DNA from: Halostella salina
Lineage (GTDB): Archaea > Halobacteriota > Halobacteria > Halobacteriales > Natronoarchaeaceae
Reading direction: 5' to 3'
DNA length: 64,000 nt
Assembly (NCBI RefSeq): GCF_003675855.1
Contig: NZ_RCIH01000004.1
Span: 186,001 to 250,000 of the forward strand
Shown: in pieces, positions 1 through 64,000 of the stretch
Position numbering within the stretch: the stretch's first letter is position 1
Layout of the letters: every line of letters starts with the position of its first letter
The notes under the pieces: model-generated
Seen by the model: only the letters and a program-made list of their open reading frames with translations
What the model was told of the DNA's origin: nothing
Database searches by the model: none
Made by a program: the position numbers and the translations under genes

Positions 1-270
1 CGGTAGGCCGAGCAGGAACTTGATGCTGCCCGACTCGCGCTCGCCGGCGATGGAGAGGTAGGCGGCGACCAGCGCGATCAGCGGGATGAGCAGGGCTCCG
101 CCGATGCCGACGAGCCCCCAGAGGATCTGGTAGAAGTCGGGGTTAGTGCTCTGGGACTGGCCCCAGAAGAACAGGAGCATGAACAGCGTGTACACGACCG
201 CCGGTGCCCAGACCAGCTTCGCGCGGCGCACGTCCTTGAAGTCCTTCCGGAGGACGCCGACGACGCTCAT
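1..270 (-). CDS. ABC-2 type transporter permease, N-terminal part (partial)
   Basis: Only the first 90 codons are inside the window; the gene continues past position 1. The start ATG at 270 overlaps the stop of the upstream ATPase gene by 4 bases (ATGA), so the two are cotranscribed and translationally coupled. The visible part has a basic cytoplasmic start (about residues 1-18), a hydrophobic segment ending in LLFFWG, a second hydrophobic stretch rich in Leu/Ile/Ala, and then a hydrophilic loop with Gly-Glu-Arg-Glu-Ser-Gly, a loop typical of ABC-2 permeases before a re-entrant helix. Inferred role: membrane subunit of the exporter powered by the ATPase at 267-1211. Substrate cannot be predicted. 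Confidence 0.85.
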
Positions 271-1211
271 GCCGTCACCTCCGCTCTGGGGGCGTCCTTC
301 TCGGGCGTCTCGCCGGACGTGTACGCGTTGAACAGTTCCTCAAGCGACGTGTCCTCGGAGAGGATGTCGACGACCTCTGCCTGCCGGGCGACAGCGGTCA
401 CCACGTCGACTTTCACCGTCGCGTCCTCGCAGACGACCGAGACGGCGTCGTCCTCCACCGTCGCCGAGACGACGCCGCCGACGCCGGCGAGGTCGACCGC
501 CCCGGGGTCGCCCGCGACCTCCACGTCGATCCGGGCCTGTGCGTCGGAGCCGTCCCGCAGGTTCTCGATGGAGTCGACCGTCGCCAGCCGCCCCTCGTTC
601 ATGATGGCGACGCGGTCACACACCGCCTCGACCTCCGGGAGGATGTGGCTGGAGAAAAACACCGTCGTCCCGTCGGCGGCTTCCTCGCGGATCAGTTCGC
701 GCATCTCCTGGATGCCGTTGGGGTCCAGCCCCGAGGAGGGCTCGTCGAGGATCAGCAGGTCGGGGTCGCCGACCAGCGCCATGCCGAAGGAGAGCCGCTG
801 GGTCATCCCCTTCGAGTAGCCGCCCGCCGGGCGGCGGGCGTCCTCGGGCGAGAGCCCGACCGTCTCGATCACCTCGTCGGGGTCGTCGTCGGCCCCCTTG
901 GTCTCGATCGCCCACTCGACGTGCTCGCGGCCGGTGAGGCGGTCGTAGACGGCAGCGCCCTCCGGGAGGATGCCGACCTTCCGCCGGATCGCCTCGGACT
1001 CGGCCTGCGCGTCGTGGCCGAGCACCGTCGCCGACCCGTCGGTGGGGCGGATGAAGTCGAGCAGCAGGTTGATCGTCGTCGACTTCCCCGCGCCGTTCGG
1101 GCCGAGAAAGCCGAAGATCTCGCCCTCCTCGATCGAGAGGTCGAGGTCGTCGACTGCGAGTACGTCCTCGCCGAAGCGTTTCGTCAGGCCGTTCGTTTCG
1201 ATAGCGGTCAT
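267..1211 (-). CDS. ABC transporter ATP-binding protein (ABC-2 exporter family)
   Basis: A 314-residue nucleotide-binding subunit. Visible motifs in order: Walker [10 protein letters not shown] near residue 38, Q-loop region, a signature-like YSKGMTQRL near 131 (a variant of LSGGQ), Walker [14 protein letters not shown] near 152, and a switch His in SSHILPEVE. The C-terminal ~90 residues form the accessory domain usual in drug/lipid/Na+ exporter ATPases of this type. It is followed by its permease with a 4-base overlap. There is no regulator gene inside the window next to it. Substrate unknown. Confidence 0.93.
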
Positions 1212-1314
1212 CTCGGTCCGAACGTGGACGCCCCGGACTATTAGAAGTGGCTCAGTCGTTGCTGGCGCGGCAACGCGGGGAAAGGTTGATAAAGCAGTTC
1301 CGCCGATGACGGCC

Positions 1315-3147
1315 TCAGACGTGCTCGTCGAGGAACTCGGCGACGGCCGAGTACGCCTCGATCCTGTTTTCCAGCTTCGTGAACCCGTGGCCCTCGTCCT
1401 CGAAGATCAGCTTCCGGACGGGCACGCCCTGCTCGCGGGCCCGCTCGACTATCTGCTCGGCCTCGCCGACGGGGACGCGCGGGTCGTTCTCGCCGTGGAG
1501 GACGAACAGCGGCGCGGCGATGTCGTCGACGCTGTGGATGGGGCTGATCGATTCGAGGAACTCGCGGTCATCGGCCAGACTGCCGTACTCGGCCTCGCGG
1601 AGCGAGCGCCGCCAGTCGCCGGTGTTTTCGAGGAACGTGACGAAGTTGGCGATGCCGACGATGTCGACGCCGGCGGCCCACAGGTCGGGGTACTCCGTCA
1701 GCGCGGCGAGCACCATGAACCCGCCGTAGGACCCGCCCATCGCGGCGATCCGGTCGGGGTCGACCGCGGGGTGGTCGGCGAGCCAGTCGACGCAGGCCTC
1801 GATGTCCGCGACCGAGTCCATCCGCTTTTCCACGTCGTCCAGCGCGGTGTACGCCCGGCCGTAGCCCGAGGAGCCGCGGACGTTCGGCTCGAACACGGCG
1901 TAGCCGCGGTCGACGAGGTACTGCTTGACCCCGTGGAACGACGGCCGGCGCTGGCTCTCCGGGCCGCCGTGGATGTCGACGACGACCGGCGTGTCGCCGG
2001 CGGTCGCATCGTCGCTGCCGCCCCCGTCGCCTCCGGCTCCCTCGGGCAGCGTGAGGAACCCGGGCACCTCCAGTCCGTCGAAGCTCTCGACCCGGACGAG
2101 TTCGGACTCGCGGAACCGGTCGCGCGGGATGCCGGCGGTCGGCGCGTCCGTCCAGCGCTCGGCGTCGCCGGTCGCCACGTCGACGACGTAGACGTTCGGG
2201 TTGACCGCGTCGCCGTTGACCGTGATCGCGAACCGCTCGGCGTCCGGGCCGAAGCTCACACCGCCGCAGACGCCGCCCGGCAGGTCCGGCTCCGGAAACT
2301 CGGCTATCTCGGTCGGTCCCGCCAGTTCGCCGACGGTGAGGTCCGTGTACCCGTCGACGTTCCGCGAGTAGGCGAGCCGTCCGGTCTCGTCGTCCACGGC
2401 GACGCCGCCGACGTTCCACTCGCCGCCCTCCGCGACGACGGCGAGGTCATGGCTGTCGAGGTCCAGTCGCGCGAGATAGGTCGTGTCCGCGCCCTCGTCG
2501 CTGACTAGATAGATCGCGTCGCCGTCGGGGCCCCACTCGGGGCTGCTGTAGCGTACCTCGTCGGTGTCGGGCGTCAGGTGTTCCAGTTCCCCCGAGTCGA
2601 GGTGGAGGACGTGCAGGTCGTGGTCGAAGCTGGCGTGGGCCTCGTGGACGATCAGCCGGTCGTCGTCGGGGGACCATCCGGCGACCGAGAGCCAGCCGTC
2701 GCCCTCGTGGACGAGTTCGGCCCCGTCGCCCGTCGCGGCGCGGTCCTGCACGTACACGTCGAAGACGGACTCGTCGCGGCGGTTCGAGGCGAACGCGAAG
2801 CGCTCGCCGTCGTGGCTCCAGCCACCCCACCGGTGTTTTGCGTCGGGCGTCGCCGTCAGGGGCGTTATCGTCCCGTCGCCCGCGTCGAGGCGGAACAGCT
2901 GTGCGCGCTCGTTACCGCCCTCGTCCATGCCGAAGGCGAGTTCGTCGCGCTCGGGCGACCACGAGGCGAACGTGACGCGCTCCTCGGCAAACGTTCGCTG
3001 GTCGGGCCACGCACCCGGCGCGTCCAGCGTCCACACCTGCGGGACGCCGGTCGTGTCCAGCAGGAAGGCGAGCCGCTCCCCGTCGGGACCGAACGACGCG
3101 CCGTAGGCCTTCCGGACGTTGAGGTACCGCTCGATGTCGTAGCTCAC
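1315..3147 (-). CDS. S9 family serine peptidase (prolyl oligopeptidase / acylaminoacyl-peptidase type)
   Basis: 610 residues from the GTG at 3147, which begins MSYDIERYLNVR. A longer reading from 3249 adds 34 Arg/Gly/Pro-rich residues that look non-coding. The first ~350 residues are a beta-propeller with repeated WSPDGD/FAFASN-type blades. The C-terminal ~250 residues are the alpha/beta hydrolase domain. Catalytic triad by position: Ser473 in GGSYGGF, Asp555 in HGENDPRVP, His587 in EGHGF. Expected to cleave short peptides in the cytoplasm, since no signal peptide is seen. The propeller restricts substrate size in this family. Stands alone; exact specificity not predictable. Confidence 0.92.
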   Translation of the reverse strand: MSYDIERYLNVRKAYGASFGPDGERLAFLLDTTGVPQVWTLDAPGAWPDQRTFAEERVTFASWSPERDELAFGMDEGGNERAQLFRLDAGDGTITPLTATPDAKHRWGGWSHDGERFAFASNRRDESVFDVYVQDRAATGDGAELVHEGDGWLSVAGWSPDDDRLIVHEAHASFDHDLHVLHLDSGELEHLTPDTDEVRYSSPEWGPDGDAIYLVSDEGADTTYLARLDLDSHDLAVVAEGGEWNVGGVAVDDETGRLAYSRNVDGYTDLTVGELAGPTEIAEFPEPDLPGGVCGGVSFGPDAERFAITVNGDAVNPNVYVVDVATGDAERWTDAPTAGIPRDRFRESELVRVESFDGLEVPGFLTLPEGAGGDGGGSDDATAGDTPVVVDIHGGPESQRRPSFHGVKQYLVDRGYAVFEPNVRGSSGYGRAYTALDDVEKRMDSVADIEACVDWLADHPAVDPDRIAAMGGSYGGFMVLAALTEYPDLWAAGVDIVGIANFVTFLENTGDWRRSLREAEYGSLADDREFLESISPIHSVDDIAAPLFVLHGENDPRVPVGEAEQIVERAREQGVPVRKLIFEDEGHGFTKLENRIEAYSAVAEFLDEHV

Positions 3148-3529
3148 GGGGCGGGATCCGGCCGCCCCCGGCAAAGGGGTTCGGGTGGCAGCTGGCAATC
3201 CCATCCGCCGCCGGATCCCAGTCGGCGTGCCCTTGCCCGTCGCCTCCACGTCGGACCGCCTCCCATTGACCCGGGCAGTCCGCCATAATAAGGCCGGGTT
3301 TCAGACCGTTTCCTACCGTTCCAGCGACCGCGTCCCGGTCGGCCGGATACTCGCCCGAAGTCGCCCCCGTCGGCCGCATCGGTCGGCGGTTACGCCGTTT
3401 GTTTGTTAGTAACGTGGGTCGGAACACGGTGGCGACAACGCCAGTATCCGCCGAACGACAGTAATCCCGACCCAGTGTGCGTACGCCGGTTTATAACAAA
3501 GGACCGGAATCGCGTTCGATCCCATAGTC
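3148..3529. other. 382-base divergent intergenic region
   Basis: Separates the S9 peptidase (minus) from the FG-GAP surface protein (plus). It holds the TATA box of the latter at about 3490-3497 (TTTATAAC), some 35 bases before its ATG, implying a leader of about 10 bases. No convincing TATA box for the peptidase was found. No RNA gene or ORF with coding character is visible here. Confidence 0.6.
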
Positions 3530-6334
3530 ATGGCTACCTACGACCGAGGCGTGGCGGTCGGCCTGGCGGTTCTCATCACGTTGAGCGTGATCGCGGTCGG
3601 GGTCGGCCCGATCGGCACACTGGCGAGTGGGACCAACCTGGTCGGGGCGGCCGATCCCGCACAGGACGGGGGACAGGCCCCCGCGAATGGCACTCTCTCG
3701 GGGACGGTGAATCTCTCCGAGACCGACGTGACGGTCCGCGGCGACGCGCCCGACCAGGCGCTCGGATCGGCCGTGTCCGCCGCCGGCGACGTGAACGGCG
3801 ACGGAAACGCGGACGTGCTCGTGGGCGCGCAGTACGCCGACGCGCCCGCGAACCGGAGCGGGGCCGCGTACCTCTTCTACGGGCCGGTCGCCGACGGCGA
3901 GTACGACGCCGCCGACGCGGACCTGACGATCCAGGGGATCAACGGAAGCGACTGGGCCGGGTACAGCGTCGCGGCGGGCGACGTGAACGGCGACGGGCAC
4001 AGCGACCTCGTCGTCGGCGCGCCGCTGCAGGACGCCGGCGGCGACAACGCCGGCGCAGTGTACGTCATCTACGGCGCGGCGGACCTCTCGGGGACGGTGA
4101 ATCTCTCCGATGCCGACGTGACGCTCGTCGGCGACGAAGCCGGAGACCAGTTCGGTCGCTCCGTCGCGACCGTCGCGAGCGAGGACGGCGCGGACGCCGT
4201 CGTCACCGGCGCGCCGGGCAGCGACGCCGCCGGCACCGACGCCGGTGCCGCGTACGTCTTCGGGATCGACGGCGACGTGATGCTGTCGGCGAGCGACGCC
4301 GACACCGTCCTCCGGGGCGAGTCGTCGGGCGACCGCGCCGGGCTCGCCGTAGGGACGGCCGGTGACGTGAACGACGACGGGACGGCAGACGTGATCGTCG
4401 GCGCGCCGTTCAACAACAGCACCGCGCCGAACGCCGGGGCGGCTTATCTCGTCACCGACCGCTCCGACGGGTCGCTGTCGAACGCGACCAAACTACGGGG
4501 CGAGGGCCAGGGTGATCTCGCCGGCTGGTCGGTCTCGGACGCGGGCGACGTGAACGGCGACAATGTCGGCGACGTGATCGTCGGCGCGCCGTACAACGAC
4601 ACCGCCGGGACCAACGCCGGCGCGGCGTACGTCGTCCACGGAAGCGACTCGCTGCCCGACAGCGTCGACCTCGCGGCTGCCGACCAGCGCCTGCGTGGGG
4701 TGGCCGCCGGCGACATGGCCGGCTGGGCGGTCTCGTCCGCCGGATCGGGCGACGTGAGCTGTGACGAGTACGCCGACCTCCTCGTCGGCGCGCCGATGGC
4801 GGACCTGAACGGCGAGAACAGCGGCGCTGCCTACGTCGTCTACGGCGGCGACGACGCCGACGCGGAGTCGAGCCTCGCCGACGCCGCCGCGACGCTCCGC
4901 GGCGAGGGGCCCGGCGACCGCGCCGGTGCCGCGCTCGCGGACGTGAACGACACCAGCGGCGACGGCAACAAGGACATCGCCGTCGGCGCGCCGCGCAACG
5001 ACAGCGCCGGCGAGAACAGCGGTGCGGCCTACATCGTGCACGGCGACTGCCCGATCAGTGAGGACGCCGCGGCGACCGACACGACGACCGAACCCGACGA
5101 CACGACGGAACGGCCGAAGACGACCGAACGGCCCGGAACGGGGACGACGGCTGCACAACCCGCGGACACCACCGAGGGACCCGACAAGACGACAAAACGG
5201 ACCGAAACGACCGAGGAACCAGCGACGACGACGGAACCAGCCACCACGACGGCACCAGCCGAGACGACCACACAGCCGGAACCGACCACCACCCCGGACA
5301 AGACGAGGACTACGACGACCCAAGAGACGACCCCGCCGAAGACGACGATCACGCCAGCACCGACCCCGACGGAAACGACGCCGCCGGACACGACTACAAC
5401 TCGGGAGACGACAACGACGCCACCTGCGACGACGACGCGGGAACCGACTACTACCCCGAGAACGACGACGCCACCGGACACGACCACTACAACCACGACG
5501 GATACTACCACGACGACGCCGCGGACGACCACGACGACCCCAGAAACGACGACACCGGACACGACGGATACTACCACGACGCCGCCAGAAACGACTACCA
5601 CAACTACAACGGATACCCCCACTACGACGACCACGCCGGAGACGACTACGACGACCACGATACCGGAGACAACCACTACGACGACTCAGCCGACGACTAC
5701 GCCGCCGGCTACAACCACCACAACCACGCCGGAGACAACAACAACCACGGACACAACAACGCCGGACACGACGACAACCACCACTCCGGATACGACGACA
5801 ACAACCACGGACACGACGACGACCACGACGGATACGACGACAACAACCACGGATACGACGACAACCACGACGGACACGCCCACCACGACGCCGGATGGCG
5901 GGAGCGATCAGCCGGCGATCAGCTTCGTCGCCCTGTGTGTCGACGGTACCGCGCCCGGTGATGCGTCGACAAGCGTGACGGCGACGAACTTCAAGGACGA
6001 CGATAGCTCCGAACCGATCGCCGCGACCTGGTCATCAGATGTCACGGTCAGCACTGTCGTCGTCAAGTCGGGGCAGCTAATCGAAAACTTCGGTGGGGGT
6101 GGGAGCGGGAGCGTGACTGTCGGGCAAGGGACGCAGGCCGCTGCCGGCCAGACGCCGGGTGATCCGTGTCCCGCCGGAGAGACGTTGCTGGTAAAGTACG
6201 AGTGGACCGGGAGTGCGTTCTCCCCCGAAACCGAGAACGAGAACGGCGCGCTTGACAGCCTGCCGCTAGCGAACCTCGGCGCCCTGCTGGCGCTCGCGGC
6301 CGGTACCGTCCTCGCCACTCGAAGACGGCTGTAG
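3530..6334 (+). CDS. FG-GAP repeat (integrin-alpha-like) cell-surface protein with Thr-rich stalk
   Basis: 934 residues. An N-terminal hydrophobic signal segment (about 8-38) is followed by seven FG-GAP repeats (about 70-500), each built on a GDVNGDG-type calcium loop and a VVGAP strand; the third repeat has lost its loop. Seven repeats predict a complete seven-bladed beta-propeller. Residues ~510-790 are an extreme Thr/Pro/Asp stalk, ending in four copies of a seven-residue TTTTTTD unit and probably O-glycosylated. A small beta-rich domain with three Cys follows (~795-900), and the protein ends in a hydrophobic helix capped by RRRL. Inferred to be anchored outside the cell and used in adhesion or recognition. 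It precedes a glycosyltransferase on the same strand. Confidence 0.9.
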   Translation: MATYDRGVAVGLAVLITLSVIAVGVGPIGTLASGTNLVGAADPAQDGGQAPANGTLSGTVNLSETDVTVRGDAPDQALGSAVSAAGDVNGDGNADVLVGAQYADAPANRSGAAYLFYGPVADGEYDAADADLTIQGINGSDWAGYSVAAGDVNGDGHSDLVVGAPLQDAGGDNAGAVYVIYGAADLSGTVNLSDADVTLVGDEAGDQFGRSVATVASEDGADAVVTGAPGSDAAGTDAGAAYVFGIDGDVMLSASDADTVLRGESSGDRAGLAVGTAGDVNDDGTADVIVGAPFNNSTAPNAGAAYLVTDRSDGSLSNATKLRGEGQGDLAGWSVSDAGDVNGDNVGDVIVGAPYNDTAGTNAGAAYVVHGSDSLPDSVDLAAADQRLRGVAAGDMAGWAVSSAGSGDVSCDEYADLLVGAPMADLNGENSGAAYVVYGGDDADAESSLADAAATLRGEGPGDRAGAALADVNDTSGDGNKDIAVGAPRNDSAGENSGAAYIVHGDCPISEDAAATDTTTEPDDTTERPKTTERPGTGTTAAQPADTTEGPDKTTKRTETTEEPATTTEPATTTAPAETTTQPEPTTTPDKTRTTTTQETTPPKTTITPAPTPTETTPPDTTTTRETTTTPPATTTREPTTTPRTTTPPDTTTTTTTDTTTTTPRTTTTTPETTTPDTTDTTTTPPETTTTTTTDTPTTTTTPETTTTTTIPETTTTTTQPTTTPPATTTTTTPETTTTTDTTTPDTTTTTTPDTTTTTTDTTTTTTDTTTTTTDTTTTTTDTPTTTPDGGSDQPAISFVALCVDGTAPGDASTSVTATNFKDDDSSEPIAATWSSDVTVSTVVVKSGQLIENFGGGGSGSVTVGQGTQAAAGQTPGDPCPAGETLLVKYEWTGSAFSPETENENGALDSLPLANLGALLALAAGTVLATRRRL
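5789..5872 (+). repeat. 21-bp tandem repeat coding for TTTTTTD units
   Basis: Within the Thr-rich stalk of the FG-GAP protein the codons run as Asp followed by six Thr, repeated four times (Asp codons at 5789, 5810, 5831, 5852, with 5873 closing the array). Synonymous Thr codons vary between units. The wider stretch 5400-5890 is a looser microsatellite-like ACG/ACC tract, likely to change length by slippage or recombination. Confidence 0.85.
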
Positions 6335-6397
6335 GGGAACAATCGCCCGTCCTGAACGAACGGGATTTTTAACGGCTCCCTGCGTCACCCAGTCCAA

Positions 6398-7465
6398 ATG
6401 CGGGTCGCGGTCGTGTCGCTGGAGACGTGGCAAACCCGGGAGAGCGCGGCGCTTCGTCGGCTCCAGTTCCTCTCGGAGGCGCTCGCCGCCCGTGGCCACG
6501 ACGTCCACGTGCTCTGTGCGAAATGGTGGAGCGAGCCGGGGATCCGACGCGAGGACGACGGTGTCACGTACCACGGCGTCGTCGTGGACGAGACCGCGGG
6601 CACGTCGTTTCTCGTCCGCCTGCCGGTCGTCCTCCGGTCGATCAGCCCGGACGTGGTCCACGCCGGTTCGGTCCCGCCCTCGCAAGTCACGGCGGCGAGC
6701 GTCGGGGCCTCGCTGTCGCGCTGTCCGCTCGTCGCCGAGTGGTACGGCGAGGCGGAACTCGCGGCCGGAAGCGAGCGGACCCGTCGGTGGGCGCTCACCC
6801 GGCCGGACGCCGTCGTGACGCCCTCCCGGACGGTCAAGACGTGGGCGCGGGAGGCCGGTGCGGACGGCGACGACGTGACCGTCGTCCCCGACGCGGTCGA
6901 CTTCGACCGGATCCGGGCGACGCCGCCGGGAGACGGCGGGAGCGTCGTGTACGCCCGCCGGCTCGACGAGGGTGCGAATCTGGAGAGCGTCCTGCTGGCG
7001 CTGGCTGAGCTACGCGACCGCGACTGGACGGCGACGGTGATCGGCGACGGCCCGGAGCGCGAGGCGTACGAACAGCAGGCACGGGACCTCCGGATCGACG
7101 ACCGGGTCACCTTCGTCGGCGAGTGCGACCGCGAGGCGCGGATCGCCGCCTACCGCGACGCCCACGTGTTCGCACAGACCGCGACGCGGTGTGCGTTCCC
7201 GACGGAACTGCTGTGGGCGCTCGCCTGTGGCTGCGTCGGCATCGTTGAGTACCACGCCGACTCCAGCGCGCACGAACTCGTGGAGAACCGCGAGCGCGGC
7301 TTCCGGACGACCAGCGAGCAGGAACTGGCAGACGCTATCGTCGACGCGGGCGACCTGGCGCGGCTCGACGTCGACGACGACTTCGCGGAGTTCGACCGCG
7401 ACGCGGTGCTGGAGACGTACCTCGACCGGTACCGCGGGCTGCGCGAAGAGAAGGGGCTGTTCTAA
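6398..7465 (+). CDS. Glycosyltransferase, family 4 (GT-B fold)
   Basis: 355 residues beginning MRVAVVSLETWQTRES, a typical GT-B first strand. The N-terminal domain carries the acceptor-side pattern EALAARGHDVHVLC. The C-terminal domain has the donor-binding fold, with VTVVPDAVDFDRI, YARRLDEGANLES and a DRVTFVGE segment. Expected to transfer a sugar from a nucleotide- or dolichol-linked donor in the cytoplasm. A TATA-like TTTTTAAC lies about 30 bases before the ATG. Its position after a Thr-rich surface protein suggests, but does not prove, a role in glycosylating surface material. Its 3' end overlaps the convergent folate gene by 4 bases. Confidence 0.88.
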   Translation: MRVAVVSLETWQTRESAALRRLQFLSEALAARGHDVHVLCAKWWSEPGIRREDDGVTYHGVVVDETAGTSFLVRLPVVLRSISPDVVHAGSVPPSQVTAASVGASLSRCPLVAEWYGEAELAAGSERTRRWALTRPDAVVTPSRTVKTWAREAGADGDDVTVVPDAVDFDRIRATPPGDGGSVVYARRLDEGANLESVLLALAELRDRDWTATVIGDGPEREAYEQQARDLRIDDRVTFVGECDREARIAAYRDAHVFAQTATRCAFPTELLWALACGCVGIVEYHADSSAHELVENRERGFRTTSEQELADAIVDAGDLARLDVDDDFAEFDRDAVLETYLDRYRGLREEKGLF

Positions 7466-9897
7466 CCGTCGTCCGTCGCGTCGCTGACCCGTACCGCGGC
7501 GACGTTCTCGGCTACGTCGTGGACCCGGACCACGTCGGCCCCGCGCTCGGCGGCCAGCGCCGTCGCCGCCACCGTCGCGTCGCCGCGCTCGCCGTGTTCG
7601 TAGCCGGCGTGCTCGAACATCGACTTGTGGGAGTGGCCGATCATGACGGGACAGCCGAGCGCATCGAGTTCGTCCGCGCGGTCGAGCAGTTCGAAGCTCT
7701 CGGCGGCGGACTTGGCGAACCCCAGCCCCGGGTCGACGATGATCTGGTCGCGGTCGAGACCGGCCTTCTCGGCGAGCAGGACGCGCTCCCGTAGCTCCGC
7801 GATCACGTCCTCGACCACGTCGTCGTACGCCACGTCGGCCGTCGGGTCGACCGGGGCCTCCCGACTGTGCATCACGACCAGCGGGGCGTCGTGTTCGGCG
7901 GCGACGAAGCGCATCTCCGGGTCGGCCAGCCCGGTCACGTCGTTGACGACGTCCGCGCCCGCCGACAGCGCCGCCTCGGCGACTTTCGCCCGGCGCGTGT
8001 CGACCGAGATCATCGCGTCGATCTCTGCGATCGCCTCGACGACCGGGACGACGCGGTCCAGTTCCTCGTCGACCGGGACGGGGTCCGCGCCGGGGCGGGT
8101 GCTCTCGCCGCCCACGTCGACGATGTCGGCGCCCTCCGCGACCAGCTCCTCGGCGCGGCGGACGGCGTCCTCGACGCGGTTGTACTCGCCGCCGTCGTGG
8201 AACGAGTCCGGCGTGACGTTGAGGATGCCCATCACCGCGGTGCCGTCCGCCCATGGGTAGCCGCGGCCCGTGCCGTCGCTCCCGCCCGTGCCGATGCCGA
8301 GCGCCCCGCTGAGGCCGTCAGCGACGACCGAGAGCCCGTCCGGTGCGTCGTCGAGGCCCTCGACCAGACGCTCGAACGTCCCGAGCGTCCCCAGCAACAC
8401 GGCGTCGACGACGCGCCCGTCGTCGCCCCCGTCGGCCAGCCCGGAGACGGCGCAGTCGCCGCCCAGTGACAGCATACGCTCCTTGAGTGCTGCCGCCTGC
8501 CGGCGCTGGACGCGGAGCGTCACGGCCCGTCTGCTGCCCTCGGTTTCCAGCCGTCGAACGGTCGGCTCCGGGACGTTCGCGCTCTCCAGCGCCGCGCGGG
8601 CGTCGGCTGGGTCCCGGAACGTCTTCGGTATCGGCGCGCTCGTCCACCGCCGGCGGGCCTCCGCGACGGCGTACAGCGACCCCGTCACGAGCACCAGGTC
8701 GTCCGGGCCGGCGGCGTCGAGCGCGCCGTCGACGGCGTCGGCGACGGCCCGACGGGTGTCCACCGCGTCGACCCCCACCTGCTCGAAGACGGCAGCGAGC
8801 ACCGCTTCGTCCGCCGCGCGGGAGAGGGCGGGGCGGCAGGCCGTCACCGCGTCAGGCGTCGGCAGCGCCCGGGCCATTCCGCGGTGGTCCTTCTCGTGCA
8901 TCGCGCCGACGACGACGTACAGGTCGTCGTAGTCGAACTCCGCGAGCGTCTCGGCGAGGCGCTCGCAGGCGGCGGGGTTGTGCGCGCCGTCGAGGACGAC
9001 CGTCGGCGAGTCGTCGATCACCTCGAACCGCCCCGGCCAGTGCGCGCCACGAAGTCCCCGGGCGATCATCTCCCCGTCGACGCCGGCGACCTGCCGGGCC
9101 AGCGCCGCGGCGATGCCGGCGTTCGTCGCCTGGTGTGCCCCAAGCGCCGGGAGCCGCGTCTCGACGCGCCAGTCCGGGCCGTCGAGCGAGACCGCGGCCT
9201 CGGTGTGGTTCGTCCGGCCGCCGTAGTCGGCGGTCACGTCGGCGTCCGGCCCGCCGACCGTCAGCACGTCGCCGGCCTGCTCGCGGACGGCGGCGAGCGC
9301 CTCGCCGGTCGTCCCCGTCACCAGCGGCGCGTCGTCCGGCGCGACGTGGGCCTTGTCCCGTGCGATCTCCCCGACGGTGTCGCCGAGAACGCTCGTGTGC
9401 TCCAGCGAGACGGTCGTCACCGCGCTGGCGACGGGGTCGACGGCGCTGGTCGCGTCGAGTTTGCCGCCGATCCCCACCTCCAGCACGGCCACGTCGACGT
9501 CCCGGCGGGCGAACTGCCAGACGGCCATCGCCGTCATCGTCTCGAAGAACGTCGGCGGCTCGCCGTCGGCCGCCCGGTCGACGACGTACGGGCGGACCGC
9601 GTCGGCGAACTCGGCGACGGCCGCCTCGGGGATCTGCCGGCCGTCCACCTGCACGCGCTCGCGGAGGTCGTCGAAATGCGGCGAGGTGTACAGCCCGACC
9701 GACAGCCCCGCCTCCCGGAGGACCGACTCGACCATCCGCGCGGTACTGCCCTTCCCGTTCGAGCCCGCGACCTGGACGAACCGCGGGCGGTCCCCGACGT
9801 CGAGGTGGGCGAGCAGGTCCGCGGTCGACTCGGTCCCGGGGCGCGGACCGAACCGCCGCAGGTCGTAGAGGAAGTTCGCCGCCTCGTGGTACTCCAT
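7462..9897 (-). CDS. folCP: Bifunctional dihydrofolate/folylpolyglutamate synthase - dihydropteroate synthase (FolC-FolP fusion)
   Basis: 811 residues joining two folate enzymes. Residues 1-~400 are the Mur-ligase-like FolC domain (AGSNGKGST P-loop near 44; TSPHFDDLRERV), which adds glutamate to dihydropteroate/folate. Residues ~550-811 are a dihydropteroate synthase TIM barrel (MGILNVTPDSF, GGESTRPGA, ISVDTRRAKVAE), which joins the pterin with p-aminobenzoate. The ~140 residues between them are a linker domain I do not recognise. The fusion is known from haloarchaea such as Haloferax volcanii. Start at ATG 9897. Monocistronic and convergent with the glycosyltransferase. Confidence 0.95.
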   Translation of the reverse strand: MEYHEAANFLYDLRRFGPRPGTESTADLLAHLDVGDRPRFVQVAGSNGKGSTARMVESVLREAGLSVGLYTSPHFDDLRERVQVDGRQIPEAAVAEFADAVRPYVVDRAADGEPPTFFETMTAMAVWQFARRDVDVAVLEVGIGGKLDATSAVDPVASAVTTVSLEHTSVLGDTVGEIARDKAHVAPDDAPLVTGTTGEALAAVREQAGDVLTVGGPDADVTADYGGRTNHTEAAVSLDGPDWRVETRLPALGAHQATNAGIAAALARQVAGVDGEMIARGLRGAHWPGRFEVIDDSPTVVLDGAHNPAACERLAETLAEFDYDDLYVVVGAMHEKDHRGMARALPTPDAVTACRPALSRAADEAVLAAVFEQVGVDAVDTRRAVADAVDGALDAAGPDDLVLVTGSLYAVAEARRRWTSAPIPKTFRDPADARAALESANVPEPTVRRLETEGSRRAVTLRVQRRQAAALKERMLSLGGDCAVSGLADGGDDGRVVDAVLLGTLGTFERLVEGLDDAPDGLSVVADGLSGALGIGTGGSDGTGRGYPWADGTAVMGILNVTPDSFHDGGEYNRVEDAVRRAEELVAEGADIVDVGGESTRPGADPVPVDEELDRVVPVVEAIAEIDAMISVDTRRAKVAEAALSAGADVVNDVTGLADPEMRFVAAEHDAPLVVMHSREAPVDPTADVAYDDVVEDVIAELRERVLLAEKAGLDRDQIIVDPGLGFAKSAAESFELLDRADELDALGCPVMIGHSHKSMFEHAGYEHGERGDATVAATALAAERGADVVRVHDVAENVAAVRVSDATDDG

Positions 9898-10039
9898 ACC
9901 TGCGACGTGTGGTTCCCCCGCGCTTTAGCCCTTCGAAACCCGGAGTGGGGGCGGGCCTCGGGCGTGGGATACATCGGTCGGGGGCCCGTCGCTCCGGTCC
10001 CTCATCGATCGCGCTGTCGGCTACGAAGCTTTTTCTATA

Positions 10040-10060
10040 TACGAGCGTAAAGCACTCGTA
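10040..10060. promoter_or_regulatory. Palindromic operator of the toxin-antitoxin genes
   Basis: Perfect inverted repeat TACGAG - 9 bases - CTCGTA, ending one base before the antitoxin ATG at 10062. A TATA box (CTATAT) sits at 10035-10040, about 24 bases upstream of the ATG, so the palindrome covers the presumed transcription start. This is the expected place for autorepression by a ribbon-helix-helix antitoxin. Confidence 0.7.
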
Positions 10061-10061
10061 C

Positions 10062-10358
10062 ATGTCCAACGCGAAACCCGGCTCCGGCGACGACGACCCG
10101 GAGATGGTACAGATCAACCTTCGCCTGAGCGAGGCATTTCTGGAAGACATCGACGCGACGTGGAAGGAACAGGGGTTCAACTCCCGGAGCGAGTTCCTCC
10201 GCTACGTCGCCCGTGACGCGGTGAAACATCCCGATTTCTCCCGGGCAGGCTGGAAACAGATCGCGACGAGCGAACACGAACTGCGGTCCGGGGACGATGA
10301 GTTGGTGTCCCGGGAGGACGTGATCGAGATGATGGACCGCGGCACCGATGACGAGTGA
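10062..10358 (+). CDS. Ribbon-helix-helix (CopG/Arc-type) antitoxin
   Basis: 98 residues. The central part, MVQINLRLSEAFLEDID followed by GFNSRSEFLRYVARDAV, is a classic ribbon-helix-helix: a basic/polar beta strand and two helices with the SRSEF turn. The acidic C-terminus (about 70-98) would wrap the toxin. It overlaps the downstream RelE-like gene by 11 bases, in the antitoxin-first order usual for type II modules. Inferred function: neutralises the toxin and represses its own promoter through the palindrome immediately upstream. Confidence 0.88.
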   Translation: MSNAKPGSGDDDPEMVQINLRLSEAFLEDIDATWKEQGFNSRSEFLRYVARDAVKHPDFSRAGWKQIATSEHELRSGDDELVSREDVIEMMDRGTDDE

Positions 10359-10632
10359 CGGCGATTGGACGTGGAAGTTCACACCACGTGCGGCCGACCA
10401 GTTCGACGGACTCGACCCGCACGTTCAGGACCGCGTCGTCTCGAAACTCGACGAGGTCGTGAGTTCGGAGTGGCGAACCCCCTCCGACTTCCTCGAACCG
10501 CTTACCGGCGGCCCGTTTTCCAAACTCCGCGTCGGGCAGTATCGGGTCGCTTGCGTCCTCGACCACGACGAATCGGTCGTCGAAGTCCACCGGATCGAGC
10601 ATCGAAGTGGGGCTTACACCGCCGACGACTGA
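10348..10632 (+). CDS. RelE/ParE superfamily toxin
   Basis: 94 residues. The pattern WTWKFTPRAADQFDGLDPHVQDRVVSKLDEVV, then FSKLRVGQYRVACVLDHDESVVEVHRIEHRS, is the compact RelE/ParE fold: strand, two helices, then an LRVGQYRV strand and a closing hairpin. RelE-type members cleave mRNA on the ribosome; ParE-type members hit gyrase. The basic residues in the C-terminal strands and the terminal HRIEHRS favour the RelE/mRNA-interferase side, but this is inference. Translationally coupled to the antitoxin by an 11-base overlap. Confidence 0.88.
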   Translation: MTSDGDWTWKFTPRAADQFDGLDPHVQDRVVSKLDEVVSSEWRTPSDFLEPLTGGPFSKLRVGQYRVACVLDHDESVVEVHRIEHRSGAYTADD

Positions 10633-10686
10633 AGCCGTCGATCCCGGTCATGCTCGGAGCTTCGTCACCGCTCAGTTGCGACCGCC

Positions 10687-12300
10687 TCAGTCGTGCCGGA
10701 ACGCGCGGCTGCCGGTGAACGCCATCGCGATGTCGTGCTCGTCGCAGGCGGCGATCACGTCGTCGTCGTTGACCGAGCCGCCGGGCTGGACCACGGCCTC
10801 GATGCCGGCCTCGGCGGCGGCCTCGATGGCGTCCGGGAACGGGAAGAACGCGTCGGAGGCCATCACCGCGCCGTCGGCGGACTTGCCCTCGGCGTCGCTT
10901 TCGGCTTTCATCTTCGCGATCTCGACGGCGTCGACCCGGGACACCTGCCCCGCGCCGACGCCGACCGTCTCGGTGCCCGTCGCGAACAGGATGGCGTTGG
11001 ACTTGACGTGCTTGATCGTCTGCCAGGCGAACAGCATCGACTCGACCTGCGCGTCGGTCGGCTCGCGCTCGGTGACGACCTCCAGGTCGTCGGCGGTCGG
11101 GGCCTGCCGGTCGCGCTCCTGGACGAGCGTGCCGCCGGTCAGGTCCTTCGCCGTGTGGGTCTCGGCGGGCGCGTCCAGCGAACCGACATCGAGCACCCGC
11201 AGGTTGTCCTTCTCGCACAGCGCGTCGAGCGCACCGTCGGTGTAGCCGGGCGCGACGACGACCTCCTTGAACGAGTCGGCGACGCGCTCGGCGGTCGCGG
11301 CGTCGCATTCGCGGTTCAGGGCGACGATGCCGCCGAAGGCGCTCTTGGCGTCGGTCGACAGGGCGTCGGCGTAGGCGTCGGCCAGCGTCTCGGCGGTGGC
11401 ACAGCCGGCGGGGTTCGTGTGCTTGATGACGGCCGCGGCGGGGCGGTCGAACTCCTTCACGAGGCCCAGCGCCGCGTCGGCGTCGTTGTAGTTGTTGTAC
11501 GAGAGCGCCTTCGCGCCCTCGTTCAGTTGCGGCGCGTCGACGACGCTCGCCGCCTCGCTGGCCCGGTCGGCGTACAGCGCGGCGTCCTGATGCGGATTCT
11601 CCCCGTAGCGCAGGTCGGCCGCGCGGTCCGCGGTCGTCACCCGACGCGCTGGCAGGTCGGCGGCCTCGTCACCCTCGACGCGGACGACGCCGGCCTCGCG
11701 GTCCACCGCGACGCGGTCCTCGGCGAACCACTCGACTGCGCGGGGGTACGCCTTGAACTCGCCCTGATACAGCACGCGCTCCTTCACGTCGTCGGCGTCA
11801 TCGCCCTCGTAGACGGGAACGGGTTCCTGCGTGACGACGGGGCCGCCGTCGACCAGCTCCTCGACCACCGCGCCGTCGCCGTCGGTGGCGTCCGTGACGA
11901 CGTGGACGGTGCAGCCGGTCACGTCGACGCCGGCGTCGAGCGCGTCGCCCCAGGCGTCCGTCCCGGGGAACGAGGGGAGCAGCGACGGGTGGACGTTCAG
12001 CGTCGTCGGCGCGTCGTCGAGGAACTCGTCGGAGAGGATGCGCATGTAGCCGTCGAGGCAGACGAGGTCGACCTCGTAGCCGTCCAGCGCCGCCACGACG
12101 CGGCGCTCGTGGGCGCGGCGACCCTCGCCCTCGGCACGCTCGACGACTTCGGTCGGAATGCCGCGCTTCGCGGCCGTGTCGAGGACCGGCGCGTCGGCGT
12201 CGTTCGTCAGGACGACGGCGAGGTCGGCACCGCCCGGCGACTCGTCGGCGAGATGCATCAGGTTCCGGCCGCGGTTGCTGGCGAGGCCTGCGATCTGCAT
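10687..12300 (-). CDS. purNH: Fused phosphoribosylglycinamide formyltransferase / AICAR transformylase (PurN-PurH fusion)
   Basis: 537 residues from ATG 12300 (MQIAGLASNRGRN); a 20-residue longer reading is not supported. Residues 1-~180 are the PurN GAR formyltransferase (GRNLMHLADE, LDGYMRILSDEFL, NVHPSLLPSFPG with catalytic His/Asp region). Residues ~230-537 are the AICAR formyltransferase half of PurH (LRYGENPHQDAALY, KHTNPAGCATA, GSVNDDDVIAACDEHDIAMAFTGSRAFRHD). The usual IMP cyclohydrolase domain of PurH is absent; archaea commonly use a separate PurO. Both halves use a formyl-folate cofactor, so one polypeptide carries both one-carbon steps of purine synthesis. Divergent from purB. Confidence 0.95.
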   Translation of the reverse strand: MQIAGLASNRGRNLMHLADESPGGADLAVVLTNDADAPVLDTAAKRGIPTEVVERAEGEGRRAHERRVVAALDGYEVDLVCLDGYMRILSDEFLDDAPTTLNVHPSLLPSFPGTDAWGDALDAGVDVTGCTVHVVTDATDGDGAVVEELVDGGPVVTQEPVPVYEGDDADDVKERVLYQGEFKAYPRAVEWFAEDRVAVDREAGVVRVEGDEAADLPARRVTTADRAADLRYGENPHQDAALYADRASEAASVVDAPQLNEGAKALSYNNYNDADAALGLVKEFDRPAAAVIKHTNPAGCATAETLADAYADALSTDAKSAFGGIVALNRECDAATAERVADSFKEVVVAPGYTDGALDALCEKDNLRVLDVGSLDAPAETHTAKDLTGGTLVQERDRQAPTADDLEVVTEREPTDAQVESMLFAWQTIKHVKSNAILFATGTETVGVGAGQVSRVDAVEIAKMKAESDAEGKSADGAVMASDAFFPFPDAIEAAAEAGIEAVVQPGGSVNDDDVIAACDEHDIAMAFTGSRAFRHD

Positions 12301-12378
12301 ACCTCGACTCCGGCGCGCGGCGGGCAAAGGAGTTGCGGTCCGCGACGGCTGTGTATCCACGGACGCGCATATTTTTGG

Positions 12379-12410
12379 AACTATCGGCGGTAGTTTCTCC
12401 GGATATATCC
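12379..12410. promoter_or_regulatory. AT-rich palindromes between purNH and purB
   Basis: In the 168-base divergent region an inverted repeat AACTA - 7 bases - TAGTT (12379-12395) is followed by the palindrome GGATATATCC (12401-12410). TATA-like elements proper lie nearer each start (TTTTGCC at about 12439 for purB; TTTGCC about 27 bases upstream of purNH). A shared purine operator is possible; no factor can be named. Confidence 0.35.
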
Positions 12411-12468
12411 ACGTCTATGTCGTTCAGCTTCCGGTAGCCTTTTGCCCCGCGGCGCGGGACGCTCGGAC

Positions 12469-13860
12469 ATGACCGAATCCCTGCACGCCGTGTCGCCGCT
12501 GGACGGGCGTTACGCGTCCCGAACCGCGCCGCTGGCTCCCTACGCGAGCGAGGCCGCGCTGATGCGGGCGCGGGTCCGCGTCGAGGTGGAGTACCTCGTC
12601 GCGCTGGCGGACCTGGACGCGACGCCGCTGGCGCTGGACACCGGCGCGCGACAGACGCTGCGGGCGCTGTACAAGGACTTCGCGGAGGAGGACGCCCGCC
12701 TGATCAAGCAGCTGGAGACGGAGGGGTACGGCGAGTACGAGGCGACGAACCACGACGTGAAAGCCGTCGAGTACTACATCCGGCACCACCTGCCCGACGG
12801 GGTCGAGGGCGTCGCCCCGTGGATCCACTTCGGGCTGACCAGCGAGGACGTGAACAACCTCGCCCACCGCCTGCTCGTCGGCCCGGCCGTCGAGGCGGTG
12901 CTGCTCGGGGAACTCCGCGACGTGCGCGACGCGCTGGCCGACATGGCCCGCGAGCACCGCGACCTCCCGATGCTCGCCCGGACGCACGGCCAGCCCGCGA
13001 CGCCGACGACGTTCGGCAAGGAGATGGCCGTCTACGCCGCCCGCCTCGGCCGCGCGACGGGGCGCATCCGGCGGGCGCTCGACGGGATATCCGGCAAACT
13101 CGGCGGCGCGAGCGGCACGTTCGCGGCCCACGACGCCGCGTTCCCCGAGGTCGACTGGCGGGCGTTCGCCCGCGAGTTCGTCGAGGGGCTCGGGATGGAG
13201 TACGCGCCGCTGACGACGCAGGTCAACCCCTGCGACGACCTGGCGGAGCTGTTCGACGCGCTCCGTGGCGCGAACAGCGTCCTGCTGGACCTCGACCGCG
13301 ACGTGTGGCTGTACGTGAGCGACCGCTACCTCGGCCAGGAGGCGACCGAGGGCGAGACGGGGTCGTCGACGATGCCCCACAAGGTCAACCCCATCGACTT
13401 CGAGAACAGCGAGGGGAACCTCTCGAAGGCGAACTCCGACCTCTCGTTCCTGGCGGACTACGTCACCACCTCGCGGCTCCAGCGCGACCTCTCGGACTCG
13501 ACGGTCAAGCGCAACATCGGCGCGGCGCTGGCCCACTGTCTGATCGGCTACACCAAAGCGGCCGACGGCCTCGACAAGGTCGTCCCCAACGAGCAGGTGA
13601 TGCGCGACGACCTGCGCGCGACGCCCGAGGTCATCGGCGAGGCCGTCCAGACGATCCTCCGGCGCGAGGGCCACGGCGACGCCTACGAGCGCGTGAAGGC
13701 GCTCACCCGCGGTCGCGACGTGACGATCGATGACTTCCGCGATCTGTTCGACGACCTCGACGTGGACGAGGCGACGCGGGAAGAACTGCGCGCGCTCTCA
13801 CCGGAGACGTACGTCGGCGTCGCGGACGCGCTCGTCGACGACGTGGAGTCAGGCCGGTAG
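12469..13860 (+). CDS. purB: Adenylosuccinate lyase
   Basis: 463 residues from ATG 12469 (MTESLHAVSPLDGRY). Fumarase/aspartase superfamily enzyme that splits succinyl-AICAR and adenylosuccinate, releasing fumarate. Visible signatures: SPLDGRYAS at the start, a substrate-binding HDVKAVEYYI, LARTHGQPATPTTFGKE, and the superfamily loop GSSTMPHKVNPI at ~305-316, which carries the catalytic Ser. Length matches the family. Divergent from purNH across a 168-base promoter region, placing two late purine genes together. Confidence 0.97.
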   Translation: MTESLHAVSPLDGRYASRTAPLAPYASEAALMRARVRVEVEYLVALADLDATPLALDTGARQTLRALYKDFAEEDARLIKQLETEGYGEYEATNHDVKAVEYYIRHHLPDGVEGVAPWIHFGLTSEDVNNLAHRLLVGPAVEAVLLGELRDVRDALADMAREHRDLPMLARTHGQPATPTTFGKEMAVYAARLGRATGRIRRALDGISGKLGGASGTFAAHDAAFPEVDWRAFAREFVEGLGMEYAPLTTQVNPCDDLAELFDALRGANSVLLDLDRDVWLYVSDRYLGQEATEGETGSSTMPHKVNPIDFENSEGNLSKANSDLSFLADYVTTSRLQRDLSDSTVKRNIGAALAHCLIGYTKAADGLDKVVPNEQVMRDDLRATPEVIGEAVQTILRREGHGDAYERVKALTRGRDVTIDDFRDLFDDLDVDEATREELRALSPETYVGVADALVDDVESGR

Positions 13861-13874
13861 CCCGTCGACCGCGC

Positions 13875-14477
13875 TCACTCGGTTGCCGTCAGTCCCCGAG
13901 CGACTGCCCGGATCACCACGTCGCGGGTCTCCCGGTAGCGCTCCTCGCCCACGTCCTCCTGGTGAAGCGAGAGCATCGACACCGCCCGGATCGCGTGGGC
14001 CACGGTTTCGGGGTCGGGCCCGCGGATCGCGCCAGCCTCGTACCACTCCCGGACGTGTGGCAGGAAGTACGCCACCGACTCCTGTCGGTTCTGCTCGGCC
14101 TCGGCCGGACTGTGGTGGTCGCGGAGGCGGTCGAGTTCGTCGGAGTCGACCATCAGCGGCCGGATCAGGGGGTTCGTCTCTATCTCGTCCATCAGCTCGG
14201 TGAGGAAGCCGACCAGCGCCGCCTCGGGGTCGTCGCGCTCGGAGAGTGGAGCCAGTATCCGCGGCAGGACCCGCTCGCCCTCCCGCTCCAGTACGGCGAC
14301 GTACAGCGCCGTCTTCGAGTCGAAGAAGCGGTAGAACGTCCCGTCGGCGATGCCGGCGCGGTCGGTGAGTTCGGCGACGGTCGTCTTCGCCAGCCCGTGG
14401 CGGGCGAACAGCTCACGGCCGGCCGAGAGCAGGTCCTCGCGGACCCGCTCGCGCTCGGTGTCGCTGAAGCCGCTCAT
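13875..14477 (-). CDS. TetR/AcrR family transcriptional regulator
   Basis: 200 residues from ATG 14477 (MSGFSDTERERVREDLL); an upstream ATG at 14528 would add 17 unsupported residues. N-terminal TetR DNA-binding domain with LLSAGRELFARHGLAKTTVAELTDRAGIADGTFYRFFDSK (helix-turn-helix about 30-52), followed by a helical ligand-binding domain. It is the last gene of an ATPase-permease-regulator operon and is inferred to repress that operon through the 25-bp palindrome at 16273-16297, derepressing when a transported compound binds. Confidence 0.92.
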   Translation of the reverse strand: MSGFSDTERERVREDLLSAGRELFARHGLAKTTVAELTDRAGIADGTFYRFFDSKTALYVAVLEREGERVLPRILAPLSERDDPEAALVGFLTELMDEIETNPLIRPLMVDSDELDRLRDHHSPAEAEQNRQESVAYFLPHVREWYEAGAIRGPDPETVAHAIRAVSMLSLHQEDVGEERYRETRDVVIRAVARGLTATE

Positions 14478-14553
14478 AGTGTTCGCCCTCGCCGATTGGT
14501 GATCGCCCGCACCGGTATCGGCGACCACCGGTGCCCAGTGGGACCAACCACAG

Positions 14554-15339
14554 TCACACGTCCCTCCGCCGGAACCACGCGCGACTCGCCAGCACGAGGG
14601 CGGCGGTCCCGGCGAGCAGTATCGCCGCGCCCGTGAAGTCGTACGTGCCGTCGACGAGTATCTCGCTTGGCACGTAGTACCGCGTCGGCGAGAGCGCGCC
14701 GAGCGGTTCGAGGTCGGTGTTCGCCACCACGGACTCCACGAGGAACAGCGCGAACACCGCGCCGGCGGCGACCCGCTGGGCGACCGAGGCGCGGTCGACG
14801 AGGACGGACGCGAGCAGCCCGATGCCGGCGCAGGCGAGCAGGTACGGCATCGAGAGCAGGTGGGCCATCAGCACGCGCTCCATCGCCACCTCCTCGCCGA
14901 TGGCCAGCGTGGCGACGAACACGACGACCGGCATCGCCGCGTTGGCGACGACCAGCGGGACGCCGAGCGAGGCGAACTTCTCCAGAACCACCCGGCTCCG
15001 CGACACCGGGAGCGAGAGGGTCATGTCCATCCGCCCGCGCTCCACGTCGGCGGCGACGAGGCCGGCAGCGGCGTACGCGAAGTAGAGGCCGAGCAGGATC
15101 ACCCAGGCGAAGGCGTACAGCTGGGTCGCGAGAAAGCCCTCGATGGTGTTCATCGTCCGGATGTCGAACGCCTCGCGGAGCGCCGGCGGGTACGCCTGGA
15201 TGATCTCGTCCAGGTTCGCCGCCGCCGTGATCGAGGGGAACAGGCCGACGTACATCGCCGTGAGCGCGGCGATGCCGACGGTCATCGCCACCGCGCCGGG
15301 CAGGCGCTTCCGGCCGTCGTAGCGGGCGAGTTCAAGCAT
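14554..15339 (-). CDS. ABC-2 family transporter permease
   Basis: 261 residues from ATG 15339 (MLELARYDGRKRLPGA). About six hydrophobic segments: one near the N-terminus (TVGIAALTAMYVGLF), a large extracytoplasmic loop, then AFAWVILLGLYFAYAAAGLVAADVERGRMD, which contains the ABC-2 GRMD loop, and four more to a basic C-terminus. Overlaps the ATPase gene upstream by 8 bases. Membrane subunit of an exporter; substrate unknown but, given TetR control, possibly toxic hydrophobic compounds. Confidence 0.9.
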   Translation of the reverse strand: MLELARYDGRKRLPGAVAMTVGIAALTAMYVGLFPSITAAANLDEIIQAYPPALREAFDIRTMNTIEGFLATQLYAFAWVILLGLYFAYAAAGLVAADVERGRMDMTLSLPVSRSRVVLEKFASLGVPLVVANAAMPVVVFVATLAIGEEVAMERVLMAHLLSMPYLLACAGIGLLASVLVDRASVAQRVAAGAVFALFLVESVVANTDLEPLGALSPTRYYVPSEILVDGTYDFTGAAILLAGTAALVLASRAWFRRRDV

Positions 15340-16255
15340 CGCCGTCACCGTAGAAGCGCATGAACACGTCCTCCAGCGGTGCCTCCTCCACGTCCAGTTC
15401 CAGCAGGTCAAACCGGTCGAGCCAGTCGACGAGTTCGTTCACGTCGCCGGTGTAGGTGAAGGTGAGCTCCGTCACCGGGCCGCGGTCGTCCCGACCCTCG
15501 GGGGTCGGCACGCCCCTGACGGCGAGGTCGTGGACGCCCGCGAGCGCCACGTCGGCCGCCGCCACCTCGCCGTCGACACGCGCCACGACGGACTTGCCCG
15601 ACCGGGCGACCAGGTCCGCGACGCGCTCGACGGTCACGATGCGGCCCTCGCGGATGACGCCGACGCGGTCGCAGAGCCGCCGCACCTCGCTCAGCACGTG
15701 CGAGGAGAGGAACACCGTCATCCCGTCCTCGCGCTCCTCGCGAACGAACTCCTCGAAGCGCCGCTGCATCAGCGGATCCAGCCCCGAGGTCGGCTCGTCC
15801 AGCACCACGAGGTCGGGGTCGTGCATGAACGCCTGCACCAGCCCGAGCTTCTGGGCGTTGCCCGTCGAGTAGTCGCGGATCTCCCGGTCCAGCGGCGGGT
15901 CGAACAGCTCCAGCAGTTCGTCGCGGCGCTGCCCGCCCTTGATCGACTCGTGGAGGTCGAGCACCCGCCGCCCGGTCGCCGTCTCGTCGAACGACGGCGT
16001 CGCGGGCAGGTAGCCGATCCGCTCCCTCGCGGCGATCAGTTCGTCCTCCGCCCGCACGTCCGCGCCGAGCATCGTCGCGCCCCCCGCGGTGGGCGACTGG
16101 AAGCCCATTAGCGTGCGTATCGTCGTCGTCTTGCCGGCCCCGTTCGGACCGAGGTAGCCGAACACCTCCCCCTCGGCCACGTCGAACGTCACGTCGTCGT
16201 TGGCGACCACCTCGCCGTAGTCCTTCGTGAGACCGTCCACCTCGATCGCGCTCAT
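15332..16255 (-). CDS. ABC transporter ATP-binding protein (exporter)
   Basis: 307 residues. Walker A GPNGAGKTT near residue 39, signature region YSTGNAQKLGLVQ near 133, Walker B LVVLDEPTSGLDP near 153, switch His in SSHVLSEV. The C-terminal accessory domain matches DrrA/CcmA-like ATPases. First gene of the operon with the permease (8-base overlap) and TetR regulator. A TATA-like ATACATT about 30 bases upstream of its ATG lies at the centre of the proposed TetR operator. Confidence 0.94.
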   Translation of the reverse strand: MSAIEVDGLTKDYGEVVANDDVTFDVAEGEVFGYLGPNGAGKTTTIRTLMGFQSPTAGGATMLGADVRAEDELIAARERIGYLPATPSFDETATGRRVLDLHESIKGGQRRDELLELFDPPLDREIRDYSTGNAQKLGLVQAFMHDPDLVVLDEPTSGLDPLMQRRFEEFVREEREDGMTVFLSSHVLSEVRRLCDRVGVIREGRIVTVERVADLVARSGKSVVARVDGEVAAADVALAGVHDLAVRGVPTPEGRDDRGPVTELTFTYTGDVNELVDWLDRFDLLELDVEEAPLEDVFMRFYGDGDA

Positions 16256-16272
16256 TCGAACTGGTTCGACTC

Positions 16273-16297
16273 ATGAACGCATGAATGTATCGTTCAT
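16273..16297. promoter_or_regulatory. Putative TetR operator centred on the exporter promoter
   Basis: Perfect inverted repeat ATGAACG - 11 bases - CGTTCAT. Its centre (16285) coincides with the TATA-like box of the minus-strand ATPase-permease-TetR operon, 30 bases from the ATG at 16255. Binding here would block TBP directly, the usual archaeal repression geometry. Confidence 0.65.
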
Positions 16298-16346
16298 CAG
16301 ACTTTCGACGGCTCGGGCCCAGCGGCCGTCCCGGTTCACGACCGCC

Positions 16347-16997
16347 TCACTCCACGACCGCGACGGCGCGGACGGGGGAGCCGTCGCCGTCCGCCACTCG
16401 GATCGGGTACGCCCGGAGTTCGAACCGGTCGGGCAGCCCCGACAGGTTCGTCAGGTTCTCGACGATGAACCGGTCCGCGCCGAGCAGCGCGTGGTGTGCC
16501 GGGACGCCCTCGGTTTCGTCCGCCCCTGCGTTTCCCGTCGGCGACGGGTCGACGCTGGCGGCATCGATTCCGACGTGATACCCGCGCTCGGCGCAGTAGT
16601 CGGCGGCCGCCGCGGAGAGGTACGGGTGGTCGAAGTACGACGGCTCGCCCCAGCGGTCGGCCCAGGCCGTACGGAGGACGAGCATCTCGGCGTCGGGGTC
16701 GGGCAGGTCCGCGGGGCGGACGGGTGATCGGGGGTCCAGCCCCCGGAGGTCCACCAGCGCGGCGTCGAAGACGAACGACTCGGCCGGGAACTCGTCTATC
16801 GTCTTGCCGTCCGGTTCGGTGTGGCTCGGCGCGTCGACGTGGGTGCCGGCGTGGGTACCAAACTCGACGGCCGAGACGCGGTAGCCGTCCGACTCGACGG
16901 TCGCGTGCGGCTCCACCGACACCGGCGGGTCGCCGGGGTACGCCGGCATCCCTGTCTCGACGGGGTGGCTGAGGTCGCGGTGGGTCACGCTCGGCAC
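16347..16997 (-). CDS. Cyclase family protein (kynurenine formamidase-like metal hydrolase)
   Basis: 216 residues. Contains the family's metal-binding signature FGTHAGTHVDAPSHTEP (about 46-62: HxGTHxDxPxH) and an N-terminal DLSHPVETGMPAYPGDPP. Members hydrolyse N-formylkynurenine, isatin or other amides/lactones; the substrate here is not predictable. Starts 42 bases after dapE on the same strand, so it may be the last gene of the lysine operon, though no lysine-pathway role is known for the family. Confidence 0.85.
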   Translation of the reverse strand: MPSVTHRDLSHPVETGMPAYPGDPPVSVEPHATVESDGYRVSAVEFGTHAGTHVDAPSHTEPDGKTIDEFPAESFVFDAALVDLRGLDPRSPVRPADLPDPDAEMLVLRTAWADRWGEPSYFDHPYLSAAAADYCAERGYHVGIDAASVDPSPTGNAGADETEGVPAHHALLGADRFIVENLTNLSGLPDRFELRAYPIRVADGDGSPVRAVAVVE

Positions 16998-17039
16998 GTC
17001 GGCGACAGCGGGGAAAAGCGTGGCCGTGGATGGGGACGC

Positions 17040-18110
17040 TCAGCGCAGGAGCGTGGCCAGCGCCGTCTCGACGGCGTCGGCGGCCGCCTGCACCTCGCCA
17101 ACCCGGACGTACTCGCGCTCGGCGTGGGCGACCGCACCCTCGTCGTCGGCCAGCACGCCGGGACCGAACACGACCGTCTGCGCGCGCTCGGCGAAGTACG
17201 ACGCCTCGGTCGCGGCGGTGAAGGGGCGCACGTCGCTGCCCGCCGCGTCGGCGAGCGCCGTCACCAGCCGGTCGTCGGCCGGGGTGGAGAACGCTTCGAG
17301 GAAGGGGCTCTCGCGGTCGGTCAGCGCGAAGTCGACGCCCACGTCGTCGGGGGCCGCCTCGCGGAGGTGTGCTTCCAGCGAGGCCCGGAATCCCTCGGCC
17401 GTCTCCGGCGGGACGCTCCGGCGGTCGACCACGAGTTCGCTCGTCGCGGGGATCTGGTTCGTCGCGGTCCCGCCGGAGACGATGGTGGGCGTCAGCGTCG
17501 CCGCGCCGAGCGCGTCGTGGGTCGGCGGCGCGTCGTCGCGCTCGTCGAACGTCGCCAGCGCCCCGAGGACGCTCTCCAGCGCCCGCACCGCGTTCGTCCC
17601 CTCGTCGGGTTCCGCGGCGTGGGCGTTCTCGCCGGCGAGCGTCACCGTCCCCTGAAACCGCCCCTTCGCGGCGTTGCACACGTCCAGTCCGGTCGGCTCG
17701 CCGACGACGCAGTAGTCGTGGTCGAGGTCGAGCGCCGCCGCGCCGGTCGACAGCGTCTCCTCGTCCGGCGTGACGGCGAGCGTGACGCGGCCGTCGTCGG
17801 GGTCGGCCGCGAGAAACGCCGACAGCAGTGCGGCGAGCGGCCCCTTCGCGTCGCAGGACCCGCGGCCGCGGATCGTGTCACCGTCCCGCTCGAACGGGAC
17901 GTGTGGTGGCACCGTGTCGATGTGCGTGTTCAGCACGACGTGGGGGCTACCCGAGCCCCGGGTTGCGAGCGTGTTGCCGGCGTCGTCGACCGTCGCGTCG
18001 ACGCCGGCGTCGGCGAGCGTCCCGACGAGCAGCTCGCGCATCTCGTCCACGTCCTCGGTCGAGTCTATCGGCACCGCGCGTTCGAGGAAGGCGACCGGGT
18101 CGAACCTCAT
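17040..18110 (-). CDS. dapE: M20 family deacylase, probable succinyl-diaminopimelate desuccinylase
   Basis: 356 residues from ATG 18110, overlapping the dapF stop by 4 bases. M20 metallopeptidase motifs: VVLNTHIDTVPP (metal His and Asp), GRGSCDAKGPLAALLSAF (bridging Asp), TPDEETLS (catalytic Glu) and the dimerisation domain in the middle. Given the order dapA-B-D-lysA-F-E and presence of DapD, it most likely removes succinate from N-succinyl-LL-diaminopimelate. By sequence alone it could be another M20 deacylase, so the assignment rests on context. Confidence 0.9.
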   Translation of the reverse strand: MRFDPVAFLERAVPIDSTEDVDEMRELLVGTLADAGVDATVDDAGNTLATRGSGSPHVVLNTHIDTVPPHVPFERDGDTIRGRGSCDAKGPLAALLSAFLAADPDDGRVTLAVTPDEETLSTGAAALDLDHDYCVVGEPTGLDVCNAAKGRFQGTVTLAGENAHAAEPDEGTNAVRALESVLGALATFDERDDAPPTHDALGAATLTPTIVSGGTATNQIPATSELVVDRRSVPPETAEGFRASLEAHLREAAPDDVGVDFALTDRESPFLEAFSTPADDRLVTALADAAGSDVRPFTAATEASYFAERAQTVVFGPGVLADDEGAVAHAEREYVRVGEVQAAADAVETALATLLR

Positions 18111-18955
18111 GACTGGGTCGGCGTGCCGGGGAGTTCGCCGTCGAACTCGCGCTCGACGGGGCCGCGCAGGACCGCCGGCCCCGTCTCGGGGACCTGGACG
18201 GTCAGTTCGCCGCCCGGTGGCGACACCGTGACGCGCTCGGCGTCGGTCAGCCCGAGGCGGCGGGCGGCGACCGCGACTGCGACCGCGCCGGTGCCGCAGG
18301 CGTCCGTCTCGCCCTCGACGCCGCGCTCGAACGTGCGCTGGGCGAACCCGTCCCCCTCGCGGGCCGCGACGTTGACGTTCGCGCCCTCGGGGAAGACGTC
18401 GGCGTGGCGAATCGGCGGGGCCATCGTCTCCAGGTCGACAGCGTCCACGTCGTCGACGAAGGCCACGGCGTGCGGGACGCCGGTGGTGAGCGCCGTCACG
18501 ACGTGGCCTTCGACCGGCTCCTCGACCAGCGGCTCGTCGCGGGCGAGGGGCACTTCGCTCGGCTCGAACGACGGGACGCCCATCTCGACGGCCACCTCGT
18601 CGCCGTGGATCTCGGCGCGGCGGGTGCCGGCGGGCGTGTGGATGACCACCTCGCGGGCGTTCGTCCGGTCGGCGACCCAGCGGGCGACGCAGCGCGCGCC
18701 GTTGCCGCACATCGCCGCGGTGCCGCCGTCGGGCTGGTAGAGCCGCATCGTCACCTCGGGCGGGGTCGGCGTCGCGTCCAGGTCGAGGACGAGGACGCCG
18801 TCCGCGCCGGTCGGCCGGTCGGGGTCGTCCGCGCCGACGCCCGTCTCGCGGTCGCAGTGGGCGACGGCGAACTCGCTCCAGTCCGGGACGTCGGCGGCCG
18901 CGTCGACGACCAGGAAGTCGTTGCCGGTGCCGTGGAGCTTCTCGTAGCGTATCAT
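18107..18955 (-). CDS. dapF: Diaminopimelate epimerase
   Basis: 282 residues. Two-domain PLP-independent epimerase that converts LL- to meso-diaminopimelate. First catalytic Cys in AAMCGNGARC (about 75), second in ETDACGTGAVA (about 217), both with the expected flanking Gly. N-terminus MIRYEKLHGTGNDFLV is the family hallmark. Sits between lysA and dapE with 4-base overlaps on both sides. Confidence 0.96.
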   Translation of the reverse strand: MIRYEKLHGTGNDFLVVDAAADVPDWSEFAVAHCDRETGVGADDPDRPTGADGVLVLDLDATPTPPEVTMRLYQPDGGTAAMCGNGARCVARWVADRTNAREVVIHTPAGTRRAEIHGDEVAVEMGVPSFEPSEVPLARDEPLVEEPVEGHVVTALTTGVPHAVAFVDDVDAVDLETMAPPIRHADVFPEGANVNVAAREGDGFAQRTFERGVEGETDACGTGAVAVAVAARRLGLTDAERVTVSPPGGELTVQVPETGPAVLRGPVEREFDGELPGTPTQS

Positions 18956-20202
18956 GCTTCGAGCCTCGTGACGTCCGCGAGCGTCTCCCGGCGGCGGGCG
19001 AGCGTCGCCTCGCCGCCCTCGACCGTGACCGTCGCGGGGCGGGGACGGGAGTTGTAGTGGCTCGCCATCTCGTAGCCGTACGCGCCGGCGTTGCCGACGG
19101 CGAGCGTGTCGCCGCGCTCGGGCGCGGGCAGTTCGCGGTCGGTGCAGAACACGTCCGAACTCTCGCAGATGGGGCCGGTCACGGTCGCCGCGACCGTCCC
19201 GCGCTCGCCCGCGTCCGGCGCGAGGGTGCGGAGTTCGTGGTACGCGTCGTACATCGCCGGGCGGAGCAGCGTCGTCATCCCGGCGTCGACGCCGACGACG
19301 GTCGTCTCCGGCGTCACCTTGACGGTGTTTACGTCCGTCAGCAGCACGCCGGCGTCCGCGACGAGGTAGCGCCCCGGTTCGACCGCGAGTTGCGCGTCAA
19401 CGTCACCGAGCGCCTCGCGGGTCGCGTCCGCGACGGCGTCGAGGTCGAGGGGGGCCTCCTCGGGCCGGTACGGCACGCCGAAGCCGCCGCCCACGTCGAC
19501 GAACTCCAGCGGGACCGGCGCGTCGCGGGCGAGGTCGCCCATCCGGGCGACGAGTTCGCGGTGGGCGGCGAGGTCGTCGCCGGAGATGCCGCTCCCGGCG
19601 TGGGCGTGGATCCCGACCACGTCGAACCCGCGGTCGGCGGCGTCGGCGAGTACGTCCGTCGCCCGGTCGTACGGGACGCCGAACTTCGGCTCCGCCCCGG
19701 TCGACACCTTCTCGTGGTGGCCCGCGCCGACGCCGGGATTGACCCGGACGCAGAGGCGGCCGTCGTAGCCGCGCTCGGCGAGGCGGTCGAGCGTGTCCGC
19801 CGCGCCGACGGTGGTCGTCAGGCCGGGGTACTCACGCCACAGTTCGACGACCGTGTCGAGGTCGCCGGCCGGCGGGTTGACGGCGGTGTACTGGACGCGT
19901 TCGCCGGGGTCGTCGACCGTTCCTTCGAGCGCGTCGAGCGCGCGGGCCACTTCCCCGGCCGAGGCGCACTCGATGCCAACCCCGGCCTCGCCGAGCGCCG
20001 TCAGCACCCGGCCGAGCGTGTTTGCCTTCGCGGCGTAGCGCACGTCGGCGTCCGGGAACGCCCGGGCCAGCCGGCGGTAGTTCGCCCGGACGCGGTCGAG
20101 GTCGAGGACGTACAGCGGGCTGCCGTGTGTTTCTCGCAGGTCGCGGAGCCGCGCCGCGTCCCAGTCGGCGAGCCGCCGGACCGCCGGGTTGCTCGCGCTC
20201 AT
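18952..20202 (-). CDS. lysA: Diaminopimelate decarboxylase
   Basis: 416 residues from ATG 20202. PLP-dependent, alanine-racemase-like barrel; last step of lysine synthesis, meso-diaminopimelate to lysine plus CO2. The PLP lysine is in VRYAAKANT (about 59). Other signatures: GIHAHAGSGIS, the Gly-rich phosphate loop VDVGGGFGVPY, EPGRYLVADAG, ICESSDVF with the active-site Cys at the dimer interface, and GAYGYEMASHYN. Overlaps dapD and dapF by 4 bases each. Confidence 0.96.
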   Translation of the reverse strand: MSASNPAVRRLADWDAARLRDLRETHGSPLYVLDLDRVRANYRRLARAFPDADVRYAAKANTLGRVLTALGEAGVGIECASAGEVARALDALEGTVDDPGERVQYTAVNPPAGDLDTVVELWREYPGLTTTVGAADTLDRLAERGYDGRLCVRVNPGVGAGHHEKVSTGAEPKFGVPYDRATDVLADAADRGFDVVGIHAHAGSGISGDDLAAHRELVARMGDLARDAPVPLEFVDVGGGFGVPYRPEEAPLDLDAVADATREALGDVDAQLAVEPGRYLVADAGVLLTDVNTVKVTPETTVVGVDAGMTTLLRPAMYDAYHELRTLAPDAGERGTVAATVTGPICESSDVFCTDRELPAPERGDTLAVGNAGAYGYEMASHYNSRPRPATVTVEGGEATLARRRETLADVTRLEA

Positions 20203-21041
20203 TCCCGCAGGGCGTCCTCCTTGGCCGCCGCCTCCAGCGTCTCCTGCTCCAGCCCCGTCGCGACGACGGCGGGCTTGTACGCGCCGCCGTCGAACAGGTC
20301 GTGCTCGCCGACCGAGGACTCGACGAAGCGGGTGAACGCCCGGCGCTCGGGGGGCAGTTCGCCGTAGATCACCTCCTCCTCGACGAGGTCGTACACGGGG
20401 ATCCGCGGCGTCAGGAGCGTGTTCTCGCCGACGACGCTGCCCTCGCCGACGACGAAGCCGCTGGTGACGCGACAGCCCGCGCCCAGCGACACGTCGTCCT
20501 CGACGATGACCGGCGCGTCCTCGACGGGTTCGAGGACGCCGCCGACCAGCGTGTTCGCGCCGAGCTTGACGTTCTCGCCGACCTGCGCGCAGGAGCCGAC
20601 GGTGTCGGCGGAGTCGACGAGCGTCCCGTCGCCGACGTGCGCGCCGACGTTGACGAAGCTCGGGCTCATCATGATGCAGTCCGCGCCGAGGTACGCGCCC
20701 CGCCGGACCGTCGTGCCGTCGGGCGTGTTGCGCGTCCCGCGCGCGCCGAGGTCGGCGGTGTCGCGCAGCGGGAGCACGTCGTGGTAGCGCACGTCGCCGT
20801 ACTCCCGGGCCTCCGTCTCGCGGAGGCCGAAGTTGAGCAGGATGCCGCGCTTGACCCACGCGTTGGCCTCCCACTCGCCGCCGCGCTGCTCGGCGGCTCT
20901 CACCTCGCCCGCTTCCAGCGCGTCGAGGAACGCCGCCAGCGTGTCGGCGGCGTCCGCGCCGGCCGTCTCGGCGTCGATCTCGTCGTCCTCGTAGCGGTGC
21001 CACAGGGCCTCTATCTCGGCTTCCAGCGTCGATTCACTCAT
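20199..21041 (-). CDS. dapD: Tetrahydrodipicolinate N-succinyltransferase
   Basis: 280 residues from ATG 21041; the reading from 21077 would overlap dapB and is not preferred. N-terminal helical domain, then a left-handed beta-helix made of hexapeptide repeats (about 110-230: GAYLGADCIMM, GAHVGDGTLVDSADTVG, GAGCRVTSGFVVGEGSVVG). The enzyme transfers succinyl from succinyl-CoA to tetrahydrodipicolinate, which identifies this operon as the succinylase variant of the pathway. Confidence 0.94.
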   Translation of the reverse strand: MSESTLEAEIEALWHRYEDDEIDAETAGADAADTLAAFLDALEAGEVRAAEQRGGEWEANAWVKRGILLNFGLRETEAREYGDVRYHDVLPLRDTADLGARGTRNTPDGTTVRRGAYLGADCIMMSPSFVNVGAHVGDGTLVDSADTVGSCAQVGENVKLGANTLVGGVLEPVEDAPVIVEDDVSLGAGCRVTSGFVVGEGSVVGENTLLTPRIPVYDLVEEEVIYGELPPERRAFTRFVESSVGEHDLFDGGAYKPAVVATGLEQETLEAAAKEDALRE

Positions 21042-21817
21042 CGTGGTCCCTCCAGTACGTCGCCGAAGTCGTACCACCCTAATTCCTGTTGCGATAGCCA
21101 GGCCGCGGCGTCGACCGCGCCGGCCGCGAACACGCCCCGGCTCTCGGCGCGGTGGGTGAGCCGCACCTCCTCGCTGTTGCCCGCGACGAGCACCTCGTGC
21201 TCACCGGTCACGTCGCCGGCCCGGAGCGCGTGGACGCCGATGTCGCCGTCCTCGCGGGGAGCCTCGCCCTGGCGGCCGTGGACGCGGCGGTCGTCGTCGA
21301 CCCCGCGGGCGTCTTCGATCTCCCGCAGGATCGACTTCGCCGTGCCGCTCGGCGCGTCGCGCTTCGCGTTGTGATGGGTCTCGACCAGCTCCACGTCGTA
21401 CCCCGGCAGGTTCGCCACGGCGTCGCCGACCACGTCGAGCAGCGCCTGCACGCCCCGGGCGAAGTTCGCCGCCTTGAGCACCGGAATCTCCTCGCTGGCC
21501 GCCCGGAGCGCGTCGAGTTGCTCGTCGGAGAACCCGGTCGTGCCGACGACGGCGGGGACGCCCGCCTCCGCGGCCGCCGCGACGTACTCGACGCTCGATT
21601 CGGGGCCAGTGAAGTCGACGACGACCGACGGCTCGCGCTCGGCGAGCAGCGACGCCAGGTCCGCCGCCGGGTGGACCGCCACGCCGTCGACCGACTCGAC
21701 GCCCGGATCGCGGTTGACCGCCAGCGAGACTTCGGCGTCGTCGCGGCCCGCCGCCTCGGCGATCAGTTCCCGGCCCATCCGGCCGGTCGCGCCGGTGATG
21801 GCCAGCCGGACCGTCAC
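21038..21817 (-). CDS. dapB: 4-hydroxy-tetrahydrodipicolinate reductase
   Basis: 259 residues. N-terminal Rossmann fold with AITGATGRMGREL (about 6-18) for NAD(P)H; VVDFTGPESSVEY and the VVGTTGFS loop; the substrate-binding ETHHNAKRDAPSGTA (about 155-169), which contains the catalytic His-His and the Lys. Reduces the DapA product to tetrahydrodipicolinate. Overlaps both neighbours by 4 bases. Confidence 0.96.
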   Translation of the reverse strand: MTVRLAITGATGRMGRELIAEAAGRDDAEVSLAVNRDPGVESVDGVAVHPAADLASLLAEREPSVVVDFTGPESSVEYVAAAAEAGVPAVVGTTGFSDEQLDALRAASEEIPVLKAANFARGVQALLDVVGDAVANLPGYDVELVETHHNAKRDAPSGTAKSILREIEDARGVDDDRRVHGRQGEAPREDGDIGVHALRAGDVTGEHEVLVAGNSEEVRLTHRAESRGVFAAGAVDAAAWLSQQELGWYDFGDVLEGPR

Positions 21818-22737
21818 CGTTCGACCTCCGCGTACTCGTCCTCCAGGTCCTCGTCGGCGAGTTCGTTCAGCGTGGCCGCGAGCGAGTCGTAGTGTTCCTC
21901 CGAGAGCCGGGTGAGCGGCGACCGCAGTTCGGGCGAGCCGTGCCCGCGGATCGACATCGCCTCCTTCACCGGGATGGGGTTGGTCTCGACGAACAGTTCG
22001 CGGGTCAGTTCGCCGAGTTCGTGGTGGATGGCGCGGGCGCGCTCGAAGTCGCCGGCCAGCGCCGCGCCGACCATCGCGCAGGTGCGCTCGGGTTCGACGT
22101 TGGCGACGACGCTGATCGTGCCGGTCGCGCCGACCGAGATCATCGGCAGCGTGAGCGGGTCGTCGCCCGAGAGGACGGCAAAGTCCTCGTCGCGGGTGCG
22201 CTCGATTATCTCGCTGATCTGGCCGAGGTCGCCGCTGGCGGCCTTGAACCCGGCGACGTTCTCGTGGGCCGCGAGTTCGACCGCGGTGTCCGGGTCGATG
22301 TTTCGGCCCGTGCGCGAGGGGACGTTGTAGACGATCTGTGGCAGGTCGACGGCGTCCGCGAGCGTCCGGTAATGCTCGACCAGCCCGCGCTGCTCGGGCT
22401 TGTTGTAGTACGGCGAGATGAGAAGCAGCGCGTCGGCACCCGCGTCCGCGGCCCGCTCGGACAGTTCCAGCGCCTCGTGGGTGTTGTTGCTCCCCGTGCC
22501 GGCGATCACCGGTACGTCGTCGACGGCGTCGACGACCGCCTCGACGACCTCGACGTGTTCGTCGTGGGTCAGGGTCGCGCTCTCGCCGGTGGAGCCGACG
22601 GGGACGACCCCGTCGACGCCCGCGGTTTCGAGGTACTGGGCGTTCTCGCGTAGCTGGTCGAAGTCGATGCGTTCGTCCGCGTCAAAGGGCGTCGTGAGCG
22701 CCGGGAAGACGCCGCTGAAATCGATGTCGTGTGTCAT
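21814..22737 (-). CDS. dapA: 4-hydroxy-tetrahydrodipicolinate synthase
   Basis: 307 residues from ATG 22737 (MTHDIDFSGVFPALTTPF); an ATG 57 bases upstream adds a non-conserved stretch. TIM-barrel Schiff-base aldolase: GSTGESATLTHDEH, AGTGSNNTHEALEL, the catalytic Tyr in VYNVPSRTGRNI and the Schiff-base Lys in ENVAGFKAASGDLG. Condenses pyruvate with aspartate semialdehyde. First gene of the lysine operon. Confidence 0.96.
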   Translation of the reverse strand: MTHDIDFSGVFPALTTPFDADERIDFDQLRENAQYLETAGVDGVVPVGSTGESATLTHDEHVEVVEAVVDAVDDVPVIAGTGSNNTHEALELSERAADAGADALLLISPYYNKPEQRGLVEHYRTLADAVDLPQIVYNVPSRTGRNIDPDTAVELAAHENVAGFKAASGDLGQISEIIERTRDEDFAVLSGDDPLTLPMISVGATGTISVVANVEPERTCAMVGAALAGDFERARAIHHELGELTRELFVETNPIPVKEAMSIRGHGSPELRSPLTRLSEEHYDSLAATLNELADEDLEDEYAEVER

Positions 22738-23051
22738 TGGTGCTGTGTGGTTGGTGTCGGGTTGCAGGTGTCGCGCGATGCCGGTCGAGCGCACCCGGGA
22801 CGGGACGCCACCCCGCCGCGAGCGCTCCCTACGCGCGTTTTTTCAGAAGAACGGTCGCGCCGCTCGCCGAACGAAGGTCGGCCGGCCCCGGACGAGCGGC
22901 AGTTGGCATTACCGTAGCAACGGGAACGTGAGGACTTAGGGCTTGTGCAGCCCGCGAATCCTGCCTCGGGGTGGCGTCGGTGGCGAACGAAACGATACCA
23001 CGCGACACGATCACCAAGAGATATATGACTCTCGGGCCGACACTCTCCCGT
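22738..23051. other. 314-base divergent region between dapA and htpX
   Basis: Contains the htpX TATA box (AGATATAT, 23019-23026, about 30 bases before its ATG). For dapA no TATA box lies at the leaderless distance; the best AT-rich element is around 22838-22848, implying a leader of roughly 70-80 bases. I could not recognise a lysine riboswitch or other named RNA in that leader. No coding ORF is supported here. Confidence 0.5.
23019..23026 (+). promoter_or_regulatory. htpX TATA box
   Basis: AGATATAT centred about 30 bases upstream of the htpX ATG at 23052, consistent with a nearly leaderless transcript and supporting the ATG at 23052 over ATGs further upstream. Confidence 0.7.
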
Positions 23052-23882
23052 ATGAGACACCTTGGACTCAAACTCCGGATGGCGTTCGTGGGCACCATCC
23101 TGTTCGCGTTCTACGCGCTCGCGGCGGGCTTCGTCCTGCTGCTGTTCGGGCCGGGAACGTGGCCGCTGGTGCTCGTGGGTACCGTCCTCTTCGCCGGCTT
23201 CCAGTACAAGTTCGGCAAGTGGGCGGCGCTGCGGAGCGTCGGCGCGGAGGAGATGGACGAACAGCAGTACCAGGAGATCCACAAGATGGTCGAGGACATC
23301 TGCTTCGAGATGGACCTCGACAAGCCGAAGCTGATGGTCGCCGACATGGGCGTTCCCAACGCCTTCGCCACGGGCCGGCGCGGCGCGGGCGTCGTCGTCG
23401 TCTCCAGCGAACTCATCCGCATCCTGGAGCGCGACGAACTGAAAGGCGTCATCGCACACGAACTGGCCCACATCGACAACCGCGACGTGGTGACGATGGT
23501 GCTGGGGCAGTCGATCGCCTCCATCGTCGGCATCGCCGTCCAGTGGGCGATCATGCTCTCCGGCGACAACGAGATCGCCGACTTCGTGCTCGGCTACATC
23601 GCGGGCATCCTCACGCAGATGTTCGTGATGCTGTTCGTGCTTGCCATCTCGCGGTACCGGGAGTACGTCGCCGACAGCGACGCCGCCTCCCACATCGGCG
23701 GCGGCGAGCCGCTGGCCCGCGCCCTGGAGAAGATCCAGCGCGGCGCGGAGGGCCGCGAGAGCCGCGTCGGCGACGACGTGAGCGCGCTCTGTATCTTCGA
23801 CAGCGAGCGCGGCCTCCTGAAGTCGATCCTCGCGACCCACCCGCCGGTCGAGAAGCGCATCGAGAAGCTCCGGAGCTACTGA
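23052..23882 (+). CDS. htpX: HtpX-like M48 family membrane zinc metalloprotease
   Basis: 276 residues from ATG 23052. Two hydrophobic segments at the N-terminus (about 10-32 and 37-55), the zinc-binding HELAH at 136-140 (HExxH), two more hydrophobic segments (about 153-175 and 180-205) and the third ligand Glu in SRYREYVADSDAA. Length matches HtpX. The family degrades misfolded membrane proteins from the cytoplasmic side as part of stress quality control. Confidence 0.95.
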   Translation: MRHLGLKLRMAFVGTILFAFYALAAGFVLLLFGPGTWPLVLVGTVLFAGFQYKFGKWAALRSVGAEEMDEQQYQEIHKMVEDICFEMDLDKPKLMVADMGVPNAFATGRRGAGVVVVSSELIRILERDELKGVIAHELAHIDNRDVVTMVLGQSIASIVGIAVQWAIMLSGDNEIADFVLGYIAGILTQMFVMLFVLAISRYREYVADSDAASHIGGGEPLARALEKIQRGAEGRESRVGDDVSALCIFDSERGLLKSILATHPPVEKRIEKLRSY

Positions 23883-23964
23883 CGACGCCGTTCGCGGTCC
23901 CACCCCGGACCGTCCGGGGATGCTCCCCGAAGCCATTTTACACCGGCCCGACACACGTTCGGGC

Positions 23965-24462
23965 ATGGTGGATATCCATTCGGGACAGCGCGTCGCGATG
24001 CTCGCCGACGCGCAGAACCTCTATCACTCCGCACAGAGTCTCTACAGTCGCAACATCGACTACTCCGCGCTGCTGAACAAAGGGGTACAGGACCGCGAAC
24101 TCGTCCGCGCCATCGCCTACGTCATCCGCGCTGACTCGCCCGAGGAGGAGTCGTTTTTCGACGCGCTGACCGACATCGGCTACGAGACGAAGATCAAGGA
24201 CATCAAGACGTTCAAGGACGGGTCGAAGAAGGCCGACTGGGACGTGGGGATGTGTCTCGACGCCGTGACGCTGACGAACCACGTCGACACGATCATCCTC
24301 TGTACGGGCGACGGCGACTTCTCGCGGCTCTGTTCACATCTGCGTCACGAGGGCGTCCGCGTCGAGGCGATGGGGTTCAAGGAGTCCACGTCGGACGAAC
24401 TCGTCGACGCGGTCGACGCCTTCATCGACCTGAGCGAACGCTCCGACACGTTCCTGTTATAA
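23965..24462 (+). CDS. NYN domain (LabA/DUF88-type PIN-like) protein, probable RNase
   Basis: 165 residues from ATG 23965. The acidic active-site pattern of NYN/PIN-like nucleases is visible: Asp in AMLADAQNLYHSAQ, Asp in KKADWDVGM and Asp in LCTGDGDFSRLC, plus EGVRVEAMGF after the core. Expected to be a metal-dependent RNA-cleaving enzyme; targets unknown. TATA-like TTTTACA lies about 28 bases upstream of the ATG. It is not clearly cotranscribed with htpX (82-base gap with its own promoter). Confidence 0.85.
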   Translation: MVDIHSGQRVAMLADAQNLYHSAQSLYSRNIDYSALLNKGVQDRELVRAIAYVIRADSPEEESFFDALTDIGYETKIKDIKTFKDGSKKADWDVGMCLDAVTLTNHVDTIILCTGDGDFSRLCSHLRHEGVRVEAMGFKESTSDELVDAVDAFIDLSERSDTFLL

Positions 24463-24498
24463 GAGACGGGCCTCCCTGCGCCCCGAACTGTCCCCCCC

Positions 24499-24675
24499 TT
24501 AGACCGGCCGACCGCTGCCGGAGGTTCCGACGAGCAGCGCGCCTGCGGCCATCCCGAGCGAGGCGATCGCGGCCGGGATCAGCAGTTCCGTCTGTCGAAG
24601 CGCCCCGGTTGCCATGAGCACGACGCTGCTGATGACCAGCAGCACGGTCCCCAGCGCGACTTTCTTCGTATCCAT
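24499..24675 (-). CDS. Small two-helix membrane protein
   Basis: 58 residues from ATG 24675 (MDTKKVALGTVLL). Two hydrophobic segments: VALGTVLLVISSVVLMATGAL and LLIPAAIASLGMAAGALLVG. Function not recognised; such small haloarchaeal membrane proteins are common and uncharacterised. The ATG at 24675 lies 30 bases from the shared TATA box at 24702-24708; a longer reading to 24759 would read through that box and is rejected. Confidence 0.7.
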   Translation of the reverse strand: MDTKKVALGTVLLVISSVVLMATGALRQTELLIPAAIASLGMAAGALLVGTSGSGRPV

Positions 24676-24700
24676 TGTGTTCACGAATTGGGAGCGAACG

Positions 24701-24709
24701 CTTATAGCT
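24701..24709. promoter_or_regulatory. Shared bidirectional TATA element
   Basis: CTTATAGCT on the plus strand reads AGCTATAAG on the minus strand, a TATA-like box in both directions. Its centre (24705) is 30 bases from the minus-strand ATG at 24675 and 30 bases from a plus-strand ATG at 24735. One TBP site may therefore serve both genes. Confidence 0.5.
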
Positions 24710-24812
24710 TTCTCTAGGGCCACACGACAGTCGCATGGCAACGATTGACGTGAACCCACGGGGGACCGCCGTGTCGAAGGGCTTTCGAGGGTCGGCAGCC
24801 AACCCGTGGCCC

Positions 24813-25286
24813 ATGAGCGACGACGCGGACGACCTGGCGGAACTGCGGGCCCTCGCCGACTACCAGTTCGGGCACGGCGCGGGAACGGCGCTGTTCCCCG
24901 CCGACGAGAAGCTCCGGATCAAGCGAACCACGTCGGGGCGACCCCAGCAGGTCGTCGCCGACGAGGGGCGGGTCGTCTCCCACGGGATCGACGGCCGGTT
25001 CACGCTGGGGATCGCGGGCGGGCGACGGCTCGCCGCGGGACTCGACGCGCCGGCCGCGCGGGTAGTCGTCGGCGACGAGAGCGAGCCGTTCGTCCGCGAG
25101 GGTCGCAACGTGTTCGCGAAGTTCGTCGACGAGGTGGGACCCGAGGTTCGCCCCGGCGACGAGGTGCTCGTGGTCCACAAGTCGGGCGACCTGCTGGGCG
25201 TGGGTCGGGCCGAGCTGTCGGCCGACGCGATGCGTGCGTTCGGCAGCGGCATGGCGGTGAAGACACGCGAAGGCGCGGGCGAGTAA
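24813..25286 (+). CDS. PUA domain-containing RNA-binding protein
   Basis: 157 residues from ATG 24813 (MSDDADDLAELRALADYQFG), the start that matches the family as I know it. An in-frame ATG at 24735 would add 26 residues and would be exactly leaderless from the TATA box at 24702-24708, so the true start is open. The C-terminal ~75 residues form a PUA fold (AARVVVGDESEPFVREGRNVFAKFV and GDEVLVVHKSGDLLGVGRAELS). PUA proteins bind tRNA or rRNA, often with modification enzymes, and the next genes include a TrmI-like tRNA methyltransferase. Confidence 0.85.
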   Translation: MSDDADDLAELRALADYQFGHGAGTALFPADEKLRIKRTTSGRPQQVVADEGRVVSHGIDGRFTLGIAGGRRLAAGLDAPAARVVVGDESEPFVREGRNVFAKFVDEVGPEVRPGDEVLVVHKSGDLLGVGRAELSADAMRAFGSGMAVKTREGAGE

Positions 25287-25327
25287 CGTTCGTCAGTCTT
25301 TTCTCGGAGTAACGCGACCCTCCGGGT

Positions 25328-25714
25328 ATGTTCGGAGGCGGTGGCGGGGGCCTCAATCCCCGCAAGATGAAGCAGATGATGGAGCAGATGGGTATCGACT
25401 TCGAGGAGTTAGACGCGAACGAAGTCATCATTCGGACCGACGACGGCGACCTAGTGTTCGACGACGCCGACGTGACCCGGATGGACGCCCAGGGCCAGCA
25501 GACCTACCAGGTCGTCGGCGACCCCGAGCGCCGGGACGCCGGCGCGCTCGGCACCGACGCGGACGCCGATGATGACGACGACAGCGACGGGGAGATCCCC
25601 GAGGAGGACGTGGGGATCGTCGCCCAGCGCACCGGCGCGAGCGAGGAGGCCGCCCGGGAGGCGCTCGAAGCGAACAACGGCGACCTCGCCGCGGCCGTCG
25701 ACAGCCTGGAGTGA
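25328..25714 (+). CDS. nac: Nascent polypeptide-associated complex protein (archaeal NAC)
   Basis: 128 residues. Begins with a Gly-rich [22 protein letters not shown], followed by the NAC beta-barrel (about 20-65: [20 protein letters not shown]), an acidic linker, and a C-terminal UBA domain ([37 protein letters not shown]). Archaeal NAC is a homodimer that sits at the ribosome exit tunnel. The stop codon overlaps the GTG of the downstream methyltransferase by 4 bases. Confidence 0.95.
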
Positions 25715-26433
25715 CGGTCGTTCTCGTTCACGGCGACCGGGAGTACCTCCGCGACCCCGGGGAGGAGCTCCAGACCGACCTCGGCGTGCTCGACATCCCC
25801 GACGACGCCTCGCCCGGCGACACGCTCGAAACCCACCTCGGCGAGGAGTTTCACGTCCGTCGGCTGCGCGGTCCCGACCTCTTTCACCACCTTGAGCGCA
25901 CCGGCGCGCCGATGGTGCCCCGCGACGTTGGTCGAATTCTCGGTGAAGTCGGCGTCGAGGCGAGCGACCGCGTGCTCGATGCGGGGACCGGCACCGGCGT
26001 TCTCGCGGCGTACATGGGTCGGATCGGCGCGGACGTGCTCACGTTCGAGCGCGACCCGGAGTTCGCCGAGGTCGCCCGCGAGAACATGGACACGGCCGAC
26101 GTGAGCGACGCCGTCGAGGTGCGTGCCGGCGACGTGACCGAGCACGCCGACGACCTCGGCGAGTTCGACGTGATCACGCTGGACACCGAGGACGCGCCCG
26201 CCGTCGTCGAGCGTGCGCCCGACCTGCTCGTCCGCGGCGGCTTCGTCGCCGTCTACTCGCCGTTCGTGGAGGACACCCGCGAGGTGGCTCGGGCCGCCGA
26301 AGCCGCCGGCCTCGTGGACGTACGAACCCTCGAAACGATCGAGCGCGAGATGGACTTCGACGACCGCGGCTCCCGCCCGTCGACCGCCGGCGTCGGCCAC
26401 ACCGGCTATCTGACGGTTGCGCGGCGGAGCTAG
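25711..26433 (+). CDS. trmI: tRNA (adenine-58-N1)-methyltransferase-like protein
   Basis: 240 residues from GTG 25711. N-terminal small beta domain (about 1-60), then a class I SAM-dependent fold with motif [17 protein letters not shown] (about 90) and motif II acidic residue in [16 protein letters not shown]. This matches the TrmI/Trm61 family that makes m1A in the T-loop of tRNA; close relatives can act at 57/58. Coupled to NAC by a GTGA overlap. The convergent NUDIX gene overlaps its 3' end by 4 bases. Confidence 0.88.
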
Positions 26434-26864
26434 AGGTCGTCGAGCAGCTTCGGCGGGTAGAGGGTTTCGTCCCGCTCCGTGAACGCCGTCGGCTCCTTCC
26501 AGACGACCTCGAACGTCTCGTCGAGTTCGGGTTCCTCGGCCTCGAACCGGTCGAGTTCGTACGGCCAGTTCTCGACGATGTCGCCCTCGTACAGCCGCCA
26601 GATCTCGTGGCCCTCGGTCCCGTCGAACGTGAACGTGCGCTCGTAGGTGCCGACCTCCCGCACGTCGGTCAGTTCGACGTCGAGTTCCTCGCGGAACTCC
26701 CGCCGGACGGCGTCGCGGCTGTGCTCGCCGAACTCGATGCCGCCGCCGATCGGGCGGTAGAAGGTGTACTCCTCGGCCGGGTCGTAGTGTTCCGCGAGGA
26801 GGTTCCTACCATCCTGCCTGCGGACCACGGCAAGGGCGACCGGCCGAACGTCTCGCCAACTCAT
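26430..26864 (-). CDS. NUDIX hydrolase
   Basis: 144 residues. Nudix box: GGGIEFGEHSRDAVRREFREELDVEL, with the usual Glu residues but Asp in place of the final Gly (EELDV), which may alter specificity. Hydrolyses a nucleoside diphosphate linked to another group; substrate unknown. TATA-like CTATTAG at 26892-26898 is 30 bases upstream of ATG 26864. Confidence 0.88.
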   Translation of the reverse strand: MSWRDVRPVALAVVRRQDGRNLLAEHYDPAEEYTFYRPIGGGIEFGEHSRDAVRREFREELDVELTDVREVGTYERTFTFDGTEGHEIWRLYEGDIVENWPYELDRFEAEEPELDETFEVVWKEPTAFTERDETLYPPKLLDDL

Positions 26865-26950
26865 GGACTACGCCGGTAGGCCGATCCCCGACTAATAGCT
26901 GTCCGTTTCGTTCGAACCCCTTCGTTTCGCTCGACTCCCGACCCGTCTCG

Positions 26951-27184
26951 GGCCGGCGCGAGCGCGCGGCGCGCTCACGCGCCGCGGGCGAGCGGACGGG
27001 GGAGGGCAGGCTGTCTCCCGTGGTCGCTGTAGCAGCGGAGAGCAAGCATACGGCGGCTCCGCCGCCGTTTCACCGCGAACGAGCGCAGCGAGTGAGCGGC
27101 TTTTTTCATCGACGTTTTTGCCGGGAGGGTGCCCGCAGCAGGCCGGAGGCCTGCGAGGACACCCGATCGGGAAAAAGGTCGTCG
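26951..27184 (-). repeat. Gene-end dispersed repeat, copy 1 (after the TFS stop codon)
   Basis: Read on the minus strand, it begins immediately after the TFS stop at 27185-27187 with CGACGACCTTTTTCC, then a hairpin-forming stretch, the block GCAAAAACGTCGATGAAAAA, variable GC-rich hairpins, and a 61-base block ending in CGCGCCGGCC. The same order of blocks occurs at 55669-55867 after another gene; the 61-base block differs there at only about six positions. The early T-tract could act as a terminator. It fills most of the ~320-base gap between the NUDIX gene and TFS. No ORF in it looks coding. Confidence 0.75.
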
Positions 27185-27496
27185 CTAGTGATCGTCCTCG
27201 CGCCACTTGTGCTCGCACTCGGTGCAGATGAAAAAGCGCGTCTCGGACTCGTCGGCCGCCCGGATCTGCTGCATGTACCAGTGGGCGCGGTCGTTGCCAC
27301 ACTCGGGGCAGTGCGTCTCGGTCGTCGGGAGGCCGCTGTCCTCGGGGCTGGACTCGATGACCTCGCTCGCCTCCTGGTCGTCGGTGATGACGTAGTCGGC
27401 GTCCGGGTCCTTGATCTGCTCGTTGCCACAGCTCGAACAGACCCACAGGCCGTCCTCCGCTTTCATCATAGAGCCGCAGTCGTCGCAAAACTCCAT
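27185..27496 (-). CDS. tfs: Transcript cleavage/elongation factor TFS (RNA polymerase subunit M / TFIIS-like)
   Basis: 103 residues with two zinc ribbons: Cys4, Cys7, Cys20, Cys23 at the N-terminus and Cys63, Cys66, Cys91, Cys94 at the C-terminus. The acidic pair Asp82-Glu83 in the second ribbon's hairpin (AADESETRF) is the catalytic dipeptide that stimulates RNA cleavage by backtracked RNA polymerase in TFIIS and archaeal TFS. Its presence marks this as an active cleavage factor rather than an inhibitory paralogue. Confidence 0.94.
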   Translation of the reverse strand: MEFCDDCGSMMKAEDGLWVCSSCGNEQIKDPDADYVITDDQEASEVIESSPEDSGLPTTETHCPECGNDRAHWYMQQIRAADESETRFFICTECEHKWREDDH

Positions 27497-27538
27497 TACT
27501 GGCTCCCCATTGCGACCCGTGCGGTTTAAACGGCGCGG

Positions 27539-27796
27539 TTACCCGTCGACATCGGTGCCGACCGACTCGGCGGCGACCTCGCCGGGGAGCACCTCGCGAA
27601 GCTCCGTTTCGACCTCGGCGACGGAGTCGAAGGAGTCGCTGTGGGTCTCCGAGAGGAGCTTGCCGAGGTTCTCCTCGCCGTCCGGGAACTGGAGCGTGGT
27701 GTCCTCGAACTCCCTGGCGGCGTCCGTGCGCATCACCGGGTACGAGAGTTCGTCGAGGGCGGTCTCCACCTGTTCGAGCGTGACCTGCCGTCCCAT
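27539..27796 (-). CDS. Conserved haloarchaeal protein (DUF5789-type)
   Basis: 85 residues from ATG 27796 (MGRQVTLEQVETALDELSYP); the reading from 27949 adds an Arg/Pro-rich, non-coding-looking part. A single acidic, mostly helical domain with the segment SYPVMRTDAAREFEDTTLQFPDGEENLG. I believe this is the DUF5789 family, frequent in haloarchaea and without assigned function. TATA-like TATCTAGA is about 28 bases upstream of the ATG. Confidence 0.75.
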   Translation of the reverse strand: MGRQVTLEQVETALDELSYPVMRTDAAREFEDTTLQFPDGEENLGKLLSETHSDSFDSVAEVETELREVLPGEVAAESVGTDVDG

Positions 27797-27979
27797 GTGA
27801 GGTCGTGACGATGTGGAGGAACTTCTAGATACTGCATGATTCTGCCCGGTGCATCGACGTACCGGCGGTCGTTCGGGCCGGGTCGGGGGGCACGGGACCG
27901 ACGGCAGGTGCGTGTCGACGCCGGTCGCGACGGCTCGGTGACGGAACACAAAAATAGCGGGTCGGCGTAGCTCGGGGTG

Positions 27980-28477
27980 ATGACTCTCTCGGAGGAGGCC
28001 CGCGAGCGGCTCGCCGACGTCGTGGAGCTACAGCCCACGAAGAACGCCGAACTGCAGGAGCGGTGGGGGGTCGAGGGAGGGAGCGAGGTCCACTCGTACC
28101 TCGAATCGGAGCTGAAGGAGTACTACTACCGCGACGACAACAGCCTGATCCGGGCGACGGCCGAGGCCGCGGAGCTGGTCGACGTGGAGCCGGGCGTCGA
28201 GGGCGACCCGGACGAGCGCCCGAGCGTGATCCGCGTGCCGGAGCTACAGGCGCAGGTCTTTCAGGTCGTTGCCGGGCCGGACGAACGCTCCGAGAGCGTC
28301 GTGTCGGTGCTGCACAAGCTCCGCGAGGCGTTCGGGATCGACCCCGACACCGACGACGTGCGGTCGGCGCTCCAGAGCCTCCGCCGGAAGGAGGTCGTCG
28401 AGGTGGAGTACCGGACCGTGCCGACGTTCCGGCTGGCGGTCGAGCGCGACACGGTCGACGTCGAGGTCGCCGACTAG
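27980..28477 (+). CDS. Conserved haloarchaeal protein (DUF5797-type), winged-helix-like N-terminus
   Basis: 165 residues from ATG 27980; a GTG three bases upstream is less likely. The N-terminus (LSEEARERLADVVELQPTKNAELQERWGVEGGSEVHSYLE) resembles a winged helix, and a second helical unit (SVVSVLHKLREAFGIDPDTDDVRSALQSLRRKEVVEVEYR) looks like another. A DNA-binding role is possible but unproven. TATA-like AAAAATAG about 27 bases upstream suggests a leaderless mRNA. Confidence 0.78.
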   Translation: MTLSEEARERLADVVELQPTKNAELQERWGVEGGSEVHSYLESELKEYYYRDDNSLIRATAEAAELVDVEPGVEGDPDERPSVIRVPELQAQVFQVVAGPDERSESVVSVLHKLREAFGIDPDTDDVRSALQSLRRKEVVEVEYRTVPTFRLAVERDTVDVEVAD

Positions 28478-28501
28478 GGCCGACGGCCCGCGACGCAGCC
28501 C

Positions 28502-29545
28502 TCAGGGCCGCCGGCGGTCCCGTCGGTCGGCGAGCAGTTTCTCGATCCGTTTCCCCGGTCCCCCCTCGATCGGCCAGCCCCTGGAGCGCCACGTCGGCGG
28601 CTCCGGCTCGAACGACGGGCAGGAGCCGGCACACTCCGCAGCGGTCTGGCACCGGTCCTTCGCGGCGCACCACGGGAGCAACTGGCCGCCCTCGGACCGG
28701 AGCTGAAAGTGTCGACAGTCGGGGCGCATCGTGTCGACGAAGGAGCGCCAGCCGCGCTCGTAGGCGCGCTCGGCGAGCGCCAGCCGCTTGTCGGCCTTCC
28801 AGTCGGCGTCGACGTACTCGAACCGCGCGGCCGACCGGTCGTACGCCGACCCGGACGGCCGGTCGAGGATGCGCGTGCCCGGCTCCGACGCCGGAAGCGT
28901 CCGGGGGTGCCAGGCGACCGTCGCCTCGGCGGCGTCGGCGTCGACGGTGAGAACGCCCGCCTCTACGGGGAGGTCCTCAAGCAGCACCGGCTCGACGCGG
29001 TCGCCCGTCTCGCGGGTGGCGACCCACACCTCGTCGGCGAGCGCCAGCGCCACGTCGCGCTCCAGTTGCGGGCGGAGCCGTCGGGCCGCGCTCGCGTCGA
29101 GGTCCGGCTTGTTCTCGACGGCGACGACCCGGTTCACCCAGTCCGGGTAGGCCCACCTCCGACGGATCTCGATCCGGTTGCCGTCGCGGCGCGTCTCGAC
29201 GATCCCCCGGTCGGCCGCGCGGTGGACCGCCTCGCGGACGTACCGCCAGGGGTAGCCCGGGTCGGGGAGCGCGTCGCGGTACCACGCCCAGTCCTTGGGA
29301 GCGTTCCGAACCACGTGGAGCAAGTCAGAGTCGAGCCGTTCCGGCCCGAACCGGGAGCGCCGCGCCAGCGCCTCGCGGTCGGATTCGATAACGATCGTGT
29401 CCCAGCGCCGCCGCTCCGTACCGAGCTGGCGCGCGACGAGCGGGACCGTCCCGTCGGCACGCTCGCCGGCCGGGGGCCAGTTGCGCTCGGCCCACCAGCA
29501 GACGCGCAACTCGAAGCCGAACTCCGCGTCGTCACCGGGGATCAC
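28502..29545 (-). CDS. Conserved haloarchaeal protein (DUF5787-type), possible PD-(D/E)XK nuclease with Cys cluster
   Basis: 347 residues. Three parts are visible: a strand WDTIVIESD (about 46-54), an inserted winged-helix-like segment (DLLHVVRNAPKDWAWYRDAL ... GIVETRRDGNRIEIRRRW), and a strand with VAVENKPDLD (about 140). Asp ... Glu-x-Lys in consecutive strands fits the PD-(D/E)XK nuclease core. The C-terminal region carries five Cys within about 30 residues (CRHFQ, CAAKDR, CQTAAE, CAGS, CPSF), as in Fe-S-containing RecB/Cas4-like nucleases. The nuclease reading is inference; I believe the family is catalogued as DUF5787. Confidence 0.75.
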   Translation of the reverse strand: MIPGDDAEFGFELRVCWWAERNWPPAGERADGTVPLVARQLGTERRRWDTIVIESDREALARRSRFGPERLDSDLLHVVRNAPKDWAWYRDALPDPGYPWRYVREAVHRAADRGIVETRRDGNRIEIRRRWAYPDWVNRVVAVENKPDLDASAARRLRPQLERDVALALADEVWVATRETGDRVEPVLLEDLPVEAGVLTVDADAAEATVAWHPRTLPASEPGTRILDRPSGSAYDRSAARFEYVDADWKADKRLALAERAYERGWRSFVDTMRPDCRHFQLRSEGGQLLPWCAAKDRCQTAAECAGSCPSFEPEPPTWRSRGWPIEGGPGKRIEKLLADRRDRRRP

Positions 29546-29641
29546 GGGCGGGAGTGCGCGCTCGGCGGGCTAAGGCGTTCGGGTTCCGGCCCGTGCCCCC
29601 GGCGTCGTCACGTTCGACGGCGGGGCGTGCCGCCTGCCGTC

Positions 29642-30082
29642 CTACTCGGCGTCGTCCTCCTCAAGCTTCTCGTCCAGGAACTCGTGGGCGTCCTCCAGTA
29701 TCTCGCGGGGGCCGTCCTGCGTGACCGTGTTGACCGCCTGTTCGTAGTCGCGCCACTGGAGGTCGCGGTGCTCGTGTGACAGCTCCGCGCTCGCCTCGTA
29801 GGACCGGGCGATGAACAGGTGCACCGTCTTGTGGATGGTCTTCCCGTTGGCCTCGAACACGTAGTCGTAATCCTTGCGGAAGCCGTCGAGCAGCCTGAAG
29901 TCCTCGATCCCGGCCTCCTCCTGTACCTCCCGTATCGCCGTCTGCTGTAGCTCCTCGTCTCCCTCGACGCCGCCTTTGGGGAACTCCCAGTCCCCGGGGC
30001 GGCTCTTCAGGAGTAGGTACTCGCGCCGTCCGCGCGTATCCCGAAAGAGGATCGCGCCGGCGCTCGTCGCTTCGACCGTCAT
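29642..30082 (-). CDS. NUDIX hydrolase, Ap4A-pyrophosphatase type
   Basis: 146 residues. Complete Nudix box from GGVEGDEELQQTAIREVQEEAGI (about 37-59), preceded by WEFPKG as in bis(5'-nucleosyl)-tetraphosphatases. Predicted to cleave diadenosine polyphosphates or similar signalling or damaged nucleotides. TATA-like TCTTAACA is about 26 bases upstream of ATG 30082. Divergent from the uS10 paralogue. Confidence 0.88.
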   Translation of the reverse strand: MTVEATSAGAILFRDTRGRREYLLLKSRPGDWEFPKGGVEGDEELQQTAIREVQEEAGIEDFRLLDGFRKDYDYVFEANGKTIHKTVHLFIARSYEASAELSHEHRDLQWRDYEQAVNTVTQDGPREILEDAHEFLDEKLEEDDAE

Positions 30083-30191
30083 TACCTTTACGTAAACGAC
30101 GATCTGTTAAGAGGATACCGGAGCCGGGACGCCGTCGGCGGGGCCGTCGCGGTACGCTTTTACGCGCGGAGCGTCCCACTCTACGAATACG

Positions 30192-30524
30192 ATGACGTTC
30201 GTCACGAAGCTCCGCCTCCAGAGCGGGGACCGGGCCGCCCTCGACGGGGTCGTCGACGACATCCGGTCGACGGCCGAGCGTAAGGGAGCCGAACTGAAGG
30301 GACCGCACTCCGAACCGCCGACCGAGCTACGGGTGCCACAGCACAAGCGCGTCGACGGCGGCGGCCGATTCGAGAACTGGGAGTACGTCGTCTACGCCCG
30401 CGAACTGGAGATCCACGGCCACGACGAGCTCGCCCGGCGCGTGACCGAGCGGGAGTTCCCCGCCTCCATCCACGTCGAGGCCGAGGTCGAACAGGTGAAC
30501 CCGCTCGGCAGCGGGCGCGACTAA
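30192..30524 (+). CDS. uS10-family ribosomal protein paralogue
   Basis: 110 residues. MTFVTKLRLQSGDRAALDGVVDDIRSTAERKGAELKGPHSEPP, then LRVPQHK ... VYARELEIHGHDELARRVTEREFPASIHVEAEVEQ, follow the S10 fold: strand, helix, the loop that enters the 30S head, then strand, helix and strand. The ordinary archaeal S10 is encoded beside EF-1alpha, not here, so this is a second, more acidic copy. Its role in ribosomes or elsewhere is not known to me. TATA-like TTTTACG lies about 30 bases upstream. Confidence 0.85.
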   Translation: MTFVTKLRLQSGDRAALDGVVDDIRSTAERKGAELKGPHSEPPTELRVPQHKRVDGGGRFENWEYVVYARELEIHGHDELARRVTEREFPASIHVEAEVEQVNPLGSGRD

Positions 30525-30781
30525 AACGCCGTCTCGCCGACCAGTTCGAGGAGTTCGGCCCGCCCGTCGTGGTCGTTGTCGTCGAACGACGACACCCTGA
30601 TTCTGGCCTTCTTGTCGACGTGGTCCGCCGACGCACCGTCCACCACGAGCGTCGAGTCGCCGACGCGGGCAACCACCTCGCCGTCGCGGACGCCGGTCAG
30701 GATCACCGTGATCTCCGCGCCCGGGTCGAACGCCGGGGTCGCCGTCCGGAACTGCCAGCCCTGGAAGTACTTCCGGATCAT
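30521..30781 (-). CDS. Small conserved haloarchaeal protein with TRAM/OB-like strand pattern
   Basis: 86 residues from ATG 30781. Predicted mostly beta: AEITVILTGVRDGEVVARVGDSTLVVDG, ... KKARIRVSSFDDNDHDGRAELLELVGE. The spacing of a GxxVARVGD turn and a final GRAELLE strand resembles TRAM/OB-type nucleic-acid-binding barrels; this is inference. It overlaps the stop of the NhaC-type antiporter gene by 4 bases and so is translated from the same mRNA. A family name such as DUF7513 may apply, unverified. Confidence 0.72.
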   Translation of the reverse strand: MIRKYFQGWQFRTATPAFDPGAEITVILTGVRDGEVVARVGDSTLVVDGASADHVDKKARIRVSSFDDNDHDGRAELLELVGETAF

Positions 30782-32346
30782 AGCCGGGCCACCTCCCCGC
30801 TCTCGCGGTCGTGGACGTACTCCCTGCCGAAGCCGGTCACCGCGGCGATGAGGAACACGGCCACGAGGAACCAGCCGTGGAACACGTAGAGGAACACGTC
30901 GACCGGGTTGACGACCATCGACTGGGTGAACCACGAGTACGTCGCCGGCAGGCCGGTCAGCTGGGCGTACCCCACGAGGACGCCGCCCGACCACGGGAAG
31001 ATGTACCCGAGCGCGGACGTGTTCGCGTCGAGGATGTTGGCGCGCCGGTAGCCGTTGATGTTGAACCGCTCGCCGATCCGGGCGATGTAGGGCGCGATGG
31101 CGATCTCGGCGGCCGTGTTGATCGTGATCATCGCGTTGACCAGCGCGGTGCCGCCGACCATCGTCGTCTCGGCGCGCCGCACCGACGTGGCGACGTTGTC
31201 CAGCAGCCAGTTCTGGATCGCCGCGAACCCGCCGCCGCGGATCATGATCTGTGCGCCGGCGACGATGAGCAGCGTGAGGACGATAAGCGGGAAAAAGCCC
31301 TGCGCGCCGGCGTAGATGCTGCCGGCGACGCCGGGGTTCTCACTCACGACCTCGACGAACGGCAGGAAGTCGACCGCGTCCGCGATCGGCGCGTCGGCCG
31401 GCGCGCGGAAGACGAGCATCTCCGAGACCGACGCGAGGCCGAACACGACGTTGAACGCCGCGGCCACGATGATCCCCCACGAGATCGCCTCGACGATGTG
31501 CCGCCCCGCGACGGCCGTGGCGATGACGACGCCCATCGAGACCAGGTGGAGCAGGCCGGCCGGGTTGCTCTCAGCGATCAGGAGCGCCCGGGCGTCGCCG
31601 CTCACTGAAACTCCCTCCATCACGTTCCCGGCGACCACGTAGGCCGCGAACGCGAACACGGCGGCGACGATCGCGTACTTGAACCGCGAGGCGACGACCC
31701 CGCCGATGTCGGAGTCCTGCGTGACCGCGGAGACGATCGTCGTGTCGCTGACCGGCGCGAGGTTGTCCCCGAACACCGCGCCCGAGAGGATCGCCCCGAA
31801 CAGAAGCACCGGGTTCGCGCCGAGCAGGACGCCGGCCGGGAAAAAGAGTCCCGAGAAGGCGACGGTCGTGCCGTACCCCGTGCCGATCCCGGTGGCGAGC
31901 AGGCCGGCGAGGATGAACGTGATCGCCGGGAACAGGGCCGCCCCGACGCTCGCGGCGTCGGCGGCCCAGACGAGGCCGCTAACGAACCCGCCGACCTGAA
32001 TCGTCTCGGCGAACATCCCGGCCCAGAGCCAGGCGACGATCGCGGTCGCCGCGACGCGCTGGGTCATCCCCTCAAAGATCGTGTTCGCGTACGTCTTCCA
32101 GGAGCCACGGACAAAGAGCATGCCCACGATCAGCCCGATCAGCATCCCCGCGACCAGGCCGGTCGTGTCGCTGATGCGGAGCAGCCCGCTCTGAACGATC
32201 GCCCACACGATGAAGAAGGCGATCGGCACCGCACTCATCGCCTTCCCGCCGTAGAACTCGATGTTCGGCCCCTCTCTGGCGGACGCTGCCTCACGAAGCT
32301 CCTGTTCGATGTCGCTGTCGTCGGGTGGGTCGTCTTCCCCTGCCAT
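30778..32346 (-). CDS. nhaC: Na+/H+ antiporter, NhaC family
   Basis: 522 residues from ATG 32346 (MAGEDDPPDDSD), with an acidic cytoplasmic tail then about 11-12 hydrophobic segments. Diagnostic parts: GTGYGTTVAFSGLFFPAGVLLG, SGAVFGDNLAPVSDTTIVSA (the ion-binding, re-entrant region) and a C-terminal repeat ending SALGYIFPWSGGVLVGYAQLTG. Exchanges Na+ for protons across the cell membrane, central to haloarchaeal ion balance. Followed with 4-base overlap by a small TRAM-like protein. Confidence 0.9.
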   Translation of the reverse strand: MAGEDDPPDDSDIEQELREAASAREGPNIEFYGGKAMSAVPIAFFIVWAIVQSGLLRISDTTGLVAGMLIGLIVGMLFVRGSWKTYANTIFEGMTQRVAATAIVAWLWAGMFAETIQVGGFVSGLVWAADAASVGAALFPAITFILAGLLATGIGTGYGTTVAFSGLFFPAGVLLGANPVLLFGAILSGAVFGDNLAPVSDTTIVSAVTQDSDIGGVVASRFKYAIVAAVFAFAAYVVAGNVMEGVSVSGDARALLIAESNPAGLLHLVSMGVVIATAVAGRHIVEAISWGIIVAAAFNVVFGLASVSEMLVFRAPADAPIADAVDFLPFVEVVSENPGVAGSIYAGAQGFFPLIVLTLLIVAGAQIMIRGGGFAAIQNWLLDNVATSVRRAETTMVGGTALVNAMITINTAAEIAIAPYIARIGERFNINGYRRANILDANTSALGYIFPWSGGVLVGYAQLTGLPATYSWFTQSMVVNPVDVFLYVFHGWFLVAVFLIAAVTGFGREYVHDRESGEVARL

Positions 32347-32477
32347 GTTTCTGTGACCCCCGCCGACACATTTCAACGTTGGTGGCAACCGGGAACGGCA
32401 GCGGCCCCCACAGGTATCAACGGAGGCATACGGGCGACAGCAGTCCGTATAAGTCGACGGGGACCGAGAGACGAGAT

Positions 32478-33761
32478 ATGTCAGGACAGGTCACTCGGGA
32501 CCGGATCGTCGAACTCAGACGCGACCTCCACCGCCGACCGGAGCAGGCCTGGCGGGAGTTCTACACCACAGCGCGGGTCGTCGAGGCCGTCGAGGCCGTC
32601 GGCGTCGACGCCCTCCACGTCGGTCCCGACGCGCTCGTGTCCGACGAGCGCATGGCCGTGCCGGACGACGAGACGATAGCGGCCGCCGCCGAGCGCGCTC
32701 GCGAGGCGGGTGCGGACGCGGAGGCCGTCGAGCAGTTGGCGGGCGGCCACACGGGACTCGTCGCGGAACTCCACCGCGGCGATGGGCCGACCGTCGCGCT
32801 CCGCGTCGACATCGACGGGCTTCCGGTCGAGGAGTCGACCGACGGTGACCACGTCCCGGCCGCGGAGGGGTTCCGGTCGACCCACGGCGGGTCGATGCAC
32901 GCCTGCGGCCACGACGCGCACGCCGCCATCGGCGTGGGCGTGCTTGAACGCGTGGCCGAGAGCGACTTCTCGGGCACGTTCAAGGTGCTGTTTCAGCCGG
33001 CCGAGGAGGTGATCGGCGGCGGGAAGGCGATGGCCGAGAGCGGCCACGTCGACGACGTAGACTACCTCCTTGCGGTTCACGTCGGCCTCGACCACCCGAC
33101 CGGCGAGGTCGTCGCGGGGATCGACGGCTTCCTCGCGGTCGAACACTTCGACGTGACGTTCACCGGCGAGTCGGCCCACGCCGGCGCGAAACCGAACGCC
33201 GGTCGCAACGCGAACCAGGCGCTGGCCGCGGCGGTGCAGAACCTCTATGCGATCCCCCGCCACGAGGACGGCGCGACGCGGGTCAACGCCGGCCGGATCG
33301 AGGGCGGGACCGCGGCGAACATCGTCGCCGAACACGCCGAGATGGCCGTCGAGGTGCGCGGCGAGACGACGGCGCTGAAGGAGTACGTCGCGGACCACGC
33401 CCGGCGCGTGATCCGGAGCGCCGCCGAGATGCACGACTGCGAGGCGACGGTCGACACCGTCGGCGACGCGCCGAGCGCGGTGAGCGACGCTGATCTGGTC
33501 GACATCGTCGAGGGGGCGGCGAACGGCCACGCCGACGTGGAGCGGACGCTCCGGCGCGACGACCTGGGCGGGAGCGAGGACGCGACCTACCTGATGCAGC
33601 GCGTGCAGGAGAACGGCGGCCTCGCGTCGTACGTCGCAGTCGGGACGGACCACCCCGGCGGCCACCACACGCCGACGTTCGACGTGGACGAGCCGACGCT
33701 GGGGATCGGGATCGACGTGCTGTCGGAGACGGTGCTGACGGTCGCCGAGGAACAGCCCTGA
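32478..33761 (+). CDS. M20 family amidohydrolase (aminobenzoyl-glutamate / N-acyl amino acid hydrolase type)
   Basis: 427 residues from ATG 32478 (MSGQVTRDRIVELRRDLHRRPEQAW). Metal-binding motifs: VDIDGLPVEES, HACGHDAHAAIGVGVLER, QPAEEVIGGGKAM and a C-terminal HPGGHHTPTFDVDE. Insertions after the first strand (about 45-105) resemble AbgB/AmhX-like members. Cleaves an amide bond from an N-acylated amino acid or folate breakdown product; exact substrate unclear. TATA-like GTATAAGT at about 32449-32456 is 26 bases before the ATG. Confidence 0.88.
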   Translation: MSGQVTRDRIVELRRDLHRRPEQAWREFYTTARVVEAVEAVGVDALHVGPDALVSDERMAVPDDETIAAAAERAREAGADAEAVEQLAGGHTGLVAELHRGDGPTVALRVDIDGLPVEESTDGDHVPAAEGFRSTHGGSMHACGHDAHAAIGVGVLERVAESDFSGTFKVLFQPAEEVIGGGKAMAESGHVDDVDYLLAVHVGLDHPTGEVVAGIDGFLAVEHFDVTFTGESAHAGAKPNAGRNANQALAAAVQNLYAIPRHEDGATRVNAGRIEGGTAANIVAEHAEMAVEVRGETTALKEYVADHARRVIRSAAEMHDCEATVDTVGDAPSAVSDADLVDIVEGAANGHADVERTLRRDDLGGSEDATYLMQRVQENGGLASYVAVGTDHPGGHHTPTFDVDEPTLGIGIDVLSETVLTVAEEQP

Positions 33762-33910
33762 ACGGCGACGGGCGAGTAGCCGATTCGAGTGCGAGCAGGC
33801 GACCCGTCGGGGCACGGTATCACGGGGCGGCGGGTCGCGCAACCGCGCAGCCGTCCCCGCGGCGGGTGGTCAAAGCACGCCGGGGCTGGCCGCGTCTTCG
33901 GACAAAAAGC

Positions 33911-35320
33911 TCAGTACTTGGGATCCGCGCCGGTCGTCTCGTACACCGCGTCCATCAGGTCGTCGCGGCGGGCCTGCCAGTCGTCGAAGGCGTCGGGGCT
34001 GGAGGGGTATTCCCCGTAGTGGTCGATGATGTCGTCGGCCCGCTGTTTGGTCTTGTAGAACGTCCAGATCACGTCGTAGTAGCCGAAGCTCTGGATGGCG
34101 GTCTGGAGCTTGAGCTTCCAGCCGATCGAGGTGCTGCCCGAGTACAGCGCCTCCGCGAGCTTGTCGCCGGGGAGCGATGCCAGCAGCCCCATCAGGTCGT
34201 CGACGTCGACGGCCGTCGAGAGGATGTTGTACACGTCCAGCCCGGCGTACCGCGACCCGAAGTGGTCCATCACGCGCTCGTTGTACTCCCAGAGGGCCGC
34301 CTCGCTCACGTCGCCCGCCTCGATCCCCTTGACCGCGGCCTCGGCGGCGTACTTGCCGGCGTAGGCTGCGCCCGCGATGCCGCCGCCGGTGGTCGGGTTG
34401 ACGTGGCCGGCCGCGTCGCCGACCGCCATGAAGCCGGGGGCGACGGCCGAGTCGTACGGGCGGCGCGTGGGCAGGGCCGCGCCGAGCTTGTCCTCGACTT
34501 CCGCGCCCGCGAACTCCTCGCGGTCCCGCAGGTCGCGCTTCAGGTCGTCGACGAGCTGCATCGGCTCCTCGGTCATCTGGAAGCCGAGGCCGGCGTTGAT
34601 CTCGGTGTCGGTGCGGGGGAAGTACCAGAGGTAGCCCGCGGCGCGCTCGGTCGGCTTGAACACCAGCGCGTCGTCCCACTCGACCGGCTCGTCGACGTGG
34701 ACGATCTCGCGGTACGCCGAACAGAACTGCGAGTAGTTGACGTTCGTGTCGAACGTGGCGGCCTCCAGGTCGGCCTTGTCCTGCAGGATCGACAGCGACC
34801 CCGCGCCGTCGATGACGACCTCGGCCTCGTAGGTGACCGGATCGCCCTTCCGGACCGCACTGACGCCGGTGACGCGGCCGTCGTCGTCCTGCCGCACGTC
34901 CTGCACGACGGTGTCGTAGTGGAACTCCGCGCCGGCCTCGTCCGCGCCGTCGATGATCCGGCGGCCGTACTCCCAGCGGTCGATGACCGCGAGTTCGCCG
35001 GGCACCGGGATCTCGAGGACCGTGTCCTCCTGCGGGATCTCGAAGCGGCCGTGGTCGACGTCCGTGTTCGTCATCGCGGGTTCGAGCTTCGACTTGGGGA
35101 TCGCCTCCGGGAACGCGTCGGCCCCCTTCAGTGCGTCGCCGCAGGCGATGTGGCCCGCCTCCTGCTCGTCTTTCCGCTCGACGACGACCACGTCGTACCC
35201 CGCGTTCGCGACCGTCGCGGCGGCGTAACAGCCGGCCGTCCCCGCGCCGACGACCACCACGTCGTACGACCGCGTCCCGCCGGTCGGCCCGGTCCCAGCA
35301 CCGGCCTCGCTGCTTGTCAT
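33911..35320 (-). CDS. Geranylgeranyl reductase family protein (archaeal lipid saturation)
   Basis: 469 residues from ATG 35320. FAD-binding N-terminus YDVVVVGAGTAGCYAAATVANAG, ERKDEQEAGHIACGDALKG (conserved Cys-Gly-Asp), second FAD contact FMAVGDAAGHVNPTTGGGIAGA. Related enzymes saturate the double bonds of geranylgeranyl chains in archaeal lipids, taking electrons from ferredoxin. The divergent neighbour is a 2Fe-2S ferredoxin with a matching promoter sequence, which supports this. A second family member lies at 60968-62206. Confidence 0.88.
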   Translation of the reverse strand: MTSSEAGAGTGPTGGTRSYDVVVVGAGTAGCYAAATVANAGYDVVVVERKDEQEAGHIACGDALKGADAFPEAIPKSKLEPAMTNTDVDHGRFEIPQEDTVLEIPVPGELAVIDRWEYGRRIIDGADEAGAEFHYDTVVQDVRQDDDGRVTGVSAVRKGDPVTYEAEVVIDGAGSLSILQDKADLEAATFDTNVNYSQFCSAYREIVHVDEPVEWDDALVFKPTERAAGYLWYFPRTDTEINAGLGFQMTEEPMQLVDDLKRDLRDREEFAGAEVEDKLGAALPTRRPYDSAVAPGFMAVGDAAGHVNPTTGGGIAGAAYAGKYAAEAAVKGIEAGDVSEAALWEYNERVMDHFGSRYAGLDVYNILSTAVDVDDLMGLLASLPGDKLAEALYSGSTSIGWKLKLQTAIQSFGYYDVIWTFYKTKQRADDIIDHYGEYPSSPDAFDDWQARRDDLMDAVYETTGADPKY

Positions 35321-35344
35321 GCCTCCCTGTGTTCGGCGAACCGG

Positions 35345-35433
35345 CAAAACTCTTTATGTACCCCCGGCGGACGCCCGATGCCGCCCCCGGATCCGTCGGT
35401 CCAGTGGGGGACGGAAGTGGATAAAGAGTTTTG
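35345..35433. promoter_or_regulatory. Divergent promoter pair with an inverted 13-bp identity
   Basis: ATAAAGAGTTTTG reads on the minus strand at 35357-35345 and on the plus strand at 35421-35433. Each copy is the TATA region of its gene, about 34 bases from the reductase ATG (35320) and 36 from the ferredoxin ATG (35458). The identity extends beyond the TATA box, so a common regulator or matched expression is likely. Confidence 0.6.
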
Positions 35434-35457
35434 GGGCGATGTTTCGTACCCGAAGCC

Positions 35458-35781
35458 ATGACCGAGTACACGGTGGAGTTCATCGGGACCGGCGAGGCGA
35501 TCACGGTCTCCGACAAGGAGACGATCCTGAGCCGCTGCATCGAGGAGGGCATCGCTCAGGAGTACTCCTGCCGCGTCGGGATGTGTCTCGCCTGCTCGGC
35601 GAAGATCGAGTCGGGCGAGGTCACCCAGCCCGCGGCCCGCGGCCTCACCGACGAGGAGGCCGAGTCCTACGCCCTGACCTGCATGGCCCGCCCGCAGTCC
35701 GACCTCGAGCTCGACCGCGGGAAGTACCCGCCCAGCATCGAGACGGACGCGGCGGCGGGCGACGCGGCCGCCGACGACTAG
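35458..35781 (+). CDS. 2Fe-2S ferredoxin (plant/halobacterial type)
   Basis: 107 residues from ATG 35458. Cluster ligands Cys38, Cys43, Cys46 and Cys75 (CX4CX2CX28C), the plant-type pattern, in a beta-grasp fold beginning TEYTVEFIGTGEAITV. It lacks the longer N-terminal insertion of the main haloarchaeal ferredoxin, so it is a specialised paralogue. Likely electron donor to the geranylgeranyl reductase transcribed divergently. Its 3' end overlaps the convergent AAC(3)-like gene by 4 bases. Confidence 0.92.
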   Translation: MTEYTVEFIGTGEAITVSDKETILSRCIEEGIAQEYSCRVGMCLACSAKIESGEVTQPAARGLTDEEAESYALTCMARPQSDLELDRGKYPPSIETDAAAGDAAADD

Positions 35782-36584
35782 CGGTTCTCCCCGAACCACT
35801 CGACCGCGAAGTCGACCAGCGCCCGCTGCGAGCAGAGCGTCGCCGTCCCCTCGCCGACCGGGCCGGTGGTCGCGCCGCCCTCGGTTTCGAACGCCGTGCC
35901 GACCGCCGGGAAGTCGTCGGTGTCCGTCTCGATGTCGTCGTACTCGACCCAGCGGCGCTCGCCGTCCGCAAGTACCGGGCCACCGCCCGTAGTCTCGACC
36001 TTCTCGAAGTCCGCGCGGTACTCCGCGAGGTGGAGCGACGTGTTGACGTCGTGGCCGACGCCGAGCAGGAGCACCCTCCCGTCGCGGTCGTAGACGCGGG
36101 CCAGCGGCGACCCCTCGCCGAGCGGGTAGTCGAACGAGTGTCCGTCGGTGATCGCCGCCGCGTCCGGCCCGTTTGCGGCGAAGGAGAGGGTCGGGTGCCG
36201 GCTCCGGACGGTGTCGGGGTAGTTCCGGAAGCATTCGGGGACCGCCCCCACTCCCCGCGTCGGGGTGACGGCGGGGCGGTAGGCCGGCGCTTGCTCGCGG
36301 ATCGTCCCGTGCCAGGACTCGGGCACCGGCGGGTTCGACCAGTTCGACGGGTCCGAGCACTGAAAGCTATGCGTCGGTGTCACGAGCGTTCCGTCGTCGC
36401 CGACGGCGGCGAGCAGGGCATCGACGACCGCGGGCGCACCGCCGGGGACCCAGCCGAGGGAGGACAGCGACGCGTGGACGATCAGGGTGTCGCCGTCCGA
36501 GATGCCGAGGTCGCGCAGATCCGACTTGATGCGGTCGGGCGTCACGGGTTCGCCCGTCCGTTCGACGACCGTTTCGTCGGTCAT
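35778..36584 (-). CDS. AAC(3)-family N-acetyltransferase
   Basis: 268 residues. Signature regions of aminoglycoside 3-N-acetyltransferases: IVHASLSSLGWVPGGAPAVVDALLAAVGDDGTLVTPTHSF near 38-78, then RGVGAVPECFRNYPDTVRSRHPTLSFAANG, GSPLARVYDRDGRVLLLGVG and a C-terminal FAVEWFGEN. Uses acetyl-CoA on an amino group. In archaea a true aminoglycoside substrate is doubtful; the fold is also used for other amines. No resistance genes or mobile elements adjoin it. Confidence 0.85.
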   Translation of the reverse strand: MTDETVVERTGEPVTPDRIKSDLRDLGISDGDTLIVHASLSSLGWVPGGAPAVVDALLAAVGDDGTLVTPTHSFQCSDPSNWSNPPVPESWHGTIREQAPAYRPAVTPTRGVGAVPECFRNYPDTVRSRHPTLSFAANGPDAAAITDGHSFDYPLGEGSPLARVYDRDGRVLLLGVGHDVNTSLHLAEYRADFEKVETTGGGPVLADGERRWVEYDDIETDTDDFPAVGTAFETEGGATTGPVGEGTATLCSQRALVDFAVEWFGENR

Positions 36585-36654
36585 AGACGTGGCTCTCCAC
36601 GGGCCGGCAACTGCTTTGTGGTCCCGTGGTCGGCGTTCACACCCGTCGGGGGAG

Positions 36655-37788
36655 TCAGCCCGCCGCGCAGTTGTTCGGCCCGAGTTCGAGTTCGAACGCC
36701 GTCCCGTCGTCGGCCGCCTCGCGGCCGAGGTTGACCGCGATCACCCGTTCGTGGTTCGCCGGGGGATCGGGCAGGTTCCCGGTGACGTGCGCGACGAACT
36801 CGTCCTCGGCCATCGACAGCGCCGGGAGCGACTCGCGGAGGTCGCCGACCGTCGCGGCGTACGCGTCGCCCGTCCGGGGTCGTGCGTCGAGTTCGTAATG
36901 TCCCGGCGCGACGACCGTGTCGTCCGGCAGCGCGAGCAGGCGGTCGTGGAGTGTCCCGTACAGCGTCCGGGCTGCCGCCTCGGGATCGGCGGTCGCCTCC
37001 AGATCGGGCCGCGCGACGGCATCGAGAAAGAGGCTGTCGCCCGTCAACACCGCGTCGTCGACGCGGAACGCGGTCATCTCGGAGGTGTGCCCCGGCGCGG
37101 CCAGCGCCGAGAGCGTCGCGTCGCCGAGTGGGAGTTCGTCGCCGTCCCCGACAAGCGTCGCGTCGAACGCCAGTCCGCGGTCCGCCGCGCCCTCGGGCAG
37201 CACCGGCTCGGCGTCAGCCGTTTCGGCGACCGCGCGCACGCCGCTGACGTGGTCCGCGTGGACGTGCGTGTCGACGGCGTAGTCGATTTCGACCCCGCGT
37301 TCCGACGCATCGTCGACGTAGCGGTCGGCGAACGCCCGGAGCGGGTCGACGACCGCCGCCCGGTCGCCGTCGTGGACGAGGTAGCCCAGACAGCCGCTGG
37401 AGGGGCGCTGGTACTGGACGACGGTCGCCGGGCCGTCGGTCGGCACCGGCTCCGCCAGGAGAACGCGCGCCCACTCGTCCATCCCGCCGGCGAGGTTCAC
37501 GGCGTCGACGCCGTCCTCGCGGAGCAGTTCGGCGGCGTAGTCGCTCGCCTCGCCGCGGCCGCAGACGGCCACGACCGGCTCGGCGAGACCGTCGACGAGG
37601 TCGGCCGCGCCGCCGGTGACCTCGGCCTGCACGAAGCGGTTCTCGGGCACCTGGGCCGCGTCGACGTTCGGCCCGTCCACGCGCCACGTCTCGAACTCGT
37701 CGCGGTCGCGCACGTCGACGACGGCAACGTGCTTCCCACTCCGGATGCGGGTCGCCAGCGCCCGCGGCATGATGGTGTGGTCGTCCAT
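36655..37788 (-). CDS. Rhodanese / metallo-beta-lactamase fusion (persulfide-dioxygenase-like)
   Basis: 377 residues. Residues 1-~105 are a rhodanese domain (VVDVRDRDEFETWRV; active-site loop AVCGRGEAS with Cys). Residues ~115-330 are a metallo-beta-lactamase fold of the glyoxalase II/ETHE1 type, with THVHADHVSG (HxHxDH), GHTSEMTAF, LTGDSLFLD and PGHYELD. Such fusions handle glutathione-like or other low-molecular-weight persulfides, linking sulfur transfer with oxidation. The C-terminal ~50 residues are an extension. Stands alone. Confidence 0.9.
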   Translation of the reverse strand: MDDHTIMPRALATRIRSGKHVAVVDVRDRDEFETWRVDGPNVDAAQVPENRFVQAEVTGGAADLVDGLAEPVVAVCGRGEASDYAAELLREDGVDAVNLAGGMDEWARVLLAEPVPTDGPATVVQYQRPSSGCLGYLVHDGDRAAVVDPLRAFADRYVDDASERGVEIDYAVDTHVHADHVSGVRAVAETADAEPVLPEGAADRGLAFDATLVGDGDELPLGDATLSALAAPGHTSEMTAFRVDDAVLTGDSLFLDAVARPDLEATADPEAAARTLYGTLHDRLLALPDDTVVAPGHYELDARPRTGDAYAATVGDLRESLPALSMAEDEFVAHVTGNLPDPPANHERVIAVNLGREAADDGTAFELELGPNNCAAG

Positions 37789-37832
37789 GTGCAGAGGGTA
37801 CGCGCCGCGGGGGCAAAAGACGGCCGCCCGGG

Positions 37833-40800
37833 TCAGCGCCGTCGGGCGAGCCAGACCCCCAGTGCGGCGAGTGCGACGAGCGGACCGAAGCCGGGCTGAC
37901 CGCCCGAGTCCGTCGACTCGCTCGGCTCGCCGTCAGTCGGCGTCGTGCCGTCCGTCGCCGTCGTCGGTTCCGGTGCGGTAGTCGTCGTCGACGCGACGCT
38001 CGTCGACGTGGTCGTCGACTCGGCGGCCGCGACCGACACCGTGCCGGCAGCGGTCCCGTCGACGCTCACGCCGACCTCGCCCAGCTCGTCAACCGCGACC
38101 GTCGCGGTCGCGGTCCGGGTCTCGCCGGGTGGCACGGTGACCTCGGCCGTCGTTACCGCCTCACCGTCGACCGTAACGGGGAGGGCCGCCGTGCCCGACG
38201 CCTCCCCGTCGTTGGTGACGGGGACGGAGACGGCGACGCTCTCGCCGGACTCGACGGCCGTCCGGTTCAGCGACGGTTCGCCCACGTCGAGCGCGGGCCG
38301 CTCGACGGTGACTGCGAACGCCGACAGCCCCGGCGACCGGGCGCGGACGACGTACCCCTCGACCGTCTCGCGCTCGACGTCTGTGGGGAGCGCTGTCCAG
38401 TTGCCGTTCGTGTAGCGCTCGACGGTCACCGCCTCGGGGTCGGCGTCCATCGCGTCGAGTCGGTCGCGCGAGACGGTAACCGTGAACGTCACGGACTCGA
38501 CGGCGTCGTCCTCGAAGTCGTGGTCGACGACGACGTAGTCGATCGGTTCGCTTCTGCCCGTGTCCGGCGCGGGCACGTCCGCCGGGACCGAGGCTGTCCC
38601 GTTCACCGTCAGGTCGTAGTTTCCGCTCTCCGCCGGAACGACCTCGACCGCGGTCACCTCGGCGGCGTCCTCGCCGTCGGGGTCGGTTCCGTTCGTCTCG
38701 TTGTCGGATCCGGTGTCGTCCGTTCCGTCGGCCACGTTCAGGTCGACTGTCACCGTCTCGTTCGGCTGTGCCGCCTGCACTTCGACCCTCGTCCCGTCGC
38801 CTTCACCGCTCGGCTCGACCGAGACCGTCGTCACCGGGTCGGGGAGGTCGCCCCCGACGCCGCCGCCACCGCCGCCGCCGCCGGTGTCGCTCGACTCGTC
38901 ACTGTCGTCGCTCGTCCCGTCGTCCTCGCCCTCGTCGGACTCCCTGGCGACGCTGACTGTCCGCGGCGTCGCGCCGCCGACGGCGACGGCGCGGTCTCCG
39001 CCCTCGTCGAGGCTCACCGTCCGCTCGACGGTCCGGTGTTCGCCGGGCGCGAGCGTGACGGAAACGGTGTCGACCGTCGCCCCGTCGACCGTCACGGGCA
39101 CGTCGGTCGTCGTCGCGGTGTCCCCCTGATTCCCGACGGTGGCGTTGAGTGTGACCTCGTCGCCGGCGTCGACCTCGGTCGACGAGACGGTCAGGTCCGA
39201 GGCGACGACGCGTGCGGGCTCGGGGCCTGTGAGCGCCGCCATCGAATATCGCTCGGCGACGAACGCGGTGCCGCCGCCGCTGGCCCCGAGGAGGCCGCCG
39301 AGTTGCCGTGGCTGCTCGTAGGAGTAAGTCCCGTCGACGCTCCCGTCGGTGGCGTTCAACGAGACGAGCGCCCCGCCGTCGACGATTACCTGGCCGTCGG
39401 CGGCGAAGAGCCGCATCGGCCTATCCGTCGCCGTCGGCGTGGGCCGCCACCGCTCGTCGCCGGTGGTCGCGTTCAGCGCCACTACGCCGCCCGACCCGTT
39501 GAACGTGTACACGCCGTCGCCGTCGACCGCGATCCAGTCGAGTGGATCTACCACCGGCTGAATCTGTCCGTCGCCGTCCCGCTCTACGACCGTCGCGTTC
39601 CAGACGCGTTCACCGTCCGCGGTGTCGAGTGCGGTGACGCTCGGTCCGGCCCTGGCGTACAGCCGTTCGCCGCGCCACTGAACCCGTCCGAGCGATTCGA
39701 CCGACGCGTTCCACGCCCGTTCCCCGGTCGCGGCGTCGAACGCCGTCAGCGTCCCGGCGTCCGAACGGTCGGGGAACGTCGGATGCGAGACGACCAGCGC
39801 GGTCCCGTTCCGAACGCGCAACCCGACCGAATCGGCGTCGACGGAGGCGTTCCAGACGCGCTCGCCGGTGGTCGCGTTCAGCGCCGTCACGTTGCCCAGG
39901 TCGCCGGCCACGTACAGCCGCCCGTCGTGGAGTCGAACCGTGGCCTCCGAACCCTTCACTGAGCGGTTCCACAGATCCTCCTCGTCAGCGGTGGTGGCGA
40001 CGACCGTCGTCATGGGTGCGTAGACCAGTCGACCGTTCCTGCGTGACTCGACTTCGCTCGACGCCGCGTACACCCGATCGCCGTCGACGATCGGCCGGGC
40101 GTAGGACGATCCCGGGCCGACACTCAGGTTCCACTCGACTTCGCCGGTCTGCTTGTCGACCGCCAGCAGGTTCGTACTCGAATCGTCGTAGTCGCCGACC
40201 GTCGTTCCGACGTACACTCGGTCGCTTGCGGTCGTAGCTGCCGGCGAGAGTTCTGACCCGGCGGCCGCTCGCCAGTCCACCTCGCCGGTCCCCGCGTCGA
40301 CGGCGACGATGTCGTAGGCCAGCGGTCCGATTCGTTCCTCCGGCGGTTGCCTGAAGTCGGTGACGTACAGCGTGCCGTTGCCGGCGATGGCGAACTGCGG
40401 GTAGTACAGTTCGTCGTCAGTCGACCACCTGGGTTCGAGTTCGCCGTCGGGTACGTCGACGTCCCGGCCGTCGCCAAGGAACAGATCCAATAGCGACGCT
40501 CCGTCCCGCGGCGCGACGTACACCCGCGTCGCGCTGGCGTCGGAGAGGCCCGACCCGTTCGTCACGCGCAGCCGAACGGGCTGGTAGCCGGCGTCGCCGT
40601 ACGTCATCGTGACGCGCTCGCCCCGGCGCTCGTAGTTCCCGTCGCCGTCCGTGTCCCACTCGTAGGTCAGTCCAGTTCCGGCGGCGTCCGACGAGGCGCT
40701 CGCCTCCAGTTCGACTGCCTCGCCCGCGACCGGCGTGTCGTTGACCGTGACGGCTGCCTCGACGCGCTCGCGGACGGTCACGTTGACCGTCGTCGTGTTC

Positions 40801-42230
40801 GTCGTCCCGGCGTCGCTCGTCAGTCGGACCCCGACTGCGTACTCCCCGGGGTGGGCGTACGTCCGGTTCAGCGTCGGGCCGGTGGCCTCGTACGTGCCGT
40901 CGCCGTCCGGGTCCCACTCGTACGTCGTGACCGTCCCGCCCGGAGCCGTCGAGGCGCTCGCGTCGAGCGTCACCTCGCGGTCCTCGACGGCCGTCGTCGC
41001 GCCGTCGACGGTGATGATCGGAACCGACTCGCCGACTGCGACCAGTTCACCGTCGCCGGTCGTGAGGTACGCCCGTTCGTCGGCGACACTTGGCTGACTG
41101 CCGCCACTCCCGACTGCGAGCGTCCCGACCGTGGTCCCGTCCGAGCGGTCGTACACTTTCAGCGTCCCCTCGTCGTTGAAGTACACCGCCTCGTCGGTCG
41201 CCGCGGGCTGGCCGATTGGGTCACTGGGATCGAAAGTGTAATTCACGGGACGTTTCCAGCGGGCCCTCCCGTCTCCGTCGTACGCAACGAGTGTCTCCTG
41301 ATCGAGGCCCGTGGGAGCGATGATCATCCGTTCACCGGGCCCGTCGACGACGGCCGGTCGACCGCGGATCGGGTCATCGACGATCGTTTTGCGATCTCCC
41401 GGAGTGCCGTTTCTCAGACCTCTGAACCCGCCGGTGAGTATCCCGTTTGAGACGACTGGCGGGGTGATATAGAGCCCCCCTCGAATCCATTCCCCGACGT
41501 AGTCGCCGGACTCGCGCTCGCTCACCGACACCTCCCCCATCCCTTGGTTGTTTACGTTGGAGAAATACACCAGGTTCTCGGACACCGCGGGTGTCCGAAC
41601 CGCCGTCCCCTCCGTGCCGTCGGTCTGCACCCACCGGGTTTTTCCATGGGTCGCGTTGACCGCGTGAACTTCCTGTTCCCTGCCCAGGTTCGTCGCGAAG
41701 TAGACGGTCCCGTCGGCGACTACCGGCGAACTCGTCCGCTCGTCGTAGGTCGTGTAGGTCCACGCCGGCTCGCCCGTCGCCGCGTCGAACGCCGCCAGTC
41801 CCCCCGCGTTCGTCGTGACGAACACCGTTCCGTCGGCGACGGCCGGCGTCCCGGTCGCTCGGTCGACCGTACCGATCGCTTCGGTCCACTCCACCTCGCC
41901 GGTCGTCGCGTTCAGCGCCGTCAGGTTCTCCCCGTCGGCGAGGTACGTCGTCCCGTTCAGGACGGCCGGCGGCCCCTCGACGTCCGTGTCCGCGTCGTAC
42001 GACCACGCCACGCCGAGGCTCGTTTGCGGTCCCTCGACGTCGGGCGCGTAGCCGGTGCCCCGCGCGTTGTACCCGGCCATCGGCCAGCCGTCGCCGTCGT
42101 CCTCGTTGCTCGCGGCGGCCGCGTCGTCGGCCACCGCCGTTCCGACGCCGGCCCCGACCGACACCATGGCGCCCCCGACGAGCAGCACCACCACCCAGAG
42201 CGTCGCCGTTCGCCGCCCGCTGTCATTCAT
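37833..42230 (-). CDS. Giant PQQ-propeller / PKD / PGF-CTERM cell-surface protein
   Basis: 1465 residues. Signal peptide (about 1-35); a first PQQ-like (WD-type) beta-propeller (~50-395) with repeated ALNATTGEVEW-like blades; two PKD domains (~402-485 and ~496-575, each with YEWDxDGDGxYE); a second PQQ-like propeller (~600-995); a CARDB domain (~1010-1090); a Gly-rich linker near 1120; a PGF-pre-PGF-like beta region (~1130-1310); a second CARDB-like domain; a Thr/Ser stalk; and a C-terminal GGQPGFGP-hydrophobic-ARRR tripartite tail. The last is the PGF-CTERM signal removed by archaeosortase when the protein is joined to membrane lipid. Likely an adhesion or envelope protein. Confidence 0.92.
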   Translation of the reverse strand: MNDSGRRTATLWVVVLLVGGAMVSVGAGVGTAVADDAAAASNEDDGDGWPMAGYNARGTGYAPDVEGPQTSLGVAWSYDADTDVEGPPAVLNGTTYLADGENLTALNATTGEVEWTEAIGTVDRATGTPAVADGTVFVTTNAGGLAAFDAATGEPAWTYTTYDERTSSPVVADGTVYFATNLGREQEVHAVNATHGKTRWVQTDGTEGTAVRTPAVSENLVYFSNVNNQGMGEVSVSERESGDYVGEWIRGGLYITPPVVSNGILTGGFRGLRNGTPGDRKTIVDDPIRGRPAVVDGPGERMIIAPTGLDQETLVAYDGDGRARWKRPVNYTFDPSDPIGQPAATDEAVYFNDEGTLKVYDRSDGTTVGTLAVGSGGSQPSVADERAYLTTGDGELVAVGESVPIITVDGATTAVEDREVTLDASASTAPGGTVTTYEWDPDGDGTYEATGPTLNRTYAHPGEYAVGVRLTSDAGTTNTTTVNVTVRERVEAAVTVNDTPVAGEAVELEASASSDAAGTGLTYEWDTDGDGNYERRGERVTMTYGDAGYQPVRLRVTNGSGLSDASATRVYVAPRDGASLLDLFLGDGRDVDVPDGELEPRWSTDDELYYPQFAIAGNGTLYVTDFRQPPEERIGPLAYDIVAVDAGTGEVDWRAAAGSELSPAATTASDRVYVGTTVGDYDDSSTNLLAVDKQTGEVEWNLSVGPGSSYARPIVDGDRVYAASSEVESRRNGRLVYAPMTTVVATTADEEDLWNRSVKGSEATVRLHDGRLYVAGDLGNVTALNATTGERVWNASVDADSVGLRVRNGTALVVSHPTFPDRSDAGTLTAFDAATGERAWNASVESLGRVQWRGERLYARAGPSVTALDTADGERVWNATVVERDGDGQIQPVVDPLDWIAVDGDGVYTFNGSGGVVALNATTGDERWRPTPTATDRPMRLFAADGQVIVDGGALVSLNATDGSVDGTYSYEQPRQLGGLLGASGGGTAFVAERYSMAALTGPEPARVVASDLTVSSTEVDAGDEVTLNATVGNQGDTATTTDVPVTVDGATVDTVSVTLAPGEHRTVERTVSLDEGGDRAVAVGGATPRTVSVARESDEGEDDGTSDDSDESSDTGGGGGGGGVGGDLPDPVTTVSVEPSGEGDGTRVEVQAAQPNETVTVDLNVADGTDDTGSDNETNGTDPDGEDAAEVTAVEVVPAESGNYDLTVNGTASVPADVPAPDTGRSEPIDYVVVDHDFEDDAVESVTFTVTVSRDRLDAMDADPEAVTVERYTNGNWTALPTDVERETVEGYVVRARSPGLSAFAVTVERPALDVGEPSLNRTAVESGESVAVSVPVTNDGEASGTAALPVTVDGEAVTTAEVTVPPGETRTATATVAVDELGEVGVSVDGTAAGTVSVAAAESTTTSTSVASTTTTAPEPTTATDGTTPTDGEPSESTDSGGQPGFGPLVALAALGVWLARRR

Positions 42231-42339
42231 TTCGTACTGATGTCAGATAATCATCTCATAAATAATTGGTTGGTGCGCCGGGCTTGCCGCTGGCCACCCG
42301 CGGGCAATCTTCAATGCCCTCCCCGCCGAACGTCGGGAC

Positions 42340-42972
42340 ATGAACGCCGCCGACCTCCGCGACGCCGTCGAGGACGACAAACGGACCGAACTCGACCGGA
42401 TCGGTTCGTCGAAGTTCCTGATCGCCGCGACCGAGGCCGACTTAGAAGAGGAACCGGTCCTCCGTGCGGCCGCGAACAGCGAGCACGCCGCCGCGGAGAC
42501 GTTCGCCGCGTGGGCCGACGACGAGGACGACGACGCCGCGGCCGACGCCTTCGCCGCAGTCGCCGAGCAGGAGCGGGAGCATTACGACCGCGTGGGCGAC
42601 CTGCTTCCCGACGACTTCGAGCCGGCCGACGGCGGCCCGATGCACGCGTACCTGCGGGACCGCGAGGACACCGTCGCCCGCGTCGCCGGCGGACTCGTGG
42701 GCCGGCCGCTGGTCAGCGTCCGGAGCCACACGCAGGTGATCAGCTTCTTCGTCAACGAGGCCGACGAGGCGACGGCGAACCTGTTCCGGGAGCTGAAAAC
42801 GGAGACGAACGAGGAACTGGACCGCGGACTGGAGCTGCTCGATGATATCTGCGAGACCGAGGACGACTGGGACCGGGCGCAGTCGGTCGCGGGCTACACG
42901 ATCCAGGTGGCGTACGACGACTACGCCGACGCGCTGACCGAACTCGGCGTCGACGTGAAGCCCCTCTGCTGA
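42340..42972 (+). CDS. Rubrerythrin-like ferritin-superfamily protein
   Basis: 210 residues, almost all helical. The pattern ANSEHAAAETFAAWA and FAAVAEQEREHYDRVGDLL gives two ExxH-type iron ligands of a four-helix diiron protein, and later helices (VNEADEATANLFRELKTETNEELDRG) supply further Glu. No rubredoxin-type Cys domain is present, so it is the short form. Possible role in peroxide or iron handling. The start ATG at 42340 is taken from the leaderless-like position; TATA not obvious. Confidence 0.82.
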   Translation: MNAADLRDAVEDDKRTELDRIGSSKFLIAATEADLEEEPVLRAAANSEHAAAETFAAWADDEDDDAAADAFAAVAEQEREHYDRVGDLLPDDFEPADGGPMHAYLRDREDTVARVAGGLVGRPLVSVRSHTQVISFFVNEADEATANLFRELKTETNEELDRGLELLDDICETEDDWDRAQSVAGYTIQVAYDDYADALTELGVDVKPLC

Positions 42973-43079
42973 CGGCGATTGTGGTGCTGTCGTGGCCGCC
43001 CCGCCGGGAGGCCGGACGCTCGTGCGCCGGCCGTACACGCCGAGGGCAGGGTTAATCCGTCGCGCTCGAATATCATGGT

Positions 43080-44147
43080 ATGACCCAGCACACCACCCGT
43101 CGGCGGTTCCTCGTCGCGGCGGGGGCCGCCGGACTCGCGGGCTGTCTCGGTGGCCCACTGTCCGGCGGTCCGGGGGCCGGCTCCGACGCGCCGCCGCCGA
43201 CCGCCGAAGCTGAACTCCCGGTCGAGTACGACATCGCCCAGCTCCGCGATGAGGTCACCTCCGGCGGTGTCTCGAAGGACGGGATCCCGTCCATCGACGA
43301 CCCTGATTTCGAGCGCGCGGACGACGCTGATGGCCGCCTCGACGACGGGGACGTGGTGTTCGGCGTCGTCCGGGACGGCGAGGCGAAAGCGTACCCGCAG
43401 TACGTGCTGGTTCACCACGAGATCGTCAACGACGAGGTCGGCGGCGACCCGGTCAGCGTCACGTACTGCCCGCTGACCGGGACCGCCCAGGGGTTCGAGC
43501 GCGGGGAGACGACGTTCGGCGTCTCGGGCGACCTGCTCAACAGCAACCTCGTGATGTACGACCGCGGCACCGACAGCCGATGGCCGCAGATGCTCGCCAC
43601 CGCGATCCGGGGGGAACTCCAGTGGGAGCGCCTCCGGGAGTTCCCCGTCGCGTGGACGACGTGGGGGCGCTGGCGCGAGGCGCACCCCGAGACGGCGGTG
43701 CTGACGGAGGACACCGGCCACGTCCGGGACTACGGCGACGACCCCTACGGGAACTACAACCCCCGAAAGGGGTACTACGAGAGCGGCCTGTCGCTGTTCC
43801 CGACGCTCGCGACGGACGACCGCCTCGACGCCAAGTCGGTCGTCGTCGGGACGCGGACGACCGACGGCGTCCTCGCGGTGCGGAAGGCGTCGCTCCGCGA
43901 GGCGGGCGTCGTCGACGCGACGGCCGACGGAACGCGCTTCCTCGGGGTTCACGACCCCGAACTGGACGTTGGATACGTGTACCGCAACCCCGACGGGGCG
44001 ACGTTCGAGCGCCGTGACGGCGCGGTCGTCGGGCCGGACGGGGACGAGTACGCCCCCGCCGACCTCCCGCTGGACCGGTCCCTCTCGTACCACGCCATGT
44101 GGTTCGCGTGGGCGGGGTTCTACCCGTCGACGGCGCTCCATGACTGA
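43080..44147 (+). CDS. DUF3179 domain protein, Tat-exported lipoprotein
   Basis: 355 residues. N-terminus TRRRFLVAAGAAGLAGC is a twin-arginine signal followed by a lipobox, so it is exported folded and anchored to the membrane outer face. The mature part is one DUF3179 domain, with the characteristic VHHEIVNDEVGGDPVSVTYCPLTGTA (conserved Cys), DRGTDSRWPQML and NPRKGYYESG. Function unknown. TATA-like GTTAATCC about 30 bases upstream. The last 8 bases overlap the start of the MerT-like membrane gene, so the two form an operon. Confidence 0.88.
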   Translation: MTQHTTRRRFLVAAGAAGLAGCLGGPLSGGPGAGSDAPPPTAEAELPVEYDIAQLRDEVTSGGVSKDGIPSIDDPDFERADDADGRLDDGDVVFGVVRDGEAKAYPQYVLVHHEIVNDEVGGDPVSVTYCPLTGTAQGFERGETTFGVSGDLLNSNLVMYDRGTDSRWPQMLATAIRGELQWERLREFPVAWTTWGRWREAHPETAVLTEDTGHVRDYGDDPYGNYNPRKGYYESGLSLFPTLATDDRLDAKSVVVGTRTTDGVLAVRKASLREAGVVDATADGTRFLGVHDPELDVGYVYRNPDGATFERRDGAVVGPDGDEYAPADLPLDRSLSYHAMWFAWAGFYPSTALHD

Positions 44148-44721
44148 CGCGCTCCGACACACGGCGGCGGTGGTCCGCCTGGCGCTCGGCCGCCGTGACG
44201 GCGCAGCCGTCGCCGCGACGACCGGCCTCGCCTATCTCCTCGCGTACCTGTACGCGCTCGGCGACCTGGCGGTCCGGCCGGGTCTCGGAACGGACCTCGT
44301 CGTCGCCCGGGAGCCGCTGACGACGGCGTTCCGCCGCGTCGGTCCGGCAACGTTCGAGGCGGTCGCGCTGGTCGACGTCCACGTCGTTCGGCTGCTGTTC
44401 TCGCCCGGCAACGTCCTCGTCGGCGGCGCGCTCGCCGCGCTCGTCGGGGCGAACCTCGCGCTCACCTACCTCGCGGTGCGACAGCCGCGGGCTTGCGGAC
44501 TGTCCCCGACGGCGGGTCTCGCGGCGTCGCTCCCGGCGCTGCTCTCCGGCACGGCCTGCTGTGGCCCGGTCATCCTGCTGTTGCTCGGGATCCAGGCCAG
44601 CGGCCTCCTCCTGACGGCGTTCGCGTGGCTGGTCCCGGTCGGGGGGCTGTTGCTGCTCGGGACGCTGGTGCTCGCTGGCCGACGCGTCGACCCCGCGGCT
44701 CTGGCGGCCGGGGACGCGTGA
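44140..44721 (+). CDS. Membrane protein with MerT-like CC-GP motif
   Basis: 193 residues from ATG 44140. About five hydrophobic segments. The fourth, LLSGTACCGPVILLLLGIQASGLLL, resembles the first helix of the mercuric-ion transporter MerT and related small metal carriers (ACCLGPLVLIALG), with paired Cys at the membrane face and one residue fewer before Gly-Pro. A metal-ion or thiol role is inferred only from this motif. Translationally coupled to the DUF3179 lipoprotein by an 8-base overlap. Confidence 0.7.
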   Translation: MTDALRHTAAVVRLALGRRDGAAVAATTGLAYLLAYLYALGDLAVRPGLGTDLVVAREPLTTAFRRVGPATFEAVALVDVHVVRLLFSPGNVLVGGALAALVGANLALTYLAVRQPRACGLSPTAGLAASLPALLSGTACCGPVILLLLGIQASGLLLTAFAWLVPVGGLLLLGTLVLAGRRVDPAALAAGDA

Positions 44722-44726
44722 CCTCG

Positions 44727-45455
44727 TCAGTTACTACTCTCGGCTGTAGTGGCGGTCGCGTTCGCCGACACCTCGACGGTCGAGTCCTCGCGGATCGCCG
44801 CCCAGTCCGTGATCCCCGTGACGGTGCCGTTCGCCAGGTCGACGTCGACGCTGTATCGCAGGTCGCGGCGCTCGTCCGCGCTCGGCTGCCGGACCCTGAC
44901 GACCGCACGGTCCTCGACGTAGGACGGGTCGCGCTCGACGACGACCGCGTCGTCCCGGTCCTCGGCGGAGACGTTGCCGGTGAAGACGTACGTCTGGTTG
45001 CCGCTGCCGTTCGTGACGCCGTCCGCGTCGATGGTGACGTTGTAACTCCGCATCCGGTCGGCGGTCACCCGGTAGACCGGATCGACGCCGAGTTCGTACC
45101 CGTCCAGCCGGTCGAGTTTCGCACGGACGGTGGCGTTGCTTCGGGCGATCTCGACGGCGCGGTCGCGTTCGGCGGCCGAGAGCGGCCGCTCGGCTTCCGT
45201 CTCGACCGTGAAGCGGCCGGGCGCGGTCTCTTCGACCCGGATCGCGGTGACGTTCGCCGTGTTCTCGACGACCGTCACGTTCCCCGCGCCGTCCGAGAAC
45301 GTGACCGAATCGCCGGCGACGACGAACTCCCCGCTCGTGCCCCCGGCCCCGATCGGTTCGGTCACGCCGACCGCGGCTCCGACCCCCGCCAGCCCGACGC
45401 CGAGCGCGGCGAGACAGAGCAGGACAGCGAGGCGCACGCGGACGTGGCTTCCCAT
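44727..45455 (-). CDS. Exported protein of unknown function, PepSY-like (partner A of the membrane HTH)
   Basis: 242 residues. Signal peptide LAVLLCLAALGVGLAGVGAAVG, then an Asn/Thr-rich beta domain with many potential N-glycosylation sites (NATV, NVTI, NGSG, NQTY). The segment AERDRAVEIARSNATVRAKL ... DLRYSVDVDLANGTVTGI has the helix-strand-VDLxxGTVxxI rhythm of PepSY-like domains, as does the protein at 46383-46991. It lacks a C-terminal membrane anchor. Its promoter carries a ~46-bp element shared with that second protein. Divergent from the membrane HTH gene at 45601. Confidence 0.72.
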   Translation of the reverse strand: MGSHVRVRLAVLLCLAALGVGLAGVGAAVGVTEPIGAGGTSGEFVVAGDSVTFSDGAGNVTVVENTANVTAIRVEETAPGRFTVETEAERPLSAAERDRAVEIARSNATVRAKLDRLDGYELGVDPVYRVTADRMRSYNVTIDADGVTNGSGNQTYVFTGNVSAEDRDDAVVVERDPSYVEDRAVVRVRQPSADERRDLRYSVDVDLANGTVTGITDWAAIREDSTVEVSANATATTAESSN

Positions 45456-45484
45456 ACTGACGTGTTCGCTGCAAGCCCCAATAA

Positions 45485-45530
45485 CCGTTCATTGGAAACG
45501 CGTTCGGAAGCAGTTGGAAACGCGTTTCAC
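45485..45530 (-). promoter_or_regulatory. Conserved regulatory element, copy A
   Basis: Read on the minus strand from 45530, it runs GTGAAACGCGTTTCC ... GTTTCCAAT(G)AACGG and leads into the TATA box (GTTATTGG, about 27 bases before ATG 45455). It contains the perfect palindrome GAAACGCGTTTC and, on the plus strand, the 13-base direct repeat TTGGAAACGCGTT at 45492 and 45514 (22-base period, about two helical turns). Copy B at 46221-46265 matches over its whole length. Confidence 0.7.
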
Positions 45531-45600
45531 GGCGTTTCACGGCCGCTGCGGGCCGTATAGACCAACACACTGAAGTCCTATTCAGCGGATACGTTCGCGC

Positions 45601-46224
45601 ATGGACGCCCGAGCCCTCCGGACCGCCCACCTCGTTGCAGCCGCCGTCTTCGTCGCCGCCGTGCTCGTCCTCGCCGTGCAGTTGATCACGCCCTCTCCCG
45701 TTGTGGTGTCGGTCGGCGAGAGCGGCGCGGAGACGATGCAGGTCGGCCAGTACTTCACCTACGGCGAGGTAGCGGTCGTCGCCGCGGCGGCGCTGGCCGG
45801 CGGCGCGAGCGGGACGTACCTCGTGCTGGGCGGCCGAGACACCTCATCCGCGGATCCGCAACCGGCGAGCGCGCGTGACGGGACCGCGGGGCGGCCGGCC
45901 GCCACCGGCGGAGTCGACGCCAGCGACGACGTGTCCACCGCCCGTGACGGCGGAGACGACTCGCCCGACGACCAGCCTGTCGACCTCCGCGAACGCCGGG
46001 CGGAGACGCTCGACCGGCTGGCCGGCAACGAGGCGACCGTCTTCTCGAAGCTCCTCGATGCCGACGGGGAGATCCCACAGCGTGCGCTCGTCGAGGGGAC
46101 CGACCTCTCGAAGGCGACGGTCAGCCGCACGCTGGACAACCTCGAACACCGGGGGCTGGTCGAGCGCAAACGCAGCGGGATCGGCAACACGGTCCACCTG
46201 CTGGAGCGCAGATCGCGGCCGTGA
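45601..46224 (+). CDS. Membrane-anchored winged-helix transcriptional regulator
   Basis: 207 residues. Two hydrophobic segments near the N-terminus (HLVAAAVFVAAVLVLAVQL and VAVVAAAALAGGASGTYLVL), with a short extracytoplasmic loop between (SPVVVSVGESGAETMQVGQYFTYGE). Then an Asp/Ser linker and a C-terminal MarR-like winged helix (about 140-205: VFSKLLDADGEIPQRALVEGTDLSKATVSRTLDNLEHRGLVERKR). This layout would pass an envelope signal directly to DNA. It is flanked by two genes for exported proteins whose promoters share one element; it probably binds those sites. Confidence 0.85.
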   Translation: MDARALRTAHLVAAAVFVAAVLVLAVQLITPSPVVVSVGESGAETMQVGQYFTYGEVAVVAAAALAGGASGTYLVLGGRDTSSADPQPASARDGTAGRPAATGGVDASDDVSTARDGGDDSPDDQPVDLRERRAETLDRLAGNEATVFSKLLDADGEIPQRALVEGTDLSKATVSRTLDNLEHRGLVERKRSGIGNTVHLLERRSRP

Positions 46225-46265
46225 AACGGTTCCGAACCGGTTCCTGAGGGGTTTCCAATAAACGG
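46221..46265 (+). promoter_or_regulatory. Conserved regulatory element, copy B
   Basis: Begins at the stop codon of the membrane HTH gene: GTGAAACGGTTCC, a CGGTTC-C-GAACCG palindrome (46226-46238), then GTTTCCAAT(A)AACGG and a TATA-like tail. It lies upstream of the exported protein at 46383, leaving a leader of roughly 80-90 bases. It aligns with copy A over about 45 bases, and the 30-base core at 46250-46279 matches 24 of 30 positions. Confidence 0.65.
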
Positions 46266-46382
46266 CTTTGAGGGCTTTCGCACAACGGTGTACCGCGGCG
46301 AACGGGGCGACGGTGGCGCTGGTCCCCGCCGAACCCGCGCGGACGAATCGTCACCGTCGCCCCGGCAGCCGCCACGACACCC

Positions 46383-46991
46383 ATGCAACGACAGCTACTC
46401 ACCGTCGCGGTCGCGGCGCTGCTCGCGTTCGGCGCGGGCGGCGTCGCCGCCGCGGCACCGACGAGTCCGCAGCCGGCACCCGGCGACGGGTCGGCCGCGG
46501 ACGTCGCACAGCCCTCCAACCACACCGTCGAAGTCGTCGACCCGGACGACGAACTGAGCGATCGGGACGTCGAGCGTGCGTGGCGAACCGCCTGGGACCA
46601 CGACGCGGTCCGGGACCACTTCGACGGCGGTCCGGTTCACTTCCACGTCGAGGCCGTCGACGGCGACCTCGAAGTGTACGTCGCGCCCGACGAGGGCGCG
46701 CCGCCCGAGGTCGTCGCCGACGTGGCTCTCGACGACGGCACCGTGACCGAGGTCGAGGAACTGAACAACGTCCGGACGGCGTCGGAGTCGGAGACGAAAC
46801 AGCTCCCCGCCGTCGACCTGTTGGACGGTGAGACGACTACCCTCACGCTCGGGAACGTCTCGACCGTCGAGGTCGAGGAGGTCGACCGGTCGGTCACCCT
46901 CACGCCGGTCGAGGCGACCGACGAGCTCGACGTCTCGGTGACCAACGGGACGGTCGACGAAGTCTTCACGGTCAACGCCACCGAGGCGTAA
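46383..46991 (+). CDS. Exported protein of unknown function, PepSY-like (partner B of the membrane HTH)
   Basis: 202 residues. Signal peptide QLLTVAVAALLAFGAGGVAAAA, then an acidic mature part. The stretch LSDRDVERAWRTAWDHDAVRDHFDGGPVHFHVEAVDGDLEVYV ... VVADVALDDGTVTEVEE has a helix, beta strands and a final V-DVALDDGTVTEV strand, the same rhythm as in the protein at 44727-45455. No membrane anchor at the C-terminus. Shares a promoter element with that protein. Ends in a convergent region with an 8-bp-stem hairpin. Confidence 0.72.
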   Translation: MQRQLLTVAVAALLAFGAGGVAAAAPTSPQPAPGDGSAADVAQPSNHTVEVVDPDDELSDRDVERAWRTAWDHDAVRDHFDGGPVHFHVEAVDGDLEVYVAPDEGAPPEVVADVALDDGTVTEVEELNNVRTASESETKQLPAVDLLDGETTTLTLGNVSTVEVEEVDRSVTLTPVEATDELDVSVTNGTVDEVFTVNATEA

Positions 46992-47071
46992 GCGACCCGG
47001 TTCCCCCGCTTCCGCATCGGTTCGGCTCCCCACAGGGAGCGACCGCACCCGGTTGAGGCCTCGTCGAACGC

Positions 47072-47090
47072 CGTGAAGCATAGCTTCACG
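47072..47090. terminator. Hairpin between convergent genes
   Basis: CGTGAAGC - ATA - GCTTCACG, a perfect 8-bp stem in the 150-base region where the exported protein gene and the FAD reductase gene converge. No T-tract follows directly. Plausible bidirectional terminator or mRNA-end stabiliser. Confidence 0.4.
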
Positions 47091-47141
47091 TGTTTGACTT
47101 CGATTACGCCTCGTCAAACGCCGACGGACGAGCAGCGCCCC

Positions 47142-48071
47142 TCAGGACTGGGCGTCCGCGTCGGTCTCGGCGACGTAGTTTCGTAGCGCCTCGTCGTCGA
47201 CGGCGTCGAGCACGCGCTCGGTGCCGAGCACCTCGACCAGCTTGCGGACGCCCCGGTCGGAACGGGCCTCGATTTCGGACTCGGACCGCCGGGTCCCGAA
47301 CGCCCGGTCGATGTACGCCTCCCGGAGTTCAATGAACCGGTCGTCGTCCAGGTCGTGGTCGTCGCCGACCTCGTTCTCGAACCACTCGCGCCACCGGTCG
47401 CGGTCGTCCCACTCCCCGGAGAACTCCGTCTCCGGGCGGAGCCAGTCGTAGTGCGGGGCGACGCCCTCGGGGAACCCGCGCTCCCGCCGGCGGTCCTCGA
47501 TCAGACACCGGGCGACGTGGCCCCCGTTGCCGGCGGCGACGACCGCCTGCGCGCTCCGCTGGCCGGCCGGCGACGCGACGTACAGCCCCGCGACCGGCGT
47601 CCGGCCGTCCGCGTCCGGGTAGTCGGGGTCGAAGCGCTCCTCGACCTCGCCGTGGTGCTCCTGCTGCTCGAACATCGTCGGCTCGTCAAGCGCCCGGAGG
47701 TAGGAGCCGTCGTACCACGCGGCCGCGACGACGTAGTCGGCCACGACTCGGCGTCCCTCGTCGGTTTCGACCGTGAACCGCGCGTCGCCGTCCGCTCGCT
47801 CGACCGACTCGACGAGCTCCGGGACGACGGTACTGCCGACTTCCTCGACGTGGGCGTGCATCAGCTCCTGGAACGCGTCCACGTCGACGCCCGCCGGGAA
47901 GCCGAGGTAGTTCTCCAGGTACGCACACCGCGGCAACGCCGCGTTTCCGCGGTCGAACACGACCGTGTCCAGCCCGTACCGGGCGGTGAACACGCCGGCC
48001 GAGCAGCCGGCCGGGCCGCCGCCGACGATAACGACGTCGTGGTCCGCGTCGTGTGACTGTCGGTCGTCCAT
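47142..48071 (-). CDS. FAD-dependent oxidoreductase (thioredoxin-reductase-like), iron-regulated
   Basis: 309 residues. N-terminal FAD-binding VVIVGGGPAGCSAGVFTARYGLDTVVFDRG and a second FAD site in GLYVASPAGQRSAQAVVAAGNGGHVA. It lacks the redox CxxC of thioredoxin reductase. The C-terminal third is hydrophilic and Asp-rich. The gene starts 6 bases after the siderophore-binding lipoprotein gene and shares its iron-box promoter. Inferred role: reduction of ferric chelates or recycling of the siderophore after uptake. Confidence 0.82.
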   Translation of the reverse strand: MDDRQSHDADHDVVIVGGGPAGCSAGVFTARYGLDTVVFDRGNAALPRCAYLENYLGFPAGVDVDAFQELMHAHVEEVGSTVVPELVESVERADGDARFTVETDEGRRVVADYVVAAAWYDGSYLRALDEPTMFEQQEHHGEVEERFDPDYPDADGRTPVAGLYVASPAGQRSAQAVVAAGNGGHVARCLIEDRRRERGFPEGVAPHYDWLRPETEFSGEWDDRDRWREWFENEVGDDHDLDDDRFIELREAYIDRAFGTRRSESEIEARSDRGVRKLVEVLGTERVLDAVDDEALRNYVAETDADAQS

Positions 48072-48077
48072 CGCGGA

Positions 48078-49220
48078 TCAGAACTCCCCGGTGACGATGT
48101 CTGCGACGCGCTGGCGGTCGAACAGCTGTTCCCCGCCGAACTCGTCGGGGTAGAGGCTCCCGGCGATCCGCTCGGTCTGGAACAGGTTGATGATCGGTCC
48201 CTGATAGGTCATCCCGCCGTAGACGACATCGTCGTTCCGGACCGCCCGCAGTTCGCTCGCCACGTCGTGGTTCCGCATGTGCGACACGAAGTCGGCCTCG
48301 AACCCCGCCTCGGTCACCTCGCCCTGCTGGCGGATGGCGATCACGTCCGGGTCGACCTCCAGCAGCGTCTCGTAGTCGATCGTCCCGCGGCTGGCGTGGA
48401 AGTCCGCCACGTCGCTCTCGGCCAGCGCGCGGTCGACTCCGAGGTCCCGCCAGTGCTTGGACTGGGTGCCCGAACCGATGACGTAGGGGTAGAACGCCTC
48501 CGGCGGGACGGATTTGGGGAACAGCACCGCGACGCTGGGCCGTTCGTCCGGAAGCCGGGAGTCCACGTCCGAGAGCACCTCGTCGTGCAGTTCGGCGAAC
48601 GCCTCGTAGCGTTCTTGCTCCTGGAACACCTGGGCCACCTTCTCGAACGCCTCGTACAGCGTGTACTGCTCGTAGTCGTGCCACCCGTAGCTCCCCGAGA
48701 ACACCGTGTTGCCGACGAAGGGGGCGACCCGCGAGCCGACCGTATCGACGTCATCCCGGTCCCACTGGATCCGGTTTATCATGAAGTTCGGGTCGATGAG
48801 GTGGACGTCGGCGTCGATGTCGTAGAACAGTTCCCTGTCGGTGCCGTCCTGCCAGAGCTGCGTGAGTTCGCCCTTGTCCACGGAGACGCCGGGCAGTTCG
48901 TCGTAGTGGTGCGAGCCGAAGCGGCGGCGGATCCCGATCGCTTCGAGGCCGTCGGCCTGCCCGAGCGCGACGCCCATGTCGGCGTAGTCGCCAGTGTAGG
49001 GGAACCAGGTCTCCGGCGGTTCGTCGAACTCGACGGTGCCGACCGGCTCCATCGTCACGGAGTGCGGACCGGTGTCCTCGCCCGTCGCCGTCGATCCATC
49101 GTCCCCCGTCGGGTCGTCGTCGGTACCGCTGTACGACGTGCAGCCGGCCGTCGCGCCGCCGGCCACGGCGGCGGCAGTCGCCCGGAGCGTGTCGCGTCGC
49201 GTCAGATCGCGTTCGACCAT
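48078..49220 (-). CDS. Ferric siderophore ABC transporter substrate-binding lipoprotein
   Basis: 380 residues. Begins with a Tat-type signal (TRRDTLRATAAAVAGG) and a lipobox ending at the Cys of TAGC. The mature part has the periplasmic-binding-protein pattern of the FepB/BtuF class: WFPYTGDYADMGVALG, ... DVHLIDPNFM, VAPFVGNTVFSG, LLEVDPDVIAI. No permease or ATPase gene lies nearby, so it must work with a transporter encoded elsewhere. Directly downstream of a DtxR-type iron box. First gene of a two-gene operon with the FAD reductase. Confidence 0.88.
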   Translation of the reverse strand: MVERDLTRRDTLRATAAAVAGGATAGCTSYSGTDDDPTGDDGSTATGEDTGPHSVTMEPVGTVEFDEPPETWFPYTGDYADMGVALGQADGLEAIGIRRRFGSHHYDELPGVSVDKGELTQLWQDGTDRELFYDIDADVHLIDPNFMINRIQWDRDDVDTVGSRVAPFVGNTVFSGSYGWHDYEQYTLYEAFEKVAQVFQEQERYEAFAELHDEVLSDVDSRLPDERPSVAVLFPKSVPPEAFYPYVIGSGTQSKHWRDLGVDRALAESDVADFHASRGTIDYETLLEVDPDVIAIRQQGEVTEAGFEADFVSHMRNHDVASELRAVRNDDVVYGGMTYQGPIINLFQTERIAGSLYPDEFGGEQLFDRQRVADIVTGEF

Positions 49221-49221
49221 G

Positions 49222-49241
49222 TTTTTAGGCTCACCTAAAAA
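49222..49241. promoter_or_regulatory. DtxR/Idr-type iron box
   Basis: TTTTTAGG - CTCA - CCTAAAAA, a perfect 8-bp-arm inverted repeat ending one base before the ATG at 49220. The core TTAGGxxxxCCTAA matches the half-sites recognised by DtxR-family iron regulators, which haloarchaea use. It covers the presumed transcription start, with the TATA-like element just upstream, so binding of the iron-loaded repressor would block initiation. Confidence 0.8.
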
Positions 49242-49357
49242 CTGAAAAGCCTTCCGGAACGCCGCCGTTCGACACGGTACAGCGGCAGAACGCGGTATTC
49301 GGCTGTGGAGGGCGCTTCGCTACGCTTCGTCGAACGTGTCGAATCGAAGATTCGCCG

Positions 49358-49388
49358 GTTCGACGCGGCTTACGGAGCCGCGTCGAAC
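49358..49388 (-). terminator. Hairpin spanning the gluconate dehydratase stop codon
   Basis: GTTCGACGCGGCT - TACGG - AGCCGCGTCGAAC: a perfect 13-bp stem. On the minus strand one arm encodes the last residues (Phe-Asp-Ala-Ala) and the TAA stop begins in the loop. No long T-tract follows. A second small hairpin (CGAATC-GAA-GATTCG, 49340-49354) comes next. May terminate or protect the mRNA end. Confidence 0.5.
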
Positions 49389-50611
49389 AACGTCTCGCCC
49401 TCGACCATGTGCTCCTCGACGGTGTCGAGGTCGAGCGTCAGGCCGAGACCGGGCTTTTCGGGGATCTCGATGTAGCCGTCCTCGATGACCGTCTCCTCGA
49501 CGAGGTCCGACCACCAGCCGAGCTCGTAGGAGTGGTACTCGACGGCCAGCGAGTTCGGGACGGCCGTGCCGACGTGGGCCGAGGCCATCGTGGCGATCGG
49601 CGAGGAGACGTTGTGCATCGCGACCGGGATGTAGTACTGGTTCGCAACGTCGGCGACCTTTCGGGTCTCGCGCATGCCGCCGACCTTCGGGAGGTCGGGC
49701 GCGATGATGTCGACCGCCTGGTCCTCGATCAGGCGGCGCTCCTCGGTGACGCGGTAGCGGTTCTCGCCGACGGTGATCGGCGTCGTCGTGGACTTCGTGA
49801 CCTCCTCCTGCACTTCGAGGTTCTCCGGCGGCACGGGGTCCTCGAGCCACCACACGTCGTAGTCCTCGATCGCCTCGGCGAGGCGCTTGGCGCTGCCGCC
49901 CGAGAACGTCCAGTGGCAGTCGAACGCCACGTCGGCGCGGTCCTTCACGCGCTCGGTCACCTTCTCGACGATCTCCGCCTTGTGGCGGATCTCGCCGGGA
50001 CGGAGGTGGCGGTTCGCGCGGTCCTTCTCGAAGCCGCTCGGCACGTCGAGGTCGAACTTCAGGGCGTCGTACCCCAGTTCCTCGACGACGCGCTCGGCCT
50101 CGTCGGCGCAGGCGTCCGGGTCGGCCTCCTCCTCGGTGTGGCAGTCACAGTAGACGCGCACCTCGTCGCGGTACTTGCCGCCGAGCAGCTGGTAGGCCGG
50201 CACCTCCAGGATCTTGCCCGCGAGGTCGTGCAGCGCCACCTCGATGCCGGCGATGGCCGAGACGGTGACGCCCTCGACGGAGCCCTCGCCGGACATCTTC
50301 TGGATGAGATGCTCGTAGAGGCGGTCGATGTCGAGCGGGTTCTCGCCGATCACGAACGGCGCCATCCGCTCGATGAGTTCGGGGACGCCCGCGCCCCAGT
50401 ACGCTTCGCCGGTGCCGACGACGCCGGCGTCCGTGTAGATCCGGACGAGCGTCCACGGGAAGTTCCCGTCGACCATCGTCGTCTGAACGTCCGTGATCTC
50501 CACGTCGCGGCCGCCGCCGCGCTCGCGCGTGGCGTCCATCGTCTCCGCCGACAGCTCCCGCATCGTGTACTCCGCGTTGGGGTCGTGCAGGTCCGAGTAA
50601 TCGATGCCCAT
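49370..50611 (-). CDS. gnaD: D-gluconate dehydratase (enolase superfamily), Entner-Doudoroff pathway
   Basis: 413 residues from ATG 50611 (MGIDYSDLHDPNAEYTMREL); the TATA-like CTTTACTG 28 bases upstream favours this start over ATG 50629. Mandelate-racemase/enolase-type protein: capping domain (~1-165), then the barrel with metal ligands in VAFDCHWTF, WWLEDPVPPEN and TVGENRYR, and the base His in AMHNVSSPIA. It closely recalls the haloarchaeal gluconate dehydratase that forms 2-keto-3-deoxygluconate. Nearby glucose dehydrogenase and GfcR support this. A related sugar-acid dehydratase cannot be excluded. Confidence 0.85.
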   Translation of the reverse strand: MGIDYSDLHDPNAEYTMRELSAETMDATRERGGGRDVEITDVQTTMVDGNFPWTLVRIYTDAGVVGTGEAYWGAGVPELIERMAPFVIGENPLDIDRLYEHLIQKMSGEGSVEGVTVSAIAGIEVALHDLAGKILEVPAYQLLGGKYRDEVRVYCDCHTEEEADPDACADEAERVVEELGYDALKFDLDVPSGFEKDRANRHLRPGEIRHKAEIVEKVTERVKDRADVAFDCHWTFSGGSAKRLAEAIEDYDVWWLEDPVPPENLEVQEEVTKSTTTPITVGENRYRVTEERRLIEDQAVDIIAPDLPKVGGMRETRKVADVANQYYIPVAMHNVSSPIATMASAHVGTAVPNSLAVEYHSYELGWWSDLVEETVIEDGYIEIPEKPGLGLTLDLDTVEEHMVEGETLFDAAP

Positions 50612-50633
50612 GATAGCCAATTCACTCACTCCA

Positions 50634-50642
50634 CAGTAAAGC
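50634..50642 (-). promoter_or_regulatory. Gluconate dehydratase TATA box
   Basis: GCTTTACTG on the minus strand, centred 28 bases upstream of ATG 50611. It would be too close (about 10 bases) to serve ATG 50629, which decides the start. Confidence 0.55.
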
Positions 50643-50699
50643 TTTGAGATACCGTTCGGGGGTGAGAGACTTCCCGCGATGCCGAAAATACTGCCGGCG

Positions 50700-51974
50700 C
50701 TACGCCCGCCCGTCGAGCGCGGCGAGCCGGTTCAGCGCGTACGCGACGCGGAGCATTTCGGCGCTTTTCCCGCGGTCGAACACGAGTTCGTCGGTCGAGA
50801 GGACGTGGTCGAGCGTGTCCCGCGAGGCGTGCTCCGGCGCGGCGGCGATCCCGGCGTCGTTCGCCTCGGCCCACTCCATCACGCGCAGGTCGCTCTTGCT
50901 GTCGCCCATCACCAGCGCGAACGGGTCGTCGATGCCGAGCACGTCGTAGGCCGCCTCGACGCCGGCCACCTTGTTCAGTTCGAGGCTGCCGATCTCGGCG
51001 GCGTCGGCCTCGTAGTACGCCACGTCGATGCGCTCGAACACGTCGGCGACGGCCTCGGGCACGTCGTCGGCATCGAGCGTCGGGAACTCGCCCTGCCGTT
51101 CGAGGACGCCCCGGATCTCCGGGTCCTGGGCGGCGTAGAAGGCGCGTGCCCACTCGCCGGCGTCGGCGGCGTCGCCCTCAGTATCGCCGTCATCCGGCAC
51201 TACCTCGCAGGCGACGGCGTCCCCGAGCAGGTCGAGTTCGTACACCAGCCCGTCGTCGATCACGTCGCGGGCCTCCGTGCTTCCGATCTCGAAGTTGGGC
51301 TTGAGCGTGACGTTGAACTCGTTGCCCTGGAGGTGGCAGCCGTGTCGGAGGTGTTCCGGCGCGTCCGGCAGGATCCGCGAGCGTACCGCGTCGAACACGG
51401 CGACGATCTCCGGGTCCAGGTTCTCGTACAGCAACTGCTTGGTGTCGGCCCCGTGGCCGGGCGTGAACACGCCGGTCCCCGCCTCGTACACGATGCTCAG
51501 GTCCCCGGAGTGGACGATCTCCGAGCCGAGTCCCTGGATCATGAACCCCTTGACGTTCTCCAGCGTCTGGCCCGTACAGATGACGATCGGCACGCCCGCC
51601 TCGTGGAGTTCGGTCAGCAGGTGGAGCGTTTCTCGTGGGATCTCGTTGTCGGTGCTGCCGGCCGAGCGGAGCGTCTCGTCCACGTCGAGCACGAGGGCGT
51701 TCACGGCCCGCCCGTACTTCGTGTGGAGGTCGAGCGCGGTGAACGCCTGGTCGCGGGTCGCGTGGCTGGCGACCTCCGCGAACGTTTCGCCCGCGGCGAA
51801 CCCCTCCCGGATCTCGTCTTTCCGGTCGGCGAGTTCGTCGCTGGCGTTCTGCCAGTGTTCCAGGGCGACCCGCGAGTCGACCGGGGGGAACACGTCGACG
51901 AACTCCTGGTACTCGCGGAGCGTCGCCGCGTCGAACTCGTCGTACAGCCGATACAGCAGGTCGTACCGTTCCAT
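50700..51974 (-). CDS. HAD superfamily hydrolase in the Entner-Doudoroff cluster
   Basis: 424 residues. An N-terminal helical extension (~1-90) precedes a HAD phosphatase core: motif I VLDVDETLRS (DxDxT), VICTGQTLENVKG, and motif IV FALVMGDSKSDLRVMEWA. The large insert between (about 160-330) is a Cof-type cap. Expected to dephosphorylate a small sugar or sugar-acid phosphate. Lying between gluconate dehydratase and the divergent glucose dehydrogenase, it may act on a glycolytic intermediate; no substrate can be named. TATA-like GCTTATGA is 28 bases upstream of the ATG. Confidence 0.8.
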   Translation of the reverse strand: MERYDLLYRLYDEFDAATLREYQEFVDVFPPVDSRVALEHWQNASDELADRKDEIREGFAAGETFAEVASHATRDQAFTALDLHTKYGRAVNALVLDVDETLRSAGSTDNEIPRETLHLLTELHEAGVPIVICTGQTLENVKGFMIQGLGSEIVHSGDLSIVYEAGTGVFTPGHGADTKQLLYENLDPEIVAVFDAVRSRILPDAPEHLRHGCHLQGNEFNVTLKPNFEIGSTEARDVIDDGLVYELDLLGDAVACEVVPDDGDTEGDAADAGEWARAFYAAQDPEIRGVLERQGEFPTLDADDVPEAVADVFERIDVAYYEADAAEIGSLELNKVAGVEAAYDVLGIDDPFALVMGDSKSDLRVMEWAEANDAGIAAAPEHASRDTLDHVLSTDELVFDRGKSAEMLRVAYALNRLAALDGRA

Positions 51975-52092
51975 ACCCGAAGGCGTCGCGGGAGCGTCAT
52001 AAGCGTGGCCGAAGGCGCAACGAGGCGACGCCCGGCGATGCGGGGACGCTGCCGGTCAGTTGCCCGAGCACGAGAGTGTTTACTCAATGTAG

Positions 52093-52099
52093 AATAAAT
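52093..52099 (+). promoter_or_regulatory. Glucose dehydrogenase TATA box
   Basis: AATAAAT about 34 bases before ATG 52130, within an unusually AT-rich promoter (about 52078-52105) for this genome. The bases just upstream (TGTTTACTCAATGTAG) are a candidate activator site for GfcR, encoded two genes downstream; this is a guess from context. Confidence 0.5.
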
Positions 52100-52129
52100 C
52101 TTTTGCACCCCCGGTGTGTTGGCACGCTC

Positions 52130-53206
52130 ATGAAGGCAGTCGCAGTACGGAAAGGCGAGACCAACCCGACGATCGTCGAGAAGCCCCGTCCCGACCCGGA
52201 CGCGGGCGAGGCGCTGGTACGCACGCTCCGCGTCGGCGTCGACGGGACCGACCACGAGGTGCTAAGCGGCGCACACGGCGGGTTTCCGGACGGCGAGGAC
52301 CACCTCGTGCTCGGCCACGAGGCCGTCGGCGTCGTCGCGGACCCGAACGGGACCGACCTGACGGAGGGGGAGGTCGTCGTCCCGACGGTCCGGCGCGCGC
52401 CCGACGGCGGCAACGAGTACTTCGAGCGCGGCGAACCCGACATGGCCCCGGAGGGGGAGTACCACGAGCGCGGCATCGTCGGTGCCCACGGGTTCATGGC
52501 GGAGTACTTCACCAGCCCGGCGGAGTCTCTCGTCTCCATCCCGCCGGAGCTGGCCGATCTGGGGTTTCTCGTCGAACCGGTCAGCATCACCGAGAAGGCA
52601 CTGGAACACGCCTACGCCGCCCGGTCGGCGTTCGACTGGCAGCCCGAGTCGGCCATGGTGCTCGGCAACGGGAGCCTCGGCCTGCTCACGCTCGCGATGT
52701 TCGAACACACCGAGGGGTTCGACCGCACCTACTGCCTCGGCCGGCGCGACCGTCCCGACCCGACCATCGACATCATCGAGGACCTCGGGGCGACGTACGT
52801 CGACTCCCGGCGGACGCCGGTGGACGAGGTGGCTGACGCTCACGAGGGGATGGATCTGGTGTACGAGGCGACCGGCTACGCGAAACACGCCTACCAGACG
52901 ATCGATGCGCTCGCGCCGAACGGCGTCGGGGCGCTGCTCGGCGTCCCCGAGTCGTGGGAGTTCGAAATCGACGGCGGCAAGCTCCACAACGAGTTCGTCC
53001 TCCACAACAAGGCGCTGGTCGGCAGCGTCAACTCCCACGTCGGCCACTTCGAGTCGGCCGTCGAGACGCTCGCCGCCCTGCCGGACCCGTTCCTCGACGA
53101 CCTCGTCACCGGCGTCTACGGGCTGGACGACCTCGACCGCGCGTTTGACGACGACGACACGACTATAAAAACCGCGGTCGAACTGGCCGCATATGAAAAA
53201 CGTTGA
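52130..53206 (+). CDS. gdh: Glucose 1-dehydrogenase (medium-chain, zinc-dependent)
   Basis: 358 residues from ATG 52130 (MKAVAVRKGETNPTIVEKP). Catalytic-domain motifs GVDGTDHEVLSG and LGHEAVGVV, nucleotide-binding GNGSLGLLTLAMF, and the C-terminal HNEFVLHNKALVGSVNSHVGHFESA of haloarchaeal/thermoacidophile glucose dehydrogenases. Length agrees with the Haloferax mediterranei enzyme. Oxidises glucose to gluconolactone with NAD(P)+, the first step of the semi-phosphorylative Entner-Doudoroff route. Overlaps gfcR by 14 bases. Confidence 0.95.
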   Translation: MKAVAVRKGETNPTIVEKPRPDPDAGEALVRTLRVGVDGTDHEVLSGAHGGFPDGEDHLVLGHEAVGVVADPNGTDLTEGEVVVPTVRRAPDGGNEYFERGEPDMAPEGEYHERGIVGAHGFMAEYFTSPAESLVSIPPELADLGFLVEPVSITEKALEHAYAARSAFDWQPESAMVLGNGSLGLLTLAMFEHTEGFDRTYCLGRRDRPDPTIDIIEDLGATYVDSRRTPVDEVADAHEGMDLVYEATGYAKHAYQTIDALAPNGVGALLGVPESWEFEIDGGKLHNEFVLHNKALVGSVNSHVGHFESAVETLAALPDPFLDDLVTGVYGLDDLDRAFDDDDTTIKTAVELAAYEKR

Positions 53207-53840
53207 CGACCTGATGGAGTCGGCCGCCGAACTGGCCGACCGGGGTCTCTCGAAGGGCGAGATCGCCGACGAACTGAACGTCTCCCGCGAGACGGCGAGC
53301 TGGCTGGTCGAGCGCAGCGGCACGACCGCGACGGCCAAACCCACGTCGTCCGACGCCGATTCCGGCGGCCCCCACGACATCCACGTCGACTGGAGCGCCG
53401 TCGGCCGCGACAGCGCCCGTCTCGGCGCGGTCGGCTCCGCGATGGCCGATCTGCTCATCAAGGAGGGGGAGGAGGTCGACCTCACCATCGGCATCGAGAA
53501 GGCCGGCGCGCCGCTGGCGACGACCGTCGCGCGCGAACTCGACACCGACCTCGGGACGTACGCCCCCCGAAAGCATCAGTGGGAGGAAGGCGACATCGAG
53601 GACCTGGGCGGCACGTTCTCCCGCAACTTCGCCCAGATCCGCGACCGCGAGTGCTACGTCGTTGACGACACCATCACCAGCGGCACCACGATGACGGAGA
53701 CGGTCGAGGCGATCCGCGACCAGGGCGGTGAGCCGGTCGCCTGTGTCGTGCTCGCCGACAAGCAGGGCGTCGAGGAGATAGACGGCGTCCCCGTCTACTC
53801 GCTGCTGCAGGTCATCCGCGTCGGCTCCGAGGAGCAGTGA
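53193..53840 (+). CDS. gfcR: Transcriptional regulator GfcR (PRTase-like)
   Basis: 215 residues. N-terminal helix-turn-helix (LMESAAELADRGLSKGEIADELNVSRETASWLVE) fused to a phosphoribosyltransferase-like domain with the PRPP loop YVVDDTITSGTTMTE. Long called PyrE-like, GfcR is described in Haloferax as a regulator of glucose and fructose catabolism, and there too it follows glucose dehydrogenase. It overlaps gdh by 14 bases, so enzyme and regulator are made together. Confidence 0.93.
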   Translation: MKNVDDLMESAAELADRGLSKGEIADELNVSRETASWLVERSGTTATAKPTSSDADSGGPHDIHVDWSAVGRDSARLGAVGSAMADLLIKEGEEVDLTIGIEKAGAPLATTVARELDTDLGTYAPRKHQWEEGDIEDLGGTFSRNFAQIRDRECYVVDDTITSGTTMTETVEAIRDQGGEPVACVVLADKQGVEEIDGVPVYSLLQVIRVGSEEQ

Positions 53841-54015
53841 GGCCGCCTGCTGACCGCCGCAGTCTGTGTCACTAATTCCCACGCTGTCCGGCGGAAAATC
53901 CACGTTCCGACGGCTGCGATCGAGAATAAAATAGCAGTCCATATAAGCGGCGGTGCCGTAGTTAGGGGTAAGCGATTGGCCGTCGCGGTACCTCGACAGC
54001 AGATCATCATCAGAT

Positions 54016-54588
54016 ATGTCAAACCAAGTTTATCGCCTTCACTCGACGCTCGAACTGCCACTCGAAACAGTCCACGACTTCTTCGAGGACGCGGACCTTC
54101 CGGACGCGATCGAGGATATCGACATCACGCGACGCAACAACACCCTGATCCTGAAAGCCGTCGCCGAGGACAAGAGCATCAGCAAGTACACCCCGACGGC
54201 CCAGCTGAAAGCCAGCGTCACCGAGAACCGCGTGTACGAGGAGGACCCCGAGGAGCGTCGCGCCGCCGGCCCGCAGTGGGGCGAGGAGGAGGAAGAGGAG
54301 ATCGAGTCCGAACTCGTCGAGTACGCGGCGTTCAAGGGCGACCGCGAGACCGTGCTCCAGAACTCCACGCTCCAGTACGAGATGTTCCTCGTCCTCTGTG
54401 ACATCGCCCGGCAAGCCGAGAAGGGGACGCTGACGGCCATCACCGAGCGCGACGACGACCTGCACGCGACCCGGATCGTCGACGGCGACGACCGCCCCGC
54501 CTCCATCGAGGTCGTCGAGGGGCCGGGGGAGAACGGCAACGGCGAGAGCGGCGTCAACTGGCGCGACAACAAGTTCATCAGCGACTGA
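54016..54588 (+). CDS. Conserved acidic haloarchaeal protein of unknown function
   Basis: 190 residues beginning MSNQVYRLHSTLELPLETVHDFFEDADLPDAIEDIDITRRNN. An N-terminal alpha/beta part (about 1-65) is followed by an Asp/Glu-rich linker (DPEERRAAGPQWGEEEEEEIESEL), a helical segment (QYEMFLVLCDIARQAEKGTLTAITERDDDL) and a polar tail. Well conserved in haloarchaea as far as I recall (possibly DUF7110, unverified); no enzyme motif seen. A TATA-like CATATAAG at about 53940 suggests a leader of roughly 50 bases. Confidence 0.75.
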   Translation: MSNQVYRLHSTLELPLETVHDFFEDADLPDAIEDIDITRRNNTLILKAVAEDKSISKYTPTAQLKASVTENRVYEEDPEERRAAGPQWGEEEEEEIESELVEYAAFKGDRETVLQNSTLQYEMFLVLCDIARQAEKGTLTAITERDDDLHATRIVDGDDRPASIEVVEGPGENGNGESGVNWRDNKFISD

Positions 54589-54675
54589 CGAGCGATCCGC
54601 GAACCGCGTCGTTCGGCATCGTGTGACACGCTACCTCGCGATCTGCCGTCGGAGTCCACTAGACTTTTACCGCTG

Positions 54676-54693
54676 GTAATTATATCTAATTAC
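54676..54693. promoter_or_regulatory. Palindromic operator upstream of the PAPS-reductase-like gene
   Basis: GTAATTA - TATC - TAATTAC, a perfect 7-bp inverted repeat ending three bases before ATG 54697. The TATA-like TTTTACC (54664-54670) is about 30 bases from the ATG, so the palindrome overlies the transcription start. Its AT-rich sequence stands out strongly in this genome. Confidence 0.65.
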
Positions 54694-54696
54694 ACG

Positions 54697-55668
54697 ATGT
54701 CCGCAGACTTCCCCGACTACCTAGACGTCGACTACGACGAGGGCGAGGGCGAGACCCCCGCCGACTACCCGTCGATCAACCACAAGATCGAGAAGGCCAT
54801 CGAGGTCACGAAGGAGGGCCTCGAACAGTACGAGAACCCCGTCGTGATGTGGACGGGCGGCAAGGACTCGACCCTGACGCTGTACTTCGTCAAGGAGGTC
54901 GCCGACCGCTTCGACCTGGAGGTGCCGCCGGTCGTGTTCATCGACCACTACCAGCACTTCGACGAGCTCATCGACTTCGTCGAGCACTGGGCCGACGAGT
55001 GGGACCTGGAGGTCATCTGGGCCCGCAACGAGGACGTCGGCGAGTACGTCGACGAGCACGGCCTCGAACCGGGCGACGACATCCCGATCGACGAGCTGTC
55101 CGAGCACAACCAGCACCACGTCCGGAACATTCTGGAGTACGAGGAAGCGGAGTTCCCGTTCCTGCTCGACACGTACGTCGGCAACCACCTGCTGAAGACC
55201 GTCGCGCTCAACGACGCCATCGAGGAGCACGACGTCGACGGCATCATCTCCGGCATCCGCTGGGACGAGCAGGAGTCCCGCGCCGACGAGACGTTCTTCT
55301 CGCCGCGCCACGACCCCGACATCTACCCGCCCCACGACCGCATCCAGACCATCCTCCAGTTCGACGAGGCCGCCGTCTGGGACGCGTTCTGGAACTTCGT
55401 GGTCCCCGACACCGTGGAGGGCTACCCCGACGAGGGCTACGTCCCCGAGACCGACGACGACCTGCCCGAGGACATCGAGCAGGAGGACATCCCGGTCTCC
55501 CCGAAGTACTTCGCCGGCTTCCGCTCGCTCGGTAGCGAGGTCTCCACCGACAAGGCCGCCGAGGAGCCCGCCTGGCAGCAGGACCTGGACAACACGACCG
55601 AGCGCGCGGGCCGCGCCCAGGACAAGGAGGACCTGATGGAGCGCCTGCGCGACCTCGGTTACATGTAA
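54697..55668 (+). CDS. PAPS reductase / ATP sulfurylase-like PP-loop protein
   Basis: 323 residues. ATP-pyrophosphatase P-loop WTGGKDSTLTLYFVKEV (about 52-68), FIDHYQHFDELIDFVE, and IISGIRWDEQESRADETFFSPRHD, followed by DRIQTILQFDEAAVWDAF and an acidic tail. These belong to the family of PAPS/APS reductases and sulfate adenylyltransferase subunit CysD. The catalytic ECGLH Cys of true reductases is absent, so a sulfonucleotide reductase is unlikely; an adenylating or sulfur-transfer role is more plausible. Monocistronic, under a palindromic operator, and directly followed by a dispersed repeat. Confidence 0.85.
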   Translation: MSADFPDYLDVDYDEGEGETPADYPSINHKIEKAIEVTKEGLEQYENPVVMWTGGKDSTLTLYFVKEVADRFDLEVPPVVFIDHYQHFDELIDFVEHWADEWDLEVIWARNEDVGEYVDEHGLEPGDDIPIDELSEHNQHHVRNILEYEEAEFPFLLDTYVGNHLLKTVALNDAIEEHDVDGIISGIRWDEQESRADETFFSPRHDPDIYPPHDRIQTILQFDEAAVWDAFWNFVVPDTVEGYPDEGYVPETDDDLPEDIEQEDIPVSPKYFAGFRSLGSEVSTDKAAEEPAWQQDLDNTTERAGRAQDKEDLMERLRDLGYM

Positions 55669-55867
55669 GACGAACTTTTTCCGTCTCGGGTGCGCCGCAG
55701 GCGCACCACTCGACGCAAAAACTTCGATGAAAAACCCCGGACGCTCCCTGCGGTCGCGTCCGGCGAACCGCGCTCGCTTCGCTCGCGCGGATGCTTTTCT
55801 CCGACGGCCTGCCCTTCCCCGAACGCTCGCCTGCGGCGCGTGAGAGCGCCGCACGCTCGCGCCGGCC
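55669..55867 (+). repeat. Gene-end dispersed repeat, copy 2 (after the PAPS-reductase-like stop codon)
   Basis: Starts at the base after the stop codon with GACGAACTTTTTCC, then a GGTGCGCC-GCA-GGCGCACC hairpin, GCAAAAACTTCGATGAAAAA, variable hairpins including CGCTCGCTTCGCTCGCG, and a closing 61-base block ending CTCGCGCCGGCC. The block order and orientation relative to the preceding gene are the same as in 26951-27184. Central hairpins differ in sequence and length between copies, while the first ~15 bases, the A-rich block and the last 61 bases are conserved. Confidence 0.75.
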
Positions 55868-56044
55868 GTAGAGGGTGTGGTGCCGCTCCCATCCATCGGT
55901 TCGGGAACCGATCCGGTGACCACATTGGTAACCACATCGGTTGCAACCAAAACGGTCGCGACAGAACAGTTGCATCGAAACGGCCGGACTACTCGGACGG
56001 TGAATCGAGAAGCGTGATCCGGGGGAGGAGCCGGTGGACGCCGG
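55868..56044. other. Remaining convergent intergenic region
   Basis: Lies between repeat copy 2 and the end of the small membrane protein gene. It holds small palindromes: ATCGGTTC-GG-GAACCGAT near 55895-55912, and a degenerate tandem ACCACATTGGTA / ACCACATCGGTT. No ORF here has coding character. Function unknown. Confidence 0.4.
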
Positions 56045-56236
56045 TCAGTGCGTCGCCCGGTACCGGCCGTGGGCGACGCCGATGGCGACGCAGATCAGTC
56101 CGAAGACGACCATCGATGGTGCCACCATCGTCAGCACCGTGTTGGTGGTCATCATCGGCGCGACGAGCAGGCCGCCGACGCCGGCGACGATCAGTGCGAC
56201 GAACGCGACTGCGGTCTTGAGGGGATCGAGTTCCAT
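56045..56236 (-). CDS. Small two-helix haloarchaeal membrane protein
   Basis: 63 residues, with two hydrophobic segments (TAVAFVALIVAGVGGLLVAPMM and LTMVAPSMVVFGLICVAIGVAHG) and a short basic tail GRYRATH. I believe it belongs to a haloarchaeal family of unknown function (possibly DUF7333). Separated from the HTH/ABC operon upstream by 52 bases. Confidence 0.72.
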   Translation of the reverse strand: MELDPLKTAVAFVALIVAGVGGLLVAPMMTTNTVLTMVAPSMVVFGLICVAIGVAHGRYRATH

Positions 56237-56288
56237 ACGCTCGGCGGTTAGGACCCGCGACCCGTAATGGTTCCGAGAGCGGCCGGGA

Positions 56289-56573
56289 TCAGTCGATGTC
56301 GTCGATGAGCGTTTCGAGGGCGGCGACGTGTTCCTCGAACTTCTCCTCGCCGAGGTCGGTGAGCGCGTACGTCGTCTGCGGGGTGCGGTCGACGAAGGCC
56401 TTCTCGACGGAGACAGCGCCGGCGTCCTCCATCGTCCCGAGGTGGCTGGAGAGGTTCCCCTCGGTGAGGTCGAGTTCCTCCCGCAGCTCCGGGAACGTCG
56501 CCTCCCCGTGCCGGTAGAGGTAGGCGAAGATCTGGAGCCGCGTCTGCTGGTGGACGAGCTTGTCGAAGTCCAT
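56289..56573 (-). CDS. Winged-helix transcriptional regulator (ArsR/MarR-like)
   Basis: 94 residues from ATG 56573 (MDFDKLVHQQTRLQIFAYLYR). One winged helix: FPELREELDLTEGNLSSHLGTMEDAGAVSVEKAFVDRTPQTTYALTDLG, with recognition helix TEGNLSSHLGTME, and a short helical dimerisation tail. Last gene of the operon permease-ATPase-membrane protein-regulator, 2 bases after the membrane protein stop. Likely autoregulates the operon, perhaps via the palindrome at 59140-59152. Confidence 0.88.
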   Translation of the reverse strand: MDFDKLVHQQTRLQIFAYLYRHGEATFPELREELDLTEGNLSSHLGTMEDAGAVSVEKAFVDRTPQTTYALTDLGEEKFEEHVAALETLIDDID

Positions 56574-56575
56574 CG

Positions 56576-57199
56576 TCAGGTGCGTGCGAGGACGGCGTAG
56601 CTTGCGAGCGCGTAGGCGAGGTACACCCCGCCGAAGGCGGCGTAATGCCACGTCAGGAGCGCCTCGACGAACGGCATCAGGGTGCCGAGCGCGACCAGCA
56701 ACGCGCCGCCCACGTAGAACGCGTAGCGGTCCCGGGCGCGGATCCGGTATGCCTTCAGCGTGTTCCCGACGACGAGATACGCCGCCCCGATCAGGACGAC
56801 GATGGTCGCGAGCGTCGTGGCGCTCGCGGCGGCCCGTGGGAGGTCGGCGGCCGAGCGCTGGATGGCGATGATCGGGAACGCGACGACGTACAGGACCGCG
56901 ATCTGGAGGTACGGGTTGGGGGCGTCGTCGCGCCGCCACCCGTCTCCGGTCTCGCCCACGACCCGGTTGGCGACGGCACCGCCGCCGCCCAGCAGCCCGA
57001 CCCAGATGCCGGCGTGGTACCAGCCCGACAGCTCCGCGAGGAACACGTACTGGCTGAGGCCGGCGGCGACGGCGACGAGGCCGCCGAAGACGAGCCAGAG
57101 GACCGCCGCGCCCTCGTAGCGCTCCTCGAGCCCCATCGCCTCTTTGATGGTCTCGATGTCCTCGCGCAGGTCCGCCGGATCGACGTTCTCGCGTGACAT
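56576..57199 (-). CDS. Membrane protein of the HTH/ABC operon
   Basis: 207 residues from ATG 57199 (MSRENVDPADLREDIETIKEAMGLEERYEG). A helical hydrophilic start, then five or six hydrophobic segments (AAVLWLVFGGLVAVAAGLSQYVFLAEL, HAGIWVGLLGGGGAV, LQIAVLYVVAFPIIAI, TTLATIVVLIGAAYLVVG, YAFYVGGALLVALGTLMPFVEALL, AAFGGVYLAYALASYAVLA). It sits between an ABC-type exporter and a winged-helix regulator, an order seen repeatedly in haloarchaea. Might sense or modulate the transporter; no defined family recognised. Confidence 0.8.
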   Translation of the reverse strand: MSRENVDPADLREDIETIKEAMGLEERYEGAAVLWLVFGGLVAVAAGLSQYVFLAELSGWYHAGIWVGLLGGGGAVANRVVGETGDGWRRDDAPNPYLQIAVLYVVAFPIIAIQRSAADLPRAAASATTLATIVVLIGAAYLVVGNTLKAYRIRARDRYAFYVGGALLVALGTLMPFVEALLTWHYAAFGGVYLAYALASYAVLART

Positions 57200-57293
57200 G
57201 TGTGGTGGGGTGGTGGGTTGGCGACGTTTCGCCGGGGTGGGGTAAGTCGGTTGTGCTTGTCGAAGCGCCAGCGGGGAGTTCGGGCGGCCTGCG

Positions 57294-58217
57294 TCAGGGG
57301 AGGGCGGGCGCGTCAGCGGGGCGGGTCGCGTCGAGGTGGACGTGGTAGTTGAACAGGTCGGTGAACGTCGCGTCCGCGACGGAGACGCCGGCGGGACTGA
57401 CCGCCCGCTCGACGGCGTCGACCGACGCGTCCGGGCGGATGAATCCGCGGACGTCGCCGCCCTCCTCGAACACCTCGCCGTCGACGACGAACTCGGCGAG
57501 GGCGCTCGCGGCGGCGGTGCCACGAACCCGGACGACCGACGGGACGGCGTCGAGCAGCGCCTCGGGGGCGTCGACCGCGCCGATCCGACCGTCGCGGACG
57601 AACGCGACGCGGTCCGCGAGGTCCACGTCCGCGGGCCGGTGGCTGCTGAGGACGACCGTCGCGCCCGCCTCGCGGCGCTCGCGGACGAGGTCGTGGACGC
57701 GCTCGACCATCGACACGTCGACGCCGGCGGTCGGCTCGTCGAGCAGGTACACCGGCGCGTCGACCGCGAGGACGATGGCGAGTTCGAGCTTGCGGCGCAT
57801 GCCGCCGGAGTACGTCGCGACGCGGTCGTCGAGCGCGTCCGCGACGCCGAGCGCCTCGACGTAGCGCTCCCAGCGGTCGGTGAACCCGGGGTGGATCCGG
57901 CGGTAGAACGCGACGTTCTCGCGGCCGGTGAGCGACGGGACGGTCAGCGACTCCTGCCGGAGGAAGCTGGTGTACTCGCCGGGACAGTCCGAGCGCCGCC
58001 GACCGAACACCTCGATCTCGCCCTCGCTCGGCGTGATCGCCCCGGCGAGACACGACAGCAGGACGGTCTTCCCGACGCCGTTCGGGCCGAGCAGGGCGAG
58101 CGTCTCGTCCTCGCGGACCGTCAGGTCGACGCCGTCGAGGACGCCGCCGTCGCCGAACGACTTCCGGACCCCGCTGGCGCGAAGCGCCGTCGCGCCGTCC
58201 TCCGCGGGAGCGCTCAT
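57294..58217 (-). CDS. ABC transporter ATP-binding protein
   Basis: 307 residues. Walker A GPNGVGKTV near residue 44, Q-loop FLRQESLT, signature YSGGMRRKLELA near 136, Walker B VYLLDEPTAGVDV, switch His in SSHRPAD. C-terminal ~90 residues are an accessory domain ending NYHVHLDATRP. NatA/copper-exporter-like type. Overlaps the permease gene by 4 bases (ATGA). The HTH regulator and membrane protein follow in the same operon. Confidence 0.93.
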   Translation of the reverse strand: MSAPAEDGATALRASGVRKSFGDGGVLDGVDLTVREDETLALLGPNGVGKTVLLSCLAGAITPSEGEIEVFGRRRSDCPGEYTSFLRQESLTVPSLTGRENVAFYRRIHPGFTDRWERYVEALGVADALDDRVATYSGGMRRKLELAIVLAVDAPVYLLDEPTAGVDVSMVERVHDLVRERREAGATVVLSSHRPADVDLADRVAFVRDGRIGAVDAPEALLDAVPSVVRVRGTAAASALAEFVVDGEVFEEGGDVRGFIRPDASVDAVERAVSPAGVSVADATFTDLFNYHVHLDATRPADAPALP

Positions 58218-59110
58218 GCGACCACCCCGCGGTCGTAGACGGCGGCGCGAACGACGGCGACGCCGGTCAGCAGCGTGACTGCCCCGTAGACGGCGAGGAC
58301 CGCGAGCGCGGCCGGACCGCTCGGCATCGCGGGCGGTGCCAGTCCGGCCTGTGTCCAGTCCGCCACGTCGACGAGGTGATAGGTGATGACGCGTGCGGCG
58401 AGCGTGTTCGGCAGGAGGTTGAGCAGGGCCGGGTCGCCCGCGAAGGTCGCGACCTGCGTGCCGTTGTAGCCGGTGACGAAGTACGATATCACCGCGACGC
58501 TGACCGCGACGATGTTCGCGTAGTTCTCGTCCTGCACGAGGACGGCCACGACCACCGCGAGCGTCATCCAGGTCACGGCGAAGCCGGCGAACACGGCGAG
58601 GAGGACCGGGACCGACAGCGCCGACCGGAGCGTGAACGCCGCACCCGTGGCCACGCCGACGACCAGCACCGCACCCAGCGAGAGGAGCGCGAACAGGTAG
58701 CCCGCCAGCAGGCGGCCACAGAGGTCGGCGCTCGGCGACAGCGGGAGCGAGCGGAACTGGTCGTACCGCCCGGCGTCGATGTCCTCGACGAGGTGGGTCG
58801 CGAAGGCCGACAGGCAGACGACGACCGCGCCGAAGACGCCGTAGCTGATCGCCGTGACGGCCTTCGTGACGGCGACGACGCCGGGGTCGACGCCGCTCAG
58901 GTCGAGGAACAGTTCGACGGTCAGCAGGTAGAACGCGACCGGGAAGCCGACGGACCAGAACAGCACGATCCGGTTCCGGGCGAGCACGCGGAGGTACCGT
59001 TCGGTGAACGCCCGCATCTGCCGGAGCCAGCCGCCGGCGTCGGCCGCGGGCGAGGGCGCGGACGGCGACTGCGGTATCGAGGCGGTCGGGGTTTCGTTGG
59101 GCATCCTCAT
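58214..59110 (-). CDS. ABC-2 type transporter permease
   Basis: 298 residues from ATG 59110; a second in-frame ATG at 59104 is possible. TATA-like TATTAG is 25 bases from the first. A ~30-residue Pro/Ser/Ala-rich cytoplasmic tail, then six hydrophobic segments with an ABC-2 loop EDIDAGRYDQFRSLPLSPSADLCGRLLAGYLFALLSLG. Membrane subunit of the exporter; first gene of the four-gene operon. Confidence 0.88.
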   Translation of the reverse strand: MRMPNETPTASIPQSPSAPSPAADAGGWLRQMRAFTERYLRVLARNRIVLFWSVGFPVAFYLLTVELFLDLSGVDPGVVAVTKAVTAISYGVFGAVVVCLSAFATHLVEDIDAGRYDQFRSLPLSPSADLCGRLLAGYLFALLSLGAVLVVGVATGAAFTLRSALSVPVLLAVFAGFAVTWMTLAVVVAVLVQDENYANIVAVSVAVISYFVTGYNGTQVATFAGDPALLNLLPNTLAARVITYHLVDVADWTQAGLAPPAMPSGPAALAVLAVYGAVTLLTGVAVVRAAVYDRGVVA

Positions 59111-59139
59111 TTTGCAGATCGCTCTCTCCAGACTAATAC

Positions 59140-59152
59140 TTTGCGATGCAAA
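59140..59152. promoter_or_regulatory. Small palindrome at the ABC operon promoter
   Basis: TTTGC - GAT - GCAAA, immediately upstream of the TATA-like TATTAG of the minus-strand permease promoter, overlapping the BRE position. A half-site-like TTTTGC recurs at the ATG (59110-59115). Candidate site for the operon's own winged-helix regulator. Confidence 0.4.
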
Positions 59153-59244
59153 TTCAGGGAAAGATTTATGTTCTACAATTCGAGCTGCGCTGTGTTCGCA
59201 ACTGGTACGGGACAGAACCGAGCGAAAGCGCGAGTGTCAGACCG

Positions 59245-59982
59245 TCATTTCGGCCGGATCAGGTCGGCGAGCGTCACGACGCCGCCGAGCAGCCAGCCCA
59301 GCGGGACCGCGATGCCGAACCACATGCCGACGTAGCCGACGCCGGACAGCGAGTACTGCGAGCGCAGGTACTCGTTGATCCCGCCGACGTACAGCACGTT
59401 GTCGAGCAGCCAGATCGCGAGCGACTCGCTCTGGGGAAAGATCGTGTCCGCGAGGACCGGCGAGTACAGCGCCGCCACGACCGGCGGGAGGAAGATGGCG
59501 GTCATCCCGAAGGGGTAGCCGAGAAACACCGTCGTCTTCCGGCCGCCCACCCGCGAGAACACGACGGCAAGCACCGCCGAGACTGTGGCCACACCGCCGG
59601 CCGCCGCGACGGCGACGAAGCCGGTAAAGGAAAAGCGCAGTCGGGCGAACACGGTGAGCGCGCCCCACACCACGACCGACACCGCCACGACGCCGAGGAT
59701 CCCGATCCGCGTCGCTGTGCCGTCGGCCTTCCGCGCGTAGAACCGCGTCATGAACCCGACGAGCGCGAGCGGGTACAGCAGGGCGACGGCGAGCATCCCG
59801 AGCGCCCCCCAGAGCCGATAGCCGACCCACCCCGTCGTCGTGTTCGGCGTCCACTTGCCCAGCACCGAGTGGGCGGACCCGCGCTGGCGCGGGAACACGA
59901 TCTCCATCCAGGTTTCGTGTAGCCGCCGCAGGTCGACCGTTATCGCACGAAGGAGCCCCCCGCTTCCTGACCCGGTAGCCAT
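59245..59982 (-). CDS. Yip1-like multi-pass membrane protein
   Basis: 245 residues from ATG 59982 (MATGSGSGGLLRAITVDLRRLHETWMEIVFPRQRG); an AT-rich promoter-like element about 28 bases upstream supports this over ATG 60012. Five or six hydrophobic segments after ~65 residues, including WGALGMLAVALLYPLALVGF and ending GMWFGIAVPLGWLLGGVVTLADL. Resembles archaeal Yip1-type proteins of unknown function. Monocistronic. Confidence 0.75.
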   Translation of the reverse strand: MATGSGSGGLLRAITVDLRRLHETWMEIVFPRQRGSAHSVLGKWTPNTTTGWVGYRLWGALGMLAVALLYPLALVGFMTRFYARKADGTATRIGILGVVAVSVVVWGALTVFARLRFSFTGFVAVAAAGGVATVSAVLAVVFSRVGGRKTTVFLGYPFGMTAIFLPPVVAALYSPVLADTIFPQSESLAIWLLDNVLYVGGINEYLRSQYSLSGVGYVGMWFGIAVPLGWLLGGVVTLADLIRPK

Positions 59983-60064
59983 ATCCACGTAGACAGGATC
60001 TGCGGGTTTCAATTTTCCGGCCTGCTCGACCGTCCGAACGGCCGCCGTCCCGACCGTGGCGGCG

Positions 60065-60895
60065 CTACCAGGGCGCGAAGCCGGGGTCGACCTGTCGCTG
60101 TCGCTCGTCGATCCCGTCGATCGTCTCGACGTCCTCCGCGTCCAGTTCCAGCGCGAGGCTCCGCCAGTTGTCGCGGATGTGCCCCTCGCTCGTCGCCTTG
60201 GGGATCGCCGTGACGCCCTTCTCGCGGAGCCACGCGAGGCTCACCTGCGCGGGACTCGCGTCGTGCTTCTCCGCGACCGACTCGATCTCCGGCACGTCGA
60301 ACACCTCGCCGCGGGCAAGCGGCGAGTACGCGACGAGGTTCACGTCCAGTTCGTCGGCGGTCGCGCGCAGCTCCGCCTGTGGGAGCAGCGGATGCATCTC
60401 GACCTGATTGGCGAAGATCGGCGCGTCACACACCTCCGTCGCCTCCCGGAGCCCTTCGGGCGTGAAGTTGCTCACGCCGACGCGCTCGATCAGGCCGTCG
60501 TCGTACAGCTTCGAGAACGCCGCCAGCGTGTCCTCGGGGTCGTACTCGTCGGCCGGCCAGTGGACGTACAGCAGGTCGACGGACTCCACGCCGAGCTTGT
60601 TCAGGCTCTCGCGGGCGGTGTGGACCACGTCGTCGTACGCGAGGTTGCTCGTCCAGATCTTCGTCGCCAGGAACACGTCGTCGCGGTCGACGTCCGCCTC
60701 GGCGATTCCCTCGCCGACGGACACCTCGTTGTCGTACGCCTGTGCGGTGTCGACGTGTCGGTACCCGGTCTCCAGGGCCGTCCGGACGCTCTCGGCGCAC
60801 TGCTCGGCGTCCGTGTTCTGCCACGTTCCGAGTCCGAGCATCGGCATCTCGTCGGCTCGCGGCACGCTGTCGGGTGATAGCTGCTGCTGAGTCAT
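60065..60895 (-). CDS. Aldo/keto reductase
   Basis: 276 residues, a TIM-barrel NADP(H)-dependent reductase. Catalytic tetrad visible: Asp and Tyr in VDTAQAYDNEVSVGEGI, Lys in FLATKIW, His in LLYVHWP. Cofactor-binding part: LREKGVTAIPKATSEGHIRDNW. Shape and length are of the AKR5-like group (2,5-diketogluconate reductase type). Carbonyl substrate not predictable. Confidence 0.92.
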   Translation of the reverse strand: MTQQQLSPDSVPRADEMPMLGLGTWQNTDAEQCAESVRTALETGYRHVDTAQAYDNEVSVGEGIAEADVDRDDVFLATKIWTSNLAYDDVVHTARESLNKLGVESVDLLYVHWPADEYDPEDTLAAFSKLYDDGLIERVGVSNFTPEGLREATEVCDAPIFANQVEMHPLLPQAELRATADELDVNLVAYSPLARGEVFDVPEIESVAEKHDASPAQVSLAWLREKGVTAIPKATSEGHIRDNWRSLALELDAEDVETIDGIDERQRQVDPGFAPW

Positions 60896-60967
60896 CTCGC
60901 CTCCGAATTGGCCCGTGACGGCAAAAGGGGTTGTGAATCCGGCGAGCGCTCGCCGCGAGTGCGGTCG

Positions 60968-62206
60968 CTACCGTTCCGCGAGGCGCTGTTTCGCGAACCG
61001 GGCAAGTAGCGGCAGGTCGGAGGCGTGGATGAGCTTCGAGATGCCGCGCAGGCCACCGTCGTTGGCCTCGCTGAGCGTCTCGACGTCCATCGCGTTGAGG
61101 TCGTCCATCAGGCGGTCGTAGCGCTCGTTCGGCGCGAGGTAGAGGAGCTGGGTCATCGCCAGCCGGCGGCGCATGTCCGGCGCGACGCGGCTGTGCCAGA
61201 GCTTGTCGTAAACCGACATCGCGTCCGCCGAGGTGTCCGTCTCGCCGCCCATCAGGCAGCGGTCGGCGGTGACGGCGGCCGCCCGCGCCGACTCCATGCA
61301 CTTGTGGATCCCCTCCCCCCACAGCGGGTCGAGGGTCGGCACGGTGTCGCCGATGGCCATGAAGTTGTCCGTGCTGAGGTTCGCTGGCATCTGGATGTGC
61401 GCGGAGCCGCGGTGTTGCTGTTTATCGGCGATACGCTGGGCGTCCGCGAACCGCGGGTCGGCGTCGAGCCAGTGTTCGAGGTGGTCGTCGATGTTGCGCG
61501 AGGAGTCACCGTACCGCTGGTAGCGCTCGTTCTGGATGTAACAGAGGCCGACTTTCGCGGTGTCCCCGCCCGTGTGGAAGATCCACGAGTAGCCGCCGGG
61601 GGCCAGGTCGTGGTCGAGACGCAGCATCATCGCGTCAGTGAGGTCCGCGAAGTCGGGGTGGTCGACGTCGACGCCCTCGAACTCCCACTCGATGCCGACC
61701 GCCTGGTGTTCGCGTTCGAGTCCGGTGACGCCGAGTTTCTTCGCCAGCGGCGCTGCCGGGCCGGTGGCGTCGACGACGATGTCGGCGTACACCTCCTCGT
61801 CGCCGGCGTACTGGACGCCGACGATCTCGTCGTTCTCCGTGATCGGGTTGTTCGCCCGGGCGTCGAAGCGGTATTCCGCACCGTGCTCGCGGCCCGACGC
61901 GACCAGCCACTGCTTGAACTCCGCGAACTCCAGAACGGCACCGGGCTGGGTCTGCACGAAGTGGTTGTTCGGGGACTCCAGAACGACCTCGTCGGTGTAG
62001 TTCATCACGATGTCGTCCGGGATCCCGAACGCGCCGGTCATCGACGCGAACGTGCCGGCGGTCGATTTGTTCGACTGGCGCGGGAACCCATCCTCGGGTT
62101 CGGCCTCGAGGACGAGCACGTCGTAGTCCCGCTGTGCGAGGTCCCTGGCGCACTGTGCCCCCGCCGGGCCGGCACCGGCGACGACGACGTCGTAGCGTTC
62201 AGGCAT
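60968..62206 (-). CDS. Digeranylgeranylglycerophospholipid reductase family protein
   Basis: 412 residues. FAD-binding MPERYDVVVAGAGPAGAQCARDLAQRDYDVLVLEAEPE and a second FAD contact FMAIGDTVPTLDPLWGEGIHKCME. Belongs to the geranylgeranyl reductase family that saturates archaeal lipid chains; differs clearly from the paralogue at 33911-35320, so probably a different substrate (free diphosphate versus phospholipid) or chain position. It has no promoter of its own in the 8-base overlap with the pseudogene at 62199-62426, whose promoter it appears to use. Confidence 0.88.
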   Translation of the reverse strand: MPERYDVVVAGAGPAGAQCARDLAQRDYDVLVLEAEPEDGFPRQSNKSTAGTFASMTGAFGIPDDIVMNYTDEVVLESPNNHFVQTQPGAVLEFAEFKQWLVASGREHGAEYRFDARANNPITENDEIVGVQYAGDEEVYADIVVDATGPAAPLAKKLGVTGLEREHQAVGIEWEFEGVDVDHPDFADLTDAMMLRLDHDLAPGGYSWIFHTGGDTAKVGLCYIQNERYQRYGDSSRNIDDHLEHWLDADPRFADAQRIADKQQHRGSAHIQMPANLSTDNFMAIGDTVPTLDPLWGEGIHKCMESARAAAVTADRCLMGGETDTSADAMSVYDKLWHSRVAPDMRRRLAMTQLLYLAPNERYDRLMDDLNAMDVETLSEANDGGLRGISKLIHASDLPLLARFAKQRLAER

Positions 62207-62426
62207 GGCAGGGGCTCTGGAACGACGCCTCGTTCAGGTTCGCTCGGTCTCCCGCGTCCGGGGACGTTCGGTTCCCCGTGCTCCCGTCCCCGAAGGCGAC
62301 GTGGTCCGCCTCCCCGACGTTCCGTTCGAGTGGGGCGTGTCCGACCCCCCTGTCGGCCGCGGTCGCCGCCGCAAAACAGCCGGCGGTCCCGCCGCCCACG
62401 ACGACGATGTCGTAAGTCGCTGCCAT
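62199..62426 (-). pseudogene. Decayed N-terminal fragment of a geranylgeranyl reductase-like gene
   Basis: 75 codons. The start TYDIVVVGGGTAGCFAAATAADRG is an intact FAD-binding beta-alpha unit like that of the intact paralogue at 33911-35320. The following LERNVGEADHVAFGDGSTG aligns with VERKDEQEAGHIACGDALKG there, but the strand between is deleted and the conserved Cys is Phe. After that the frame is unrelated and ends in 8 bases of overlap with the intact reductase gene. A normal promoter (TTTTTTATGAAATG, about 28 bases before the ATG) is retained. It is either a dead gene or a short translated leader for the downstream reductase. Confidence 0.72.
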
Positions 62427-62536
62427 AGTTGTCGCCAGTTAACGGTCATTTCATAAAAAACAGACGGGAACGGTCGCAGCGGCGGGGGTGGGACGGGCGG
62501 AAAGTCTATACGCCAGCGGGCCACTGGCTATCAACA

Positions 62537-63208
62537 ATGAATCACATCGGGGCGGACATGTCGACCCGGAGAGGAGTGGCGACCGTCGTGGTCGCCCTGT
62601 TGCTGGCGACGAGCGGCTGCATCGGTTTCGTCCTCGGCAACGCGCCGGCCGAGTTCACCGCCGCGAACGCGACGGCGAGCGAGGACGCGCTGGCAGAAAC
62701 CGGCTACGGCCTGAACGAGTCGCGCACCGTCGTCGAGAACCGAACCCTCGACGATCTGGGCAACCGCACGGTCCGTGTCGAGGGCCACGCGAACCTCTAC
62801 ACGAAAAGCGACGAGTTCCTCGACCGGCGACAGCAGGTCGGGATGTTTGCCGCCGTGTCCGTGCCCGAGGTCCAGATCGCGGACCGGTCGTTCAACCCGA
62901 TCAGCAACCAGTCCAACGCCGAACTGGTTGAGCGATTCCAGTCGGAGATACCGCCCGAGTACCGCGATGTCGAACTCAGTCCGGCCGGGTCGAAAACCGT
63001 CGGCGGCGTCCTCGGCCAGCAGGCCAACGTGACGCGCTTTACCGGCACGGCGGAGTTTCAGGGACGGGAGATCGAGGTGGCAGTCTACGTCACGAAGGTC
63101 AAGCAGGACGGCGACTGGGTCGTGCTGATGGGCGCACACCCGACCCAGCGCCCGGAGGAGGAGTTCAACGTCGAACTTCTGATGCAGTCGGTGGAACTGG
63201 CGGAGTAA
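62537..63208 (+). CDS. Lipoprotein of unknown function (DUF6517-type)
   Basis: 223 residues from ATG 62537; TATA-like GTCTATAC about 28 bases upstream supports it. The alternative ATG 62558 (MSTRRG) is closer to the signal sequence. Lipobox ATSGC after VVVALLLATSG; then an Asn-rich exported domain with repeated beta segments (SRTVVENRTLDDLGNRTVRVEGHANLY ... GREIEVAVYVTKVKQDGDWVVLMGAHP). I believe it is DUF6517, a haloarchaeal family without known function. Divergent from the reductase pseudogene. Confidence 0.78.
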   Translation: MNHIGADMSTRRGVATVVVALLLATSGCIGFVLGNAPAEFTAANATASEDALAETGYGLNESRTVVENRTLDDLGNRTVRVEGHANLYTKSDEFLDRRQQVGMFAAVSVPEVQIADRSFNPISNQSNAELVERFQSEIPPEYRDVELSPAGSKTVGGVLGQQANVTRFTGTAEFQGREIEVAVYVTKVKQDGDWVVLMGAHPTQRPEEEFNVELLMQSVELAE

Positions 63209-63280
63209 CGGCTCCGGCACACCGTTGACGGGAAAACGGAGCGACCGAGCGGGTCCTGCTGAGCGGGAATACGGTCGCAG

Positions 63281-64000
63281 TCAGTAGAACTCGCGGACGA
63301 GGTCCATCGCGTCCTCGGGCGCGCCGTCGGGGATCTCCGACATGTTCGCGTCGAGGCCGTGGAGGTCGCTGTAGGGAACGGAGTTCTCGTCCTCGTAGAT
63401 GACGCCCTGGTACTCCTTGTCGGCGTCGAGGATCTTCTCCTTGGCCGCATCGCGGTCCGAGGGGTCGTGGTCCTCGTCGTCGAGGTCGACGATGGAGTCG
63501 CGGAAGTAGTCGTACGTGTCCACGTCGTTGAACGTCACGCACGGGCTGTACACGTTGACGAAGCCGAAGCCGTCGTGCTCGACGGCGCGCTTGACGATCT
63601 CCGTGTGACGCTGGGCGTCCGAGGAAAAGGACTGGGCGATGAACGTGCCGCCGGCCGCCAGCGCGAGCGCGAGCGGGTTGACCGGGGGCTGTTTCGGCCC
63701 CTCGGGGGTGGTGCTCGTCTCGAAGTCCTCGCGGCTGGTCGGCGACGCCTGGCCCTTCGTCAGGCCGTAGATGCGGTTGTCCATGACGACGTACGTCATG
63801 TCGACGTTCCGTCGGACGGCGTGGATGAAGTGGCCCGCGCCGATGGAGTAGCCGTCGCCGTCGCCGCCCGCGACCATCACTTCGAGGTCGGGGTTGGCGA
63901 GTTTGACGCCGGTGCCGACCGGGAGCGCACGCCCGTGGACGCCGTGGAGGGCGTACGAGTGCATGTACGTCCCGATCTTGCCCGAGCAGCCGATCCCGGC
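63281..64000 (-). CDS. korB: 2-oxoacid:ferredoxin oxidoreductase beta subunit (partial)
   Basis: 240 codons to the window end; the 5' part of the gene lies beyond 64000. The reading frame continues upstream of the internal Met at 63964 with GIGCSGKIGTY, which carries a conserved Fe-S cluster Cys. Thiamine diphosphate/Mg2+ site AGGDGDGYSIGAGHFIHAV ... MDNRIYGLTKGQ. Part of a ferredoxin-linked 2-oxoglutarate or pyruvate dehydrogenase of haloarchaea; 2-oxoglutarate is favoured by overall similarity but the alpha subunit, upstream and unseen, would settle this. Confidence 0.9.
   Translation of the reverse strand, partial: AGIGCSGKIGTYMHSYALHGVHGRALPVGTGVKLANPDLEVMVAGGDGDGYSIGAGHFIHAVRRNVDMTYVVMDNRIYGLTKGQASPTSREDFETSTTPEGPKQPPVNPLALALAAGGTFIAQSFSSDAQRHTEIVKRAVEHDGFGFVNVYSPCVTFNDVDTYDYFRDSIVDLDDEDHDPSDRDAAKEKILDADKEYQGVIYEDENSVPYSDLHGLDANMSEIPDGAPEDAMDLVREFY

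Follow-up and report, generated by a model that had tools for sequence, protein, structure and literature searches.

The DUF5787 gene in the window (the whole stretch of 64,000 nucleotides of Halostella salina DNA that was analysed) is one of two DUF5787 paralogues that haloarchaeal genomes typically hold, a pairing that is new here; we call the window gene A and its partner B. Both proteins are likely to be metal-dependent PD-(D/E)XK-type nucleases carrying an inserted domain, with B being in addition tethered to the sliding clamp. The nuclease identity of the pair is well supported by sequence comparison, and the fold and function are predictions. If this explanation is true, two genes that are near-universal in the haloarchaeal genomes examined, and are presently labelled as unknown, would become candidates for genome maintenance, with Haloferax volcanii as a tractable model. 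The features on which the analysis bears are collected in Table 1.

Table 1. Positions in the window of DUF5787-A, its putative parts and its immediate neighbours
Feature	Position	Strand	Basis
DUF5787 paralogue A, whole ORF	28502..29545	(-)	347 aa, uninterrupted frame, GTG start; PF19100 match; 156 unique A-type homologues
Putative nuclease core, first half (residues 1-60)	29366..29545	(-)	helix with E8, E12, C16; R39-Q40-x-G42; D49
D49 codon, candidate catalytic Asp	29399..29401	(-)	261/261
Inserted unit, winged-helix-like (residues 62-130)	29156..29362	(-)	covariation; Asp-Glu distance compared with sce7726
Putative nuclease core, second half (residues 131-215)	28901..29155	(-)	E144-N-K146, Q160, D164, P193, G197 invariant or nearly so; sce7726 profile match
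Codons E144-N145-K146 (Glu-x-Lys)	29108..29116	(-)	E144 261/261, K146 260/261
C-terminal Cys4 region (residues 250-320; C277, C293, C305, C309)	28586..28798	(-)	four Cys in 260/261
Nudix gene, directly upstream of DUF5787-A	29642..30082	(-)	PF00293
DUF5797 gene, convergent neighbour	27977..28477	(+)	PF19110

Candidate active-site residues and distant relatives of the core

The window protein matched the Pfam family DUF5787 (PF19100) along the whole model, from profile position 1 to 278 of 278, with an E-value of 1.1e-124 and 416 bits against a cut-off of 25. No further Pfam match appeared beside DUF5787 at E up to 1, which sets the protein apart from NucS/EndoMS with its N-terminal OB/Sm-like domain, and the NCBIfam and PADLOC scans of the window protein gave no match. 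Similarly, no Pfam family other than DUF5787 exceeded its cut-off in 21 A1 members.

To judge conservation, we used 261 unique homologues extracted from the fetched loci (156 A-type and 105 B-type). Asp49 and Glu144 were invariant, Lys146 was kept in all sequences except one, and the three residues, which form a candidate catalytic triad, occurred together in 260/261 homologues, in the order (a conserved Asp, then Glu-x-Lys) that is typical of the PD-(D/E)XK motif. The first-pass annotation had picked out the segments WDTIVIESD (residues 48-56) and VAVENKPDL (residues 141-149) as carrying precisely this Asp and this Glu-x-Lys; their invariance, together with the profile link to sce7726 described below, supports that assignment. 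Also present in every A and B sequence were E8, E12, R39, Q40, R46, Y133, W136, N145, P147, Q160, D164, P193, G197, C277, C293 and C309, while C305 was kept in 260/261 sequences and C16 in 254/261. In the arrangement that we envisage, a helix with E8 and E12 would be followed by two strands bringing D49, then by the inserted domain, by a strand with E144-x-K146, by a helix with Q160 and D164 and by a further strand; metal binding and the activation of water would fall to D49, E144 and K146.

Single-sequence NCBIfam scans gave weak matches to the sce7726 family in 6 of 39 homologues (best E 0.0031, 17.4 bits, against a cut-off of 70 bits for NF033832), the window protein itself being unmatched. 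The three placements that we viewed, all in B-type proteins, lay at or just past Glu-x-Lys. When hhalign was used to compare profiles, a mixed set of six sce7726-type sequences, made up of one protein above the family cut-off and five weaker ones, matched the core without the insert at a probability of 70% (p 4e-5), and at 65% with the insert included. Against eight sce7726-type sequences (seven plasmid-borne, one genomic) the core reached 44% (p 2.3e-4). For comparison, fourteen other families, namely Mrr, Hjc, PDDEXK_1 and eleven controls, gave at most 0.7% with the core and at most 1.5% with the whole protein, and the eight-sequence sce7726 profile itself matched none of Mrr, Hjc and PDDEXK_1. 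Eight loci with short flanks (one Mrr, four Hjc, one PDDEXK_1 and two sce7726) were left out of the profile sets, with L308 being restored, and the weak hits L315 (sce7726) and L364-L365 (Hjc) likewise lay outside them.

The alignment of the core with sce7726 runs from Glu-x-Lys through an RL..QL helix and the strand after it to the invariant P193-x3-G197. It scored 33.3, as compared with a mean of 13.7 for column shuffles, and one of 150 shuffles (an outlier, 137) was higher. In maximum-accuracy alignments D49 fell opposite the Asp of both sce7726 and the f17 family (see below), in a stretch that carries almost no confidence. The sce7726 family shares with DUF5787 the succession of Asp, Glu-x-Lys, RL..Q helix, following strand and P-x3-G; it differs in having no insert between Asp and Glu, whereas DUF5787 has an added Cys4 region. 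Judged from these profiles, DUF5787 is a distant relative of the sce7726 family and not a member of it, and the predicted PD-(D/E)XK link rests on the motifs and on this relative, itself recognised here by its motif. A gene annotated as sce7725 came next after sce7726 for 4 of the 7 plasmid genes fetched, and was found in no DUF5787 locus examined.

A second possible cousin is a protein family from four f17 genomes of the same phylum (L310, L311, L313 and L314), whose members have some 285-300 residues and no Pfam match over the cut-off. Along these proteins an Asp motif comes first, then a middle part with Cys, then Glu-x-Lys and finally a tail that closes with Q-x-x-L/F. With hhalign, this f17 family reached 80% against sce7726. 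Against DUF5787 the hhalign probability alone was 4-10%, and the score was 23.8, a value that none of 200 shuffles (mean 13.2) attained. As in DUF5787, residues intervene between the Asp motif and Glu-x-Lys (122 in L313); unlike in DUF5787, this segment bears Cys, and its kinship to the DUF5787 insert is not evident. A search of 196 genomes found proteins of this type in the four f17 genomes, with one additional partial match, and no relatives turned up in phages when these were searched with the f17 protein.

Sequence searches against solved structures yielded no match for the window protein, and values at chance level for the family profile (one match, E 0.28), for an sce7726 protein (best E 0.4) and for an f17 protein (best E 0.88).

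The segment between Asp49 and Glu144

The Asp and the Glu lie 12 positions apart in 8/8 sce7726 sequences, as against 95 in the window protein, so that DUF5787 has the look of a PD-(D/E)XK nuclease interrupted by an inserted segment. The length of the intervening segment is nearly fixed within each paralogue, with 94 residues in 145/156 A-type sequences and 89 or 90 in 94/105 of the B-type.

We analysed covariation in the 261 sequences, which amount to about 135 effective ones at 80% identity, using subfamily-specific fields. With segment limits that were chosen after the motifs, the strand order of the model and the coupling list had been seen, so that the enrichment is not blind, 10 of the top 50 couplings fell inside residues 62-130 (2.5 expected), a count reached in 0/246 circular label shifts; at the top 30 and the top 120, 53 and 27 of the 246 shifts attained the corresponding enrichment. 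Under the same limits, 6 of the 30 strongest couplings joined the flanks on either side of the insert, residues 31-57 with 134-181 (0.5 expected; 0/246 shifts). This agrees with residues 62-130 forming a separate unit within DUF5787.

As to the nature of this unit, the couplings 116-127, 118-125, 89-99 and 72-109 are consistent with helices and a wing. AlphaFold2, run on seven sequences (the window protein with six of its close relatives), gave models with a mean pLDDT of 37.3 for the full protein and 35.3 for residues 1-222, both unusable, and a Foldseek search with the full-length low-pLDDT model found no match at E <=0.001. Since both models are poor, their secondary-structure order is a hint only. 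In the full one we could read a helix at 5-22, two strands (33-40 and 49-56), four helices within 57-112, three more strands (115-121, 124-129 and 137-145), a helix at 151-168 and a strand at 175-178. The order fits an alpha-beta-beta-beta-alpha-beta core, in models with mean pLDDT below 40. The winged-helix elements would be the helices 73-80, 84-92 and 100-112 and the strands 115-121 and 124-129; the equally low-confidence model of residues 1-222 has one helix fewer in the insert. A single weak PaaX match (E 0.24) lies within the insert, at residues 98-121 of L067, and hhalign with the insert alone or with the C-terminal region alone gave no match, the best value being 5% (insert against DUF5797).

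Of the earlier proposal that a winged-helix-like segment sits between the two strands, the inserted unit is supported by the sce7726 distance and by covariation, and its identity as a winged helix is only suggested by the low-confidence models, the hairpin couplings and the weak PaaX match. Such a domain would presumably grip nucleic acid next to the active site. A PD-(D/E)XK active site split by a binding domain would, if true, provide a useful structural case.

The couplings in the core speak less clearly, the comparison standard being the textbook strand order of the PD-(D/E)XK core. Coupling 139-172 is as expected for strands 3 and 4, whereas the high-ranking couplings of residues 36-40 with 136-140 and of 48-52 with 170-174 do not join neighbours in the textbook order; overall, the couplings pack the core halves together without reproducing that order. 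This, along with the lack of a usable structure model and the fact that 25 alignment columns are equally invariant among the 261 homologues, would suit a different fold, in which D49 and E144-x-K146 were structural only and the resemblance to sce7726 had arisen by chance. We regard this as very unlikely, given how far the scores against sce7726 and f17 stand above their shuffle means, and given that the sce7726 match spans consecutive elements from Glu-x-Lys and the RL..QL helix to the next strand and P-x3-G.

The C-terminal cysteines

The window protein has Cys at positions 16, 277, 293, 299, 305 and 309. The first-pass annotation counted five Cys within about 30 residues near the C-terminus; five do lie within 33 residues, but four of them are conserved and the fifth, Cys299, is not, being found in 42/156 A-type and 0/105 B-type sequences. 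Cys277, Cys293, Cys305 and Cys309 are all present in 260/261 homologues, one B-type sequence having an alignment gap at Cys305. The spacing is C-x14-16(19)-C-x11-C-x3-C in the A-type and, in nearly all B-type sequences, C-x12-16 (up to 27)-C-x11/12-C-x3-C. Either zinc or an Fe-S cluster would suit this pattern, and the four-Cys region may bind one of them as a structural metal site.

The same annotation had been reminded of Fe-S-containing RecB/Cas4-like nucleases. In a nuclease of the Cas4/AddB/Dna2 kind, the Cys would hold a [4Fe-4S] cluster stapling the nuclease core. Cas4 has one Cys before the core and several after it, in the arrangement CxxC-x5-C, and the DUF5787 proteins broadly resemble it in combining a nuclease-type motif with several Cys, namely Cys16 of the first helix and the four that follow the core. 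The spacing, however, is mostly C-x12-16-C-x11/12-C-x3-C and not that of Cas4, the four C-terminal Cys complete a site on their own, C16 is replaced by Ser or Ala in 7/261 sequences, and similarity to the RecB/Cas4-type profile PDDEXK_1 (PF12705) stayed at background (hhalign probability about 0.1%). Kinship to this group is therefore not supported, and we consider a Cas4-like Fe-S nuclease quite improbable.

Weak matches to DUF7140, a 42-position profile, occurred in 5 of 39 members (best E 0.0013), all below the cut-off, and nothing was drawn from them; the three placements viewed covered about 21 residues each, two of them in or near the Cys region.

Two paralogues, their distribution and their neighbourhoods

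B-type sequences share 31-37% identity with the window protein. In a midpoint-rooted FastTree phylogeny of the untrimmed alignment, A and B formed two clades, the 105 B sequences with a support of 1.0 and the 156 A sequences with 0.61. The two types also differ at the C-terminus, where a QxxhxxA box (PIP regex Q..h..a) was found in 104/105 B-type and 0/156 A-type sequences; the regex background was 35/2237 ORFs, a count that takes in copies of B. The one copy of B without the regex, L217, comes from a genome of family f44 that is 76% complete, and its end may be wrong or damaged.

A typical B-type protein ends in RRQ(S/A)GLDRF(G). The FEN1 tails of the window genome and its relatives read QTGLDRWT or similar, and matched the PIP regex, in the true frame, in 20/20 loci (21 genomes were searched, one of which gave no FEN1 match). 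In H. volcanii the PIP box is given as QxxLxxFx, and PolB1, PolD, RFC-B, Fen1 and RNase H2 are the predicted PCNA partners, in the excerpts of PMC7776575, which name no protein of the DUF5787 kind among these partners. From its FEN1-like C-terminal box, copy B is most likely a PCNA client, with clamp tethering as the predicted consequence, and this box would place its work at the sliding clamp, during replication or repair. Copy A, having no PIP box, may act on DNA independently of the clamp. If true, B would add a nuclease to the likely PCNA partners. The f17 proteins have a short tail, Q-x-x-L/F, that is like a cut-down PIP box; of the individual tails RQKTLF, KQSRLF, RQSTLKF and RQKTFDD, three resemble a shortened PIP box.

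DUF5787 matches were present in 383/392 genomes of the window's order, and in 343/345 of those with completeness >=90% and contamination <=5%; most of the positive genomes show two matches. The nine genomes lacking a match fall in families f6, f38 and f41, and a profile search of these nine and of the four f17 genomes, run without a positive control, returned nothing. Across 392 genomes drawn from the phylum, 81 had matches, 80 of them above the cut-off. The ORF behind the below-cut-off match (G227) reads as a methionyl-tRNA synthetase, i.e., a chance match, and a match in G134 was an unrelated ORF outside the family. Two scans of viral contigs revealed no DUF5787 relatives, and the plasmid collection held one matching record, an 828-kb replicon of Natronorubrum bangense. 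Within the data searched, the family is thus specific to haloarchaea, as had been surmised; yet it consists of two paralogues and not of a single nuclease.

DUF5787 was not mentioned in the literature searched, although the print record may still hold something. Searches for comparable nucleases from haloarchaea, or linked to PCNA, brought up only work on RecJ3/4-aRNase J (PMC10470531) and on CoCoNuTs (PMC11090510). We tentatively propose that A and B constitute an undescribed, near-lineage-wide nuclease pair, B clamp-tethered and A untethered, with active sites split by a nucleic-acid-binding domain and a job in replication or repair such as the processing of flaps, ends or branched DNA; a role this specific is possible, though we would not presume it. 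The idea that DUF5787 stands in for a missing NurA was dropped, as NurA matches occur in 76/79 genomes of the order. These PF09376 matches (e.g., G000:C1:490352-491266) extend to H. volcanii, one of the controls, and contrast with the statement, in the excerpts of PMC7776575, that HerA and NurA are absent from that species.

In 20 B loci we found a beta-lactamase-fold gene 17 times and an eIF2-gamma homologue 15 times, all on the opposite strand, as well as a PIN protein (14) and an Rpb7/RpoE-type protein (13). This proximity to translation and transcription genes, and an insert that looks like a binding unit, could point to a PD-(D/E)XK fold acting on RNA, or to a regulator that mainly binds nucleic acid, by a winged helix and a zinc site, and in which the nuclease-like residues were kept. 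Mere binding would not demand, however, that D49, E144 and K146 be retained together almost without exception, and the FEN1-like PIP box of B points to DNA; hence we deem an RNA-directed or regulatory role unlikely and favor DNA nucleases for both copies.

Around A, the Nudix gene was found in 17/20 loci, always upstream and on the same strand, with a median gap of 181 bases and fewer than 300 in 11/17, which suggests that it may be co-transcribed with DUF5787-A. In Natronorubrum bangense the corresponding gene carries the annotation bis(5'-nucleosyl)-tetraphosphatase. The gene for DUF5797, another uncharacterised protein, occurred in 18/20 A loci, on the opposite strand in 18/18, and an S10-domain gene was present in 17/20.

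Follow-up and report, generated by a model that had tools for sequence, protein, structure and literature searches.

One-component regulators that reside in the membrane are a known kind and include the transmembrane regulators (TTRs) ToxR and CadC and the archaeal ArnR/ArnR1 of Sulfolobus (PMC10269533, PMC6396743, PMC13286277). In the co-component systems VtrA/VtrC and ToxR/ToxS, the membrane-tethered regulator is encoded next to a partner, exported or in the membrane, that evolves fast (PMC9214523), and in haloarchaea the GvpE UAS provides an example of an activator site adjacent to a BRE between divergent promoters (PMC4390858). The three adjacent genes described here (A, B, and C; table 1), found in a 64,000-nucleotide stretch of Halostella salina DNA (herein referred to as the window), can be compared with each of these. 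Like the TTRs, B carries a DNA-binding domain and at least one transmembrane (TM) segment in a single chain, and its action at the membrane is predicted; it differs from them in having, in place of a sensor domain, a short conserved loop, and a C-terminal DUF7343 winged helix (wHTH) behind two TMs, in that its sole detected candidate targets are the two adjacent exported-protein genes, and in falling outside the families described in those three papers on TTRs. The trio shares with VtrA/VtrC and ToxR/ToxS the placement of a regulator beside an exported partner, but is archaeal, and the partners themselves carry the shared putative operator; classification as a VtrA/VtrC-like co-component system was rejected, as no lipocalin-like fold was found for A or C and B is without a periplasmic domain. 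The candidate operator resembles the GvpE site in lying beside a BRE between divergent promoters, whereas GvpE is leucine-zipper-like, belongs to gas vesicle clusters and, unlike B, is neither a wHTH protein nor membrane-anchored. CpxP/Spy–CpxA is a case of feedback on a two-component kinase system with a cytoplasmic response regulator, which the trio would resemble if the sensor were restrained by C or A and had that protein as its main target; we are aware of no homology between the two. To our knowledge, no system with this three-gene layout has been described, and the open-access literature yielded no description of this family, its layout or DUF7343.

The open reading frames, strands and coordinates of the trio were the same on re-check as in a preliminary description of this DNA, with A divergent from B and C downstream of B. 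Elsewhere in the window, a small membrane protein with weak MerT-like similarity (44140–44721; E 0.007, below the Pfam cut-off) lies beside a DUF3179 protein (43080–44147), and 47142–49220 encodes an FAD-dependent oxidoreductase and, next to it, a periplasmic-binding protein (Peripla_BP_2) with a TAT signal.

Table 1. Genes, putative operators, core promoters and leader of the trio, in window coordinates.
Feature	Position	Strand	Description
Gene A (P0001, 242 aa)	44727..45455	minus	N-terminal TM/signal-anchor helix, beta-rich N domain, b-aa-bbbb core domain
Core promoter of A	45456..45494	minus	Degenerate TATA-like GGTTATTGGG at ~45478-45487, conserved CTT(T/G)C-N-CAA-like tract; inferred from comparative alignment
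Operator of A (putative)	45495..45538	minus	GAAAC at 45495, degenerate GGAAG at 45506, GTTTC at 45534; phase 10-11 bp
Palindrome in operator of A	45517-45528	minus	GAAACGCGTTTC
Gene B (P0002, 207 aa)	45601..46224	plus	Two TM helices, loop, linker, C-terminal wHTH
Operator of C (putative)	46221..46265	plus	GAAAC at 46223, GTTCC at 46229 and 46240, GTTTC at 46251; 11-bp phase; then CAATAAACGG
Core promoter of C	46266..46290	plus	TATA-position CTTTGAGGG, then CTTTC-G-CACAA
Structured 5' leader of C	46287..46377	plus	Long hairpin with perfectly complementary arms (46304-46315 and 46352-46363)
Gene C (P0003, 202 aa)	46383..46991	plus	Exported; b-aa-bbbb core at ~residues 40-126, divergent C-terminal part

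Inspection of B again yielded the winged-helix protein with two N-terminal membrane segments and a short outside loop that had been reported: hydrophobic segments at residues ~8–29 and ~55–77 (topology predicted, by inspection), an outside loop of ~25 residues (30–54), then a variable linker and a wHTH (138–200) with a Pfam match to DUF7343 (E 3.8e-12) and a weaker one to MarR. Although B is without a sensor domain, its loop is conserved about as strongly as its TM helices. B was rejected as a MarR family regulator (a soluble dimer in which MarR dimerisation helices flank the wHTH), as the wHTH alone matches (142–200) and the remainder of the protein is TM and linker; PADLOC returned only generic HTH hits for B.

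A and C both begin with hydrophobic export signals or anchors, in line with the exported proteins of the preliminary description, and their cores align in profile–profile comparison (P 95%, E 2.2e-8). A comparison of their predicted structures, which that description had called for, gave the same picture: the separate AlphaFold models, confident in the core, follow an identical b-aa-bbbb order. Judged from sequence, the core domain that A and C share is homologous. The N-terminal helix of A is retained, was modelled with fair confidence, and could anchor A in the membrane. The PepSY-like pattern once ascribed to both proteins did not hold up (no Pfam PepSY match among 12 A and 7 C members), and since Foldseek found no significant match in the PDB for either model, the PepSY label is unsupported and was rejected. 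Neither protein matches a Pfam or NCBIfam family above cut-off, a sequence search for relatives of solved structure gave none that was convincing, and no match to defence, toxin or phage families was found for A or C; identification of the trio as an anti-phage defence system was likewise rejected (PADLOC: none for A or C). Relatives of C contain one to four copies of the b-aa-bbbb unit, and C is the most variable part of the trio.

Searching 392 genomes of the order Halobacteriales with a 15-member profile (E 1e-18 or better), we found close relatives of B in 77 genomes and in 30 of 95 genera, the weakest full-length matches lying near 1e-49. Across 75 loci (~10 kb around each B gene, window included), A adjoins B in 73, and 70 contain C or a gene for an exported protein resembling it, so the trio, which the preliminary description would have doubted had it not been conserved, recurs in other haloarchaea; no further neighbour is widespread among these 75 loci. 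Two layouts occur: that of the window, in which A and B diverge and C follows B, and that of clade II, in which A and B are in tandem and a larger C (up to four units) is divergent from A. Two C relatives of ~500 aa with four C units (L043:2862-4361 and L044:5502-7025) belong to the second layout. In a 116-genome sample, every A-positive genome is also B-positive, and the distances of A and B correlate (r 0.75, Mantel 0/1000), a correlation for which shared descent of the entire locus may be the only cause. The cassette is carried by, among others, Halostella pelagica, Haloferax mucosum and species of Halorubrum, Natrinema and Halorussus. It is plasmid-borne in Haloferax mediterranei (in ATCC 33500, A is E6P09_RS15890, B RS15895 and C RS15900), Haloarcula litorea, Halomontanus rarus and Halobellus limi, whose annotations place B in the MarR family and call A and C hypothetical.

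Several loci depart from this arrangement. A plasmid of Halobiforma lacisalsi carries an orphan A homologue (L221:4065-4709) with no B, C or array in 9 kb. Two B relatives with the recognition helix SKSHVSRKL (L047:6373-8304 and L048:3884-5920) are without A and without the canonical array; a gene oriented divergently there encodes another acidic protein that is exported. At two further loci (L049:4888-6037 and L050:5405-6560), a 2-TM wHTH protein with a Met/His outside loop lies beside a small exported His-rich protein, a layout that is possibly a metal (copper) version of the A-B-C design.

The shared element of ~46 bp that had been reported is indeed present before both A and C (copy A, GTGAAACGCGTTTCCAACTGCTTCCGAACGCGTTTCCAATGAACGG; copy C, GTGAAACGGTTCCGAACCGGTTCCTGAGGGGTTTCCAATAAACGG), extending in all over ~45485–45538 of the minus strand before A and overlapping the stop codon of B before C; the reported match of 24 of 30 positions did not stand, the best ungapped match being 23 of 30 (24 of 31). 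The palindrome GAAACGCGTTTC reported for copy A was located, and the 22-base direct repeats are real but are better read as two turns of an 11-bp phased array. Within the 3.7-Mb genome (pattern searches only), the 15-mer GTTTCCAATNAACGG occurs in exactly two copies, both at the trio, and the composite GTTTC-N7-TTNC-N6-GTTTC (at most one mismatch) matches the A and C promoters only. An element so short, with only two copies in one genome, could in principle be a chance likeness of two GC-rich promoters; however, the best match in dinucleotide-shuffled controls (n = 40) was 16–19 of 30 against the real 23, the element is conserved in many genera, and a reversed-pattern control gave zero matches in every genome scanned. 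These comparative data refute the chance reading, to which we give next to no credence.

The array also keeps its place and phase across loci. A PWM trained on nine A promoters and tested on 66 held-out loci placed the best site of the locus at most 200 bp upstream of A in 59, and in clade II the array sits between C and A, i.e. it moves with the genes. Spacings between GAAAC/GTTTC half-sites in 71 loci were most often 11 bp (112 instances) and 22 bp (41), with the next commonest seen eight times, and GAAAC-to-GTTTC offsets fell at 7, 18, 29, and 40; half-sites reach a density of 32.9 per kb in array regions versus 2.7 per kb overall. Genome-wide, the composite array is found in 62 of the 77 B-positive genomes but in just 2 of the 315 that are B-negative (Fisher p 5.5e-55, nominal only, as related sequences make the loci non-independent). 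The element is specific to these promoters, whereas widespread occurrence at unrelated genes would have spoken against the earlier proposal. Fifteen B-positive genomes are without the strict composite, some of them carrying variant arrays, and the canonical array is absent from loci with altered recognition helices (SKSHVSRKL, DHSKATVSRKL, TLSEATVSR). Off-locus matches in three genomes (L222–L224) have no trio genes nearby and look like chance occurrences.

Such a distribution would be expected if the array were the operator that B reads, and B very probably binds it. Haloarchaea do carry many wHTH regulators (there are many further weak wHTH matches per genome), one of which could read the array from the cytoplasm with B a mere neighbour; we consider this improbable, given that the array follows B from genome to genome, changes where the recognition helix of B changes, and stands at no other genes in its own genome. 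A local regulon, in which B is predicted to control A and C, is strongly supported by the comparison of genomes.

Downstream of the array, both promoters carry at a fixed distance a block in the TATA position (TTGATGAGG, CTATGAGG), with GGTCTTTCANNCAA after it; the family consensus for the C core promoter is CGTTTCCAATcAA..aCTATcaGGTCTTTCAccCAAcG, and the TATA block of some relatives is TTTATA or GATATATC. The location of the array upstream of a weak TATA favours activation, by analogy with the GvpE UAS beside its BRE (PMC4390858), and we lean moderately toward activation by B rather than repression. The proximity of one half-site to the BRE makes repression possible: bound to an array beside the BRE/TATA, B would exclude TFB/TBP from A and C until released by an outside cue. 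Repression is common among MarR-type wHTH proteins, the array borders the BRE, and no more than ~15 bp separate the last GTTTC from the TATA position, all of which would fit such a role, but the array reaches 40–50 bp upstream rather than over the TATA or start site, and many TATA positions are poor relative to the haloarchaeal consensus, a better fit to activator-dependent promoters. Good TATA boxes (GATATATC) at some loci weaken this last objection, and we hold repression to be the less probable sign, with perhaps one chance in three.

The start codon of A lies close behind its promoter, which would give a leaderless or short-leader message. The leader of C, which begins near the inferred transcription start, is roughly 80–145 nt long and contains a strong hairpin, positions 46280–46382 folding at -66.6 kcal/mol (z -5.9). 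Stems are predicted in relatives (median z of the leaders -2.4; lowest z -8, in L107) but are not kept in sequence among them (MAFFT/RNAalifold), so the structure rests on single-sequence folding z-scores; the hairpin may serve as RNA-level control. A search of the intergenic regions for known RNA families found none.

We hypothesize that the trio constitutes a single, self-contained cassette for extracytoplasmic signalling, an overall explanation that we regard as probable. B would be a transmembrane one-component regulator with both ends inside and a conserved loop of ~25 residues outside, through which it would sense the exterior. Its wHTH would bind GAAAC/GTTTC half-sites that recur every 11 bp along the same face of the DNA, centred on GAAACGCGTTTC; the bound array would lie immediately upstream of the BRE/TATA at both A and C, and B would control, more likely activating than repressing, just these two genes. 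Membrane-anchored A and exported C would then act outside with the loop of B, as co-sensor, ligand or feedback partner, in which case the targets of the regulator would be its own signalling partners. The ties of A and C to the loop are location, co-inheritance and the shared domain only, and we put a physical partnership of A and/or C with the loop at slightly under an even chance. Alternatively, the output proper may be C, a secreted effector that diverges fast (adhesin, inhibitor or antagonistic protein), with A as its anchored helper or protector, B only sensing when to make them and neither being its ligand. The variability of C (1–4 repeat units), its strongly structured leader and the homology of A and C would suit an effector; a conserved loop on a B without a sensor domain, the almost constant company of A and B, and the lack of any defence or toxin family match for A or C would not, and we consider this alternative plausible but the weaker candidate. 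Of the envelope-sensing module first proposed for this locus, the conserved wHTH, the two exported proteins and an element that tracks the regulator stand, and the PepSY identity falls.

More tentatively, the signalling cassette might represent a hitherto undescribed, closed-circuit class in archaea, in which a loop-sensing wHTH protein of the membrane assembles on an 11-bp phased array, the entire regulon consists of two exported sensor partners, and the unit is inherited together, often on plasmids. The cassette gives a plausible role to two families, A and C, that are now annotated as hypothetical. Since Haloferax mediterranei, for which genetics are established, carries the cassette, binding, sign and signal are directly testable. 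Little is known of how archaea perceive outside events if not through kinases, and an operator has been defined for few of their membrane-bound regulators; in the present case, sequence from ~30 genera defines a regulator together with its likely operator and what is likely its complete regulon. With the array almost nowhere else in these genomes, the cassette looks like a self-contained, unstudied way of sensing the outside.
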